The notes under the pieces: generated by a model
Seen by the model: only the letters and a program-made list of their open reading frames with translations
The model's database searches: none
Told to the model about the DNA's origin: nothing
Shown here: in pieces, positions 1-64,000 of the stretch
How the letters are laid out: every line of letters begins with the position of its first letter
Position numbering within the stretch: the stretch's first letter is position 1
Origin: Xylophilus sp. GW821-FHT01B05
Lineage (GTDB): Bacteria; Pseudomonadota; Gammaproteobacteria; Burkholderiales; Burkholderiaceae_C
Assembly (NCBI GenBank): GCA_038961845.1
Contig: CP152408.1
Coordinates: forward strand, 4,464,001 to 4,528,000
Direction: 5' to 3'
Length of the DNA stretch: 64,000 bases
Translations under genes and position numbers: made by a program

Positions 1-999
1 CGCCCAGGCCGTGCCGCTGATGGGTACCAACGCGTCCTCATTGGGGAAGGTGGCTAGGGCTAGCGTGCCGGCACGCTGCTTCATGCCGTTGCTGTACACA
101 CCAAGCACCGAGCCATCGGAGTCGATCTGCACACCGGTGAGCACGCCAGAGGCATAGCCGGTCGCCGCATTGGTCAACTCAGTGGTCGCGCCACCGAACT
201 GCGTGCTGCCGGTGTAGTCGATATTGATCGCCAGCGCTGCGGCACCGGCCGGTGCGGCAATGGCCAGGTTGACCCCACCCGTCGGAGCCGTGAGCTGCCC
301 TTCCGTGTTGAAGGTCAGGTTGGCCGTGTTGGCTTGCATCGTGCCGTCGAAGCCGTAGCGCACCGTGATGGCCCCCGGTCCGGTTTTCACGAAGTACTGG
401 GTCACCGTGTGCTTGGAACCCAGTGAGTCGTACACGACCGAAGTCGAGGCACTGTTGTAGCTCAGCGGGTTGGCCTGGTCGAAGGCCGCGGTCGGCACGG
501 TCCAGTCAGAAGACAGGTTGCCCACGTAACGCAAGCTGTCAGTGGCCTGCGCCGCAATCTGGCCGTCACGCAGTTTCAAGTTATCCATGGCGCCCAGCGC
601 AGCCCCCTCCAATGGCCGACCCGCAGCATCGTAGAGCTGCCCATAGCCCTGCACATTGCGACCGGCGCTGTCCACGACATAGCCGTTCTTGTCTATGGAG
701 AAGATACCGACACGGGTATAGGCCATCTGCCCCGCGCTATCGCGGGTGACGAAGAAACCGCGGCCCTCGATCATGGCGTCCATGCCGCGCCCCGTGGTCT
801 GGGCGCCGCCGCCGATGCCAATGCTCTGCGTGATCGACGCCACCTCCGCGCCGGCAGGCTGGCTACCGGCATACATCGATGCGAAGTTGGCGCGACTCGA
901 CTTGAAGCCGTAGGTGCCGGTATTGGCGATGTTGTTACTGATGGTCTCCAACTGATTGTTGATGGCGGAGATGCCGGACAGTGCGATATCGAAACTCAT
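1..999 (-). CDS. flgE: Flagellar hook protein FlgE (C-terminus beyond window edge)
   Basis: This is the structural subunit of the flagellar hook, exported by the flagellar type III apparatus. The 333 visible residues begin MSFDIALSGISAINNQLE and include the rod/hook N-terminal signature ISNNIANTGTYGFKSSRANF. A FlgE-like central region follows, with GRGFFV and YTRVGIFSIDKNGYVV. The reading frame stays open to the left edge, so the C-terminal part is missing. It lies last in the visible flgB-flgC-flgD-flgE run on the minus strand, 30 bp after flgD. Identification as FlgE rather than FlgF/FlgG rests on its position directly after flgD and the N-terminal sequence. Confidence 0.93.
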   Translation of the reverse strand, partial: MSFDIALSGISAINNQLETISNNIANTGTYGFKSSRANFASMYAGSQPAGAEVASITQSIGIGGGAQTTGRGMDAMIEGRGFFVTRDSAGQMAYTRVGIFSIDKNGYVVDSAGRNVQGYGQLYDAAGRPLEGAALGAMDNLKLRDGQIAAQATDSLRYVGNLSSDWTVPTAAFDQANPLSYNSASTSVVYDSLGSKHTVTQYFVKTGPGAITVRYGFDGTMQANTANLTFNTEGQLTAPTGGVNLAIAAPAGAAALAINIDYTGSTQFGGATTELTNAATGYASGVLTGVQIDSDGSVLGVYSNGMKQRAGTLALATFPNEDALVPISGTAWA

Positions 1000-1029
1000 G
1001 ATGAAGTCCTTTCAACGGATCGGATGGTG

Positions 1030-1686
1030 TTAGCTACTGCGGCCCAGGAAACCAGTGATGTCGGCGGTGGTCACCGTGCCGGCCGAGGTGACATCCACTA
1101 CCGGCGAGCCATCGGCGGCAAACCGCAGGCCGGTAATCTTCCCAGTCACTTCGGCGCTGAGAGTGGTTCCCTCCGCCGTCTCCAACCCCAGGCCGTACTC
1201 GCCTGCGGGCAGCCCAAGAGTCACCGGATCGATATCGAACGTAAGCTTTCCTGCGGCGCGCGGGCCGAGCGAAGTGCGGTGTACCTGTCCGTCGGAGCCG
1301 GTCAGCACCAGCGTCAGGTCCGAGGTGTTGGTGTCCAGGGTCGCGCTGGCCTGCACGACCTGGTCCGACAGCTTTACGCTACTGCTCTTTACCGTCACGG
1401 TAGACCCAACCTGGTTCCCCATGGCCAGTACCTGCAGACTGAACAGCATGCTGCTGGTGGCACTGTTCTGGCTGACCAGTTGCTGCAGGGCCTCTGTCTG
1501 GCTGAGCTGGTTGAGCTGAGTCACGAACTCGCTCGGGTCCGTCGGCTCCAGCGGGTTCTGGTTCTTGATCTGGGCCACCAGCAGCTTGAGGAACATGTCC
1601 GACATGCCGGCCGAACTGTTCGCCGAGACTGCAGTGGCTGTGGCATTGCTGCTAGCCAGCGATGCAGTGGATGAAGTGGTTTCCAT
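1030..1686 (-). CDS. flgD: Flagellar hook-capping protein FlgD
   Basis: This is the hook scaffold protein that caps the growing hook while FlgE subunits assemble. The 218-residue product has the typical FlgD core DMFLKLLVAQIKNQNPLEPTDPSEFVTQLNQLSQTEALQ (residues about 29-70, quoted here only as a region marker in part: FLKLLVAQIKNQNPLEP). It ends in an Ig/FlgD-tudor-like C-terminal part. The frame is open further upstream to 1755, but the ATG at 1686, giving METTSSTASL, is the natural start because it lies just after the flgC stop. It sits between flgC and flgE in a tight minus-strand run. Confidence 0.93.
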   Translation of the reverse strand: METTSSTASLASSNATATAVSANSSAGMSDMFLKLLVAQIKNQNPLEPTDPSEFVTQLNQLSQTEALQQLVSQNSATSSMLFSLQVLAMGNQVGSTVTVKSSSVKLSDQVVQASATLDTNTSDLTLVLTGSDGQVHRTSLGPRAAGKLTFDIDPVTLGLPAGEYGLGLETAEGTTLSAEVTGKITGLRFAADGSPVVDVTSAGTVTTADITGFLGRSS

Positions 1687-1690
1687 GGAC

Positions 1691-2116
1691 TTAGCCCTCT
1701 CCCAGACGCAACAGTGATTGCTGCATTGACTTGAGGCGCCCCAGCACCTCGACATTGGTTTCGAAAGCCCGTGACGCGGCCATCATGTCGGTCATCTCCG
1801 CCACGGAATTCACATTTGGATAGAACACCTCACCAGCCTCGTTGGCCAGCGGGTTGTCCGGCTCGTAGGCACGACGCAGGGGCTCGGTGCTTTCCACGAC
1901 GTCCAGCACCTGGACCCTGGCGCCAGGCAGTTGACCGCTTCCCATGCCATCGGCACTGAACACCGACGCAAACACCGGCTTGCGCGCACGGTAGGTGGAC
2001 GCCTCGCTGTCGGACGCAGACTGCGCATTGGCCAGATTGCTGGCCACCGTGTTCAAGCGCACGGTCTGGGCCGCCATGGCCGAGCCTGCGATCTGGGCAA
2101 TATTGCGGAACGACAT
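1691..2116 (-). CDS. flgC: Flagellar basal-body rod protein FlgC
   Basis: This is a proximal rod subunit. Its 141 residues match the family length. The N-terminus has the rod signature (MAAQTVRLNTVASNLANAQS) and the C-terminus has the conserved coil SVAEMTDMMAASRAFETNVEVL. It starts 2 bp after the flgB stop (2119) and ends 4 bp before the flgD start, so flgB-flgC-flgD are very likely cotranscribed and translationally coupled. Confidence 0.96.
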   Translation of the reverse strand: MSFRNIAQIAGSAMAAQTVRLNTVASNLANAQSASDSEASTYRARKPVFASVFSADGMGSGQLPGARVQVLDVVESTEPLRRAYEPDNPLANEAGEVFYPNVNSVAEMTDMMAASRAFETNVEVLGRLKSMQQSLLRLGEG

Positions 2117-2118
2117 GC

Positions 2119-2484
2119 TTATTGCCCCGCAATCGCTTTGGCCAGGCCCTTGAGCTTCATGTTCATGAAGGTCAGGCTGGTCTGAAAATCCGAAGCATTC
2201 TGCGAAAACGCCGCCTGCTCCACCCCCAACTCAACGGTATTTCCGTCCTGGCTCGGGTGGTAGGGCACGCGATACTGCAGGTCACCAGAGCCAGTCTCGA
2301 ACCCCTGCCCGCCCGTGTCATCCGCCAACACGCTTTGCAAGGTTGCAGCGAAATCGATATCGCGTGCCTGGTAGCCCGGCGTGCTTTCGTTGGCAATATT
2401 GGAGGCTAGGACCTTGGTGCGTTCCGCCCGCAATCTGAGGGTATCCTGATGAACCCCCAGAGCTTTGTGGAAGTCGATGCTCAT
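2119..2484 (-). CDS. flgB: Flagellar basal-body rod protein FlgB
   Basis: This is a proximal rod subunit and the first gene of the minus-strand flgBCDE run. The 121 residues start MSIDFHKALGVHQDTLRLRA, carry the ASNIANESTPGYQARDIDF rod motif and end KLKGLAKAIAGQ. The open frame continues upstream to 3225, but that extension is antisense to flgA and has no FlgB character, so the ATG at 2484 is chosen. Its 5' end overlaps or abuts the divergent flgA gene, so the flgB promoter must lie within flgA coding sequence. Confidence 0.95.
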   Translation of the reverse strand: MSIDFHKALGVHQDTLRLRAERTKVLASNIANESTPGYQARDIDFAATLQSVLADDTGGQGFETGSGDLQYRVPYHPSQDGNTVELGVEQAAFSQNASDFQTSLTFMNMKLKGLAKAIAGQ

Positions 2485-2506
2485 GCGCTTTCCTTTCATC
2501 AGATTG

Positions 2507-3232
2507 ATGCACAGGTTGAAATCCGTCCTCCTACTAGCCCTGCTGCCACTGACCGTGGCAGCGACACCTTTTCCAGCCTCCCGGCTAGACACGGGTGTGG
2601 CCAAGGCCTTGCAGCAATATCTGGTGCAACAGGCGCAGGCCAGTGACCTGCACAACGCAAGGTTTGAGCTCAGTCTGCTGGGCGGTGATACGCCCCCCTC
2701 GACGTCCTGCCGAACACCCCCGACCATCGAGGCGCTGGACATGCGATACACCAGCCGCATGCGCTTCCGGGCCACATGCGCGGATGCAGGCATCGCCTGG
2801 CAATACGAGTTCCTGGTGCGGGCCGCACTCTCGGCAGAGGTGGTGGTCGCTGCGAGCTCAATCCCGGCCAAACGCCCCATTGGCGCATCCGATGTGCAAT
2901 TGGAGCTGCGGCCACTGGACAAGCTGTCAAGCGCCACGTCCAAACTGGAGGCCGTGATCGGACAGTCCAGCCGCCGCCCATTGCGCGCCGGCCAGGTGGT
3001 CCTGACGCCCTTTCTGGAAGCCGCAGTGCTGGTGCGCCGTGGCCAGACGGTACGCATCTCGATGCGTCGCGGTCTGGTCCAGGTAGACAGTCTTGGAGAG
3101 GCGCTGGATGCCGGCAGCCTGGGCGACATGGTGCGGGTGCGCAATGCCAGCAGCGGCAAGACCATACAGGCCCGCGTGGCAGGCAACGCGGCTGTTGAGC
3201 CCATGGAAATGTCCATGCCGTCCACGCCTTAG
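2507..3232 (+). CDS. flgA: Flagellar P-ring assembly chaperone FlgA
   Basis: This periplasmic protein assists P-ring (FlgI) assembly. From the ATG at 2507 the product begins MHRLKSVLLLALLPLTVAAT, a good Sec signal peptide. It ends in the SAF/FlgA domain (IPAKRPIGASDVQLE, RRPLRAGQVVLTPFLEAAVLVRRGQTVRI, and ARVAGNAAVEPMEMS). In-frame ATGs at 2477 and 2483 and a TTG at 2465 would overlap the divergent flgB start; 2507 gives the cleanest signal peptide. It is the only plus-strand gene in the first 17 kb and converges on the muramidase gene, whose stop codon interlocks with its own. Confidence 0.9.
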   Translation: MHRLKSVLLLALLPLTVAATPFPASRLDTGVAKALQQYLVQQAQASDLHNARFELSLLGGDTPPSTSCRTPPTIEALDMRYTSRMRFRATCADAGIAWQYEFLVRAALSAEVVVAASSIPAKRPIGASDVQLELRPLDKLSSATSKLEAVIGQSSRRPLRAGQVVLTPFLEAAVLVRRGQTVRISMRRGLVQVDSLGEALDAGSLGDMVRVRNASSGKTIQARVAGNAAVEPMEMSMPSTP

Positions 3233-3969
3233 TCCCCCGCCCGCGTACGCAGTTGCCGGGCAACCCGCGCAAGCTTCGCTGCGTAATCAGGATCCGTGGC
3301 GTAGCCGCCCTGCGCCAGACCCTTGGCAAAGGCTTGGGCATCGTCGCCGGCCTGCAATGCTGCACGATAGGCGGGCTTGCTGGACAGCAGGCGGGCATAG
3401 TCCCTGAAGGCACTGGCCTCGTCCGGGTAGCTGCGAAAGCCCTCCGTCTTTTTGACCGACGCCCCTTGTTCGAACTCGGTGGTCAATACCTCGGCGACTC
3501 CCCCTTGCCAACCAGCCCCAGCTTTGATGCCAAAGAGATTGTGGCTGTCAGTGCCGTCGGCATGGCGCAGCGGGCGCCGCCCCCAACCAGATTCAAGCGC
3601 GGCATGCGCACTCACGAGATCGGCCGAAACTCCCAAGCTCTGCGCGGCTTCGTGTGCCCAAGGGGCGATACGAGCGAGGAAGTCGCCCTGCGAGTCCACG
3701 ACACTACCGATCTCCTCCGACGCAGGGCGAGCCGACAGCGCCGACAGCTGCTCACGCGCTCGCAGGCTACGGGCCTGCACATCCAGAGTGAACGCGGACA
3801 GTGCTTGCCCCTCATCCTGTCCGCTTGTGATGTAGCCTGCAATCTGTGTTTTCAGCTCTGAATAGAGCGCACCAAAGCCCTGACTCCCCCCTCCCTTGAG
3901 TGGCAGCGCAATGCGCTGCGTCTCCTCGGCAATCAGCGAGGCAGTCGCGGTGGCATCAGCCCGGAGCAT
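3229..3969 (-). CDS. FlgJ-like flagellar peptidoglycan hydrolase (glucosaminidase, GH73-type)
   Basis: This is a probable periplasmic muramidase/glucosaminidase that opens the peptidoglycan for rod passage. Residues about 95-240 form a mannosyl-glycoprotein endo-beta-N-acetylglucosaminidase domain: LARIAPWAHEAAQSLGVS, AALESGWGRRPL with the likely catalytic Glu, SHNLFGIKAG, FRSYPDEASAFRDYARLL and GGYATDPDYAAKL. The first about 90 residues are weakly rod-like (LYSELKTQIAGYI) and no Sec signal is visible, as for FlgJ. A strong GGAGGAGG Shine-Dalgarno precedes the ATG, and the gene overlaps flgN by 14 bp. A separate flgJ may exist beyond the left edge, so no symbol is assigned. Confidence 0.82.
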   Translation of the reverse strand: MLRADATATASLIAEETQRIALPLKGGGSQGFGALYSELKTQIAGYITSGQDEGQALSAFTLDVQARSLRAREQLSALSARPASEEIGSVVDSQGDFLARIAPWAHEAAQSLGVSADLVSAHAALESGWGRRPLRHADGTDSHNLFGIKAGAGWQGGVAEVLTTEFEQGASVKKTEGFRSYPDEASAFRDYARLLSSKPAYRAALQAGDDAQAFAKGLAQGGYATDPDYAAKLARVARQLRTRAGD

Positions 3970-4384
3970 AAGTCGCCTCCTCCTGGTTCAACACGCGCCG
4001 CATGACTTCGTTCTGCTCGACCATGAGGCGGCAGTTGCGCATGTTCTGGGCCTTGCATTCGTGCACCAACTGTTCGAGCGTGCTCCACCAGGACGACAAC
4101 GCATCGCGTGCAGTCGGTGGCAGCAGCCCGAGCAGCGTAGGCATGCCAACTGCCGCGCCGCCTGGCGCCCATTCACGCGCCAGAGCCACGCGTTCTTCGC
4201 GCCGCGCTTCCAGCTCTGCGGTCAGCTCGACGATGCTCCCGGCCAAATCCTCCAGGGCAGCCGTCTCATGGCGCAGAGCTGCGTCAAACTGAGCGACCAG
4301 CAGGCTACGCAGTGCCCGATAGCCGTCCACATCCGCGCGCACCCCTTGCATAAAGCGGGCAAGCTTCTGTTGGCTGACACTCAC
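3956..4384 (-). CDS. flgN: FlgN-type export chaperone for hook-associated proteins
   Basis: This is a cytoplasmic type III chaperone expected to bind FlgK and FlgL. The 142 residues are almost entirely helical, with heptad-like stretches (ALEDLAGSIVELTAELEARREERVALARE) and a C-terminal NRCLMVEQNEVMRRVLN-like helix. FlgN proteins are poorly conserved, so the call leans on size, helical character and position directly after flgM. The start is GTG, in a 4-base GTGA overlap with the flgM stop codon, indicating translational coupling. Confidence 0.78.
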   Translation of the reverse strand: MSVSQQKLARFMQGVRADVDGYRALRSLLVAQFDAALRHETAALEDLAGSIVELTAELEARREERVALAREWAPGGAAVGMPTLLGLLPPTARDALSSWWSTLEQLVHECKAQNMRNCRLMVEQNEVMRRVLNQEEATYAPG

Positions 4385-4665
4385 CTGCCACTCCCGTGGT
4401 AGCGCTGCACCAAGGAAGCCAGTCGCCCGGCATCAAAAGGCAGATCGCCACGCATCAAGGCATCACGGATCTCCGCAACGCGGGCCTGATTCACCGCAGG
4501 CAAGGCATCCATTGCCGCCAATGCGGGCTTCAGCACGGCTGACTGGCTATCAGGGCTTTCCACAGCCGTGGCGGGGCTAGCCGCAGCAGCCGCGGCAGAG
4601 GTGCCGACGTCTGCCACCGGGGCAATGGAAGGGGAATCCAGGCTGGGGGTTGTGGAGATTCGCAT
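4381..4665 (-). CDS. flgM: Anti-sigma-28 factor FlgM
   Basis: This protein inhibits the flagellar sigma factor until hook completion, when it is exported. From ATG 4665 the product is 94 residues: a low-complexity Ala/Ser/Pro N-terminus and a helical C-terminus (VNQARVAEIRDALMRGDLPFDAGRLASLVQRYHG). The C-terminus matches the FlgM pattern RV-x-x-I-r-x-A-l-x-x-G-x-Y/F-x-v. A GAGG motif lies 7 bases upstream of this ATG, favouring it over the longer frame starting near 4740. Its presence beside its own fliA and motor genes suggests a self-contained late-gene switch. Confidence 0.85.
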   Translation of the reverse strand: MRISTTPSLDSPSIAPVADVGTSAAAAAASPATAVESPDSQSAVLKPALAAMDALPAVNQARVAEIRDALMRGDLPFDAGRLASLVQRYHGSGR

Positions 4666-4739
4666 TCTTGAGCCTCGTGTTCTGGTTTGCATGGCGTCAA
4701 TCCGATGTGGGCCATCGCATGGTGTTGAATGGAACGGCA

Positions 4740-5789
4740 TCAGTTCGCATTCGGGCTGCTCCGGTCCTGGGCCTGCAACTGCAGGCGCAACTGATCCAAC
4801 TCTTCGCGGCCTGGCAGGCCCACGCGAACACCTGGTGCTAGCAGCTGCATGCCGTCGGGCGTGCCAAACATCGCGGCGACCAGGCGCGACTGGGCGGGAG
4901 TAAGGATGAGCAGCTCAATGCGGCGATTCGCCGACGCCATGTTGTCACCCTCGTCCAGCGGTGCACGATCGGCCATCCCCACCACCTGCAGAACGCTGCG
5001 CGCGGGCATGCCGCCCTCTGTGAGCTGAGTCCGCGCCGCCATGGCGCGATTGAGTGACAGCGTCCAATTGGAGAACCCTGCCAGCTCGCCTCCGGCATAC
5101 TGCCGCGCGTCGGTATGGCCTACCACCAGCATCTGGTTTTCAATCTGCGCAAACAGCGGCCCCATCTGGCGCAGCAATTGGCGAAAGCGCTCACTCGGGA
5201 TGCTGCTGCCGAGCTGGAACATGCCCTGCCGATCAGTGTCGTGCAGCATCACGCGCAATCCGTAGGGCGTCACGACGGTCTGCACATGGCCCGACAGGCC
5301 CGCCTGGTCGCCCATGCTTTCCAGCAGGCGCGCCAGCTCCTGCAGATCGGCGCGGCTCTCCAGGCGCGTTTTGATCGGGCGGCTAGCGGGGTCCATGCCT
5401 TCCACGGCCGGCTCGTCCTGGCCCTGCGCCCTCAGCGGTGATGGGGCATTGCTGCTGCCCGGCTGAGGCTGGCGCTCGATCAGGCTGCCGCGTGGTCCGC
5501 TCACCGTCTCGGCCATACGCCCCTGCCCCTGATCGATCCGACTGCCGCCATAGCTGCGCAACACCTCTTGCAAGCTCTCGGACTGGCGCGCCGCCATGAG
5601 CCACAACACAAGAAACAGGCACATAAGTGCAAGGCAAAAATCGGCAAACGCGACCTTCCACGCGCCTCCATGCGCCTCCTCTTCGTGGCGCCCGCCGCCG
5701 CGCTTGACGACCGTGGTGTCGTGCTGCCGCGCATCAAGCTTGCTGGACACGCCGGTCTCCTGCACGTCGGGCAGCGGGCGCAGCAACAT
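4740..5789 (-). CDS. motB: Flagellar stator protein MotB (LafU-like)
   Basis: This is the stator subunit that anchors the motor to peptidoglycan and carries the ion-binding aspartate. From ATG 5789 it has 349 residues. The single membrane segment is WKVAFADFCLALMCLFLVLW (about 44-63), with the essential Asp at about residue 50. The C-terminal OmpA/MotB domain has LVVGHTDARQYAGGELAG, LSLNRAMAARTQL and GMADRAPLDEGDNMASANRRIE. The start lies inside the 3' end of motA (56-bp overlap). Whether protons or Na+ drive it cannot be told from this segment alone. Confidence 0.93.
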   Translation of the reverse strand: MLLRPLPDVQETGVSSKLDARQHDTTVVKRGGGRHEEEAHGGAWKVAFADFCLALMCLFLVLWLMAARQSESLQEVLRSYGGSRIDQGQGRMAETVSGPRGSLIERQPQPGSSNAPSPLRAQGQDEPAVEGMDPASRPIKTRLESRADLQELARLLESMGDQAGLSGHVQTVVTPYGLRVMLHDTDRQGMFQLGSSIPSERFRQLLRQMGPLFAQIENQMLVVGHTDARQYAGGELAGFSNWTLSLNRAMAARTQLTEGGMPARSVLQVVGMADRAPLDEGDNMASANRRIELLILTPAQSRLVAAMFGTPDGMQLLAPGVRVGLPGREELDQLRLQLQAQDRSSPNAN

Positions 5790-6663
5790 CGGCTTCTTCG
5801 TCGCCTGCGCGCAGTTTGTCGATCCAGCCTTCCAGCTTAGCGAAGCTGGGCTTGGTATTGAGCTGCACCAGCCGGCGCCCGGCATCTATGGCTAGCAGCG
5901 GCGGCTTGCCCGATACATGCGTGACCAGCACCACCTTGACCGACTCCAGCGTGCTCATCTCTTCGGTCACCACCTGCTTCATCTTGTTGCTCAGGGGGTC
6001 CAGCAGGCCGTAGCAGAAGAACACGCCCAGAAAGGTACCGACCATGGCCGCGGCCACGTGCTCGGCGATCTCGCCGGAGCTCGCGCCCTCGGCCACCGAA
6101 TGCATGGTCATCACGATGCCCAGCACCGCGGCCATGATGCCGAAGCCGGGCATGGCTTCGGCAATCCGCTGCAGCGATTTCGATGGCTGGACCATCTCGT
6201 CGTGAATCGCCTCCAGTTCCTGCTCCAGCACCCCTTCAAGCTCGTGGGCATTGATCTTTCCCATGGCCATGAGGCGAAAGTTGTCCACGATGAAGGCCAG
6301 CAGCTTGGGTTCCGCGAGGATGAGGGGATAGCGCTTGAACAGATCGCTCTCCTGAGGCGCCTCCACATGGGCGTCCAGGGCCTTGAGGCCACCTGCGGCC
6401 GTTTGCAGCAGCTCATACATGAGCAGCAGCAACTGACGCTGAAACTCGGACTCCAGCTTGCGACCGACGATGACCTTGCGCACCTGCAGCTTCATCTCGC
6501 TCAGCACATGCCGTGGGTTGCCGACTACCAGCGCGCCCACTGCGGTGCCGACGATGATGACCATCTCCACTGGTTGCCAGATCACGGCAAACGAGCCCCC
6601 GCTGAACAGGAAGCCGCCGAACACGCACCCCAGAACGATCAGGAGGCCGATGATGGATTGCAT
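5734..6663 (-). CDS. motA: Flagellar stator protein MotA (LafT-like)
   Basis: This is the four-helix stator subunit that forms the ion channel with MotB and pushes on FliG. The 309-residue product opens MQSIIGLLIVLGCVFGGFLF and continues with the second helix VEMVIIVGTAVGALVV. The cytoplasmic loop includes RYPLILAEPKLLAFIVDNFR, and the last two helices contain AMPGFGIMAAVLGIVMTM and AAAMVGTFLGVFFCYGLLDPL. All are typical of MotA/PomA. It lies immediately downstream of fliA and overlaps motB. Confidence 0.95.
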   Translation of the reverse strand: MQSIIGLLIVLGCVFGGFLFSGGSFAVIWQPVEMVIIVGTAVGALVVGNPRHVLSEMKLQVRKVIVGRKLESEFQRQLLLLMYELLQTAAGGLKALDAHVEAPQESDLFKRYPLILAEPKLLAFIVDNFRLMAMGKINAHELEGVLEQELEAIHDEMVQPSKSLQRIAEAMPGFGIMAAVLGIVMTMHSVAEGASSGEIAEHVAAAMVGTFLGVFFCYGLLDPLSNKMKQVVTEEMSTLESVKVVLVTHVSGKPPLLAIDAGRRLVQLNTKPSFAKLEGWIDKLRAGDEEADVAAPAARRAGDRRVQQA

Positions 6664-6687
6664 GGTGGTTTTCCGTGAAAAGGGGGC

Positions 6688-7401
6688 TCAGGAGGGCTGG
6701 AGAAGCTCGCGCATCTTGCGCAAGGCTCCCTTGTTGAGCTGGCAAATACGCGCCTCGGTCAGATCGAGCACGGCTGCGATCTCCTTGAAGCTCAGGTCGA
6801 ATTCGTAGTACAGCTGGATCACACGCTGCTCGCGCTCGTCCAACGCATGCAGAGCCTGCTCGATGCTGCGCCGGGCAATCATCTGGGCCTCGGGAGACTG
6901 CATCTCGGAAGGTTGATTGCTGAGCTCATAGATCAGCTCGTCAAAGCTTGCAAGCTGCTCGGCGTTCTCCGCAAGCTGGTATTCCTGGTACGCCTCGGGG
7001 GTGATCCCCAGTGCTCGCACGGTCTCCGCTTCGGAGGGTTCGCGCCCGAGCTTGCGCGTGAGCTGGCGCACGGCATCACGCATGCGATGGCTCTCCTGGC
7101 GCACCGCTCGCGGCCGCCAATCCTGCCGGCGCAGCTCGTCTAGGATGGCCCCGCGTATGCGTACCGCCGCGTAGGCACCAAAGCGCTCATCCGGTACGCC
7201 GTAGCGCCGCAAGGCCTCCAGCAGCCCCATCAAACCGATCTGCTGCATGTCGTCGCGATCCACCACGCCTCCCACCTGCGCATGCAGCTGGTGCACGGTC
7301 CGCTTGACCAGGGGAACATATGCCAGCAAATGGCGCTGCTCCTCGGCCCGGTCACAGGCCACGGCGGCGACACTCTGCATTTCGGCATAGGCGGTCTGCA
7401 T
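6688..7401 (-). CDS. fliA: Flagellar sigma-28 factor FliA (LafS-like)
   Basis: This RNA polymerase sigma factor drives late flagellar genes. From the ATG at 7401 (MQTAYAEMQSV) the product has 237 residues. Region 2 contains LAYVPLVKRTVHQLHAQV, DDMQQIGLMGLLEALRRY and AVRIRGAILDELRRQDWRPR. Region 3 is LTRKLGREPSEAETVRALG. The region 4 helix-turn-helix is LSFKEIAAVLDLTEARICQL. A TTG at 7431 would extend it into fliL but has no support. Keeping a sigma-28 within the fliD-motB block is typical of lateral/Flag-2 systems, where the gene is called lafS. Confidence 0.94.
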   Translation of the reverse strand: MQTAYAEMQSVAAVACDRAEEQRHLLAYVPLVKRTVHQLHAQVGGVVDRDDMQQIGLMGLLEALRRYGVPDERFGAYAAVRIRGAILDELRRQDWRPRAVRQESHRMRDAVRQLTRKLGREPSEAETVRALGITPEAYQEYQLAENAEQLASFDELIYELSNQPSEMQSPEAQMIARRSIEQALHALDEREQRVIQLYYEFDLSFKEIAAVLDLTEARICQLNKGALRKMRELLQPS

Positions 7402-7408
7402 CGTCGAA

Positions 7409-7882
7409 TCACTCGATGATGAGCTTGCCAATCATCACATCGATGAACGGCTGCGGACTATCGTCATGCGCATAGCTCTCTGCGTACGCGCGGCTGATAT
7501 CGGTGGTTAGCTCCTCCACCGTTGCCAGGGAAGCCTTGTCCATCGTGTATGAGGACAGGAAACGCACGGCAATGCTGCGCAACAGAGGCAACTGCTCGCG
7601 CACCAGCTTCTCGGTCTTGGCTTCCGTCTTGAACACCAGATCGATGGACATGTAACGCGAGACTGGCTCGCCCTCACGGCTGCGCAGCATGACGATGACC
7701 TTGTCGAGGCTCACGTACTTCGCATCGCGGATCACTGCCTTCTCTGGCTTCTTCTCCAGCTGCATCTGCGTCGTGGCGACGTTGGGGCGCAGCAGCCACC
7801 AAGCTCCTGCAGCGCCCGCCGCGACCATGAGCAGGCCTGCGAGAAGCGCAGCAAGCAGGGGGAGGATTTTTCTCTTGATCAT
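7409..7882 (-). CDS. fliL: Flagellar basal-body-associated protein FliL (LafF-like)
   Basis: This inner-membrane protein is associated with the stator and basal body. The 157 residues have an N-terminal signal anchor (ILPLLAALLAGLLMVAAGAA) followed by the periplasmic FliL domain (VSLDKVIVMLRSREGEPVSRYMSIDL and LPLLRSIAVRFLSSYTMD). The FliL ending DVMIGKLIIE is also present. It lies between fliK and fliA in the laf-like order. Confidence 0.9.
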   Translation of the reverse strand: MIKRKILPLLAALLAGLLMVAAGAAGAWWLLRPNVATTQMQLEKKPEKAVIRDAKYVSLDKVIVMLRSREGEPVSRYMSIDLVFKTEAKTEKLVREQLPLLRSIAVRFLSSYTMDKASLATVEELTTDISRAYAESYAHDDSPQPFIDVMIGKLIIE

Positions 7883-7900
7883 GCAGTGTCAGAGCCAACG

Positions 7901-9064
7901 TCAGGCCAATGTGAAGAGTGAGTGCTCATGGCCAGCCTCAGCCTCGGCCAGAGCTCGGCCGGGCGCAGGATCGGGGGCATCCTGGTCCTGACCATTGCGC
8001 TGCCGCCCAGCGGATTCGCGTTCGCTGCCATGAGAAACAAGCACCGACACATCGCTGAACTGACGTTGCCCGAGTTCCTGCCGCAGGCCATCACTCATTT
8101 GCTGGAGCTGTCGGACTACTTCGCTGTGCGAGGCATGGAGCTGGACCTGAAGCACGCCCGCTTCGTGTCGGATGACGATCTCCAAGCGCCCCATCATGGG
8201 AGGATCCAATCGAATCACCGCCCGCTCGCTGCCTTGTGCAATCTGTACCTTGATCCGTTCACCCAGGGCCTGCATCAAAGCCGGCTGCCGGGCGGCAAGC
8301 TCTGCCGGAGCCGCCTCCTTGGCGCGGAGGCCAGCCTCTGGCGCCAGCGGAGAGGCCGAAGCCTGCAACTCCACAGATACCGTCACCGCCGAGCGGCTAC
8401 CGTCCGCCATCGACGCCGAGGTGCGGGTCTCCCGGGAGGGCTGCTCGCGCAAGGACGGCAGCGTGCCCGTCTGGGACAAGGTTTCGACCTGGCGCTCCTT
8501 TCCACGGCGCGGGCTCTGGGCTTCCTGCAGCGGCGAAGCTTGTGCGAATGTCACGTCCGCAGACGGTGTTGACGATGACTCCGCGAAGAGCCCTGGCATC
8601 CTCTGCGTAGGCTCAGCCGGGAGCATTGCAACCGACGCTGCCCCCTGCGAGACGAGCAATGGCGTGATGGCCGATTGCGCACCATTGCCCCCACGGGCAA
8701 TCCCGCCCGCCCATGCCGGTTCAGGCGACACAGCGGCCACCTGCCCCGCTTCGCGCCACCACACCGACTGCATCGCGGCGAAGGCCTCCATCGCAGGCGC
8801 CGCCTGCATGCCTTGGAGCTCAGCGCCGCTCGCGTCCGAAGCATCCTCGTGGACACTCCCTTCCCCCTCTGTCATCGACACCTCAGTCAATGACAGCACA
8901 TCCTGTGGATTCCCCTGCGCCGCACGCATGGCGTCCATGAAGAGCGGAGCCGATCCATCCCCCCGTAGCGTCGTGCCAGAAGCTATCGGGAATACCTCAT
9001 CCTCGACAGGCATTGCCGATGTAGCAGTCGGAGCGGCCTGCGGAGCCATGGAAAAAGCTGTCAT
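7901..9064 (-). CDS. fliK: Flagellar hook-length control protein FliK (LafE-like)
   Basis: This exported molecular ruler sets hook length and switches export specificity. The 387-residue protein has a long Ala/Ser/Glu-rich, low-complexity N-terminal and middle part. It ends in the conserved Flg_hook domain at about 265-345: LGERIKVQIAQGSERAVIRL, DPPMMGRLEIVIRHEAG, VVRQLQQMSDGLRQELGQ. An AAAGG motif precedes the ATG. The start codon overlaps the stop of a 34-codon mini-ORF that links it to fliT. Confidence 0.9.
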   Translation of the reverse strand: MTAFSMAPQAAPTATSAMPVEDEVFPIASGTTLRGDGSAPLFMDAMRAAQGNPQDVLSLTEVSMTEGEGSVHEDASDASGAELQGMQAAPAMEAFAAMQSVWWREAGQVAAVSPEPAWAGGIARGGNGAQSAITPLLVSQGAASVAMLPAEPTQRMPGLFAESSSTPSADVTFAQASPLQEAQSPRRGKERQVETLSQTGTLPSLREQPSRETRTSASMADGSRSAVTVSVELQASASPLAPEAGLRAKEAAPAELAARQPALMQALGERIKVQIAQGSERAVIRLDPPMMGRLEIVIRHEAGVLQVQLHASHSEVVRQLQQMSDGLRQELGQRQFSDVSVLVSHGSERESAGRQRNGQDQDAPDPAPGRALAEAEAGHEHSLFTLA

Positions 9065-9165
9065 TTCGACCTTTCACAGGGCGCGAAGCCGCAGTCACCA
9101 AACACGTAAATCCGCCCAAGAGGATAGAAAAACCGGCGGTGCAAGGCCTGGGAGATGTTGCTCAT
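9061..9165 (-). CDS. Putative 34-residue ORF coupled between fliT and fliK
   Basis: A 34-codon frame (begins MSNISQALHRRFFYPLGRIY) fills the gap between fliT and fliK. Its ATG overlaps the fliT stop as ATGA (9162-9165), and its TGA overlaps the fliK ATG as ATGA (9061-9064). A good GGGGAG Shine-Dalgarno lies 5 bases before the ATG, inside fliT. I recognise no family. It could be a real small protein, a coupling ORF that carries ribosomes from fliT to fliK, or a degenerate remnant. The double ATGA linkage and the ribosome-binding site argue that it is translated. Confidence 0.4.
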   Translation of the reverse strand: MSNISQALHRRFFYPLGRIYVFGDCGFAPCERSK

Positions 9166-9473
9166 GCCGACTCCCCTCTCCAACCGCTGCTCTCCAGGGC
9201 ATAGGCCAGCCAGCCGTCGCGGTGCTCGCACAGATCCCGCAACTGGCCGCTGACCTTGGCAACCTCATCCCGGCAACGCTGCAACGCATGATCGTGCACG
9301 CGCCACAGGCTGGCGGCAGTCGCGCGCTCGCCCGCAGACCACGGGCCATGCGACAACAGCGCCTCGATCTCAACATCCACAACACGCAGACCCGCCCAAT
9401 CGCCGGCCGCGACACAGCGCGACAGGCGCAGGGCCAGATCTCGCAATTGGGTCGTCCGATCCATGCTGCTCAT
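9162..9473 (-). CDS. fliT: Probable flagellar chaperone FliT (LafD-like)
   Basis: This is a predicted export chaperone for the filament cap protein FliD. The 103-residue product is short and helical (TQLRDLALRLSRCVAAGDW, AASLWRVHDHALQRCRDEVAKV) with the length and leucine/arginine pattern of FliT. Sequence identity in this family is low, so the call rests on position: it follows fliS directly (TAG then ATG, no spacer) in the fliD-fliS-x-fliK order. An in-frame ATG at 9464 is an alternative start. Confidence 0.72.
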   Translation of the reverse strand: MSSMDRTTQLRDLALRLSRCVAAGDWAGLRVVDVEIEALLSHGPWSAGERATAASLWRVHDHALQRCRDEVAKVSGQLRDLCEHRDGWLAYALESSGWRGESA

Positions 9474-9866
9474 CTATCCCAGGCGGGCGTGCATGCCCTG
9501 CCAACCCTGACGCAGAGTCGTGACCAAGCGTATGACTTCGTCCACCCGGCCAGGATCGAGCTTGAACCCCGCCTGATAGAGACGCTCGGCGCAGTAGTCG
9601 TACAGTTGCCCTAGGCTGGAAACCACCGCTTCACCCGAGTCGGTGTCCAGCGCACTGGACAAGCCATTGAGAATGTCGATGCAACGGTCAAGGCTGCGCG
9701 CCTTGAGCTCATAGCGTCGGGCCTCGATATGAGCCTTGGCGCGCACCAGCTCCTCCAGCAGGCCATCCGTCAGGAGCAGCACAAGCTGGACGGACGAGGC
9801 CTGGGAAGCCTGGGCACTGAGGTTGACAGCGTGGTAGCTGCCGTAGGCGTCGTGATGGGCGATCAT
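9474..9866 (-). CDS. fliS: Flagellin export chaperone FliS (LafC-like)
   Basis: This cytoplasmic chaperone prevents premature flagellin polymerisation. From ATG 9866 the product is 130 residues beginning MIAHHDAYGSYHAVNLSAQA. It contains the FliS elements VQLVLLLTDGLLEELVRAKAHIE, RCIDILNGLSSAL and LGQLYDYCAERLYQAGF. The open frame continues upstream through a TTG at 9899, but that extension lacks FliS character. It follows fliD by 29 bp and abuts fliT. Confidence 0.92.
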   Translation of the reverse strand: MIAHHDAYGSYHAVNLSAQASQASSVQLVLLLTDGLLEELVRAKAHIEARRYELKARSLDRCIDILNGLSSALDTDSGEAVVSSLGQLYDYCAERLYQAGFKLDPGRVDEVIRLVTTLRQGWQGMHARLG

Positions 9867-9895
9867 GGTGCTTCTGGGAAAAGAATGGACGGACT

Positions 9896-11263
9896 TCAAC
9901 CGCTGGTAAGTGACGCGGACAGAGTGGATGAGGTCTGCTCCATTTGCGCCATCAGCGTCTGCAGTTGGCTGAACTGCTTCAGATAGCGCATGTACATCAG
10001 GTCGTACTGCTCGTTGAGCCGCGTCTGCCGAGAGGTCAGCGCCTTCTGCTGGGTCTGTACGGTTTGCTGCCTGCGCGCGATTTGCCCGGTACTGCTGTCA
10101 AGCCAAGCATCCATGTACTTGTCCAGGGTACCCAGCAGCCCGCTGCTGTTGGCCACGCTGGCGCTGCCGAAGACCTTGTCCAGCGCGTCAGGGTCGGTCA
10201 TCAGCCGCTTCTCGAGCTTTTCCTTATCGAACGAGAGATTGCCGCTGCGGTCGGCACTGACGCCCAATCCAAACAGGCTGGCGCCGCCAAAATCCTGCCG
10301 CACCATCTGGTTAAGCCGACTGCGCAGGGCACGCACGCTGGCATCGGAAGCGAAGGCGGCCGAACTGGTGCCCGCATCCACGTCACCGACCTTGGTCAAG
10401 TCGTCCAGGACCTTCTTCAGCGCGTTGTAGGCGTCTACAAATGCCTGCACATTGCTAGCCGTGCCGTCCTTGTCGGCCGAAACGGTAAGAGTTACCGGCG
10501 CATCGCCCGAGGCCTGCGCCTGGGTGAATGTCATGCTGACGCCCGGCACCGAAGAGAAGGTGTTGGATGCCTGCTGCATCAGCGTGCCGGTGCCTTGCGC
10601 GCCAAACCAGACACGGGCGTCACGGGCCTGGACCAGCGTGCTGGGGGTCGCGCTCAAGGCATCCTTGAGCGCGCTGTCGGGAAGCCCACTGGCATCAAGG
10701 GTGATGGCGCTGTTGGCGCCGGTCTCTCCCGCAGTCAGGACCAGCTTGGTCTGGCCGCCGGCATTGACCACCGTGGCAGACACCTTGCCCTGGTTGCCGT
10801 TGGCCTGGTTGATGGCGCGCGCGATTTCCGCCTGTGAAATCGTGCCGTTATTGTCGGAGTCCGCCGCATTGAGGTCTACCGTGAAGCTGGAGCCATCGGC
10901 TAGCTGCACCACTAGTGGCCCGCCCAACGCCACCGGTACGGCCGGCAGATCATCGAACGCGACCTGATTTGCTGCGGCAATCTGCTCAACGAAGAAGGCG
11001 TAGCTCCCAGGCTGAGCACTGGAGGTGGCCGTTGCCGTCCCTATGGATGAACCGGTGAAGCTCGCCGTATTCTGGGCAAGCCCCTTCTTCCCCGACAAAC
11101 TTGCCACGGCATTGTCGAATGCGCGCAATGCGGACTGCAGCTTAGTCAGGGCTGTCGATGTCGCCTGTGCCGCCTGGGTTTTCTTGGTAAGCAGTGACTG
11201 TGCGGGCTGCACATAGGCGCTGGCCATCTGCGTGGCCTGCGTGACGGGATCGATATCAGCCAT
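9896..11263 (-). CDS. fliD: Flagellar filament-capping protein FliD (LafB-like)
   Basis: FliD forms the cap under which flagellin polymerises. The 455-residue product starts MADIDPVTQATQMASAYVQP and has a D0/D1 N-terminal coil (LTKLQSALRAFDNAVASL). The middle includes GSYAFFVEQIAAANQVAF and VSMTFTQAQASGDAPVTLTV. The C-terminal coiled coil is IARRQQTVQTQQKALTSRQT. An AAGGAG motif 6 bases upstream of ATG 11263 fixes the start; the longer open frame to 11374 is unlikely. Unlike the coupled genes around it, it is separated from fliJ by 141 bp, so a promoter may lie there. Confidence 0.93.
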   Translation of the reverse strand: MADIDPVTQATQMASAYVQPAQSLLTKKTQAAQATSTALTKLQSALRAFDNAVASLSGKKGLAQNTASFTGSSIGTATATSSAQPGSYAFFVEQIAAANQVAFDDLPAVPVALGGPLVVQLADGSSFTVDLNAADSDNNGTISQAEIARAINQANGNQGKVSATVVNAGGQTKLVLTAGETGANSAITLDASGLPDSALKDALSATPSTLVQARDARVWFGAQGTGTLMQQASNTFSSVPGVSMTFTQAQASGDAPVTLTVSADKDGTASNVQAFVDAYNALKKVLDDLTKVGDVDAGTSSAAFASDASVRALRSRLNQMVRQDFGGASLFGLGVSADRSGNLSFDKEKLEKRLMTDPDALDKVFGSASVANSSGLLGTLDKYMDAWLDSSTGQIARRQQTVQTQQKALTSRQTRLNEQYDLMYMRYLKQFSQLQTLMAQMEQTSSTLSASLTSG

Positions 11264-11404
11264 GATGAACTCCTTGGTGACGCGAAATGGGGCTTGCATA
11301 GGCGAAGGCGACCAGAATCGCCTCCGACTGAAATACAGCCCCGTCCCGCGCCTCCTGGACCTTCCCGATCGCATTCACACCGTTCCCCGATAGGGCGCCG
11401 CAGC
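11264..11404. other. fliJ-fliD intergenic gap
   Basis: This 141-bp spacer separates the fliEFGHIJ export block from the fliD-to-flgJ-like late block on the minus strand, where neighbours otherwise overlap. It is the natural place for a late (sigma-28-type) promoter. I could not find a convincing match to the TAAA-N15-GCCGATAA pattern; a loose candidate is TATTTCA followed by GGCGATTC on the minus strand. No terminator is evident. Confidence 0.35.
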
Positions 11405-11839
11405 TCATGTACGCCCCCTCCACCACATCTGGGACGCCAGCTCGTCATCTCGCTTTTGCTGCTGCACAGTCTGGGCGCGTGCGGCGTCCTGATGGCGCTG
11501 CTCCAGCACTTGGCCCAACACCTTCTTGTGCCGAGCGGCCACGATCAGCGCCTGCTGAGCAACAGCCATGTCCGCCTCGTGCAAGTCCAGGTCCTGCCGG
11601 TGAGCGTTCACTATCTGGAGCATGGCCTGCTTGTAGTCGGCGCAGTTGCCCGACTGGGCTAGCGGCAGGCTGCCGCTGGCGCCGCTGTCGCGCGCCAGGT
11701 GCTCCATGCGCTCTATGTTGCTGCGATAGCGCACGCGTATGGCCTGCTTTCCGGCCATATCGGCCGTCAGGCGATCAAGCTCGCGCCCACGCAGATCGAC
11801 CAGCCGCCCGAGGCTGCGCAGCTTGTCCTGCTCGGTCAT
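11405..11839 (-). CDS. fliJ: Flagellar export protein FliJ
   Basis: This is a coiled-coil component of the flagellar export apparatus that couples FliI to FlhA. The 144 residues are almost entirely helical (LGRLVDLRGRELDRLTADMA, YRSNIERMEHLARDSG, ADMAVAQQALIVAARHKKVL) with a basic C-terminus. The gene overlaps fliI by 4 bases (ATGA) and is the last gene of the fliEFGHIJ block. Confidence 0.83.
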   Translation of the reverse strand: MTEQDKLRSLGRLVDLRGRELDRLTADMAGKQAIRVRYRSNIERMEHLARDSGASGSLPLAQSGNCADYKQAMLQIVNAHRQDLDLHEADMAVAQQALIVAARHKKVLGQVLEQRHQDAARAQTVQQQKRDDELASQMWWRGRT

Positions 11840-13164
11840 GCTGGCACTCCTTCTGCTGCAATCAATGCTTGGAGCTGCGCCACTGTGGCTTCCAGCGGTG
11901 CCGCCTCGCGCACGCCCTGGTGCAAGAAGGCCTCGATCCGAGGGTATAGCTTGACCGCACGATCCGTGGCCGGATCAGTCCCCGGCACATAGGCGCCCAA
12001 CGGCAGCAGATCGCGCACCTGGGCATAACGCGCGGCCAGCGCCCTCAATTCCCTGGCGGCACGCTGGTGCGCCAGGTCAACCACCTGGGCCATGCAGCGA
12101 CTCACCGAGGCGGCAATGTCAATGGCAGGATAGTGCCCACGCTCGGCCAGCGCCCGTGACATCACGATATGGCCATCCAGGATGGCTCGCGCCGTGTCCA
12201 CCACCGGGTCCTGCTGGTCGTCGCCCTCTGCCAGCACCGTATAGATGGCGCTCATGCTGCCCTGGGGGTTCTCGCCGTTGCCCGCACCTTCCACCAACTG
12301 CGGCAGCAGGCTGAACACAGACGGCGGGTAGCCGCGCGTCGCAGGCGGCTCGCCCAATGCCAGGGCCACCTCCCGGCGGGCCATGGCATAGCGCGTGAGC
12401 GAATCCACCAGCAGCAGCACATGCTGCCCCTGGTCACGGTAATGCGCAGCGATGGCATGGCACAACTCGGTGGCGCGCAGGCGCATGAGCGGCGATTCAT
12501 CGGCAGGGGCAATCACCACAACAGCCCGACGCAGGCCCTCAGCCCCCAACGACATGTCGATAAACTCTCGCACCTCACGGCTGCGCTCGCCAATCAGGCC
12601 AACCACCACCACATCAGCTACGGTCTGGCGCGTGATCAGCCCCAGCAGCACGCTTTTCCCTACCCCACTGCCGGCCATCAGCCCGACACGCTGACCGCGG
12701 CCCAGGGTCAGCAAGCCATTGATGGCGCGTACGCCGACGTCCAGCGGGTCGCCTACCGGCTGCTTGCGCAAAGGGTCCACACGCGGTGGATGAACGTCCA
12801 GCACATGCTCGCCCGTCAGGCGGCCCAGGCCATCGACTGGCTCACCCAACCCATTCACCACTCGCCCCAGCCAGGCGGGACCGATACGCAGGTCGCCACG
12901 CGCATGCAGGGGCAGCACCCGGGCACCGGTGGACAAGCCATCAGGCTTCTTGAGCGGCATGAGGAAGGAGACTTCTTCACGAAAGCCCACAACCTGCGCG
13001 TCGATCCAGGCGCCGGACGCCGTCTCTATGCTGCAGCGCTGGCCGGTGTGGAGCGGGCAGCCAACGCTTTCCAGCAACAGGCCCGATGCCCCCACCAGAC
13101 GCCCGGTCGGTGTGGCCACCGGTACTGCGGTGACTTCCAGCTTGCGGATGGCTGACCCAATCAC
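11836..13164 (-). CDS. fliI: Flagellum-specific ATPase FliI
   Basis: This is the hexameric ATPase of the flagellar type III export apparatus, related to F1-beta. The 442-residue product has Walker A GSGVGKS at 165-171, Walker B HVLLLVD at about 248-254 and the family sequence GRSREVREF-like stretch GERSREVREFIDMSLG. The region ATRGYPPSVFSLLPQLVEGA is also present. The start is a GTG overlapping the fliH stop by four bases (GTGA), the same arrangement as flgM-flgN. Confidence 0.97.
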   Translation of the reverse strand: MIGSAIRKLEVTAVPVATPTGRLVGASGLLLESVGCPLHTGQRCSIETASGAWIDAQVVGFREEVSFLMPLKKPDGLSTGARVLPLHARGDLRIGPAWLGRVVNGLGEPVDGLGRLTGEHVLDVHPPRVDPLRKQPVGDPLDVGVRAINGLLTLGRGQRVGLMAGSGVGKSVLLGLITRQTVADVVVVGLIGERSREVREFIDMSLGAEGLRRAVVVIAPADESPLMRLRATELCHAIAAHYRDQGQHVLLLVDSLTRYAMARREVALALGEPPATRGYPPSVFSLLPQLVEGAGNGENPQGSMSAIYTVLAEGDDQQDPVVDTARAILDGHIVMSRALAERGHYPAIDIAASVSRCMAQVVDLAHQRAARELRALAARYAQVRDLLPLGAYVPGTDPATDRAVKLYPRIEAFLHQGVREAAPLEATVAQLQALIAAEGVPA

Positions 13165-13952
13165 GGTGAGTTCTCCACGAACTCAGTAGCGCCAGCACTG
13201 GCCACCGTTCGGCGTGCACGCGGCTTCTTCGCGGCCACGGCCCTGGGAGGCATTACGGCTGACACGTCCTGCACGTCGAGTGCATCAACGGCCTTGTGCC
13301 CAGGCTCCAGCAATTGGGCACTGATCTGCCCCATGCAGGCCGCCAATCGCTGACTGCAGCCAGCGTCGGCCTCCTGGTGCCCGGCCTTGATCCGGCATTC
13401 GCCCGACTCCAGACGCGGATCATCTATCAGCGTCCAATCCTGGAGGCGATCGGGCGCAAGCTCCCGTATGCGCTGCAGGTCCCCCGGATTCAGAAAGACC
13501 TCGACGCCTTTCGGGGCTGGCGGCATCGTGGCCAACGTCTCATCCACGAGCGCCAACATCTGCACCGGCTGCAGGGCCAACTCGCAGCGTATGACCTGGC
13601 GTGCCACCTTGGCCACGAGGTCGATGACCTCCTTGCGCACTACGGTCTGGTATTCATCCTGCTGTGCCCGCAAGCCTGCCAGCACGGCGTCTATGGGCGC
13701 AGACAGGCGATCAAAGGCGGCGCGTGCCTCGACGTAGCCTTGCTGCACTCCTTGCCTCAAGCCTTCCCGATGACCCTCCGCATGACCGACTTCGCGCGCG
13801 ACCTGCAGGCCGCTGGCATGGCCTTCCTGATAACCACGCTCCATACCTTTCTGGAAGCCCTCGACTTGCGACGTGCCCACGCCGCCCGGCTGAATCGTCT
13901 GGGACACCTGCTCCAGCGGTGGAAAGCGATGGGATCGCATAGGCAGCCTCAT
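13161..13952 (-). CDS. fliH: Flagellar assembly protein FliH
   Basis: FliH is the stator-like regulator of the FliI ATPase. The 263-residue product contains a run of GxxxG-type repeats at about 31-75 (GFQKGMERGYQEGHASGL, then GHAEGHREGLRQGVQQGY), a hallmark of FliH. A VATP-synt_E-like C-terminal part follows (VIDLVAKVARQVIRCELALQ, LESGECRIKAGHQEADAG). It overlaps fliG by ATGA and fliI by GTGA, so the three are coupled. Confidence 0.92.
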   Translation of the reverse strand: MRLPMRSHRFPPLEQVSQTIQPGGVGTSQVEGFQKGMERGYQEGHASGLQVAREVGHAEGHREGLRQGVQQGYVEARAAFDRLSAPIDAVLAGLRAQQDEYQTVVRKEVIDLVAKVARQVIRCELALQPVQMLALVDETLATMPPAPKGVEVFLNPGDLQRIRELAPDRLQDWTLIDDPRLESGECRIKAGHQEADAGCSQRLAACMGQISAQLLEPGHKAVDALDVQDVSAVMPPRAVAAKKPRARRTVASAGATEFVENSP

Positions 13953-14980
13953 TCGACGACGGCCTCGGCAAACAGCTGGACTTCGATCTCACCGGCATCC
14001 ACCAGGGCCTTGACCTCGGCCATGATCTCTTCGCGCGCCTGCTCGATCCGGCTACGTGGCATCGGACCGGTACGGCGCAGGGAGTCTTCGAAAGCCTGCG
14101 CCTGACGGCGCGGCATCGCCTGCAGCACGGCATTGCGCACCGGTGGCTCAGCCCCCTTGAGCGCAATCGCCCACTGCTCCATTGGTACCTGCTCAAGAAG
14201 GCGCGTGATGACAGCTTCGGACTGGCGCGACAGGATGAAGAAGTCGTACATGCTGACTTCGATCTCGGACACCACCTTGGGATCGCGCGCACGCAACTGC
14301 TCCATCATCTGCTGGCGGTTGGCCGGCAAGCGGTTGAGGATCTCTGCGACCTGACGTACCCCTTCGACGCTGGTGCCCTGCAGCCCCAAGGTCTCCAGAC
14401 AGCGCTCCACCAGTTCATCAAGTTCCAGCAGCAGCTCGTGGTCCACCTCCTTCAACTGGGCCACGTGGTACACCAGCAAATCGCGCCCCTCGGTGGGCAA
14501 TGCATCCAGCAGAGCACTCGCCATGACCGGCGGCAGAAAAGCCATGAACACCGCCTGCATGCGCACATGTTCGTGGGCAATGCGCTCGGCCAACCACTTG
14601 GGCGATGCCCATTGAAGCCGAGCCATCTTGGGCCGGATCGCATCGCCATAGATGCTATTGAGCACGCGGTCGGCGATGTCGTTGCCAAGCGCCAAGTCCA
14701 GCGATTTCTTCAAGTAGGAACGAGACGCGCCATGCACGCCGCTCTGTTCGCGATAGTCATCGAAGAACTTCTGCAGTGCGGTCTTGACCGTCTCGACCTT
14801 GATGCCGCTCATGCGCGACATGACCTGGGTCACCTGCAACAGTTCTTCGCGTGACAGGCAGCGCAGCACTGCGGCCGCAGGCTCCTCACCCATGCTCAAC
14901 AGCACGATGGCCGCCTGCTCCAGCGAGGTCAATGCGCCGCCGTCGGACATGGCGATGTCGGAAGCGTTATCTTCAGGCAT
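13949..14980 (-). CDS. fliG: Flagellar motor switch protein FliG
   Basis: FliG is the rotor protein that contacts MotA and joins the MS ring to the C ring. The 343 residues include the N-terminal domain (LTSLEQAAIVLLSMGEEPAA), a middle domain ending in PPVMASALLDALPTEGRDLL and the LPANRQQMMEQLRARDP segment. The C-terminal torque domain has AIALKGAEPPVRNAVLQAMP. It overlaps fliF by 8 bases and fliH by 4. Confidence 0.96.
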   Translation of the reverse strand: MPEDNASDIAMSDGGALTSLEQAAIVLLSMGEEPAAAVLRCLSREELLQVTQVMSRMSGIKVETVKTALQKFFDDYREQSGVHGASRSYLKKSLDLALGNDIADRVLNSIYGDAIRPKMARLQWASPKWLAERIAHEHVRMQAVFMAFLPPVMASALLDALPTEGRDLLVYHVAQLKEVDHELLLELDELVERCLETLGLQGTSVEGVRQVAEILNRLPANRQQMMEQLRARDPKVVSEIEVSMYDFFILSRQSEAVITRLLEQVPMEQWAIALKGAEPPVRNAVLQAMPRRQAQAFEDSLRRTGPMPRSRIEQAREEIMAEVKALVDAGEIEVQLFAEAVVE

Positions 14981-16646
14981 TTTTTTGCACCCACTGTTTG
15001 ACCACCTCGGCCACGCGCTCGGACTCCTTGATGGACAGCACGCGCAAGTGCTCCACCATCACGTCAACCGGTGAGCCCGGTGGCGGCAAGTCATAGTTTT
15101 CGAGCAAGGGCACCACAGGCATTCCTGCTTGCCCACCAGCCGCGCCTCCCTGCAGGGCCAGGGCCGCCGCTGCCGACGGGGGCGCGCCTAATGCGGGCGT
15201 TGCATCCGACAGAGGCGGCACCAAGGACGCCTGCTGCGGAGCCCAGCGCTGCTGAGCCAGCCGCAGCAGTGGGCGCACCACCAGCAAGAAGACCAGCAGT
15301 AACGTGGCCGGATAGGCCAGCCATGAGGCAGCATCGGCTAGGTTGTCACGCTTCTGCCACCAGGGGAGTGACTCCACCATGGGAACAGAGGGGAAGGTCA
15401 GCGCAGATACCACCAGGCTGTCGCCGCGTGCCGCTGTGATGCCAACGCCGCCACGCAGCAGGCTTTCGATGTTGGCGATCTGCTCGGTACTCCATGCGCC
15501 ATCAGCAGGTGCCGCCGCGTTGTTGAGCACCACAGCCACGCTGAGTTTGCTTAGCCGTCCGCGGCTGCGCTTGGTCTGCGTGACGGTGCGGTCGTAGGCG
15601 TACTGACGCGTGTTCGCGGTCTTTTGCGCCGTATTGGCCTCTGGCGGCGTTGCCCCGGCACCTGGCGGATTCGCCACCGGCACATTGACCGGCCGATTGC
15701 TCAGCGAGCCTGGCACGCCCAAGGCAATCTGGTCACGCGCCATCTCCTCGCGTGTCGCCTCATTGGTCACCCGAGGTGCATCGCCATACTGCTCCCGCGT
15801 TTCCTGGATGCGGTCGTTGTCCACATTGGCGGTGACACTGACCTTGTAGTTACCCTCACCCAGCACCGGCGACAGCAGGTCGCGCACACTCTGACGCGCC
15901 TGCTCCTCGTAGCGGCGACCGGCTTCGGCTCCCTGACCTGCCTCAAAGCCATCGCTCAGATCGACCCGGGCGGACAACAAGTGGCCGGCTTGGTCCACAA
16001 CGCTAACGCGCTGCGGATCCATGCTGGCCACGCTGCCTGCCACCATGTTGATAACGGCGGCGATCTGTTCCGCTTCCAAAGTGCGGCCCGGCTTGAGCGC
16101 AATCACCACAGACGCAGAGCTCTTCTCTCCGTCGGTAGTTACAAAAGACGAGGAGCGTGCGATAGATAGATGTACCCGCGCCGTCTCCACGGCATTGAGC
16201 GCCATGATGCTCTGCGCCAATTCGCCCTCGAGGCCTCGGCGAAAGCGTACGTCCTGCACGAACTGGCTCACGCCCAGCGGATCGTTACGGTCCATGAGCT
16301 CCAGGCCCGCCGGTGGCCGGGCGATCACGCCTTTCGATGCCAGCAACATGCGGGTCTTGCCCAATGCCGACTCAGGCACCAGCACCTGGCCACTGTCAGG
16401 GTGCAGTCGATATGGAATTCCCTCGGCATCCAGTACCGCCATCATGTCGGCCGCGACGACCTTCTCTCGAGCGCCGAAGAGAGGCTTATAGGCCGCTTGA
16501 TCACGCCAAAGATAGGCCAGGGCCAGCGCGGTCAACGCAACGGCCAGCACCAATACCGGAGCCAGATCCTTGAGCCCGCCCGCCGGCAGGCGGGGCATGG
16601 CCGCAGCAGGGCGCAGGCGCGCCAGAACGGAATTGAGCACTCCCAT
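14973..16646 (-). CDS. fliF: Flagellar MS-ring protein FliF
   Basis: This inner-membrane protein forms the MS ring that nucleates the basal body. The 557-residue product has an N-terminal membrane segment (APVLVLAVALTALALAYLW) and the ring-building motif region SVVIALKPGRTLEAEQIAAV and VSVVDQAGHLLSARVDLSDG. The second membrane segment is SWLAYPATLLLVFLLVVRPL (about 440-462), followed by the FliG-binding tail IKESERVAEVVKQWVQKNA. It follows fliE by 24 bp. Confidence 0.97.
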   Translation of the reverse strand: MGVLNSVLARLRPAAAMPRLPAGGLKDLAPVLVLAVALTALALAYLWRDQAAYKPLFGAREKVVAADMMAVLDAEGIPYRLHPDSGQVLVPESALGKTRMLLASKGVIARPPAGLELMDRNDPLGVSQFVQDVRFRRGLEGELAQSIMALNAVETARVHLSIARSSSFVTTDGEKSSASVVIALKPGRTLEAEQIAAVINMVAGSVASMDPQRVSVVDQAGHLLSARVDLSDGFEAGQGAEAGRRYEEQARQSVRDLLSPVLGEGNYKVSVTANVDNDRIQETREQYGDAPRVTNEATREEMARDQIALGVPGSLSNRPVNVPVANPPGAGATPPEANTAQKTANTRQYAYDRTVTQTKRSRGRLSKLSVAVVLNNAAAPADGAWSTEQIANIESLLRGGVGITAARGDSLVVSALTFPSVPMVESLPWWQKRDNLADAASWLAYPATLLLVFLLVVRPLLRLAQQRWAPQQASLVPPLSDATPALGAPPSAAAALALQGGAAGGQAGMPVVPLLENYDLPPPGSPVDVMVEHLRVLSIKESERVAEVVKQWVQKNA

Positions 16647-16670
16647 CTTCAGCCTTGCGTGCGCGAGGCG

Positions 16671-17027
16671 CTAGACCTGCAACTTGATGAGTTCATCCAT
16701 CGCACCCACCACCTTGTTGCGGACCTGCATCAGCATAGAAAAGGACAGACTGGCCTCCTGACTGGCCAGCATGGCACCCACCAGGTCATCACTGCGCCCG
16801 CCATCCACATCCGCAATGCGGTCGCTTGCCATGCGCTCTTTGGCATCCACCCCTCGGACAGCCGCCTGCATGCTGGCCAGGAACCCGCCCTCGACACCGC
16901 GCGGCCATTGCCCATCCATGGCCGGCAACACGGGTGCGGCATACATGGCAGTAATGGATGAGGCACTGGCCTCCATGCGCATGACTGACGCATTTATGGA
17001 CGCTGCCATTGAGTTTTCGTTTTCCAT
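16671..17027 (-). CDS. fliE: Flagellar hook-basal body complex protein FliE
   Basis: FliE links the MS ring to the rod and is the first gene of the fliEFGHIJ block. The 118 residues end in the FliE C-terminal helix pair LVGAMLASQEASLSFSMLMQ / VRNKVVGAMDELIKLQV. The ATG at 17027 follows an AGGGGG Shine-Dalgarno. The predicted transcript begins about 495 bases upstream and carries a cyclic-di-GMP-I riboswitch aptamer at its 5' end, so expression of the whole export/rotor block is probably under second-messenger control. Confidence 0.94.
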   Translation of the reverse strand: MENENSMAASINASVMRMEASASSITAMYAAPVLPAMDGQWPRGVEGGFLASMQAAVRGVDAKERMASDRIADVDGGRSDDLVGAMLASQEASLSFSMLMQVRNKVVGAMDELIKLQV

Positions 17028-17096
17028 TTTCCCCCTGAGGCCAGGTTATGGACGACAGCGCATCTACACGAACCACAGCGCGCGGGCACGCCATAT

Positions 17097-17234
17097 TCAA
17101 TACGCAATGAAATCACGCGCAGAAACGCAATCGCCGATTATAAAAATCAGCAACTCAATATGAAATGGGATTTGATTTGTCTCTAGACGATAGTCATCCT
17201 GCACTTCAGAAGCACAACCGCGACTCATCGCCAT
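17097..17234 (-). CDS. Weak candidate 45-codon ORF in the fliE leader
   Basis: A 45-codon frame starting at ATG 17234 (or 17228) lies in the fliE mRNA leader, downstream of the riboswitch. It begins MAMSRGCASEV and ends with a hydrophobic stretch FHIELLIFIIGD then CVSARDFIAY. There is no good Shine-Dalgarno and I recognise no family. It could be chance. It is listed only because it would be the one ORF between aptamer and fliE that a leader-type mechanism could use. Confidence 0.12.
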   Translation of the reverse strand: MAMSRGCASEVQDDYRLETNQIPFHIELLIFIIGDCVSARDFIAY

Positions 17235-17435
17235 CAAAAACCAGCACACCCGCACGCAAAGCACGGATTAGAAAATCACTAACAAGGAGACATAAGAAGG
17301 ACCTTACAGACAAGCAACGACCGGCACACAGAGGCCAACCGCGCTTAGACAGGGTCGCTTTCGCCACACGAGCGAAATGAGAACGAACGAGCAGCCACCG
17401 ATCCGCGTCGGCGCTACACCAGCCTTGAAAAGGCG

Positions 17436-17520
17436 CCCATCCTGCAGCCCCGCTATCGTAGTCAGATGACTTTAGACCGGAGGCTTTGCGACCCCGGCTT
17501 TCGCGCGGGTGTGCCCTTGT
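17436..17520 (-). promoter_or_regulatory. Cyclic-di-GMP-I (GEMM-I) riboswitch upstream of fliE operon
   Basis: Read on the minus strand, this segment reproduces the GEMM-I core in order. It has AAGGGCACACC (17518-17508), a P1b hairpin capped by GAAA (17502-17499) with a CCCG/CGGG stem, then CGCAAAGCC (17490-17482), CCGGTCTAAA, a small AGTC-ATCT-GACT hairpin, and GATAGCGGGGCTGC (17457-17444). This is very close to the Vibrio Vc2 aptamer (GGGCAAACC, GAAA, GACGCAAAGCC, TCCGGCCTAAA, GGTAGCGGGG). It begins within a few bases of the predicted transcription start and lies about 410 bases ahead of the fliE start codon. No classical terminator was found just downstream, so the expression platform is unresolved. 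Confidence 0.88.
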
Positions 17521-17527
17521 TTACTCG

Positions 17528-17546
17528 AAGATACACCGTGTATCTT
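17528..17546. repeat. Perfect 19-bp palindrome, candidate operator
   Basis: The sequence AAGATACACCGTGTATCTT is a perfect inverted repeat (9-base arms around one central base). It covers the -10 box and most of the spacer of the fliE promoter. Because it is symmetric, the right arm also provides a plus-strand TATCTT (17541-17546), with TTGTTT (17517-17522) 18 bases upstream, a possible promoter for fliM. A dimeric repressor bound here would block both directions. No regulator gene for it is in the window. Confidence 0.65.
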
Positions 17547-17556
17547 TGTGCGTCAA
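17528..17556 (-). promoter_or_regulatory. Sigma-70-type promoter for the fliE operon
   Basis: On the minus strand a -35 TTGACG (17556-17551) is followed by a 17-base spacer and a -10 TATCTT (17533-17528). This is a near-consensus housekeeping promoter rather than the sigma-54 type expected for LafK-dependent genes. An AT-tract at about 17570-17583 sits where an UP element would be. The predicted start at about 17521 puts the riboswitch at the very 5' end of the RNA. Confidence 0.72.
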
Positions 17557-17841
17557 CAGCTCTCTTGCAAAATTTTTAAAAAGATCGCCCCACCCTCATT
17601 CACACACCTGAAACAGGAATGTGCACACTGAGCCCAGACTTATTTCCGCCAGAAACATCCGTATGGGGATTGGGAAAACCCGCCGCAGAAGCAATACCGA
17701 GCAATCCATTTAAATGCTGCTGCATAATTAAGCTCTCATTATGGTGAGGGTCCCTCGCTACTTCAGGAAAACTGCCACAGCCCCCGGGGATCGACACCCG
17801 GCCAGGGCACTGACCACACACCTTCACGAACGAAAATTCGC

Positions 17842-18765
17842 ATGGCGAACCTTCTCCGCCCCGTCCACCAGAACCGCAATCGCTCCAGCAGACTGGCCAG
17901 CAGCATGCCGAGCGTGCTTGACACCCGCACCCTGGGCCGGCCGGTTCACCTATTGCCGGGCTTCGCCAGCAAATTGGGCGACGACCTCGCGGGTTTGTTC
18001 CTGGCACAGCTGAACCGCCGCTACCGGGCTTCGTTCTCGGTCGGCGAGGTCACCATCCGCCACACCGACCATGCAGGGCGCCCCCCCCTTCCCACACGAT
18101 GGCAGGTTTACGCCTCCGACATCGGCCGCATGGGCGTGGCACTCGACCACAACATCGTGAGGACGGTATTCAGCTATCGCTACGGGCTACACCACGAGAT
18201 CGCCGCAAGCAGCGGCGACAAGAACCCTGTCCAGGCGTCCTCCTACTCCCAGACCGAGGAGCGCCTCGCAGCAAGCCTGGGGCTGCTGTTGGCACGTGTG
18301 CTTGCGGACTGCATCGATGGCGCCGACGGCAGCGTCGCCGGCGCATCGCCGATCTCCAGTGGCGTCAGTCTGCTGCCGGCATCGACACCAGGAGCCGGTG
18401 AGTGGAACTTCCACGCCACCGTGCGCGAGGCCATTCACGGGGTAGAGGGGCCACTGTGGCTCTCGGTCGACGATGCCTGGATGGCCCGGCTGCTACAGAA
18501 GCTCGCCCCCAAACGACGTGCGCGCCCCACGCACGCCAACGCCAAGCAGGCGCCGCTGGCGCATGTGCTGCAACTCACGCTGCTGGCGCAGTTGCTGAAG
18601 AAGGAAATGCCACTGGGCAACCTGCTTGACCTGCAAGTGGGTGATGTGATTCCCGTAAGGCTGGGACCGACCGACGTCCTGGTCGATGAATCCCGGCTCT
18701 TCACCGCCGTGGTCGCCGAGCACAAGGGCAAGCTGTGCCTGACCTCTTTCGAAGATGCAGAGTGA
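17842..18765 (+). CDS. fliM: Flagellar motor switch protein FliM (divergent)
   Basis: FliM is a C-ring protein that normally binds CheY-P. The 307-residue product is short for the family and divergent, but the C-terminal SpoA part is clear (PLGNLLDLQVGDVIPVRLG, DVLVDESRLFTAVVAEHKGK), as is LHHEIAASSGD-type middle sequence. The usual N-terminal CheY-binding motif (LSQ-E-IDALL) is not seen; the product starts MANLLRPVHQNRNRSSRLAS. It is the first gene of the plus-strand fliMNPQR-flhBA block and overlaps fliN slightly. The start has only a weak ribosome-binding site. Confidence 0.85.
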   Translation: MANLLRPVHQNRNRSSRLASSMPSVLDTRTLGRPVHLLPGFASKLGDDLAGLFLAQLNRRYRASFSVGEVTIRHTDHAGRPPLPTRWQVYASDIGRMGVALDHNIVRTVFSYRYGLHHEIAASSGDKNPVQASSYSQTEERLAASLGLLLARVLADCIDGADGSVAGASPISSGVSLLPASTPGAGEWNFHATVREAIHGVEGPLWLSVDDAWMARLLQKLAPKRRARPTHANAKQAPLAHVLQLTLLAQLLKKEMPLGNLLDLQVGDVIPVRLGPTDVLVDESRLFTAVVAEHKGKLCLTSFEDAE

Positions 18766-18772
18766 ATACGCC

Positions 18773-19141
18773 ATGAATGACCACCCCCAAGACGAGCACG
18801 ACATCGATGCCCTGCTGAACGACATGGCAGACGACGCCGAGACCCTGGAGGACGCATTGCCCGCACCAGCGCCTCGAACGCCGCGCAACGTACCGCAGAT
18901 GATGCGCAAGATCCCCGTCACCGTGACACTGGAAGTCGGCGCAGCGCGCATCTCCCTGCATGACCTGGTGAACATCAGCCAGGACAGCGTGATCGAACTC
19001 GACACGCTGGCCGGCGAGCCTCTCATCATCAAAGTCAATGGCACGCCGATCGGACGGGCCGAAGTGGTGGTGTCCGGCGACAACTACGGCCTCAAGGTCG
19101 TGGAGTTGACCGACATCGACCTGGGCGGTCTGTCCTCATGA
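18773..19141 (+). CDS. fliN: Flagellar motor switch protein FliN
   Basis: This is a C-ring component with a single SpoA domain. From the ATG at 18773 the product is 122 residues. An acidic N-terminus (DEHDIDALLNDMADDAETLE) is followed by the conserved core KIPVTVTLEVGAARISLHDL, GEPLIIKVNGTPIGRAEVVV and NYGLKVVELTDI. An ATG at 18755, inside fliM, would add six residues. It overlaps fliP by four bases (ATGA). Confidence 0.94.
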   Translation: MNDHPQDEHDIDALLNDMADDAETLEDALPAPAPRTPRNVPQMMRKIPVTVTLEVGAARISLHDLVNISQDSVIELDTLAGEPLIIKVNGTPIGRAEVVVSGDNYGLKVVELTDIDLGGLSS

Positions 19142-19944
19142 CGGCCCTGCCACCGGCGCCCGGCGCTTGCCTGGCAACTGCCGGCGCGCGCATGCCCCGA
19201 TGGCTACGGATGACCGCCGGCCTGCTGCTGTTGGCAGCATGGCTGGCACCAGACGCAGCCTGGTCTGCTCCGCTACAGATTCTCGGCACCAACAGCAACG
19301 GCGACAGCACGGAGTTCACGGTCAAGACGCAAGTCTTGATCATCATGACGCTGCTCGGGTTGCTGCCCACGCTGGTGCTGGCCATGACCAGCTTCACCCG
19401 CTTTGTGATCGTGCTCTCCCTGCTGCGCCAGGCACTGGGCCTGCAGCAAGGCCTGCCCACCCGCATCATCACAGGCGTGGCCCTGATTTTGACCCTGCTG
19501 GTCATGCGCCCCCTGGGTGAGCAGATATGGCAGCAGGCCTTCGTCCCCTATGACGATGGCAAGATCACCCTGACGCAGGCGCTGCAAGAAGCAGAAGCGC
19601 CGTTGTCGCGCTTCATGCTGGCGCAGACCAGCAAGAGCGCGCTGGCCCAGGTCTCCGCACTGGCCGGTGAGCCCCCGGTGGCCGAACCAAAGGACCACGC
19701 CTTTACCGTCAAGTTGGCCGCCTTCGTGCTCAGCGAACTGAAGACTGCCTTCCAGATCGGCTGCATGTTCTTCATCCCCTTCCTGGTCATCGACCTGGTG
19801 GTGTCCTCGGTGCTGATGGCCATGGGGATGATGATGCTTTCGCCACTGGTCATCTCCCTGCCGCTCAAGCTGCTGCTGTTCGTGCTGGTGGATGGCTGGA
19901 CGCTGACCGTCAACACGCTGGTGACCAGCATACGCGCGGTGTAG
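19138..19944 (+). CDS. fliP: Flagellar export gate protein FliP
   Basis: This is the pentameric core of the flagellar type III export gate. The 268-residue product has a cleavable signal-like N-terminus (RMTAGLLLLAAWLAPDAAWS), then LIIMTLLGLLPTLVLAMTSF and [20 protein letters not shown]. The C-terminal membrane pair includes FIPFLVIDLVVSSVLMAMG and LLFVLVDGWTLTVNTLV. It is coupled to fliN and precedes fliQ by 15 bp. Confidence 0.97.
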   Translation: MTALPPAPGACLATAGARMPRWLRMTAGLLLLAAWLAPDAAWSAPLQILGTNSNGDSTEFTVKTQVLIIMTLLGLLPTLVLAMTSFTRFVIVLSLLRQALGLQQGLPTRIITGVALILTLLVMRPLGEQIWQQAFVPYDDGKITLTQALQEAEAPLSRFMLAQTSKSALAQVSALAGEPPVAEPKDHAFTVKLAAFVLSELKTAFQIGCMFFIPFLVIDLVVSSVLMAMGMMMLSPLVISLPLKLLLFVLVDGWTLTVNTLVTSIRAV

Positions 19945-19959
19945 AAGGACGAGATCGGC

Positions 19960-20232
19960 ATGCTCACACCCGAAATCGCCGTCGACCTGGTCAGCGACAG
20001 CCTGCGCTTGGTGATGCTGCTGGTGGCGGTCCTCATCGCCCCAGGCCTGGTGGTCGGGCTGCTGGTCAGCCTGTTTCAGGCCGCGACGCAGATCAACGAG
20101 CAGACACTGAGCTTTCTGCCACGCCTGCTGGTGACGCTGCTAGCCATTACCCTGATGGGGCGCTGGCTGGCCAACACGCTGATGGACTATTGCGTCTCTA
20201 TCTTCCAGCGTGCAGCGGCGCTGGTGGGTTAG
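19960..20232 (+). CDS. fliQ: Flagellar export gate protein FliQ
   Basis: This is a small two-helix membrane subunit of the FliPQR export gate. The 90 residues include LVMLLVAVLIAPGLVVGLLV, the conserved SLFQAATQINEQTLSFLPRL and the second helix LLVTLLAITLMGRWLANTL. It sits between fliP and fliR with short spacers. Confidence 0.97.
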   Translation: MLTPEIAVDLVSDSLRLVMLLVAVLIAPGLVVGLLVSLFQAATQINEQTLSFLPRLLVTLLAITLMGRWLANTLMDYCVSIFQRAAALVG

Positions 20233-20260
20233 GCCGCACGGCACGCCAGGTCACTTCGCC

Positions 20261-21046
20261 ATGGAACAGGTGCTCATACACCAGGTGCTTGCCATGCTGA
20301 TGGCGCTGTGGTGGCCCTTCTGCCGGGTCATGGCCATGCTCAGCGCCGCTCCCGTGATCGGCGAGAACATGGTGCCGATCACGGTCCGCGTGCTGCTGTC
20401 GCTGGTGCTGGCCGTGGTCATGCTGCCCGTGGCCCAGCCGGCGGAAGTCATCTCGCCCTTCTCACTTGGGGGCATCGTCGCCACGGCAGAGCAGGCCGTC
20501 ATCGGCTTCATCCTCGGGCTTGCATTCCACCTGGTCATCGCCGCCATCATGGTGCTGGGCTATCTGGTGTCCTCCCAGATGGGCCTGGCCATGGCCTTCA
20601 TGAACGACCCCATGAACGGCACCTCGTCGGACGTGGTGTCCGGCCTGCTCTCGGTGTTGGCCATGCTGGTGTTCTTTGCCGTTGACGGCCATTTGGTGAT
20701 CACCGGCGTGGTGGGCGCGAGCTTTCGCGCCTGGCCGGTGGGCAGCGGCGTGAGCCAGCTCGCACTGCAAACGCTGCCTGCCGCCGTAGCCTGGGTGTTC
20801 AGCGCAGCCCTGCTGCTGGCAACCCCCATCATTTTCTCGACACTCGTCGTGCAGATAGGCATGGGTTTTCTCAATCGCGTGGCCCCCACGCTCAACCTGT
20901 TCTCGCTGGGCTTTTCGGTCATCACGGTGTTCGGTCTGTTCATGCTCGGGCAACTGGTGCGCACCGTTCCCGAACACTATGTGCACATGACGGGCCAGGT
21001 ACTGGAGATGCTGCGCCGGATCATGCAGGCAGGACCGCATGGCTGA
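20261..21046 (+). CDS. fliR: Flagellar export gate protein FliR
   Basis: This membrane component completes the FliPQR gate. From ATG 20261 (MEQVLIHQVLAMLMALWWPF) it has 261 residues with about six hydrophobic segments and the family stretch GENMVPITVRVLLSLVLAVV. FMNDPMNGTSSDVVSGLLSV follows. A longer frame starts at 20210, but those residues are not FliR-like. It overlaps flhB by 8 bases. Confidence 0.95.
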   Translation: MEQVLIHQVLAMLMALWWPFCRVMAMLSAAPVIGENMVPITVRVLLSLVLAVVMLPVAQPAEVISPFSLGGIVATAEQAVIGFILGLAFHLVIAAIMVLGYLVSSQMGLAMAFMNDPMNGTSSDVVSGLLSVLAMLVFFAVDGHLVITGVVGASFRAWPVGSGVSQLALQTLPAAVAWVFSAALLLATPIIFSTLVVQIGMGFLNRVAPTLNLFSLGFSVITVFGLFMLGQLVRTVPEHYVHMTGQVLEMLRRIMQAGPHG

Positions 21047-22166
21047 TGACAGCTCTACCGGCGACAAGACCGAGAAGGCCTCGCCGCAAAAGCTACGCAA
21101 GTCCCGCGAGCAGGGACAGGTGGCGCGCTCGCGCGATCTGGCAACGGCCATCGGCATCCTGCTCTGCCTGAAGATGATCGTGCTGCTCACCCCAGGGTGG
21201 CTGGAGGATTTCCGCCAGCTGTTCATCCACGACATCGCCCCGCTTGATGGCGAGGGGGCGCTGGACAATCTGCACTCCACCGTCCTGACCGATGCCCTGG
21301 CGCTGATGGTGAAGATGGTGCTGCCGCTCTTCGTCATTCCCGCGGCGATTGCGCTCGGATCGCTGTTTCCCGGGGGCTGGGTCATGAGTGCCGCCAACCT
21401 GCGCCCACGCATGGACAAGCTCAACCCCCTGGGCTACTTCAAGCGCCTGTTCACGCCCCGCCATGCGATCGAGTTCCTGACCACTCTGCTTAAAGCCAGC
21501 ACACTGCTGGCCGTGCTCTGGCACGTCTGCCGCACCGGCATTCCAGACTTCATGGCGCTGCAACGGCAGCCGCTCGACCAGGCCCTGCTACACGGTGCAG
21601 GCCAGTTGCTCGACGGCGTGATGGCGCTTTGCTCCGTTTTCGTGATCTTCGCGCTGATCGATCTGCCGGTGCAGCGCTTCGTCTTCCTTCGCGGCCAGCG
21701 CATGAGCAAGCGCGACGTCAAGGATGAGCACAAATCCAATGAGGGCCGCCCCGAGGTACGCCAGCGCATCCGCCGCCTGCAAACGCAGATGGCGCGCCGC
21801 GGTATCCGCAAAACCGTGCCAACGGCAGACGTGGTCATCGTCAACCCCGAGCACTATGCCGTGGCGCTCAAGTACGACGACAAGCGCGCCGAGGCGCCCT
21901 TCCTCTTGGCCAAGGGCCTGGACGAGATGGCGCTCTACATCCGCCGCGTGGCCGCTGAACATGGCGTGGAGGTGCTGGAGCTGCCTCCCCTTGCCCGCGC
22001 CATCTACAACACCAGTCAGGTCCACCAGCAAATTCCCGCACCGCTCTACAAAGCCGTGGCCCAGGTGCTGGGCTATGTGCTGCAGCTCAAGGCCTTCCAG
22101 GCCGGCCGGCGCCCCACACAACCCGCGCTGCCAAACGACCTGGCCGTGCCAGAACACCTGACCTAA
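21039..22166 (+). CDS. flhB: Flagellar export switch protein FlhB (NPEH variant)
   Basis: This is the substrate-specificity switch of the export apparatus. The 375-residue protein has the N-terminal TEKASPQKLRKSREQGQVAR, four membrane segments and the cytoplasmic domain with VKDEHKSNEGRPEVRQRIR. The self-cleavage site at residues 269-272 reads NPEH rather than the common NPTH, followed by YAVALKYD. The Asn-Pro bond that is cut is retained. It overlaps fliR and is 6 bp ahead of flhA. Confidence 0.96.
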   Translation: MADDSSTGDKTEKASPQKLRKSREQGQVARSRDLATAIGILLCLKMIVLLTPGWLEDFRQLFIHDIAPLDGEGALDNLHSTVLTDALALMVKMVLPLFVIPAAIALGSLFPGGWVMSAANLRPRMDKLNPLGYFKRLFTPRHAIEFLTTLLKASTLLAVLWHVCRTGIPDFMALQRQPLDQALLHGAGQLLDGVMALCSVFVIFALIDLPVQRFVFLRGQRMSKRDVKDEHKSNEGRPEVRQRIRRLQTQMARRGIRKTVPTADVVIVNPEHYAVALKYDDKRAEAPFLLAKGLDEMALYIRRVAAEHGVEVLELPPLARAIYNTSQVHQQIPAPLYKAVAQVLGYVLQLKAFQAGRRPTQPALPNDLAVPEHLT

Positions 22167-22172
22167 GCCCCA

Positions 22173-24260
22173 ATGGCCTACCTCACCCGACTGCTCGCCG
22201 AACTCCGGCGCCACCGTTTCGCCACCCCGCTGTTCGTGCTGGCGATTCTGGCGATGATCATCCTGCCGCTGCCACCTGCGGTGCTGGACATTCTGTTCAC
22301 CTTCAACATCGTGCTGGCGCTGATCGTGATCCTGGTCAGCGTCAACAGCCGCAGGCCGTTGGACTTCTCGGTGTTCCCGATCGTGATCCTGGCCACCACG
22401 CTGATGCGGCTCACACTCAACGTAGCCTCGACGCGCGTAGTGCTGCTGCACGGCCACGAGGGCACGCATGCGGCGGGCCGGGTGATCGAGGCCTTTGGCA
22501 ATGTGGTGATAGGCGGCAACTTCGTGGTCGGCCTGGTGGTGTTCGTGATCCTGATGATCATCAACTTCGTCGTGGTGACCAAGGGCGCAGAGCGCATATC
22601 GGAAGTGTCGGCGCGCTTCACGCTGGACGCGCTGCCGGGCAAGCAGATGGCCATCGACGCCGACCTCAACGCCGGCCTTATCAACCAGGAGAAGGCACAG
22701 GCGCGGCGCCATGAGGTGGCGTCCGAGGCCGACTTCTATGGCGCGATGGATGGCGCCTCGAAGTTCGTGCGCGGCGACGCCATTGCCAGCATCCTGATCC
22801 TGATCGTCAACCTCGTGGGCGGCGTGGCCATCGGCGCGCTGATGCACGACCTGTCCTTTGGCGACGCATTCCGCCAGTACGCGCTGCTGACCATAGGCGA
22901 CGGCTTGGTCGCGCAGATCCCGGCCCTGCTGCTGTCCGCGGCGGCAGCCATCATCGTCACCCGCATCAGTGATTCAGGCCAGTTCGAGCAACAGGTGGGC
23001 TCGCAACTGCTGGCCTCGCCCACCGTGCTCTACGGCGCCGCCGGCTTGATGCTGGCACTGGGGCTAATCCCCGGCATGCCCTGGCCGACTTTCCTGTGCT
23101 TTGCCGGCGCTCTGGGCTATGTGGCCTGGCGCATGGGCCAGCACCTCAAGCGCCCGGCCGAGGCCGATACGGCTGCCGTCGAAGCCGCCCTCCTGGCCGC
23201 CCCGCCGCCCGACCTGGACTGGCGCAGCCTGCCTTTCGTGGAGCAGGTCACGGTCACGGTGGGCTACAAACTGGCCAGCTTGCTCGATACAGCACATGGC
23301 GCGCCACTGGCCAAGCGGCTCAAGGGCATAAGACAGAACCTGAGCGAGGCCATGGGCCTGCTGTTGCCACCGATCGGGCTGCGCGATGACCTTGCCCTCA
23401 AGCCGTCCCAGTACGCCGTGCTGCTAGGGGGCGCTGCCATTGCCCGGGGCGAGGTGTTCCAGGATCGGCTCATGGCCATTCCCTCGCCCAACGTCTATGG
23501 CCAGTTGGACGGCATCCCCGGCACGGAACCCGCCTATGCGCTGCCAGTGACCTGGATCGAGGCCGAGCACAAGGCCCATGCACTGGGCCTGGGCTACCAG
23601 GTGGTGGATGGGCCGAGCGTGATCGCCACCCATCTCTTCAAGCTGCTCCAGGATCACCTGTCAGAGCTGATACGGCACGAAGATGTTCCGGCACTCCTTG
23701 AGCGACTCGCAGCGCAGGCGCCCAAACTCTCGGCCGCGCTGGAGAAGGCGTTGACCCATAGCCAACTGCTCAAGGTGTTCCGCGTGCTGCTGGCCGAACT
23801 GGTACCGCTGCGCGACATCGTCCCCATTGCCACCACCTTGCTGGAGGCCTCGGAAACCACCAAGGACCCGATCCTGCTCGCGGCCGAAGTGCGCTGCACG
23901 CTGCGCCGGCAGATCGTCGCCGGCCTGTTCGGGCAGACCCAGGAGCTCAAGGCCTTCAACCTGAGCGGCGATCTGGAGAACCTGCTGCTTGGTGCGCTCA
24001 ACCAGGCGCGCCAGACCGGCAAGGTGGCCCTGGACAACTACCCCATCGACCCTCACCTGCTGGCGCAGATGCAGCTCAACATGCCCGCCGCGCGCACCCA
24101 GATGAAGCAACAGGGCGCCGTGCCGCTGCTGCTGGTGATGCCACAGATCCGCCCCCTGCTGGCCCGCTATGCCCGGCTGTTCGCACCAGGCCTGCACGTG
24201 CTCTCCTACAACGAGATACCGGAGCAGCGCGACATCAACATCGTGGGCTCACTCGGCTAG
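22173..24260 (+). CDS. flhA: Flagellar export protein FlhA
   Basis: This is the large inner-membrane component of the export gate. The 695 residues have an N-terminal half with seven to eight membrane helices (FVLAILAMIILPLPPAVLDI, FTFNIVLALIVILVSVNSRR). The FHIPEP-type signature region runs from FPIVILATTLMRLTLNVAST to LDALPGKQMAIDADLNAGLI. The large cytoplasmic domain ends NEIPEQRDINIVGSLG. It is last in the plus-strand block, and its stop interlocks with that of the convergent FliK-like gene. Confidence 0.97.
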   Translation: MAYLTRLLAELRRHRFATPLFVLAILAMIILPLPPAVLDILFTFNIVLALIVILVSVNSRRPLDFSVFPIVILATTLMRLTLNVASTRVVLLHGHEGTHAAGRVIEAFGNVVIGGNFVVGLVVFVILMIINFVVVTKGAERISEVSARFTLDALPGKQMAIDADLNAGLINQEKAQARRHEVASEADFYGAMDGASKFVRGDAIASILILIVNLVGGVAIGALMHDLSFGDAFRQYALLTIGDGLVAQIPALLLSAAAAIIVTRISDSGQFEQQVGSQLLASPTVLYGAAGLMLALGLIPGMPWPTFLCFAGALGYVAWRMGQHLKRPAEADTAAVEAALLAAPPPDLDWRSLPFVEQVTVTVGYKLASLLDTAHGAPLAKRLKGIRQNLSEAMGLLLPPIGLRDDLALKPSQYAVLLGGAAIARGEVFQDRLMAIPSPNVYGQLDGIPGTEPAYALPVTWIEAEHKAHALGLGYQVVDGPSVIATHLFKLLQDHLSELIRHEDVPALLERLAAQAPKLSAALEKALTHSQLLKVFRVLLAELVPLRDIVPIATTLLEASETTKDPILLAAEVRCTLRRQIVAGLFGQTQELKAFNLSGDLENLLLGALNQARQTGKVALDNYPIDPHLLAQMQLNMPAARTQMKQQGAVPLLLVMPQIRPLLARYARLFAPGLHVLSYNEIPEQRDINIVGSLG

Positions 24261-25291
24261 CGGGCCGCGTCCTCCTGCGGCCAGTGCAGCACCAGCAGAG
24301 TCACTGCCTCGGATGCTGCGCGGAACACGTCGGATGTCAGCGCCATGGCGTCACCCCACGGCGGTGGCCGCACGGCCCAGCCATAGGCGGCCCCGACCGG
24401 CCCGGCGGACAGCCGGCAGCGCACCAACCGCAAGCCCGCACGCGCCAGCGCAACCACCAATGGTGACAGCGCCTGGCGCAGCAGCGGCAAAGCGGCCTCA
24501 CTGTCCACGTGCAGCAGGAAGGCAATGGCACCCGGCGCTGGCGCATGCACCTGCATCAGCACATGCCCCAAACCGGCCAGCGACAGCTCCAGGCGTAGCA
24601 CCACCAGGCCCAGGCGGCGCCGGCCCGGCGACCGGACCCAGCGCAAGGCATCCTGACCATGGGCCTCGAAGACACGCACCATCAGCGGCAGCCCGCCCCA
24701 GGCATAGACAGGAAACAGCCACGGCTTTACCAAGGCGCTCCCCATGAGCTCCAGTGCTTCAGGCTGCGCGGCGGTCGCAATCGGCACAAGGCCGCCAGCC
24801 CCGGTACTCGCGGTGGATTCATTGGAGCGCGGCACCTGCAGGCTCTGCCCATGGCGGCGCAGCAATGCCTGCCAGGTCGCAGCCAGCATGGCCGTGTCGG
24901 GCTTGTGTAGCGCCAGGCTCTGCATGCCCGCCTGGTCCCAGCGCATGGCAGCAGGCTCCTGCTCGCCCGCAGGCGGCTTGGCAGGCGCGCCCCCGCTCGG
25001 GGCCTGGCTCAGCAGTTCCACCTCCATGCGCGGCTCGGCCTTGAGAATGCGCACCAGCAGCACATCGCCCGGCGACAACGAGCGGCTCCAGGCGCCCGCC
25101 CCTGACAGCCACAGCGACAGGCCTTGCGCGGTATCGGCCCGCAAGGCCTCGCCCACCGCCTCGGCATAGCGCAATTGCATCGTCTCGCCCGCCGCCGGCC
25201 AGGGGCGAGGCTGTTCGGACTGGCCGGACGTGCGCGCATAGACGGACACGGCGGTTCCCGCACCGATCGGCTTTGACTGTTCCACTGCCAT
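24257..25291 (-). CDS. FliK-like flagellar protein of uncertain role
   Basis: This 344-residue protein lies between flagellin and flhA. From ATG 25291 it starts MAVEQSKPIGAGTAVSVYAR. The N-terminal half has a module common in beta/gamma FliK proteins (GDVLLVRILKAEPRMEVELL). The C-terminal part RRLGLVVLRLELSLAGLGHV then LPLLRQALSPLVVALARAGL has the spacing of the Flg_hook domain of hook-length control proteins. The usual charged EAD-like contacts of FliK are replaced by hydrophobic residues, so function is uncertain. It is separated from the flagellin gene by a strong terminator, so it needs its own promoter or read-through. Confidence 0.55.
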   Translation of the reverse strand: MAVEQSKPIGAGTAVSVYARTSGQSEQPRPWPAAGETMQLRYAEAVGEALRADTAQGLSLWLSGAGAWSRSLSPGDVLLVRILKAEPRMEVELLSQAPSGGAPAKPPAGEQEPAAMRWDQAGMQSLALHKPDTAMLAATWQALLRRHGQSLQVPRSNESTASTGAGGLVPIATAAQPEALELMGSALVKPWLFPVYAWGGLPLMVRVFEAHGQDALRWVRSPGRRRLGLVVLRLELSLAGLGHVLMQVHAPAPGAIAFLLHVDSEAALPLLRQALSPLVVALARAGLRLVRCRLSAGPVGAAYGWAVRPPPWGDAMALTSDVFRAASEAVTLLVLHWPQEDAAR

Positions 25292-25349
25292 GAATGCGAA
25301 CCTTCTGCTTGAATGCCGCCTGCCGCACAGCCATGCACAGCACCACCTT

Positions 25350-25380
25350 GAAAAAAAGCCAACCGCGCGAACGGTTGGCT
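25350..25380 (-). terminator. Rho-independent terminator of the flagellin gene
   Basis: On the minus strand a perfect 9-bp stem (AGCCAACCG / CGGTTGGCT) with a six-base loop is followed by a run of seven T. It lies about 57 bp after the flagellin stop. A second GC-rich inverted repeat (GCGGTGCA / TGCACCGC, about 25388-25411) sits between the stop and this terminator. Confidence 0.93.
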
Positions 25381-25436
25381 CCTGGGGGCGGTGCACCTGC
25401 CTGCACCGCACTGGGACCGCCCAAGGCGGGCCGGAA

Positions 25437-26309
25437 TTACTGCAGCAGCGACAGCACCAGTTGCGACAGGCTGTTGGCCTGCTTGAGCGAAGACGTGCCT
25501 GCTTGCAACTGCAACTGCTTGGCGGTGGAGTTGGTCGCTTCAGCGGCGTAGTCCACGTCCATGATGCGGCCACGGGCAGCATCGGTGTTGGAGCTCATGT
25601 TGCCCAGGTTGTTGTAGACGTGCTCGAGGCGGTTGGCCGAAGCGCCAAATTCCGCACGCAGCGTACCGACAGCCTTGATCGCATCATTGATTGTCCCGAT
25701 GATGGCGTTGGTGCCGTTAAGCTCAGTACCAGCCGTACCGCCGTAGTCAGCACTGACTGCACCCAGTGCGGTAGCCAGGGCCGTCAGTGATGTACCGGTA
25801 TCCACGACCATCGTTTCGCCCGTGGACGCACCGATTTGGAAGGTCAGGGTGGCGCTGGAGAGCAGACCAGCACTACCGTCAGTCGTGGTCCCATTGCTGA
25901 ACAACTGCGTACCGCCAAAGGCGGTGTTTTTCATGATGTTGCCCAGTTCCTTGCCCAGCGCGCTGAACTCAGCCTGCAAGGCGGTGCGATCGTCTGCCGT
26001 GGCCGATGCCGTTGCCGACTCCGTAGCCAGATCCTTCATGCGCAGCAGGATGTTGTTGACTTCGTCCAAGCCACCATCGGCGACCTGCAGCATCGAGATG
26101 CCGTTTTGCGTGTTCTTCTGGGCCACGGCCATGCCGCGGCTTTGTGCCTGCAGGCGAGACGCGATCTGCAGGCCGGCGGCGTCGTCCTGCGACGAGTTGA
26201 TGCGGTAGCCAGTACCCAGGCGGGTGAGCGAGGTGTTCAGAGCCTTCTGGGTAGCGCCCACGGCGTTCTGGGTCGAGAGGGATGCGGCATTGGTGTGCAG
26301 GCTGAGCAT
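25437..26309 (-). CDS. fliC: Flagellin (lateral-type, LafA-like)
   Basis: This is the filament subunit. The 290 residues are short for flagellin. The conserved N-terminal D0/D1 (MLSLHTNAASLSTQNAVGAT, RLGTGYRINSSQDDAAGLQI) and C-terminal D1/D0 (FGASANRLEHVYNNLGNMSS, then SLKQANSLSQLVLSLLQ) flank a small variable centre of about 80 residues. An AGGAG lies 9 bases before the ATG. It is monocistronic, with a strong terminator. In lateral systems the homologue is lafA; the generic symbol is given because no comparison could be run. Confidence 0.95.
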   Translation of the reverse strand: MLSLHTNAASLSTQNAVGATQKALNTSLTRLGTGYRINSSQDDAAGLQIASRLQAQSRGMAVAQKNTQNGISMLQVADGGLDEVNNILLRMKDLATESATASATADDRTALQAEFSALGKELGNIMKNTAFGGTQLFSNGTTTDGSAGLLSSATLTFQIGASTGETMVVDTGTSLTALATALGAVSADYGGTAGTELNGTNAIIGTINDAIKAVGTLRAEFGASANRLEHVYNNLGNMSSNTDAARGRIMDVDYAAEATNSTAKQLQLQAGTSSLKQANSLSQLVLSLLQ

Positions 26310-26443
26310 GTTTACTTACTCCTATTAGGTGGAAAGGAAGCAAACACATTGCCTCCCTCCCCGAAAGGCGACACATCCGGCGACATACTTAAATGATCCC
26401 GCGCGGAACATCGCGTGCCCCCTGGCGACCCATCCGGTAAACG

Positions 26444-26449
26444 TACAAT
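26444..26449 (+). promoter_or_regulatory. Putative -10 box for the CAU tRNA
   Basis: TACAAT lies 13 bases before the mature 5' end of the tRNA, with a weak -35 (CTGGCG, 26422-26427) 16 bases upstream. Spacing fits a tRNA promoter; the -35 match is poor. Confidence 0.45.
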
Positions 26450-26461
26450 TGCCAGTTGGAT

Positions 26462-26540
<79 letters not shown>

Positions 26541-26569
26541 ACCATCCCCGCACCAGGGACGGCAGCAGC

Positions 26570-27571
26570 TTACTTGTGGCTCAGTGCGTTGCTGACCAGC
26601 CTGGACGTGATGTCCACGATCTGGATCATGCGGTCATAAGGCATGCGGGTAGGGCCGATCACACCCAGGGTCCCAACGATCTGCCCATCGACCGTGTAGG
26701 GCGCGCTCACCACTGACAACTCCTCCACCGGCACGATCTGGCTCTCGCCGCCAATGTAGATGCGCACGCCCGCCGCCTGGCTGGACACATCCAGCAGGCG
26801 CATCAACTGCGTTTTCTGCTCGAACATCTCAAACGCCCGGCGCAGTTGGCCCATATCGCTGGAGAAGTCGGTCACGGCCAGCAGGTTGCGCTCGCCAGAG
26901 ATGACCACATCGTCCTGCGACTGCGTCAGCGCTTCAGAACTGGCGTTGACCGCCGCCTGCATCAGCGCGGCGATTTCGCCCTGCAGCGCTTCTACCTCAT
27001 GTTTGAGGCGCTCGCGCACCTGCTCGATCGCCAAACCCGCATAGTGCGCATTGAGGATATTGGAGGCCTCGATAAGCTGCGATTGCGCATAGTCGGTCTC
27101 AGTGAAGATGACCCGGTTCTGCACGTCGCCGTCAGGCGAGACGATGATGACCAATACCCGGCGCTCCGACAGCCGCAGGAACTCGATATGCCGGAACACC
27201 GAGGTGCGCCGCGGCGCCATCACCACCCCAACAAACTGCGACAGGCTCGACAGCATGTGGGCCGCGTTGGCAATCACCTTCTGCGGCTGGTCTGCGGCCA
27301 GGCGGGGTGCCGTCATTTCGGGGCGCTCGGCCGTCAGCATGGTGTCGACAAACAAGCGGTAGCCGCGAGCAGTGGGAATGCGCCCGGCCGAGGTGTGCGG
27401 GCTGGCGATCAGGCCCAGCTCTTCGAGGTCCGCCATGACGTTGCGGATGGTGGCCGGAGACAGCTCCAGCCCCGCCGCCCGGGATAGCGTGCGCGATCCC
27501 ACCGGCTGGCCGTCGGCTATATAGCGTTCAACCAGCGCTTTGAGCAGCAACTTGGCGCGGTCATCGAGCAT
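26570..27571 (-). CDS. hrcA: Heat-inducible transcription repressor HrcA
   Basis: HrcA represses chaperone genes by binding CIRCE operators. The 333 residues start [20 protein letters not shown] and contain the winged-helix DNA-binding part ([54 protein letters not shown]). The C-terminal GAF-like part ends [20 protein letters not shown]. It is divergent from nadK with only 28 bp between start codons. No CIRCE element or chaperone gene was seen in the window. Confidence 0.97.
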
Positions 27572-27599
27572 GTCATGATTTTAGTGATGTAATTTGTGA

Positions 27600-28493
27600 A
27601 TGGAATCCCGCTTTCGTCATGTCGCCCTGATCGGCAAATACCATTTGCCGCTTTCTGGCGCTGCGGCTGATACCGCACGGGAGGCGCTGGCGGACATCGC
27701 CCGCTTCCTGGAACACCAGGGCTGCGAGGTTTCGCTGGAGCAAGACACCGCTGACGGCAGCGGCCTGCCCTATACGGCGCTGAGCAATGCCCAGATTGGC
27801 ACCCACTGCGACCTGGCTCTGGTGGTGGGTGGCGACGGCACCATGCTGGGCATTGCGCGGCAACTGGCGTGTTACGACATTCCGCTGGTCGGCATCAACC
27901 AGGGCCGGCTCGGCTTCATTACCGACATCCGGCTGGACAACTACGCCGCCACGCTGGAGCCGATGCTGGCCGGCGCCTATGAACAAGACCCGCGCAGCCT
28001 GATGCAGGTTCAGGTCGTGCGCGACGGTCAATGTGTGTTTGACACCCTGGCCATGAACGATGTGGTGGTGAACCGCGGCGCCACCTCCGGCATGGTGGAG
28101 CTGCGGGTCGAGGTGGATGGCCGCTTCGTTGCCAGTCAGCGCGCGGATGGCCTGATCATCGCCTCGCCCACCGGCTCTACCGCCTATGCGCTGTCAGCGG
28201 GCGGCCCGATGCTGCACCCGTCTGTCGCCGGCTGGGTGCTGGTGCCCATCGCGCCGCATACCTTGTCCAATCGCCCGATCGTGCTCGCCGATTCGTCCGA
28301 GATTTCGATCGAGCTGGTGGCAGGGCGCGATGCCAGCGCCAATTTCGACATGCAGTCGTTGGCCTCGTTGCTGCATGGCGATCGGGTCGTGGTACGCCGG
28401 TCGCAATACGGTGTGCGCTTTTTGCACCCGCAGGGCTGGAGCTACTTCGACACGCTGCGCCAGAAGCTGCACTGGAACGAGGGAGGGTCCTAA
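27600..28493 (+). CDS. nadK: NAD kinase
   Basis: This enzyme phosphorylates NAD to NADP. The 297-residue protein carries the NAD kinase signature GGDGT (77-81). It also has the conserved [22 protein letters not shown] and [20 protein letters not shown] motifs. It is followed by recN after four bases, in the order common to many betaproteobacteria. Confidence 0.97.
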
Positions 28494-28497
28494 TACC

Positions 28498-30162
28498 GTG
28501 GCCCTGAAACGCATTGCGTTGCGCGATTTCGTGATCGTGCGCAAGCTGGAGCTGGATTTTGGCAGTGGCTTCAGTGCCCTGACAGGCGAAACCGGGGCCG
28601 GCAAATCCATTCTCATCGACGCCCTGCAACTGGCCCTTGGCAGCCGCGCGGACGCCACCGTGGTACGCGAGAAAACCGTCCGCGCGGAAATCAGCGTGGA
28701 GTTTGATGGAGTCGAGTCGCTTGCCTCCTGGCTGGAGCAGGCCGGCTTCGAGGTGTCCGACACCCTCTTGCTGCGGCGCACCATCGATGCCCAGGGCAAG
28801 AGCCGCGCCTGGATCAATGGCAGCCCCGCCACCGCCACGCAACTGCGCGAGGTTGGCGACCACCTGCTGGACATCCATGGGCAGCATGCCTGGCAAAGCC
28901 TGACCCGGCCCGAGGCCGTGCGCGGCCTGCTGGACGCCTATGCCGGCGTCGACACCAAGCCGCTGGCCTCCGCCTGGCAGGCCTGGCGCGCAGCCCGGCA
29001 AGCACTGGAGCAGGCCCGCAGCGCGCAAGACAGCCTGCAGCGCGAGCGCGAGCGCCTGCTCTGGCAGATCGGCGAGTTGGACAAGCTGGCGCCCCAGCCC
29101 GACGAGTGGGACGAGATCAACGCGCGCCACACGCGCCTGTCGCATGCGCAAGCCCTGCTCGACGGCGCCCAAGGCGCACTCACCGCGCTGGAGGAAGACG
29201 AGCTCGGCGCCACCGTGGGCCTGGCGCGTGCGCAGTCTTTGCTGGAGGATCAGCAGCATCTGGAGCCCGAGTTCGCAGCCATGGTCGAGGTACTGGCCTC
29301 TTGCCTGGCCCAGGCCGAGGACGCCGCCCACTCGCTGCACGCCTACCTGCGCAAGACCGACCCAGATCCGGAGCAGCTCGCCGCGCTGGATGAGCGCATG
29401 GGGCTCTGGATGTCCCTGGCACGCCGCTATCGCCGCCCCCCCGAAGAGTTGCCGCTGCTGCTCGCCGGCTGGCGCGATGAGCTGGCCCGTCTGGAGGCTG
29501 CCGCCAATCTGGCCGCCCTGGAAGCAGCAGAGCAGCAAGCCCTGCGCAGCTACCAGACCCATGCGGCCGCCCTATCCAAGGCACGCGCCAAGACCGCCCC
29601 CCGGCTGGCGCGCGCCATCACCTCTGCCATGCAGGGCCTGGGCATGCAGGGGGGCCGCTTCGAGGTGGCTCTACAGAAGAGCGAGACACCGGCGCAGCAC
29701 GGCCTGGAAGACGCGGTGTTTCTGGTCGCAGGCCATGCGGGTAGCACCCCACGGCCGGTGGGCAAGGTCGCCTCGGGTGGTGAGCTGTCACGCATTGCGC
29801 TGGCAATTGCAGTCACCACCAGCGCCCTGGGCACGGCCCAGACCCTGATTTTTGACGAGGTGGATGCAGGCGTGGGTGGTGCAGTGGCCGAAACCGTCGG
29901 GCGCCTGATGCAGCAGTTAGGTCGCGACCGGCAGGTACTGGCCGTCACCCACCTGCCGCAAGTGGCCGCACGCGCGGACCACCACCTGCTGGTGGCCAAG
30001 CAGCGCGGGGAAGACGGCGTCACCACCAGTTCCGTCGCCGCCGTTGCTGGCGAAGTCCGGGTCGGCGAAATCTCACGCATGCTGGGCGGTGACCGGCCCT
30101 CCCCCACCAGTCTGGCCCACGCACGCGAGATGCTGGCCGGCGCCGCAGGAGGTGCCGCGTAA
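28498..30162 (+). CDS. recN: DNA repair protein RecN
   Basis: RecN is an SMC-like ATPase of double-strand break repair. From the GTG at 28498, preceded by GGGAGGG, the product is 554 residues. The Walker A region is [19 protein letters not shown] near residue 30, HGQHAWQSL follows, a central coiled coil spans about 160-370, and the signature [14 protein letters not shown] with [12 protein letters not shown] lies at the C-terminal ATPase half. Start at GTG is chosen because the sequence [13 protein letters not shown] is the true RecN beginning and the upstream extension is nadK in another frame. Confidence 0.96.
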
Positions 30163-31064
30163 TGCACGTCGGTAGCCCTTCCGCCGCGCCACCCAAAACC
30201 GAGGTGCTGGAGATCGCACTCATCACCGGCATGTCAGGCTCGGGCAAGTCGGTGGCACTGAATGCCCTGGAAGACGCAGGCTACTACTGCGTCGACAACC
30301 TGCCCCCTGAATTGCTGCTGCCCTTTGTCGCGCTGGAGCAGCGCCATGGCGCCACGCGCGTAGGCATTGCCATGGACGTGCGCAGCGCAGCATCGCTGCC
30401 GCTGGTGCCACAGCAGCTTGCGGTGCTGCGGGCCCAGGGCGTGCGCCTGCAATTGCTGTTCCTCGATGCAAGCACCGACACCCTGGTGCACCGCTACTCG
30501 GAGACAAGGCGCAGCCACCCCCTCTCACGCGCGGTGACGGCTGACCAGCAGCGTGCACTGGTGCAGGCAATCGAACTGGAGCGCGAACTGCTGTCGGACC
30601 TGCGCGAGCAGGCGCATGTGATCGACTCCAGCATCATGCGTGCGGCCCAGCTCCAGGCCTATGTCAAGGCGGTGATCTCCGCGCCTTCCACGCCGCTGCT
30701 GCTGGTGTTCCAGTCCTTCGCGTTCAAGCGAGGTGTGCCCGTGGACGCAGATTTTGTTTTCGATGTGCGCATGCTGCCCAACCCGCACTACGAGCCTGCA
30801 CTGCGTCCCCTGACGGGCCGCGACGAGCCAGTGGCCGACTTCCTGCGGGCCGAGCGCGAGGTCACCCGCATGTTCGATGACATCGGCCAGTTCCTGTCGC
30901 GCTGGCTTGACACCCTGGCCCGCGACCATCGCAGCTATGTCACCGTGGGCATAGGCTGCACTGGTGGCCAACACCGCTCGGTTTACCTGGCAGAGCAACT
31001 GGCGGCCGAGTTCTCGAAGAAGTGGGTGACGCTCACCCGTCACCGCGAACTCGACGCGCGCTAG
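30162..31064 (+). CDS. rapZ: RNase adapter protein RapZ
   Basis: RapZ is an ATP-binding protein (YvcJ/YhbJ family) that targets the GlmZ sRNA for decay in enterobacteria. The 300 residues have Walker A GMSGSGKS at 23-30, the [12 protein letters not shown] motif, RRSHPLS, and the C-terminal [19 protein letters not shown]. The ATG shares a base with the recN stop (TAATG), so the two are coupled. A 3' interlocked stop joins it to the convergent mutY. It is often found with PTS genes; here it sits beside DNA repair genes. Confidence 0.95.
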
Positions 31065-32116
31065 ACGAACTGCTGCAGCAGCTTGCGCACCGGCGCCGGC
31101 AGACCCAGCGCCTCCCACTCCTGCGGCGAAGCCCAGCGCCCATCACCCGATGGCTGCGCGCCCAGCGGCAGCGGGACCAGCACTGGGTGCAGATGCAAAT
31201 CCTTGTGCGTGAGTACATGCAGGAACACTGGCAGCTCCTGCGCCCGGTCTTGCGCCATTGGCGGCAGCGTGTCTTCCAGGTCCTGCCGCTGGCCATGCAC
31301 CGGCAGGCAATGCAGGCCAGCCCAGATGCCCTTGGCGGGACGCCGTTCCAGCCAGACCCGGCCGTCCGGCTGGCGCGCCAGCAACAGCCACCAGGACTCA
31401 CTGCTGCGCCGCAGCTTGCGCGTGCGCACCGGGTAGTCTTCCTGCCGCCCCTGCGCCTGGGCCACGCAGCCCTGCTGTACCGGGCACAAGAGGCAGGTAG
31501 GCTTGCGCGATAGACAGACCGTGGCGCCCAGATCCATCAGGCCCTGGGTATAGCGCGGCATGCTGGCGTGCAGCGACTGGGGAGAGCCTTCGGGCAGGAG
31601 GCGGGTAGCCTCGTCCCACAGCTCTCGCTCATGTACCGGGCGCGCCAGGTCGCCGGCAAACCCAAGCGCCCGCGTCAGCACCCGCTTGACGTTGGCGTCC
31701 AGGATCGCCACGCGCTCACCAAAGCAGAACGAGGCAATCGCCCCAGCCGTCGAACGGCCTATGCCCGGTAGCGTTTCCAACAGTGCCGCACTGTGCGGAA
31801 ACTCACCGCCAAAGCGCTCGACCACCTGCTGCGCGCAACGATGCAGGTTGCGTGCGCGGCTGTAGTAACCCAGCCCGCTCCACAAGCCCAGCACCACATC
31901 GGCTGGTGCCTCTGCCAGCGCCCGGACATCCGGCAGCCGGGCCAGAAAACGCGGGAAGTAATCCAGCACCGTGGCCACCTGCGTCTGCTGCAACATGATC
32001 TCGGACAGCCACACCCGATAGGGATCGCGCGTGTTCTGCCAAGGCAGGCTGTTGCGGCCGTGCGTAGACTGCCACGCCACCACGCGGGCGGCAAAACCCT
32101 GCTCCGGTGGACTCAT
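31061..32116 (-). CDS. mutY: Adenine DNA glycosylase MutY
   Basis: MutY removes adenine mispaired with 8-oxoguanine. From ATG 32116 the product has 351 residues, with the catalytic Glu39 in [13 protein letters not shown], helix-hairpin-helix [15 protein letters not shown] with Asp140, and the [4Fe-4S] cysteines C201-x6-C208-x2-C211-x5-C217. A NUDIX-like C-terminal domain follows. The ATG overlaps the stop of the dynamin-like gene (ATGA). Together with mutM just upstream it provides two arms of the GO oxidised-guanine repair system. Confidence 0.97.
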
Positions 32117-34080
32117 GCGGCGGCGAGCTCCGCCGGCTGGGCCAGATGCACCGGTGGTGTCGCAAAGGCCTGCACCCATGCTTGCACCTGGGTTTCCAGA
32201 TGCGCCAGGTCGATGGTCTGCGCCTCCAGCTCGGCCATGCGCTCGCCCAGGCCGGATGCGGCCTGCTGAATGCGGTCGATGGCCTCGATGCGCCGCACAA
32301 AACCCTGGCGGCGCTCACGCAGCTGGGTGTCGACCGGCGCGGCTGCGGCGCGGCTCCAGTTTTCCAGCTCGCTGGCCGCGTCGTCGAGCACCACTTGCAC
32401 CCGGCTGGCCAACGCCCGCACCAGCCGGCCAGCGAACTGCGGCTGGGACAGGCGCAGCGTGTTGCCCAGGCCCATGTAGTGCGCGTGCGACTGCCCGACG
32501 CCTTCGGCCTCCCTGATCTGCAAGCCCAGCGTGGGGGCTGGCGTCACCTGCAGCGAGAAGCCATGCTCGGTATTGAGCTGGCGAAAGCTCGCATCGAGCA
32601 TGGCGTGAATTTCCTGTGCCGCCCCCTGCGCCTGCGCGATGCGGGCCGCCACGCCGGCAAACGCCTCGTCATAGGCGCGGCGGGCTCCAAGTTTGAGCCC
32701 CGGGCGCCCCAAGGCCTGCAGCAGCACGGCGAACTCCTGCGGTGGGCCGCCGCTGCCGCGCAGTGCGGCCACGGCCCCGCGCCGCATCCGCTGATGGATG
32801 GCACGCAGGGCCTGGATGCGCTTCTCGCTCGCGTCGAACTCGCGCTGCTCCTGCTCGACGCGCAGGCGCATGCCGGCGATCACGTTGGCATTCTTGCCAC
32901 GCAGGCTGCGCAACTCCAGCGCCTGGTCGTCGATCTCGCGCCGGCGCATGGTCAACAGGCGCGCCGCCTCCGTGCGCATGCGGGCAATGCCCGCCGACAC
33001 AGCAGCGTGCAAGATGGAATGCCGACGCTCAATGATGCCGTGCGCCAGCACTTCTTCCAGCACCGGCAGCCCGCTGGCCTGCAGCAGGGCATCGTCACCC
33101 TTGATGCGCGCGACCAGGCCTTTCTGCGCCGAGACCGGGATCACCCGCCCTGGCGGCAGGCCCAGCAGCGCTGCGGAGCTGGCGCGCTGCCGCTCGGTCT
33201 GGGCCTGGATATGCTGCGGCGTACTGAGCTCGTCCCACAGCACATCGACCTTGTTGAGCACCACCAGGTGTGAATGGCCGGCGTCCGGCAGTCCTTCGGC
33301 CGGCGCCAGATGGTCGCGCCACAGGGCAAGATCGGAGCGGGTGACGCCAGCGTCAGCCGCCAGCAGGAAAACGGTGGCGTGCGCCTCGGCCAGCAGGTTG
33401 ACGGTCAACTCGGGCTCGGCGCCAATGGCGTTGAGCCCAGGCGTATCGAGCACCACCAAGCCACGCCGCAGCAGCGGGTGATCGATGTTGACCAGGGCAT
33501 GGCGCCACATCGGCACCTCGACCAATCCGTCGGCCCCTGGCACCGGGTTTTCGTCGGCCAACTCATCGCTCCAGAAACCCAGCCCGCGCGCCGTGGCCTG
33601 CGATACGCGGCGCACCTGGGCCACGGTCTCCAGCGTGCGCGCCATCTGGTCGGCATCGGCCAAGTCGAGCGGCAGCTCCGTCCAGGCCTCGGGCACCGCG
33701 CGCCAATCGGCCAGCGGCCGAGGCTCAAGCCGCGTCTCTATGGGCAACAGGCGTACGCAGGGCACCAGGTCGGGATCGAAGGCCAGTTCGGTCGGGCACA
33801 TCGTGGTGCGCCCGGCGCTGGCTGGCACGATGCGACGGCCATGCCCGGCAAAAAAGAGCGCATTGATCAGCTCGGACTTGCCGCGTGAGAACTCCGCCAC
33901 GAAAGCCACCATGAGCCGATCGTGGCTCAGGCCGTCGGCCGTCTGCTCCAGCCGCGATGCGATCGGCCCATCCGCCAGCTCATGGCGAGTCAGCCAGGCG
34001 GCCAGGTCGCGCAGGCGCTGTGCCGTGGCCGCACGCCAGGCGCCATGCTGGTCTAGCTGTACTGTGAAATCGGAGGTCAA
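32113..34080 (-). CDS. Dynamin-like GTPase
   Basis: This is a large GTPase of the bacterial dynamin-related family, possibly acting on membranes; its specific role is unknown. The 655-residue product has a P-loop EFSRGKSELINALFF (about 63-77), the switch-type threonines SAGRTTMCPTEL, G3 DTPGLNAIGAEPEL and G4 LNKVDVLWDE. It ends in long helical regions with coiled-coil character. No ATG precedes the G domain; a TTG at 34080, giving MTSDFTVQLDQHGAW, is the best start because everything further upstream is antisense-frame mutM. It overlaps mutY by four bases. Confidence 0.8.
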   Translation of the reverse strand: MTSDFTVQLDQHGAWRAATAQRLRDLAAWLTRHELADGPIASRLEQTADGLSHDRLMVAFVAEFSRGKSELINALFFAGHGRRIVPASAGRTTMCPTELAFDPDLVPCVRLLPIETRLEPRPLADWRAVPEAWTELPLDLADADQMARTLETVAQVRRVSQATARGLGFWSDELADENPVPGADGLVEVPMWRHALVNIDHPLLRRGLVVLDTPGLNAIGAEPELTVNLLAEAHATVFLLAADAGVTRSDLALWRDHLAPAEGLPDAGHSHLVVLNKVDVLWDELSTPQHIQAQTERQRASSAALLGLPPGRVIPVSAQKGLVARIKGDDALLQASGLPVLEEVLAHGIIERRHSILHAAVSAGIARMRTEAARLLTMRRREIDDQALELRSLRGKNANVIAGMRLRVEQEQREFDASEKRIQALRAIHQRMRRGAVAALRGSGGPPQEFAVLLQALGRPGLKLGARRAYDEAFAGVAARIAQAQGAAQEIHAMLDASFRQLNTEHGFSLQVTPAPTLGLQIREAEGVGQSHAHYMGLGNTLRLSQPQFAGRLVRALASRVQVVLDDAASELENWSRAAAAPVDTQLRERRQGFVRRIEAIDRIQQAASGLGERMAELEAQTIDLAHLETQVQAWVQAFATPPVHLAQPAELAAA

Positions 34081-34126
34081 GGGTGGCCGCAGGGTGGAGC
34101 GAATGAATATACACCGCCCCCTGCTC

Positions 34127-34942
34127 TCAGGGCTTCTGACAGACCGGGCAGAAAAACGTCGAACGCTGCCCCTGGCGCAGGGTGCGCACGGCGCTCCCGC
34201 AGGCTCGGCAAGGCTGGCCGGCGCGGCCATACACCATGGCCTCGAGCTGGAAATAACCAGTCTTGCCCTCGGCGCTGGAGAAGTCACGCAGCGTGCTGCC
34301 GCCAGTGGCGACGGCACGCGCCAGCACATCACGCACGGCCACCCACAAGCGCATGGCCCGCGGCCGCGAGATGCGCGACGCCGGCACGGTCGGTCGAATG
34401 CCCGCAGCAAACAGCGCTTCGGATGCATAGATATTGCCCACGCCCACCACCAGGTCGCCGGCCAGCAGCACCTGTTTGACCGGTGCGCTGCGGCGCCGCA
34501 GCCCCTCGAAGAAGCGCTGCGGATCAAAAGCATCGCCCAGTGGCTCCATGCCCAGCCGGCCCAGCAGCTTCTGCGCGGTGGGCGCAGCTTCATCCTCGGC
34601 AAACACCACGGCGCCAAAACGGCGCGGATCGTGCAGCCGCAAGGTGCCGCGGTCGGTCACCAGGTCGAAATGGTCGTGCGTGCCCGGCAGCGGCAGGCCG
34701 GCCGCGAAAGCCAGGCTGCCCGACATGCCCAGGTGCACCAGCAGCAGACCAGCGTCAAGCTCCACCAGCAAATACTTGCCGCGCCGCCGCACCTGCAGCA
34801 CCTGCCGCCCCTCTAGGTCGGAGGGCGCGCAGCCCAGCGCCCAGCGCAGGGGCTTGCCAATGCGTGCAGACAGCACGCGGGCACCTGCAATGCGCCCGGC
34901 AAAGCTGAGGCGGGTGACTTCGACTTCTGGCAGTTCGGGCAT
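34127..34942 (-). CDS. mutM: Formamidopyrimidine-DNA glycosylase
   Basis: This enzyme excises 8-oxoguanine and formamidopyrimidines. From ATG 34942 the 271-residue product starts [14 protein letters not shown] with the catalytic Pro1 and Glu2 after Met removal. It continues with [28 protein letters not shown], and ends in the zinc finger CRACGS...FCPVCQKP. The frame is open much further upstream, but only this start gives the N-terminal catalytic proline. Confidence 0.97.
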
Positions 34943-35028
34943 GCAGGGATGATGAAGGGGAGTAAAGACTCGTAAGTGCAACGCCAGGGCGCGGGCACGG
35001 GTCGGAGGGCTTGAATTATTATGGGCCG

Positions 35029-36861
35029 ATGAAGTCCCTTCGCCTCGCAGCGGCCATTGCTGCAGCGCTTGCCGTACTTGCCGCGGCAGCACCCACCGTC
35101 CATGCCCAGGCGGTCCCCTCCATCGGCCCAGGACCGCGCCCGGCACCCGCAGAGCAAATCGAACGCAAGCCTGCCGCGCTAGACAGCGCGGACGCCGCCA
35201 GCACCGAACGCCGCGACGCCGAGCTGCTCTACGAGGTTCTGCTGGGCGAGATGAACGTGGGCTCTGGCGATGCCGGCACCGGCTTTGCACTGCTGCTCGA
35301 CGCCGCACGCAAGACCAATGACCCCGAGCTGTACAAGCGCGCCATCGAAGTGGCGCTGCGCGCCAAGTCGGGTGACGCCGCCCTGCTCGCCGCCCGGGCC
35401 TGGAAGGAAGCCCAGCCGACCTCGCGCGATGCCAACCGCTATGTGCTGCAAATCCTGGTGGCGCTCAACCGGGTATCTGAAACAGCCGAACCCCTGGCCC
35501 GCGAGCTGGCCCTGACCGAGCCACGCTCGCGTGCCGCCACCTATGCCGCCATTCCACCGCTGTACGCGCGCGTTACCGACAAACGCGCGGCGCTGGAACT
35601 GGTGCAGACTGCCCTGGCCGGCGATCTGCAGAAGCCCGCAGTGCCGGCCGATGGAGCGGCCGCCTGGATCACCGTCGGCCGCATGCGGCTGGCCGCCGGC
35701 GACAACGCCGGCACGCTTGACGCCGCCGATCGCGCGCAGGCCCTGGACGCAAGCGCCGAAGGCCCCGCCATCCTCGCGCTGGAGCTGATGGACCCGAAGG
35801 AGCCACGCGCCGAACCCATCGTGCAGCGCTACCTGAACAGCGGCAAGCCCCAGCCCGAACTGCGGCTCGGCTACGCCCGCGCGCTGTCGGATGCACAGCG
35901 CAATACCGAGGCGGCCCAGCAACTCCAGCGCCTCACGGTCGAGCACCCCGAGTTCCCCGAAGGCTGGCTGCTGATCGGCGCCCAACAGGTCGAAGACAAC
36001 CAGTACGACAAGGCCGGCCAGTCGGTCCAGACCTATCTTGATCTGCTGCGCGCCCAGATCCCCGACGGCGGCAAGCCCGACGAGATCCAGGCGCGCAGCC
36101 AGGCCCAGGCCTATCTGCTGATGTCGCAGATCGCCGAGAAGCGCGGCGACCTGCAGGCGGCCGGCGCCTGGCTCGACCGCATCGACAGCCCGCAGGCGCT
36201 GATCGCCGTGCAGACACGCAAGGCCGCGCTGCTGGCTCGCCAGGGGCGCATGGCCGAGGCGCGCCAACTGATCCAGCAAATACCCGAACGCGCGCCCAGC
36301 GATGCACGCCTGAAGCTGATGGCTGAAGTGCAACTGCTGCGCGACAACAACCAGCAGCAGCAGGCCTACACATTGCTGGCGCAAGGCCTCACCAAGACAC
36401 CGGAAGATGCCGACCTGCGCTACGACCTCGCCATGAGTGCCGAGAAGCTCGGGCGCCCCGACGAGATGGAGCGCCTGCTGCGCCAGGTCATCGAGCAAAA
36501 GCCCGACTACTACCACGCCTACAACGCGCTCGGCTACTCCCTCGCGGATCGCGGCCAGCGCCTGCCCGAGGCACGCGAGCTGATCAAGAAGGCGCTGGAA
36601 TTCGCACCGAACGACCCTTTCATCACCGACAGCCTGGGCTGGGTGGAATTCCGCGCCGGCAACCGCGAAGAAGCCGCACGCATCCTCGAAGGCGCCTTCA
36701 AGGCCCGGCCTGACCCGGAAATCGCTGCCCATCTCGGGGAAGTGCTCTGGAGCCTGGGCCGGCAAGACCAGGCCAAAAGCATCTGGAAGCAGGGACTTCA
36801 GCTCAATTCCCAGAACGACACCTTGCTGCAGACGCTCAAGCGGCTGCGCGTCACGCCGTGA
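35029..36861 (+). CDS. Secreted tetratricopeptide-repeat protein
   Basis: This is a periplasmic TPR protein of unknown specific function. From ATG 35029 it has 610 residues with a Sec signal peptide ([20 protein letters not shown], likely cleaved after HAQA). Multiple helical repeats follow, including a clear TPR pair near the C-terminus ([40 protein letters not shown]). It is joined to lolB by a TGATG overlap. Cotranscription with lolB and ispE hints at a cell-envelope role, which is only inference. Confidence 0.85.
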
Positions 36862-37367
36862 TGCAACAGGCCAAGCGCCGGCAAGCCTGCCTGGCGCTGG
36901 CGGCCTTTACTTCAATTTTTATAGCTGGATGCCAAGGACTGGCGCCGGCTAAGGCCACTTTTGGCCAAAAAACCGAAAACTGGAGCGGCCGGCTCGCACT
37001 GCAGGTCGATGGCTCGGAGACCCAGTCCTTCTCGGCATCCTTCGAACTGCGCGGCCGCGCCGAGGCAGGCGAGCTCTCGCTCTTCTCTCCCTTGGGCAGC
37101 ACGCTGGCCGTATTGCAGTGGTCGCCCGGCAGCGCCACGCTGCGCAGCGGCAATGACAGCCGCGACTTCGGCTCGCTCGACACCCTGGCAGCCCAGGTCA
37201 CCGGCACGGCGATCCCCGTCGCGGCGCTGTTCGACTGGCTGGCCGGCACGCCCACGCCGGTACCGGGCTGGCAGCCCGACCTGCGGCAGCAGGCAGAGGG
37301 GCGAATCAGCGCACGCCGCACCGATCCCCAGCCCGCAGCCACGCTGCGGGTGGTTTTCGAACGCTGA
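36861..37367 (+). CDS. lolB: Outer-membrane lipoprotein LolB
   Basis: LolB receives lipoproteins from LolA and inserts them into the outer membrane. The 168-residue product has a lipoprotein signal with lipobox IAGC (Cys24). The mature part follows the LolB pattern (NWSGRLALQVDGSETQSFSA, ELSLFSPLGSTLAVLQW, PVAALFDWLAGTPTPVPGW). A GTG three bases earlier is a possible start. The region encoding the lipobox and the first mature residues (36911-36973) resembles an intergenic repeat seen elsewhere in the window. It is coupled to ispE by TGATG. Confidence 0.9.
   Translation: MQQAKRRQACLALAAFTSIFIAGCQGLAPAKATFGQKTENWSGRLALQVDGSETQSFSASFELRGRAEAGELSLFSPLGSTLAVLQWSPGSATLRSGNDSRDFGSLDTLAAQVTGTAIPVAALFDWLAGTPTPVPGWQPDLRQQAEGRISARRTDPQPAATLRVVFER
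36911..36973 (+). repeat. Possible diverged copy of AGCTA/AAGGGCTAGAGGC repeat inside lolB
   Basis: TTCAATTTTTATAGCT, then CGCCGGCTAAGGCCACTTTT and a terminal AAAAAACC follow the same skeleton as the repeats at 44043, 49204 and 53206, but with more differences. If genuine it encodes the lipobox region of LolB. By-eye similarity only. Confidence 0.35.
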
Positions 37368-38230
37368 TGCAAGCCCTCTACGACGTGCCGGCGCCGGCCA
37401 AGCTGAACCTCTTTTTGCACATCACGGGCCGGCGCCCCGATGGCTACCACCTGCTGCAGTCGGCCTTCATGCTGATCGACTGGAGCGACACCCTGCACTT
37501 CGAGCGCCGTGCCGACGGCCTGCTCAGCCGCGAAGACCTGACCACGCCCCTGCCAACCGACGATCTGGTGCTGCGCGCCGCCCGCGCATTGCAACAGGCC
37601 ACCGGCGTCGACTACGGCGCCCACATCGGCGTAGCCAAGCAGATCCCGGCCCAGGCCGGCATGGGCGGCGGCTCTTCCGACGCGGCCAGTTGCCTGCTGG
37701 CGCTCAACCGGCTGTGGGAGCTGCACCTGCCGCTGGCCCAACTGGAGGAAATTGGCTTGGCACTGGGGGCTGACGTGCCGTTTTTCCTGCGGGGGCGCAA
37801 TGCCTGGGTCGAAGGCGTGGGCGAACGCATTACCCCGCTGGAAGGCGCCAACGCCTTGCCGCGCCAGCGCTTTATCGTGGCCAAACCCGATGTCGGCATC
37901 GAAACGCACGCAATTTTTTCATCCGAACTGCTGGAACGCAATTTGGATAGTGCTAGAATCGATGGCTTAGTTGCAGACCACTACGGTTTTGGCCGAAACG
38001 TCCTACAACCTGTCGCAGAGGCACAATGCCCCGCGGTTACGCAAGCCATCAGCTGGCTCGCAGCCAAGGGACTGAATGCCAGAATGACAGGCTCCGGAAG
38101 TGCAGTGTTTGCAGCGGCATCACACGATGTGGATTTGCAGGATGCGCCCGGCGCATGGCAGGTCAGGCAATGTGATAATCTGGAAATTCACCCTCTGGCC
38201 GGGTGGGTATTCAGTGAAGATCAAGGGTAG
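37367..38230 (+). CDS. ispE: 4-diphosphocytidyl-2-C-methyl-D-erythritol kinase
   Basis: This is a kinase of the non-mevalonate isoprenoid pathway. The 287-residue protein starts PAPAKLNLFLHITGRRPDGY. It carries the GHMP ATP-binding motif PAQAGMGGGSSDAA (94-107) and the C-terminal MTGSGSAVFA motif. The gene overlaps lolB (TGATG) and is followed directly by tRNA-Gln. Its last third is slightly less GC-rich than the rest. Confidence 0.97.
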   Translation: MQALYDVPAPAKLNLFLHITGRRPDGYHLLQSAFMLIDWSDTLHFERRADGLLSREDLTTPLPTDDLVLRAARALQQATGVDYGAHIGVAKQIPAQAGMGGGSSDAASCLLALNRLWELHLPLAQLEEIGLALGADVPFFLRGRNAWVEGVGERITPLEGANALPRQRFIVAKPDVGIETHAIFSSELLERNLDSARIDGLVADHYGFGRNVLQPVAEAQCPAVTQAISWLAAKGLNARMTGSGSAVFAAASHDVDLQDAPGAWQVRQCDNLEIHPLAGWVFSEDQG

Positions 38231-38256
38231 GCAGCAATTGCGCTGCAGACCTGTGT

Positions 38257-38333
38257 AGGGGAGTCGCCAAGCTGGTTAAGGCACTGGATTTTGATTCCAG
38301 CATGCGAAGGTTCGAATCCTTCTTCCCCTGCCA
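38257..38333 (+). tRNA. tRNA-Gln (anticodon TTG)
   Basis: A complete cloverleaf: acceptor AGGGGAG/TTCCCCT, D arm, anticodon loop TTTTGAT with TTG, T arm GAAGG-TTCGAAT-CCTTC, discriminator G and encoded CCA. It lies between ispE and prs, as in many beta- and gammaproteobacteria. Confidence 0.97.
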
Positions 38334-38393
38334 AACCTCATGCGTCCGTCAAGGTACGCCCAGTCAGTTTTTCCACGATCGCCGGTATCCCAC

Positions 38394-39368
38394 ATGCAGG
38401 CTCAGCACCCTGATTTCCTCGTCTTCACCGGCAATGCCAACCCTGGCATGGCGTCCGAGATTGCGTCACACCTGGGAATCACCCTGGGCAGCGCGCAAAT
38501 CGGCCGCTTCTCCGATGGCGAGATCACCGTCGAGATCAACCAGAACGTCCGCGCCCGCGACGTGTTCGTGGTGCAATCCACCTGCGCGCCGACCAACGAC
38601 AACCTGATGGAACTGCTGATGATGGTCGACGCGCTCAAGCGCTCGTCGGCCGAACGCATCAGCGCCGTGATCCCCTACTTCGGCTATGCCCGCCAAGACC
38701 GCCGCCCGCGCTCCTCGCGCGTGCCGATCTCGGCCAAGGTCGTCGCCAACCTGCTGCAGACCGTGGGTGTGTCGCATGTCCTGACCATGGACCTGCATGC
38801 CGACCAGATCCAGGGCTTCTTCGATATCCCGGTCGACAACATCTACGCCTCGCCGGTGCTGCTGGGCGATCTGCGCCAGAAGAACTACGAAGACCTGATC
38901 GTGGTCTCGCCCGACGTCGGCGGCGTGGTGCGCGCACGCGCCCTGGCCAAGCAGCTCAACTGCGACCTCGCCATCATCGACAAGCGCCGGCCCAAGGCCA
39001 ACGTGAGCGAAGTCATGCACGTGATCGGCGAGATCGACGGCCGCAACTGCGTGATCATGGACGACATGATCGACACTGCCGGCACGCTGGTGAAGGCAGC
39101 CGAAGTGCTCAAGGAGCGCGGCGCCAAGAAGGTCTACGCCTACTGCACGCACCCGGTGTTCTCCGGCCCGGCACTCGAGCGCATCGCCAGCGGCACCGCA
39201 CTCGACGAAGTCGTCGTGACCAACACCATCCCGCTCGCCGACAACACGCGCGGCTGCACCAAGATTCGCCAACTGTCCGTGGCGCCGCTGATCGCAGAGA
39301 CGATCCAGCGCATCGCCCGCGGCGAATCGGTGATGAGTCTTTTCTCGGACCAGGACAAACTGATCTGA
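38394..39368 (+). CDS. prs: Ribose-phosphate pyrophosphokinase
   Basis: PRPP synthetase makes phosphoribosyl pyrophosphate for nucleotide, His, Trp and NAD synthesis. From ATG 38394 it has 324 residues with the flexible ATP loop [15 protein letters not shown] (94-108) and [15 protein letters not shown]. The PRPP-binding loop is [13 protein letters not shown] (220-232). The frame opens at 38340, just after the tRNA, but the first 18 codons are not family-like. It is followed by a hairpin plus T-run and rplY. Confidence 0.97.
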
Positions 39369-39383
39369 TCCGGGAATAACCGT

Positions 39384-39409
39384 GGGCCTTCCTCGTGAGG
39401 GCCCTTTTT
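39384..39409 (+). terminator. Terminator or attenuator between prs and rplY
   Basis: GGGCC (39384-39388) pairs with GGCCC (39400-39404), directly followed by TTTTT (39405-39409). The stem is short, so partial read-through from prs into rplY is plausible. Confidence 0.7.
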
Positions 39410-39455
39410 GCAATCGGAGCCGCACTGGTCGCGGTCGGCTTCCACAGGAGTTAGC

Positions 39456-40091
39456 ATGAAATTTGTCGCTTTTGAGCGCTCCAAGCAGGGCACGGGTGCG
39501 AGCCGCCGTCTCCGCATCTCGGGCAAGACGCCCGGTATCGTGTACGGTGGCGAAGGCCAGCCGCAACTGGTCGAGCTGGACCACAACGCCTTGTGGCATG
39601 CCCTGAAGAAGGAAGCGTTCCACGCCTCCATCCTCGAAATGGAACTCGCCGGCGCCACCAGCAAGGTTCTGCTGCGCGACGTGCAATACCACCCGTACAA
39701 GCAACTGGTGCTGCACATCGACTTCCAGCGCGTCGACGCCAAGACCCGCCTGCACATGAAGGTGCCGCTCCACTTCAAGGGTGAAGAAGAGTCCGAAGCC
39801 GTCAAGGTTGGCCACAACCTGATCACGCACGTCGTGAACGAACTGGAAGTCAGCTGCCTGCCAGCCGACCTGCCTGAGTTCATCGAGGTCGACCTGTCCG
39901 GCCTGAAGAACAACGCCACGCTGCACGTCAATGACCTGAAGCTGCCCAAGGGCGTGAAGTTCGTGAGCCACGGCAAGATCAACCCGGTTCTGGTTTCGGC
40001 CGTTGCACCGCGCGTTGAAGAAGAAGTGGCAGCTCCTGCCGCCGATGCAGCCGCAGCTCCCGCACCCGCCAAGGGCAAGGGCAAGAAGTAA
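39456..40091 (+). CDS. rplY: 50S ribosomal protein L25/general stress protein Ctc
   Basis: This is the 5S rRNA-binding ribosomal protein of the long, Ctc-type form (211 residues). The N-terminal L25 domain includes [39 protein letters not shown] and [12 protein letters not shown]. The C-terminal TL5 domain has [18 protein letters not shown]. It ends in an Ala/Pro tail and KGKGKK. AGGAG lies 7 bases before the ATG. Strong terminator follows. Confidence 0.97.
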
Positions 40092-40121
40092 GCTGTCGCA
40101 AGACACCGCTTACCAAGCCTG

Positions 40122-40147
40122 ACGGCCCGCTTCGGCGGGCCGTTTTC
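40122..40147 (+). terminator. Rho-independent terminator after rplY
   Basis: A perfect 9-bp stem ACGGCCCGC / GCGGGCCGT with a TTCG tetraloop is followed by a T-run (TTTTC). It separates rplY from pth. Confidence 0.93.
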
Positions 40148-40177
40148 ATTGGTGCAGACACTAGATAATCCCGCCCC

Positions 40178-42174
<1,997 letters not shown>

Positions 42175-42178
<4 letters not shown>

Positions 42179-43050
42179 GCGCCTCCCTGCCCCTGGCCAA
42201 CCCCGCCCCGGCCCTGCCCGGCTTCTGGCGCCGCGCGCTGCGGCACCGCAGCTTTGTGCTGGGCGGCGTGCTGACGCTGCTGCTGGTGCTGGCGGCGGCG
42301 CTGTCTTATGTGTGGACGCCCTGGTCGCCCTATGACATGGACCTGGCGGCCAAGCTGCAGAGCCCCTCTTTCTCGCACTGGCTGGGCACGGATGCGTTTG
42401 GCCGCGACGTGGCATCGCTGCTGCTGGTGGGGGCGCGCGCGTCCATCCTGGTGGGCGTAATCGCCGTGGGCATAGGCCTGCTGGTGGGCGTGGCGCTGGG
42501 GCTGCTGGCCTCGGCGCGGCGCGGCTGGGTGGAAGAGGCCATCATGCGGCTGTCGGATTTCTCGCTGGCCTTCCCGGCGATCCTGTCGGCCATCATGATG
42601 ACGGCGGCTTTCGGGCCGGGCATCGTCAACGCCATCGTGGCGATTGGCATCTACAACATCCCGACCTTTGCGCGCATCACGCGCGCCTCGGCCAATTCGG
42701 TGTGGTCGCGCGAGTACGTGGCGGCCGCGCGCGCCTGCGGCAAGGGGCCGCTGGCGATCACGCTGCAGCATGTGCTGCCCAACATATCGGCGGTGCTGAT
42801 CGTGCAGATCACCATCCGCTTTGCCATTGCCATCCTGGCCGAGGCGGCGCTGTCTTACCTGGGCCTGGGCACGCAGCCGCCGCAGCCTTCGTGGGGCCGC
42901 ATGCTGAGCGAGGCGCAGACGCTGATGTTCCAGGCGCCGATGCTGGCCGTGTGGCCGGGCATGGCGATTGCGTTGGCGGTGCTGGGGCTGAACCTGTTGG
43001 GCGATGGGCTGCGCGATCTGCTTGACCCACGACTGGCGAGGGCACGATAG
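42175..43050 (+). CDS. Peptide-type ABC transporter permease (DppC-like)
   Basis: This is the partner permease (291 residues) with the DppC-type N-terminal membrane anchor, the HWLGTDAFGRDVASLLLVGA motif and the EAA loop REYVAAARACGKGPLAITLQ. It ends GLNLLGDGLRDLLDPRLARA. It overlaps the previous permease and abuts the first ATPase gene exactly (TAG then ATG). Confidence 0.94.
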
Positions 43051-44033
43051 ATGGCGTTGCTCGAAGTAAACGACCTGCGCATCCGCCTGCAGACCCAGCG
43101 CGGCCCGGCCGATGCGGTGCGCGGCATCGGTTTTTCTCTGGAGCGCGGCCAGACGCTGGGCATCGTCGGTGAATCGGGCTGCGGCAAATCGATCACCGTG
43201 CAGTCGCTGATGGGGCTGCTGCCATCCACGGCGCAGGTCACGGGCAGCATCCGCTTTGACGGACAAGAGCTGGTCGGCCTGCCCGAGCGCGCGATGTGCG
43301 AGGTGCGCGGCAACCGCATCGGCATGATTTTTCAGGAGCCGATGACGGCGCTGAACCCACTGCACACCATTGCCCGCCAGGTGGGCGAGCCGCTGCGCCT
43401 GCACCGCGGGCTGTCGCGCGCGGCGGCGCGGCAAGAGGCGCTGGCCTTGCTGGAGCGCGTGGGCATTCCGGATGCGGCCTCGCGGCTGGACGCTTACCCG
43501 CACCAATTCTCAGGCGGGCAGCGCCAGCGCATCGGCATTGCCATGGCGCTGGCCTGCGGGCCGGACCTGCTGATTGCCGACGAGCCCACTACCGCCCTGG
43601 ACGTGACCATCCAGAAGCAGATCCTGGAACTGATCCAGGGCCTGGTGGCTGAGCGCGGGATGGCGCTAATTTTGATTTCGCACGACCTGGGCGTGATCGC
43701 GCAGAACGTATCGCGCATGCTGGTGATGTATGGCGGCAGCGTGGTCGAGAGCGGGCCGACCGCCGCCGTGTTTGCCGCGCGCGCCCACCCCTACACGCGC
43801 GGGCTGTTTGCCGCACGGCCAGCGCTGGGCGCGCCGCGCGGCACGCGCCTGGCGACCATTGCCGGCAGCGTGCCCGAGCTGGTAGACCTGCCGCCCGGCT
43901 GCCCGTTTGCGGGCCGCTGCCGCTACACGGTGGACGCCTGCCGCAGCACCGCGCCGCCAGCCACCCTGCTGCCGCACGGGCACCTGGTGCGCTGCCTGCG
44001 GCTGGACGAGATCGATGCAGAGGTAGCCACGGC

Positions 44034-44037
<4 letters not shown>
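43051..44037 (+). CDS. Peptide-type ABC transporter ATPase (DppD-like)
   Basis: This is the first of two ATPases (328 residues): Walker A GESGCGKS (40-47), signature [16 protein letters not shown], Walker [14 protein letters not shown]. The C-terminal oligopeptide-transporter domain has the cysteine cluster [18 protein letters not shown]. It overlaps the next ATPase gene by ATGA. Confidence 0.95.
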
Positions 44038-44918
<881 letters not shown>

Positions 44919-44957
44919 CGTCTTTCCCTTCCCCCGTTTTTGCCGGAGCCCTCGACC

Positions 44958-46445
44958 ATGTTGAACCGCCGCACCGTCCTTACCTCCACCGCCCTGGGCG
45001 CGCTCGCGGGCTCGCCGCTGGCGGCCCTGGCGCAGAGCCGCAAGAGCACGCTGGTACTGGGCATGACCCTGGAGCCGACCGGCCTGGACCCAACCGCTGC
45101 TGCCGCGTCGTCCATTGGCGAAGTCACGCTCTACAACATCTACGAGACGCTGACCAAAATCAACAGCGACGGCAGCGTGACGCCGCTGCTGGCCGAGCGC
45201 TGGGAGGTCTCGCCCGACCTGAAGACCTACACCTTCCACCTGCGCAAGGGCGTGAAGTTCCAGAACGGCGAGCCCTTCAATGCGCAGTCGGTCAAGTTCA
45301 GCTTTGAGCGCGCTGCAAGCGACAAAAGCACCAACAAGGACAAGCGCACCTTCCAGAACCTCACGGTGCAGCCGGTAGACGACTACACCGTGGTGCTGCT
45401 CAACAAAGAGATCGACCCGGACTTCCCCTTCCTGCTCGGCCAGGCGACGTCCATCATCGTCGAGCCCAAGAGCGTTGACAGCAACATCACCAAGCCGGTG
45501 GGCACCGGCCCGTATCGACTGGCCAGCTTTGCCAAGGGCTCTTCGCTCACGCTCGAAGCCTGGGACGGCTACCGCGACCCGGGCGCCATCAAGATCAAGA
45601 AGGCGACTTTCCGCTTCATCAGCGACGCGGCGGCCCAGGTGGCCGCCATGCTGGCCGGCGACGTGGACGTGTACGCCCGCTTCGTGCTGCGCAGCGTGCC
45701 GCAGTTCCAGGGCAACCCACGCTTCCAGGTGCTGGTGGGCGGCTCGCGCGCCAAGACCATAGTCGCCATCAACAACGCCAAGAAGCCGCTGGACGACGTG
45801 CGCGTGCGCCGCGCCATCTACGCCGCCATCGACCGCAAGGCCATGATCGAAGGTGCGGCCGAAGGCTATGGCGCGCCCATCGGCAGCCACTACGTGCCCG
45901 GCGCGCCCGGCTATGTCGACACCACCGGCATCAACCCCTACGACCCGGAGAAGGCCAAGCGCCTGCTGGCCGAGGCCGGCGTCAAGACGCCGCTGGAGCT
46001 GACCGTGACGCTGCCGCCCACGCCCTACGCGCGCCAGGGCGGCGAGATCCTGGTGGCCCAGTTGTCCAAGGTGGGCATCGTCGCCAAGCTGCAGAACGTG
46101 GAATGGGCGCAGTGGCTGTCAGGCACCTACGGCAACAAGAACTACGACCTCAGCATCGTCTCGCACGTAGAGCCCTTTGACCTGGGCAACTACGCCAAGG
46201 CGGACTACTACTGGGGCTACAAGTCGGCCAAGTTCGATGCCATCTACAACAAGATCAAGAACACCGGCGACGCCAAGGAGCGCGCCAAGCTGCTGGGCGA
46301 CGCCCAGCGCGTGCTGGCCGAGGATGCAGCCAGCGCCTGGCTCTACCAGCCGCAGTGGGTCACGGTGGCCAACAAGAGCGTCAAGGGGCTGTGGAAAGAC
46401 ATGCCGATCTTCGTGAACGACCTGACCGCAATGTCCTGGGCTTGA
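44958..46445 (+). CDS. ABC transporter peptide-type solute-binding protein
   Basis: This is a periplasmic binding protein of SBP family 5 (495 residues). The N-terminus [20 protein letters not shown] with twin arginines and ALAQ looks like a Tat or Sec signal peptide. The mature domain has [40 protein letters not shown] and [20 protein letters not shown]. It follows the ATPases by 39 bp. Together with the neighbouring amidase and D-amino-acid enzymes, the ligand may be an amide or N-substituted amino acid; that is inference. Confidence 0.93.
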
Positions 46446-46447
46446 GC

Positions 46448-47872
46448 ATGGACGCTAGCACCGGCATGACACAGGACCTACACCAGCTCCCAGCCAGCGC
46501 ACTGGGCACGGCCTACCGCAGCGGCGCGCTGTCGCCGGTAGAAGTCACGCAGGCGGTGCTGGACCACATCGCCCGCTGGGAGCCCCAGTTGCGGGCCACC
46601 TACCTGCTGCGCCCTGAGGCCGCACTGGCCCAGGCCCGCGCATCGGAGGCGCGCTGGCGCAGCGGCACGGCGCTGGGGCCGCTGGACGGCGTGCCGGCCA
46701 CCATCAAGGAAAACATCGCCACCCAGGGCGACCCGCTGCCGCTGGGCACTGCCGCCACGGCGCTGGTGCCGGCTGCGGCCGACGCCCCACCGGCCGCGCG
46801 CCTGCGCGAGGCCGGCGCCGTCATCGTCAGCAAGACCACCATGCCGGACTACGGCATGTTGTCTTCCGGGCTGTCGTCCTTCCATGCGCTTACGCGCAAC
46901 CCCTGGAACCTGGACAAGGGCCCGGGCGGCTCCAGCGCCGGCGCGGGCGCGGCGGCAGCCGCCGGCTACGGGCCGCTGCACCTGGGCACCGACATCGGCG
47001 GCTCGCTGCGCCTGCCGGCAGGCTGGTGCGGCATCTTCTCGCTCAAGCCCAGCCTGGGCCGCATCCCGATCGACCCGCCCACCATGGGCCGCGCCGCCGG
47101 CCCCATGACCCGCAGCGTGGCCGACTCCGCGCTGCTGATGCAGGTGCTGTCGCAGCCCGACGCGCGCGACACCATGAGCCTGCCGCCGCAGGACATTGCC
47201 TGGGACACGTTTGACGCCGGTGTCGAGAAACTGCGCGGCCTGAAGATCGGCCTGCTGATGGATGCCGGCTGCGGCCTGCCGGTAGAGACCGAAGTGCGCG
47301 AAGCCGTCGAGCGCGCCGCGCTGCTGCTGGAGCGCGCCGGCGCCGTGGTCGAGCCCATGGCGCCCTTCATGACCCAGGCCATGCTGGACGGCATGGACCG
47401 CTTCTGGCGCATGCGCTCCAACGTGGACATGGCCGGCCTGCCGGCCGAGCGCCGCGCCCGCGTGCTGCCCTACATCCAGGCCTGGGCCGACAGCGCCGCC
47501 GGCATGGATGGCGCCGAGGTGTACCTGGCCTACCACCAGTTCCACCTGACCCGCGTGGCCACGGTGCGCGCCTGCGCCGCGTATGACTACGTCATCTCGC
47601 CCACGGCGCCCATGCCGGCCTTTGACGCCGCCCTGCCCTCGCCCACCAACGACCCGCTGCACCCGCTGGAACACATCGGCTTTACCGTGCCCTTCAACAT
47701 GTCGGAGCAGCCGGCCGCCTCGATCAACTGCGGCTACACCCGCAGCGGGCTGCCCATAGGCCTGCAGATCGCCGGGCCGCGCTTTGACGACCTGGGCGTG
47801 CTGCAGGTGGCGCGCGCCTTTGAATTGATTCGGGACCCGCAAAGAGCATGGCCGGAGCCTGGCGGCGCCTGA
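46448..47872 (+). CDS. Amidase-signature-family amidase
   Basis: This is a hydrolase of the amidase signature family (474 residues) with the Ser-Ser-Lys triad visible: Lys87 in GVPATIKENIA, Ser162 in [14 protein letters not shown] and the nucleophile Ser186 in GTDIGGSLRLPAGWCG. It starts 2 bp after the binding-protein stop, so it belongs to the transport operon and probably hydrolyses the imported substrate. The exact amide substrate cannot be read from sequence. Confidence 0.92.
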   Translation: MDASTGMTQDLHQLPASALGTAYRSGALSPVEVTQAVLDHIARWEPQLRATYLLRPEAALAQARASEARWRSGTALGPLDGVPATIKENIATQGDPLPLGTAATALVPAAADAPPAARLREAGAVIVSKTTMPDYGMLSSGLSSFHALTRNPWNLDKGPGGSSAGAGAAAAAGYGPLHLGTDIGGSLRLPAGWCGIFSLKPSLGRIPIDPPTMGRAAGPMTRSVADSALLMQVLSQPDARDTMSLPPQDIAWDTFDAGVEKLRGLKIGLLMDAGCGLPVETEVREAVERAALLLERAGAVVEPMAPFMTQAMLDGMDRFWRMRSNVDMAGLPAERRARVLPYIQAWADSAAGMDGAEVYLAYHQFHLTRVATVRACAAYDYVISPTAPMPAFDAALPSPTNDPLHPLEHIGFTVPFNMSEQPAASINCGYTRSGLPIGLQIAGPRFDDLGVLQVARAFELIRDPQRAWPEPGGA

Positions 47873-47924
47873 TCGATCAAGGCGGTCTTCTACGACCACG
47901 CTACGTTCGTTCGAGCACCAGCGC

Positions 47925-47985
47925 TCGGGCTGAACTTGTCGAAGCCGGGGAGCCCTTCGACAAGCTCAGGGCGAACGGTTTTCCC
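47925..47985. repeat. REP-like palindrome left of lysR
   Basis: TGAACTTGTCGAAG (47931-47944) and CTTCGACAAGCTCA (47955-47968) form an inverted repeat around a GC-rich loop, followed by GGGCGAACGG. The same element recurs at about 49074-49135. Such extragenic palindromes are dispersed in Comamonadaceae genomes (recollection, not searched). Confidence 0.7.
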
Positions 47986-48062
47986 TTTGAGCGCAGCGCC
48001 GCATAACACCCGAGGCCAAGGCCCGCGGTACGGTTCTTGCACATTTCACGCCCTACGGCCAG

Positions 48063-49031
48063 ATGGCCGCCCAGGTGCCCGCCATGCAAGTCGTCCCCAA
48101 GCCCCAAGCCACGCCGCTCAATCTGCGCCAGATCGAGGTGTTCCACGCCATCATGGTGACTGGATCGCTGAGCGAGGCCGGGCGCATGTTGTGCGTGTCG
48201 CAGCCCTCGGTCAGCCGGGTGCTGGCCACGGCAGAGAACCGGCTGCGCTTTCTGCTGTTCGAGCGTGTGCGCGGGCGCTTGCAGCCCACGCCCGAGGCGC
48301 GCCGCCTGTTTGCCGAGGTGGAGGGCATTGTGGCCGGCGTGAGCCAGTTCAATACCGTGGCGCGCAGCCTGGCGCAGGGCTCTGAGGGCAAGCTCTACCT
48401 GGTGTCCAGCCCGAGCTACGGCGAATGGCTGCTGCCGCGCGCCATCAGCCGCTTCTGCAGCCGGCACCCGGATGTGCATGTCAACTACCGGCCGCTGGCC
48501 TTCGACGCGCTGATCCCGCACGTGCTGCTGGGCCGGGCCGAGCTGTGCGTGTCGTCCATGGCGCCGCCGCCCAGCGCCAACCTGGTGGCCAAGGAGATTG
48601 GCGAGGGCCGCATCCTGTGCGCGCTGCCCAAGGGGCATCCGCTGGGCCGGGTCGATGTGGTGACGGCCGAGGCGCTGCGTGCCCACACCCTGATCGGCTA
48701 CGGCGCCGACACGCCGTTTGGCCAGCTCACCAGCCGCTTTCTGGCGTCTGCGGGGGTAGTGCCGCATATCGAGATCCGCTCCACGCCCGAGGCGCTGGCC
48801 ATGGTGCGGCAAGGCGTGGGCGTGGCGCTGGTCGAGTCCTTTGGCGTCACCTCCAATTGCGCAGAAGAGATCGAGCTCAAGCCGATCAGCCCCATGCTGG
48901 CCCACAAGATCTACCTGATCCACTCCCGGACCAGCCCGCTGTCCAACCTGGCCAAGGGTTTTCTGGCGACGCTGCGGCACCTGCTGGACAGCGACGAGTT
49001 GATAGAGGCGCCGCATGTGTTGGCGGCTTGA
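48063..49031 (+). CDS. LysR-family transcriptional regulator
   Basis: This is a 322-residue LysR-type regulator. The N-terminal winged helix-turn-helix is LNLRQIEVFHAIMVTGSLSE, AGRMLCVSQPSVSRVLATAE. A substrate-binding domain follows (EGKLYLVSSPSYGEWLLPRA). ATG 48084 is an alternative start. It lies between the transporter/amidase operon and the N-carbamoyl-D-amino-acid hydrolase and probably regulates one of them. REP-like palindromes lie on both sides. Confidence 0.93.
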   Translation: MAAQVPAMQVVPKPQATPLNLRQIEVFHAIMVTGSLSEAGRMLCVSQPSVSRVLATAENRLRFLLFERVRGRLQPTPEARRLFAEVEGIVAGVSQFNTVARSLAQGSEGKLYLVSSPSYGEWLLPRAISRFCSRHPDVHVNYRPLAFDALIPHVLLGRAELCVSSMAPPPSANLVAKEIGEGRILCALPKGHPLGRVDVVTAEALRAHTLIGYGADTPFGQLTSRFLASAGVVPHIEIRSTPEALAMVRQGVGVALVESFGVTSNCAEEIELKPISPMLAHKIYLIHSRTSPLSNLAKGFLATLRHLLDSDELIEAPHVLAA

Positions 49032-49073
49032 GGCCACGAGTTGTTGCTGCACCGTTCAGGCTGCGCTGGGCCT

Positions 49074-49135
49074 GTCCTGAGCTTGTCGAAGGGCCGAAGC
49101 CAGGGAGGAGCCCTTCAACAGGCTCAAGGCGAACG
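49074..49135. repeat. REP-like palindrome right of lysR
   Basis: TCCTGAGCTTGTCGAAGGG (49075-49093) and CCCTTCAACAGGCTCAAGG (49111-49129) are near-complementary arms, followed by CGAACGG. It matches the element at 47925-47985. Confidence 0.7.
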
Positions 49136-49203
49136 GCCCTGCCTCTGAGCGCCAAACCACCCGGGCTCTGCCGGCGGCGAGAGCCGAGCGCGCTTCCTGT
49201 GTG

Positions 49204-49271
49204 AAACTATCAAATAGATAGCTAATAGCCCAATCAGCACAAGGGCTAGAGGCATATTTCACCAATAAACC
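49204..49271 (+). repeat. AGCTA/AAGGGCTAGAGGCATATTT intergenic repeat
   Basis: CTATCAAATAGATAGCTAAT begins with a small palindrome, followed by AAGGGCTAGAGGCATATTT and a terminal AATAAACC. It is the best-preserved plain intergenic copy of the family found at 44043 and 53206 (reverse). Confidence 0.8.
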
Positions 49272-49547
49272 AGCATCTGCCGGGCAAGACCTTGGAGCGG
49301 ACGGGCCCGCGCGCCCAACAAACGCCCCAAAACTCCATCGCAATTTGGCCGGCATCCATAGCTGGGCGCTATACACAAGGCCACTTCCCGCCGCCACAGC
49401 AGCCGGGAAAGTCGTTCCCCATCAATGACTTAGCCTTACCCGCAGGCTGCAGCATGGGCACATGGACCGCGTTCCCCAACGGGTTTACCGGGCGAAAAGG
49501 CCGCCGCATCATGGCCGCCATCACACCGTTTTGACGCCATCCTGACC

Positions 49548-50537
49548 ATGTCCAACACCATCACCGTGGCCGCAGCGCAGCTGGGCCCATTGCAGAAATC
49601 CGAGGGGCGCGACGTCGCCGTGGCGCGCATGGTGCGCCTGCTCGACCAGGCCCATCACCGCGGCGCGCAAGTCGTGGTGTTTCCCGAGCTGGCGCTGACC
49701 ACCTTCTTCCCGCGCTGGTACCACGAGGACCTGGACGAGGCCGATACCTGGTTCGAATCCACCCTGCCCTCGCCCGCCACGGCGCCGTTGTTTGACGCCA
49801 TCCGCCGCCACGGTCTGACGGTGTACCTGGGCTATGCCGAGATCGCCCATGAGGCCGACGAGACCGGCGTGGTGCGCAAGCGCCGCTTCAACACCTCGGT
49901 GATCATTGCGCCCTCGGGCGAGATCATTCTCAAGTACCGCAAGATCCACCTGCCGGGCCACGTGGAGTACGCGCCGGCGCGCACCGTGCAGCACCTGGAG
50001 AAGCGCTACTTCGAGGTTGGCAACCTGGGCTTTCCGGTGGCGCGCGCGCCGGTGGGCGATGTGGCCGGCGTGAACATGGGCATGCTGATCTGCAATGACC
50101 GCCGCTGGCCCGAGGCCTGGCGCGTGCTGGGCCTGCAGCAGGTGGAGCTGGTCATGCTGGGCTACAACACGCCCAGCCTCAACATGGAAAACCGCGGCTT
50201 CGAGGCGCACCACCTGCGCGTCTTCCACTCGGAGCTGTCGGTGCAGGCCGGCTGCTACCAGAACGCCTGCTTTGCCGTGGCCGTGGCCAAGGCCGGCACC
50301 GAGGACGGCCATGAGCTGCAGGGCCACTCGGTCATCGTCAACCCGCAGGGCGAGGTCATGGCCCGCACCACGCGCTGGGACGACGAGCTGGCCGTGGCCG
50401 ATTGCAAGCTGGACATGTGCCAGCTGGGCCGCTCGACCATCTTCAATTTCGCCGCGCACCGCCGCGTCGAGGCCTATGGCCGCATCACCGAGCAGACCGG
50501 CAGCGTCGCCCCGCCCGTCTGGACTCCCGCTGGTTGA
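49548..50537 (+). CDS. N-carbamoyl-D-amino-acid hydrolase
   Basis: This nitrilase-superfamily enzyme converts N-carbamoyl-D-amino acids to D-amino acids, CO2 and ammonia. The 329 residues carry the triad Glu47 (FPELALTTFFPRWY), Lys132 (KYRKIHLPGH) and Cys182 (GMLICNDRRWPEAWRVLGL). They also match the family-specific stretches QHLEKRYFEVGNLGFPV and QAGCYQNACFAVA known from the Agrobacterium enzyme. A Bug receptor and a D-aminoacylase follow on the same strand. Confidence 0.92.
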   Translation: MSNTITVAAAQLGPLQKSEGRDVAVARMVRLLDQAHHRGAQVVVFPELALTTFFPRWYHEDLDEADTWFESTLPSPATAPLFDAIRRHGLTVYLGYAEIAHEADETGVVRKRRFNTSVIIAPSGEIILKYRKIHLPGHVEYAPARTVQHLEKRYFEVGNLGFPVARAPVGDVAGVNMGMLICNDRRWPEAWRVLGLQQVELVMLGYNTPSLNMENRGFEAHHLRVFHSELSVQAGCYQNACFAVAVAKAGTEDGHELQGHSVIVNPQGEVMARTTRWDDELAVADCKLDMCQLGRSTIFNFAAHRRVEAYGRITEQTGSVAPPVWTPAG

Positions 50538-50593
50538 AACAGCGCACCGCATCCCCGTCTGCCCCTCGTCCTCTCCCTGAAAAGGAACGCCCC

Positions 50594-51583
50594 ATGTCTT
50601 CCCTCAAGAGTGCCGCCCTGCGGCTCGCGCAGCGCCTGGCCGTGCCTGCCGTCGCGCTGCTGTTCACCGCCCAGGCCTTTGCCGCCTACCCGGACCGGCC
50701 GATCACGCTGATCGTGCCCTTCAACGCCGGCACCACGCCCGACATCGTCTCGCGCATGCTGGCCGAGGCGGTGGGCCGCGACATCGGCCAGTCCGTTGTG
50801 GTCACCAACCGCGTGGGGGCCTCCGGCATCATCGGCACGCAGGCGCTGATCAACGCGCCGGCCGACGGCTACACCATTGCCTACGCCAACGTGGCCACGC
50901 TGGCGATCAACCAGTCGCTCTACAAGAAGCTGCCTTATGACGCCGACAAGCAACTCGCGCCCGTGGCCCTGACCGGCTTTGTGCAGAACGTGCTGGCCGT
51001 GCGCAAGGACCTGGGCGTGAAGAGCGTGGCCGAGCTGGTGGCGCTGGCCAAGAAAGATCCCGGCAAGCTCACCGTGGGCTCGGGCGGCAACGGCACCACC
51101 GGCCACCTGAGCGCGGAGATGTTCAAGTCCATGGCGGGCGTCTACATCACCCACGTGCCCTACAAGGGCGGCCTCGAAGCCGACCTGGCGCTGCTGCGCG
51201 GCGAGGTGGATTTGGTGTTTGAGAACATCACCTCCATCGCGCCCTACCTGCAGCGTGGCCAGGTCGTGCCATTGGCCGTCACCGGCAGCCAGCGCGACAA
51301 CCGCCTGCCGCAACTGCCCACCATGGCCGAGAGCGGCCTGCACGGCTACCAGGCCGTGGCCTGGACGGGCTACATCGCCCCCGCCGCCACGCCGCCGCAG
51401 GTGTTGGACCTTTTGAACGCGGCCTTCAACAAGGCGCTGAACTCACCCGAGCTGAAGAGCCGACTGGCCCAGCAGGCCTACGAGATCCACGTGGGCCCGC
51501 GCAGCGACCTGTTTGATCTGGCGCACAAGGAGCGCCCCATTTGGGCCGACGTGATCAAGAAATCTGGCGCGGCTATTGATTGA
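50594..51583 (+). CDS. Bug/TctC-family periplasmic solute receptor
   Basis: This is a 329-residue extracytoplasmic receptor of the tripartite tricarboxylate/Bug family, abundant in Comamonadaceae. A signal peptide ends AQAFAA. The fold is recognised by YPDRPITLIVPFNAGTTPDI, LINAPADGYTIAYAN, HVPYKGGLEADLALLRGEVD and LPQLPTMAESGL. AAAGGA precedes the ATG. No TctA/TctB membrane partners are nearby. By context it may bind a D-amino-acid derivative (inference). Confidence 0.93.
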   Translation: MSSLKSAALRLAQRLAVPAVALLFTAQAFAAYPDRPITLIVPFNAGTTPDIVSRMLAEAVGRDIGQSVVVTNRVGASGIIGTQALINAPADGYTIAYANVATLAINQSLYKKLPYDADKQLAPVALTGFVQNVLAVRKDLGVKSVAELVALAKKDPGKLTVGSGGNGTTGHLSAEMFKSMAGVYITHVPYKGGLEADLALLRGEVDLVFENITSIAPYLQRGQVVPLAVTGSQRDNRLPQLPTMAESGLHGYQAVAWTGYIAPAATPPQVLDLLNAAFNKALNSPELKSRLAQQAYEIHVGPRSDLFDLAHKERPIWADVIKKSGAAID

Positions 51584-51585
51584 AC

Positions 51586-51640
51586 ACCCCCAGGCTGCGC
51601 GCTTCGCGTCTTCGCCTTCCCCCTCAAGGGGGCACATCCT
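51586..51640. repeat. GC-rich dispersed intergenic element
   Basis: CCCCCAGGCTGCGCGCTTCG followed by CTTCGCC and CCCCCTCAAGGGGGC resembles a short element seen between many Comamonadaceae genes, from recollection. It lies between the Bug receptor and the D-aminoacylase. Only one copy is in this window. Confidence 0.4.
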
Positions 51641-51744
51641 GCGGACTGGCAAAGCCAGATCCGCGGATGTTTTGGCATGGCCTGCTCCGCGGCCCTTTGT
51701 GTTGCATGCGCTGCCAATAACACGCAGCGCCAACGGAGACACCC

Positions 51745-53205
51745 ATGGCTCACTTCGACCTGCTGATCCGCCACGGTACCGTGATCGATGGCACTGGCGC
51801 ACCACGGCGGCGTGCCGATCTGGGCCTGCGGGGCCGCCGCATCGCGGCCCTGGGCGATCTGGGCGGTGACACGGCCGAGCAAGAGATAGACGCCACGGGC
51901 CGCATCGTCGCGCCCGGCTTCATCGACTCGCACACGCACGACGACCGCTACCTGCGGCAAGACCCGCTGATGCCGGCCAAGCTGAGCCAGGGCGTGACGA
52001 CGGTCATCACCGGCAACTGCGGCATCAGCCTGGCGCCGTGGCAGCCAGCGGCCCGCCAGGCCGTGCCGCCACCGCTGAACCTGCTGGGCCACGACGCTGG
52101 CTACTTTCCGTTTGCGCGCTTTGCCGACTACCTGCACGACCTGGAGCAGCACCCGGCCGCCATCAACGCGGCCTGCCTGGTCGGCCACACCACCTTGCGC
52201 GTTGCCGTGATGGACGACCTGGGCCGCGCCGCCAGCGCGCCCGAGCTGGCCGCCATGCAGGCTCTGCTGCGCGAGGCGCTGGACAGCGGCGCCATCGGCC
52301 TATCGACCGGCGCCGCCTACCCCGCCGCCATGCCGGCCACCACGGCCGAGATGGCGGCGCTGGCGCAAACCCTGCGCGGCTACGGTGCCGTCTATGCCAG
52401 CCACATCCGCGACGAGGGCGACCACATCTTTGCCGCGCTGGACGAGGCCTTTGCCGTGGGCGCGGCAGGCGATGCGCCGGTGGTGGTGTCGCACCACAAG
52501 CTGATCGGGCCGGCCAACCACGGCCGCTCGCGCGAGACCCTGGCGCACATCGCCCACGCCATGGTGCACCAGCCCATCGCGCTGGACTGCTACCCCTACG
52601 CCGCGGGCTCCACCATATTGCGCAAAGACCGGCTGGCGGTGTCCAGCCGCGTGATCGTGACCCAGTCGCAGCCGCACCCCGAGTTCGCCGGGCAGGACCT
52701 GGACGTTATTGCCCGGCAGATGGGCCTGTCGCCCGAAGACGCGGTAGACGCCCTGCAGCCGGCCGGCGCCATCTACTTCCTGATGGACGAGCAGGACGTG
52801 CAGCGCATCCTGGCCTTCCCCCAGACCATGGTGGGCTCCGACGGCATACCGCACGACACCGCGCCGCACCCGCGCCTGTGGGGCACCTTCCCGCGCGTGC
52901 TGGGCCACTACTGCCGCGACGTCGGCCTGTTCACGCTGGAGCAGGCGGTGCACAAGATGACGGGTCTCACGGCGCGCCACTTTCGCCTGCCCGGCCGCGG
53001 CGTGCTGGCCGTGGGCGCCTGCGCCGACGTGACGGTGTTTGACGCCGGCGCCATCGCCGACGCCGCCACCTGGGACATGCCCACGCAGCCCGCGCGCGGC
53101 ATAGACGCGGTGGTCGTCAACGGCGCCCTGGCCTGGCAAAACGGGCAGGCCACCGGCAGCCGTGACGGTGCGGTAATCCGTCTGGGCGATACGGTATTTT
53201 GCTAA
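51745..53205 (+). CDS. N-acyl-D-amino-acid deacylase
   Basis: This amidohydrolase-superfamily zinc enzyme releases D-amino acids from N-acyl-D-amino acids. The 486-residue protein has the metal motif SHTHDD (His63, His65), the family cysteine in TTVITGNCGIS (Cys92), GHTTLRVAVM, SHIRDEGDHIF and VVSHHKLIGPANHGRS. The late motif GSDGIPHDTAPHPRLWGTFP is also present. With the N-carbamoyl hydrolase upstream, it indicates a pathway that salvages N-substituted D-amino acids. Confidence 0.92.
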   Translation: MAHFDLLIRHGTVIDGTGAPRRRADLGLRGRRIAALGDLGGDTAEQEIDATGRIVAPGFIDSHTHDDRYLRQDPLMPAKLSQGVTTVITGNCGISLAPWQPAARQAVPPPLNLLGHDAGYFPFARFADYLHDLEQHPAAINAACLVGHTTLRVAVMDDLGRAASAPELAAMQALLREALDSGAIGLSTGAAYPAAMPATTAEMAALAQTLRGYGAVYASHIRDEGDHIFAALDEAFAVGAAGDAPVVVSHHKLIGPANHGRSRETLAHIAHAMVHQPIALDCYPYAAGSTILRKDRLAVSSRVIVTQSQPHPEFAGQDLDVIARQMGLSPEDAVDALQPAGAIYFLMDEQDVQRILAFPQTMVGSDGIPHDTAPHPRLWGTFPRVLGHYCRDVGLFTLEQAVHKMTGLTARHFRLPGRGVLAVGACADVTVFDAGAIADAATWDMPTQPARGIDAVVVNGALAWQNGQATGSRDGAVIRLGDTVFC

Positions 53206-53256
53206 AAAGTGGCTCTAGCCCAGGTCCCGCCTGGGCTTCTAGCTATCAATTTATTT
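53206..53256 (-). repeat. Reverse-oriented AGCTA/GGGCTAGAGCC repeat
   Basis: On the minus strand: AATTGATAGCTAGAAGCCCA, then CCTGGGCTAGAGCCACTTTT. It starts right at the D-aminoacylase stop codon. Same family as the copies at 44043 and 49204. Its internal AAGCCCAGG/CCTGGGCT arms could act as a hairpin terminator for the upstream operon. Confidence 0.7.
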
Positions 53257-53469
53257 ATTGCGCTGCCACAGTGCAAAACCGGCCCGCAGCAGATGGAAGA
53301 AAATGACGCCCCGCAGGACCCCAGGCAGCGCCGGTTTTCCAAAAACCTCGTCGCCTGCAGGTTTTGAGACGCCCGCGCCGACTCGCTAAAGTGGCGGGTT
53401 GCGTGGGCGACTCGATGCCTTCGCCGCGAGCGATTCATTTACTTTTTTTCACTGGACTAGAAGTCGACA

Positions 53470-55704
<2,235 letters not shown>

Positions 55705-55746
55705 TGAGCTGTCGGCGCCCAGGCGCCGACTGAGCAATGCGCCTTG

Positions 55747-55783
55747 AAAACGGGGGCCGGGATTTTGTCCCGGCCCCCGTTTT
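55747..55783. terminator. Bidirectional terminator between icd and lrp-type gene
   Basis: A perfect 16-bp stem (AAAACGGGGGCCGGGA / TCCCGGCCCCCGTTTT) with loop TTTTG lies between convergent icd and the Lrp-family gene. The A and T tails on the two sides allow termination in both directions. Confidence 0.93.
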
Positions 55784-55789
55784 CTTTTG

Positions 55790-56299
55790 TCAGATCGGCA
55801 ACTGCGTAGTCGACAACACCTGCTTGAGCACCATGAAAGTCCGCACCTGCCGCACGCCTGGCAGGTAGAGCAGGTGCTCGGCGTGCAGGCGGTTGTAGCT
55901 CTCGTTGTCCTTCGTGCGCACAAGCATGAAATAGTCGAACTCGCCCATGACGACGTGGCACTCCATGCAGCCCGGAACCTTCTGCACCGCCTTCTCGAAG
56001 TCGGTGAAGGAGTCCGGCGTGGAGCGGTCCAGCACCACGCCGATCATGACCAGCGTGCCCGCGTCCAGCGCACGCGGATCGAGCAGCGCCACGATGCCCT
56101 TGATCAGGCCCAGCGCCTTCAAGCGCTCCACCCGCCGCAGGCAGGCGGGCGCGCTCAGATTCACCTTGGCGGCCAGCGCCACGTTGGAGACGGAGGCGTC
56201 GCGCTGCAGCGCACGCAGGATGGCGCGGTCGGTGCGATCCAGGCCGTCTTTTACGGAATCTGGAGTGGCGCTCTTCTTCTGCAATTTTGTTGTGGCCAT
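55790..56299 (-). CDS. Lrp/AsnC-family regulator, probable AcdR
   Basis: This is a 169-residue Lrp-type regulator with the N-terminal helix-turn-helix LDRTDRAILRALQRDASVSN, VALAAKVNLSAPACLRRVER. A RAM domain follows (VPGCMECHVVMGEFDYFMLV). It is divergent from acdS, the arrangement known for AcdR, which activates acdS in response to ACC in Pseudomonas/Enterobacter. The AT-rich 189-bp gap between the two genes is the expected binding region. Confidence 0.88.
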   Translation of the reverse strand: MATTKLQKKSATPDSVKDGLDRTDRAILRALQRDASVSNVALAAKVNLSAPACLRRVERLKALGLIKGIVALLDPRALDAGTLVMIGVVLDRSTPDSFTDFEKAVQKVPGCMECHVVMGEFDYFMLVRTKDNESYNRLHAEHLLYLPGVRQVRTFMVLKQVLSTTQLPI

Positions 56300-56337
56300 G
56301 GCAATTCTTAATTAATAAAAAACCGTTAATTACCGCA

Positions 56338-56366
56338 TTGGTACTTTTCAGGATCGAATCCTATAG
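56338..56366 (+). promoter_or_regulatory. Putative acdS promoter
   Basis: TTGGTA (56338-56343), a 17-base spacer and CTATAG (56361-56366) form a fair sigma-70 promoter. The spacer holds the small inverted repeat GGATCGAATCC. AT-rich TTAATTAATAAAAAACCGTT upstream (56308-56327) is a plausible Lrp-type binding zone. Confidence 0.55.
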
Positions 56367-56488
56367 AAACTTTGCAAGCATGTTTTGTCAGGTAATTCAT
56401 AAGATGAGACCAACACAAGCCAACGCCCAGCAGTGCATGTTTCGTGCTTGCAGGCGTTGCGCCGGTCTTAACCACTGGAGCCTTTCAC

Positions 56489-57505
56489 ATGAATCTGCAG
56501 AAGTTCCCGCGCTACCCGCTGACCTTCGGCCCTACACCCATCCAGCCGCTGAAGCGGCTCAGCGCCCACCTGGGGGGCAAGGTCGATCTCTACGCCAAGC
56601 GTGAGGACTGCAACAGTGGCCTGGCCTTCGGTGGCAACAAGACACGCAAGCTCGAATACCTCATCCCCGAAGCACTGGAAGGCGGCTACGACACGCTGGT
56701 GTCCATCGGCGGCATCCAGTCCAACCAAACACGCCAGGTCGCGGCCGTGGCGGCGCACCTGGGCCTGAAGTGCGTGCTGGTGCAAGAGAACTGGGTGAAC
56801 TACTCCGACGCGGTGTATGACCGTGTCGGCAACATCGAGCTGTCGCGCATCATGGGCGCCGACGTGCGCCTGGATGCGGCCGGTTTTGACATCGGCATCC
56901 GCGAAAGCTGGGAGCAGGCCATGCACGACGTGAAGGCCGCCGGCGGCAAGCCCTTCCCCATTCCTGCAGGCTGCTCCGAGCACCCGCGCGGCGGCCTGGG
57001 CTTTGTCTCTTTTGCCGAAGAGGTGCGCCAGCAAGAAGCCGAGCTGGGCTTCAAGTTCGACTACATCGTGACCTGCGCCGTCACCGGCAGCACGCAGGCC
57101 GGCATGGTGGTGGGCTTTGCCGCCGACGGCCGGGCCGACCGCGTGATTGGCATCGACGCCTCGGCCAAGCCAGAGAAGACCTTCGACCAGATCCTGCGCA
57201 TCGCCAAAGGCACGGCCGAACTGGTCGAGCTGGGCCGCGACATCACCGACAAGGATGTGGTGCTGGACACGCGCTTTGGCGGCCCCGAGTACGGCCTGCC
57301 CAGCGACGGCACGCTGGAGGCGATCCGCCTGTGTGCGCGCATGGAAGGCATGCTGACCGACCCGGTCTACGAGGGCAAGTCCATGCACGGAATGATCGAG
57401 AAGGTGCGCCTGGGCGAATTCCCCGCGGGCTCCAAGGTGCTGTATGCGCACCTGGGCGGCGCACCAGCGCTCAGCGCCTACAGCTTCATCTTCCGCAACG
57501 GCTGA
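56489..57505 (+). CDS. acdS: 1-aminocyclopropane-1-carboxylate deaminase
   Basis: This PLP enzyme cleaves the plant ethylene precursor ACC into 2-oxobutyrate and ammonia. The 338 residues match the family length exactly. Lys51 ([11 protein letters not shown]) is the PLP lysine, and Ser78 lies in [10 protein letters not shown]. The diagnostic Tyr294-Glu295 (DPVYEGKS) and Leu322 ([11 protein letters not shown]), which separate true ACC deaminases from D-cysteine desulfhydrases, are all present. The gene is divergent from an AcdR-like regulator and followed by a Bug receptor and an AceE-type E1. Confidence 0.95.
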
Positions 57506-57587
57506 AGCGCGCGCGGCGTCAGGCCGCGCCCTCGCTTCCGTCGCAGTGCACCCGGTGTTTTCTCACTTCCATGATTGGAGTTTTCCC

Positions 57588-58577
57588 ATGAGATCTAGCT
57601 GGAAAAAATCGGTGCGCTGGATGGCGCTATGGGCATTGCCCTTGATGGTGCTGGGTGGTGGCGGCGCCTATGCGCAGAGCTATCCCGTCAAGCCCGTGCA
57701 GCTGGTGGTGCCGTTCCCGCCGGGCGGCGCCACCGACATCGTCGGGCGCCTGGTGGCGCAGAAGCTGGGCGAGCGCATGGGCCAGCCGGTGGTGGTGGAG
57801 AACCGGGGCGGCGCCGGCACCATCATCGGCGCCAGCTATGTGGCCAAGGCCGCGCCCGATGGCTATACGCTGCTCATCAGCTCGGGCTCGACCTTCACGG
57901 TCAACCCGGCCATCAACCCGCACCTGCCCTACGACGCGGTCAAGAGCTTTGAGCCCATCGCGCTGGTGGCGCAGGTGCCCTTGCTGCTGGTGGCCAATGC
58001 GCAGGTGCCCGTCAACAACATTACGCAGTTGATCACCGCCGTGCGCGCGGAGCCAGGCAAGTATGTCTACGGCTCTTTTGGCACGGGCACCACCGGGCAT
58101 TTCGCGGGCGAGCAGTTGCTGAGCGCCACTGGCCTCGCCATGCAGCACGTGCCCTACAAGGGCAGCACGCCGGCCATCACCGATTTGATTGGTGGGCAGA
58201 TCCCGTTCTCTATCGACACCATTGCGGCCACGCTGCCGCACATCAAGTCCGGCAAGCTCAAAGCGATTGCCGTGACCGGGGCCAAGCGCTCCAGCCTGCT
58301 GCCCAACGTGCCCACCGTGGCAGAAAGCGGCTACCCCGATTTCGACGCGGATTCGTGGCTGGCCGTCGTTGCACCGCGCGGCATCCCCGATGAGGCCAAG
58401 AAGCGCCTGGAGAAGGCGCTGGCCGAGGCCATGGCCGAGCCCGAGGTCAAGGACAAGCTGCTGGCCAACGGCCTGGCGCCCAGCTATGCGCCGGCCGCCA
58501 CGGTCGTCGGTCTGATCGACCGCGACCTGCCACGCATGCGGGCCATTGCCCAGCGCGCCAACATCCGTGCCGACTGA
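57588..58577 (+). CDS. Bug/TctC-family periplasmic solute receptor (ACC locus)
   Basis: This is a 329-residue Bug receptor with a signal peptide ending GAYAQ, then YPVKPVQLVVPFPPGGATDI, VAKAAPDGYTLLISSGS, MQHVPYKGSTPAITDLIGGQ and LLPNVPTVAESGYPDFDA. It lies between acdS and the E1 gene on the same strand, so it may present ACC or a related acid for uptake. No tripartite transporter membrane genes are nearby, so the partner must be encoded elsewhere. Confidence 0.93.
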   Translation: MRSSWKKSVRWMALWALPLMVLGGGGAYAQSYPVKPVQLVVPFPPGGATDIVGRLVAQKLGERMGQPVVVENRGGAGTIIGASYVAKAAPDGYTLLISSGSTFTVNPAINPHLPYDAVKSFEPIALVAQVPLLLVANAQVPVNNITQLITAVRAEPGKYVYGSFGTGTTGHFAGEQLLSATGLAMQHVPYKGSTPAITDLIGGQIPFSIDTIAATLPHIKSGKLKAIAVTGAKRSSLLPNVPTVAESGYPDFDADSWLAVVAPRGIPDEAKKRLEKALAEAMAEPEVKDKLLANGLAPSYAPAATVVGLIDRDLPRMRAIAQRANIRAD

Positions 58578-58584
58578 GCCGGCC

Positions 58585-61278
<2,694 letters not shown>

Positions 61279-61446
61279 CACTTCCGTCTTTCATGAACCC
61301 GATTCGCTCCGCCGGAGCTGAAGGTATTCGTAGACGGCGCGGAGCACGAAGTAGAAGCGCTGAACCTGCCGACCTGAAGCGGCAGGCGGTATTACTTCAA
61401 TAATCCTTCAGCACGCGCAGTGCTGAGTTAAAAAAGCGTTCGCCCA
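61279..61446. other. Short gap between the E1 gene and the rrn terminator
   Basis: A hairpin CCTGCCG-N8-CGGCAGG (about 61358-61379) may end E1 transcription, though no T-run follows. A 24-codon plus-strand fragment before it reads FAPPELKVFVDGAEHEVEAL and ends at a stop; it looks like a relic of a coding sequence, but I recognise no family. Confidence 0.4.
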
Positions 61447-61484
61447 AAGACAAACACCCCCAATCTTTCGACTGGGGGTGTTTG
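61447..61484 (-). terminator. rRNA operon terminator
   Basis: A perfect 12-bp stem CAAACACCCCCA / TGGGGGTGTTTG with a ten-base loop lies 12 bp beyond the 5S 3' end. On the minus strand it is followed by TCTTTGGG, giving a T-rich exit. Confidence 0.85.
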
Positions 61485-61496
61485 AGGGCTGTAAGA

Positions 61497-61610
61497 GCCT
61501 GACGATGACCTACTTTCACACGGGAACCCGCACTATCATCGGCGCGGAGGCGTTTCACTGTCCTGTTCGGGATGGGAAGGAGTGGGACCACCTCGCTATG
61601 GTCATCAGGC
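61497..61610 (-). rRNA. rrf: 5S ribosomal RNA
   Basis: The minus strand begins GCCTGATGACCATAGCGAGG and contains CCCATCCCGAACAGGACAG and the loop region GATGATAGTGCGGGTT. It closes with a complementary GTCATCGTCAGGC. Length and ends fit bacterial 5S rRNA. Confidence 0.96.
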
Positions 61611-61729
61611 ATAACTGGGTGTCGTGCTGAACATGGTTCAACACAACGAATTCATAGAGTTTGGAATCAGCTTGAGTATTTTGAATGCGTCAACTTGGCA
61701 TAACACCTTGATCTGCTGATCAAAGTTAT

Positions 61730-64000
<2,271 letters not shown>

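Follow-up and report, generated by a model that had tools for sequence, protein, structure and literature searches.

The window analysed here, a stretch of DNA of 64,000 nucleotides, contains an element that by the Rfam model is a class-I c-di-GMP aptamer (GEMM-I), located upstream of the first gene of a flagellar operon, fliEFGHIJ, in a genome that carries two flagellar gene sets. As predictions from sequence, the aptamer and its link to the second flagellum are solid. We further lean towards the view that a genuine class-I riboswitch opens the fliEFGHIJ RNA, and that c-di-GMP would thereby set the output of the genes for the MS-ring, rotor and export ATPase.

The aptamer and the operon behind it

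A cmscan search of the whole window placed a match to RF01051 (c-di-GMP-I) on the minus strand (Table 1), with a score of 70.3 bits (E 9.3e-12), about twice the gathering score of 35. The match is full length (model positions 1-87 of 87) with no non-standard pair flagged, and a search of the whole 5,832,500-base genome found this single copy. The first-pass annotation had proposed a GEMM-I riboswitch at 17436-17520 of the minus strand and had named an RF01051 search as its check; the clear match agrees with that span to within 5 nt, and the hallmarks on which the proposal was built, i.e., GGGCACACC, a GAAA loop, CGCAAAGCC, CCGGTCTAAA and GATAGCGGGGCTGC, are found in the minus-strand sequence. 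The candidate ligand-contact nucleotides (G20, the CAAAG run with A47, and C92) would correspond to GGGC, CGCAAAG and GGGGCUGC of the window aptamer, by a numbering that we assume to apply here and that is in part that of PMC7288161. The outer helix P1 is absent from Rfam's pair line, and in the window and its nearest relative, locus L135, the C92 equivalent is followed by A instead of C, by which the next outer pair is lost. At the place of window 17440-17445, these two aptamers read UGCAGG, and the other printed aptamers read UGCCAG or CGCC.

The start of fliE lies 412 nt downstream of the aptamer on the same strand, and fliEFGHIJ are tightly packed, with ends that overlap or nearly touch. 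With Pfam-confirmed fliE, fliF and fliG behind it, the aptamer heads this operon, as had been claimed. Pfam support in the cluster covers FliE, FliF, FliG, FliD, FliS, FliK, FliL, a FliA-like sigma factor, MotA and MotB. Genes fliM-N-P-Q-R-flhB-flhA are divergent, from 17842 (P-Q-R-flhB-flhA were named by match to the genome's other set), and lie, like the flg genes at 1-3.3 kb, outside the predicted aptamer-fliE transcript. The shut-off of the whole second flagellum put forward in the first-pass annotation is at this stage a hypothesis. A 441-amino acid frame beside fliC (24257-25582, minus strand) has a weak match to the FliK C-terminus (E 0.0022, under the cut-off), and a clear FliK is encoded apart from it at 7901-9064; the frame may represent an additional hook-length protein or some other gene of the flagellum.

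Table 1. Positions of the features discussed, in window coordinates
Feature	Position	Strand	Basis or remark
Promoter-like TTGACG-17-TATCTT	17528..17556	-	9/12 matches; first hexamer from 17556, second ends 17528
c-di-GMP-I (GEMM-I) aptamer	17440..17525	-	RF01051 match
Helix P4, 5' strand	17434..17443	-	Directly after aptamer 3' strand; 10-nt pairing with 17389-17380 in predicted folds
Helix P4, 3' strand	17380..17389	-	Covariation across clades
Hairpin after P4 (TTTCGC...GCGAAA)	17359..17377	-	Predicted fold
Shine-Dalgarno-like AAGG of tiny ORF	17302..17305	-	Sequence
Tiny ORF ATG TCT CCT TGT TAG (MSPC)	17279..17293	-	Start 146 nt after aptamer
Possible anti-aptamer	17243..17253	-	11-nt complement (one wobble) of 17515-17505; 1/200 shuffles; window only
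Second promoter-like TTCATA-16-TATAAT	17137..17164	-	10/12 matches; about 110 nt before fliE
fliE, first gene of operon	16671..17027	-	Pfam FliE, E 3.9e-15
fliF	14973..16646	-	Pfam
fliG	13949..14980	-	Pfam
fliH	13161..13952	-	ORF overlaps fliG stop; match to genome's other set; named by order
fliI	11836..13164	-	ORF overlaps fliH stop; 52% identical to genome's other set
fliJ	11405..11839	-	ORF overlaps fliI stop; named by order and size

The genome's other flagellar set is located near 5.15-5.19 Mb and has diverged from the window set (identity 33% for FliF, 30% for FliG and 48-49% for FlhA), which agrees with the earlier description of the window genes as a second flagellar system. No Rfam aptamer match occurred in the two stretches scanned of this primary set. 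The gene for FlhC, which could be the master regulator of one or the other set, lies some 123 kb away from the window (G000:C1:4341069-4341575). The host had been taken for a betaproteobacterium, and a piece of its 23S gene is indeed close to records of Comamonas (96.6% identical) and Variovorax (95.9%).

Within its genus, the window flagellar system looks foreign, since an RF01051 match was found in one of seven genomes (the window's own), and since FliE relatives in the six others are only 29-31% identical, with one genome having none. A tRNA gene (26462-26537, plus strand) adjoins the flagellar cluster, whose FliE type is absent from those six genomes; an acquired flagellar island could have integrated at this tRNA gene.

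Recurrence of the aptamer before the same genes

Among 200 genomes of the family, stricter filters gave 94 RF01051 matches in 58 genomes, with up to six in one (G075). All 94 were oriented, and by tblastn the window FliE type lies downstream of 14 of them, the window included. These 14 belong to one sequence class: fliE-linked aptamers make up 14 of 47 with GCACACC, none of 41 with GCAAACC and none of six others. Several GCAAACC-class aptamers precede ORFs that by eye resemble secreted lipoproteins (LLSACGGG-like starts).

An independent search found the window FliF type in 16 of the 200 family genomes, 14 of which are those with the aptamer before fliE; G069 and G175, of one genus, carry this FliF type without an aptamer (no match up to E 1). 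At least two FlhA genes are present in each of the 13 other aptamer-bearing genomes and in the two that lack the aptamer. Six further genomes of the order have the FliF type and are also without the aptamer.

The linkage extends to the nearest named FliE relatives. Among the best 80 of 432, RF01051 matches lie upstream of fliE in 13, which, counted in successive sets of 20, amount to 6, 5, 2 and 0. The 13 comprise a Steroidobacteraceae MAG, three SZAS MAGs, MAG B38T1B8, Aquabacterium, Pelomonas KK5, two Ideonella, Aquincola, two Azoarcus and Zoogloea, and thus span Zoogloeaceae, Sphaerotilaceae and the Steroidobacteraceae MAG. The other 67 of these 80 relatives, many of them from Oxalobacteraceae and Chromobacteriaceae, are without the aptamer. 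Two of the 13 repeat loci from the family genomes (L035, identical in sequence to L157, and L062, identical to L177) and were dropped as duplicates, leaving 25 distinct loci in total. In a FliF tree of 91 rows, the aptamer label requires 5 changes, against 22 for shuffled labels, a count that does not separate gain from loss; the tree was quick (LG+G4, SH-aLRT only, long branches flagged, the fragment L071 left out).

The choice between two flagellar systems has mostly been studied through protein regulators. The recurrence of the aptamer before the same genes suggests that this flagellum may be controlled directly at the RNA level. In 14 of the 16 family genomes that carry the second system, its RNA would contain a c-di-GMP sensor, which predicts an RNA-level separation of the two systems; since the aptamer is on the second set and none was found in the scanned stretches of the primary set of this genome, c-di-GMP should set them apart.

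The leader between aptamer and fliE

The flagellar GEMM-I coupling of the first-pass annotation stands, conserved as it is in those 14 genomes, and was proposed ahead of the findings on the leader and on terminators. The same account of the region was right about the aptamer and missed the 412-nt leader, a second structured domain, a tiny ORF and the absence of an intrinsic terminator. Its promoter before the aptamer holds in part: a promoter-like site is present, and the signal is raised in most homologous loci, but a 9/12 match is weak by itself. Covariation in the fliE leader, which it had suggested looking for, was found for one helix (P4, see below) across clades, with poor pairing in eight of ten members of one clade.

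From the promoter-like site upstream of the aptamer, RNA is predicted to start near 17521, a position that already falls within the 5' edge of the stretch matched by Rfam. Such sites number two in 901 bp, with 0.7 expected; the score of the upstream one was equalled in one of 200 shuffles. In each of the 25 loci, the highest sigma70-like score was taken from the 51 bases that end at the aptamer edge; these scores have a mean of 6.8, compared with 5.0 for shuffled sequences and 5.6 for the highest shuffled-set mean, and in 11 of the 25 at most 10 of 200 shuffles reached the score. Five of the 25 (L033, L042, L051, L067 and L159) have no promoter signal before the aptamer. The second promoter-like site, which six of 100 shuffles matched, could allow a bypass of the riboswitch; near fliE, sigma70-like promoters are not enriched over 24 loci (6.7 versus 6.9 shuffled), among which the window scores comparatively well.

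The leader from aptamer to fliE measures 352-688 nt in 24 loci and 148 nt in L031, with some fliE starts set by script. The stretch between the aptamer and about +145 is structured. It opens with helix P4, whose strands had lower energies with their own than with swapped partners across nine clades (permutation p median 0.00087, maximum 0.0025, 40 random draws; with hand-picked representatives, the observed sum was reached by 7 of 362,880 permutations), the columns having been chosen after inspection. Taken locus by locus, the own partner ranked first or second against swapped ones in 6 of 23 loci, and the window ranked 8 of 45. In a MAFFT alignment, 72.8% of P4 cells are paired, against 24-44% when the strands are slid; the support there is modest, as shuffles reached the observed covariation in 18 of 500 cases, the pair types in 6 of 500 and the percentage paired in 38 of 500. 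The best examples of P4 come from Ideonella, Azoarcus, Aquabacterium and MAG B38T1B8. In the L161-type clade, the eight poorly pairing members show a local covarying hairpin instead. Alignments inspected by eye place hairpins of differing sequence at about the post-P4 position in other leaders. The second structured domain, about 100 nt long, covaries in part.

Behind this domain comes the tiny ORF, which in the window ends 251 nt before the fliE start. A Shine-Dalgarno-like motif with an ATG at 108-180 nt after the aptamer, a range fixed after the leaders had been inspected, is present in 18 of 24 leaders by a strict test (AAGG, AGGA, GGAG or GAGG within the 11 bases from -15 to -5 of the ATG), compared with 1.5 expected from dinucleotide shuffles; six of the 24 failed it. 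Assigned starts fall 114-166 nt past the aptamer in 23 loci, with GTG in L140, alignment as the basis in L157, L163 and L169, and a weak Shine-Dalgarno motif in L165. L031, with its short leader, was left out of the ORF, second-promoter and anti-aptamer tests, and L177, with no start assigned, out of tests centred on the tiny ORF.

The predicted peptides range from 4 to more than 100 residues and differ in sequence, e.g., MSPC in the window, MHSSP in L135, MNCHILV in L033 and L067, and MKPPGYT in L063 and L068. The Zoogloea-type loci L033, L042, L051 and L067 keep the start, the stop and a length of eight codons including the stop, while residues change. Averaged over eight pairs of relatives, of which four come from a single group, identity is 0.89 in the aptamer, then 0.70-0.81 up to a point 30 nt beyond the tiny-ORF start, and 0.46-0.65 further on. 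The window/L135 pair deviates: its identity is 0.43 immediately behind the aptamer and 0.33-0.43 in the surroundings of the tiny ORF. The L041/L085 pair has its own identity peak further downstream.

Proposed switching mechanism and comparison with known systems

Intrinsic terminators were found in none of the 25 leaders (0.6 expected), and a looser scan of the window gave one weak site with 1.0 expected, which leaves translation or Rho as the read-out. No conserved pairing against the Shine-Dalgarno motif or the aptamer was found (mean -16.5 over 24 leaders, the same as in shuffled ones). Folding of bound and unbound forms left access to the tiny-ORF start unchanged; the helix forced in this comparison is not an Rfam pair (5' GC in the base of P2), and the result was discounted. 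The probability of P2 was 0.20 in natural leaders and 0.51 in shuffled ones; as the aptamer alone already gives 0.23, an unfolding of the aptamer by the leader is not indicated.

Several other devices were considered and rejected. RNAalifold, applied to ten L161-type leaders without the 5' half of the aptamer, paired the aptamer 3' strand with an invariant GUGACC, but the 24 leaders did no better than shuffles in a test for a conserved anti-aptamer of this kind. A GTTGTG-CC word that can pair with the aptamer 3' strand is invariant after the second hairpin in all ten L161-type leaders. The possible anti-aptamer of the window lies 39 nt past the tiny-ORF start; a conserved complement of the aptamer 5' strand was set aside with a median rank of 75 of 200 over 23 loci. 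An excess of C over G, as for a Rho site, occurs past the tiny-ORF start in 23 of 23 loci, but is unspecific, as 38 of 44 genes that follow other aptamers show it too; for fliE itself the count is 11 of 25. An invertible segment of the C. difficile type was dropped, there being no long flanking inverted repeat and short imperfect inverted pairs only.

As neither a terminator nor a conserved helix that sequesters the Shine-Dalgarno motif or opposes the aptamer was found, the simplest reading of a conserved start signal located more than 250 nt upstream of fliE is that the tiny ORF is translated and acts through polarity. Transcription would start just at the aptamer, if the promoter-like site is used. 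The aptamer would fold first and, judging by its family, may bind c-di-GMP, and the second structured domain, partly backed by covariation, would follow. The read-out would be at the start of the tiny ORF, about 145 nt downstream, whose presence is shown by comparison and whose role is putative. Its translation might then determine if RNA polymerase gets as far as fliE; the most likely means would be termination by Rho, or decay of the RNA, in the remainder of the leader, which is not translated. We propose only tentatively that promoter, GEMM-I aptamer, second domain and micro-ORF form a conserved relay module, through which c-di-GMP would act on micro-ORF translation and this in turn would admit polymerase to fliEFGHIJ, rather than by a terminator or the gene's own ribosome site. 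If true, the module would serve one type of second flagellum in Betaproteobacteria and some Gammaproteobacteria, and c-di-GMP would let the cell control the spare flagellum separately from the primary one at the RNA level. The leader with its second domain and micro-ORF is a new feature that lends itself to testing, its relay role being one that we infer.

That the riboswitch works without such a relay, the aptamer and second domain acting on transcription by pausing or Rho loading, is rather unlikely in our estimate. The tiny ORF would then be a by-product or the decayed remnant of a gene once under the aptamer, and the next gene does often lie at a similar distance behind the other 80 family aptamers, so the stub might be the start of such a gene; the variable length and sequence of the peptides and the missing conservation at the tiny ORF in the window/L135 pair fit this as well. 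It accounts poorly, however, for the finding that 18 of 24 leaders, drawn from several clades, carry their start signal at one and the same distance, where 1.5 would be expected, and for the four Zoogloea-type loci that keep start, stop and eight-codon length despite residue changes. More distant still is a riboswitch RNA that forms a separate short transcript (an sRNA or short mRNA), with fliE escaping the switch through its own promoter. The aptamer precedes fliE in 25 distinct loci with the leader in the same direction, none of the 25 leaders has a terminator-like site, and promoter-like sites near fliE are not enriched over 24 loci, all of which makes such a transcript improbable, even if the leader is long, the second promoter-like site has a consensus TATAAT, and class II genes of flagella can be driven from activator-dependent promoters, a kind beyond the promoter scan, FlhC being encoded here.

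We give very little credence to an aptamer that senses another cyclic dinucleotide, 3',3'-cGAMP, since GGC is retained ahead of ACACC in each of the 27 printed aptamers (25 distinct), with a G at what we presume to be the equivalent of G20. In its favour, RF01051 includes cGAMP-sensing members, with Geobacter examples, and a G20A mutant binds cGAMP, according to the available passages of PMC7288161.

For the relay through the micro-ORF as for any c-di-GMP switch at this site, a lowering of fliE-operon expression at high c-di-GMP is the likelier direction, with moderate confidence and by analogy with C. difficile flgB and the usual logic of c-di-GMP in motility. The parts of PMC6200980 available to us describe C. 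difficile class-I switches as acting OFF, and, with those of PMC5386303, the flgB switch (Cd1, or Cdi-1-3) as acting through premature termination, with a 160-nt RNA and expression OFF with c-di-GMP.

Among open-access titles and the openings of abstracts, a set to which the original GEMM paper, which may list such loci, does not belong, we found no c-di-GMP riboswitch described as preceding fliE or as part of a flagellar operon of a betaproteobacterium. The open-access literature, with most subscription journals outside it, likewise yielded none acting through a micro-ORF.

As far as the available passages describe it (PMC6200980, PMC5386303), Cd1 resembles the window element in its aptamer class, in being the first 5' UTR element of an early flagellar operon and in the long further leader before the first gene (338 nt in Cd1). 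Cd1 is of the terminator type, unlike the window-type leaders, where no terminator-like site was found (0/25), and its leader has an invertible segment between 21-bp repeats in place of the short imperfect inverted pairs seen here; it also belongs to a different phylum, whereas here the system is a second and not the only flagellar one, and the aptamer precedes fliE. Bc1 of Bacillus thuringiensis, from the abstract of PMC11218506, shares the class-I aptamer and an unusually long expression platform, but has two intrinsic terminators, of which none was found here.

The combination of a riboswitch with a short ORF before the gene is also known from the ppe2 and metE B12 riboswitches of M. tuberculosis, with translated uORFs, as described in the available parts of PMC11260477. 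Ligand and aptamer differ there, and the tiny ORF here is a predicted one. Termination-reinitiation is the mode of action of the ppe2 uORF, which overlaps its gene, and PPE2 expression requires uORF translation (PMC11260477). The window's tiny ORF, by contrast, stops well short of fliE. If the tiny ORF is the read-out here, the fliE leader would represent a c-di-GMP riboswitch that works via a micro-ORF.
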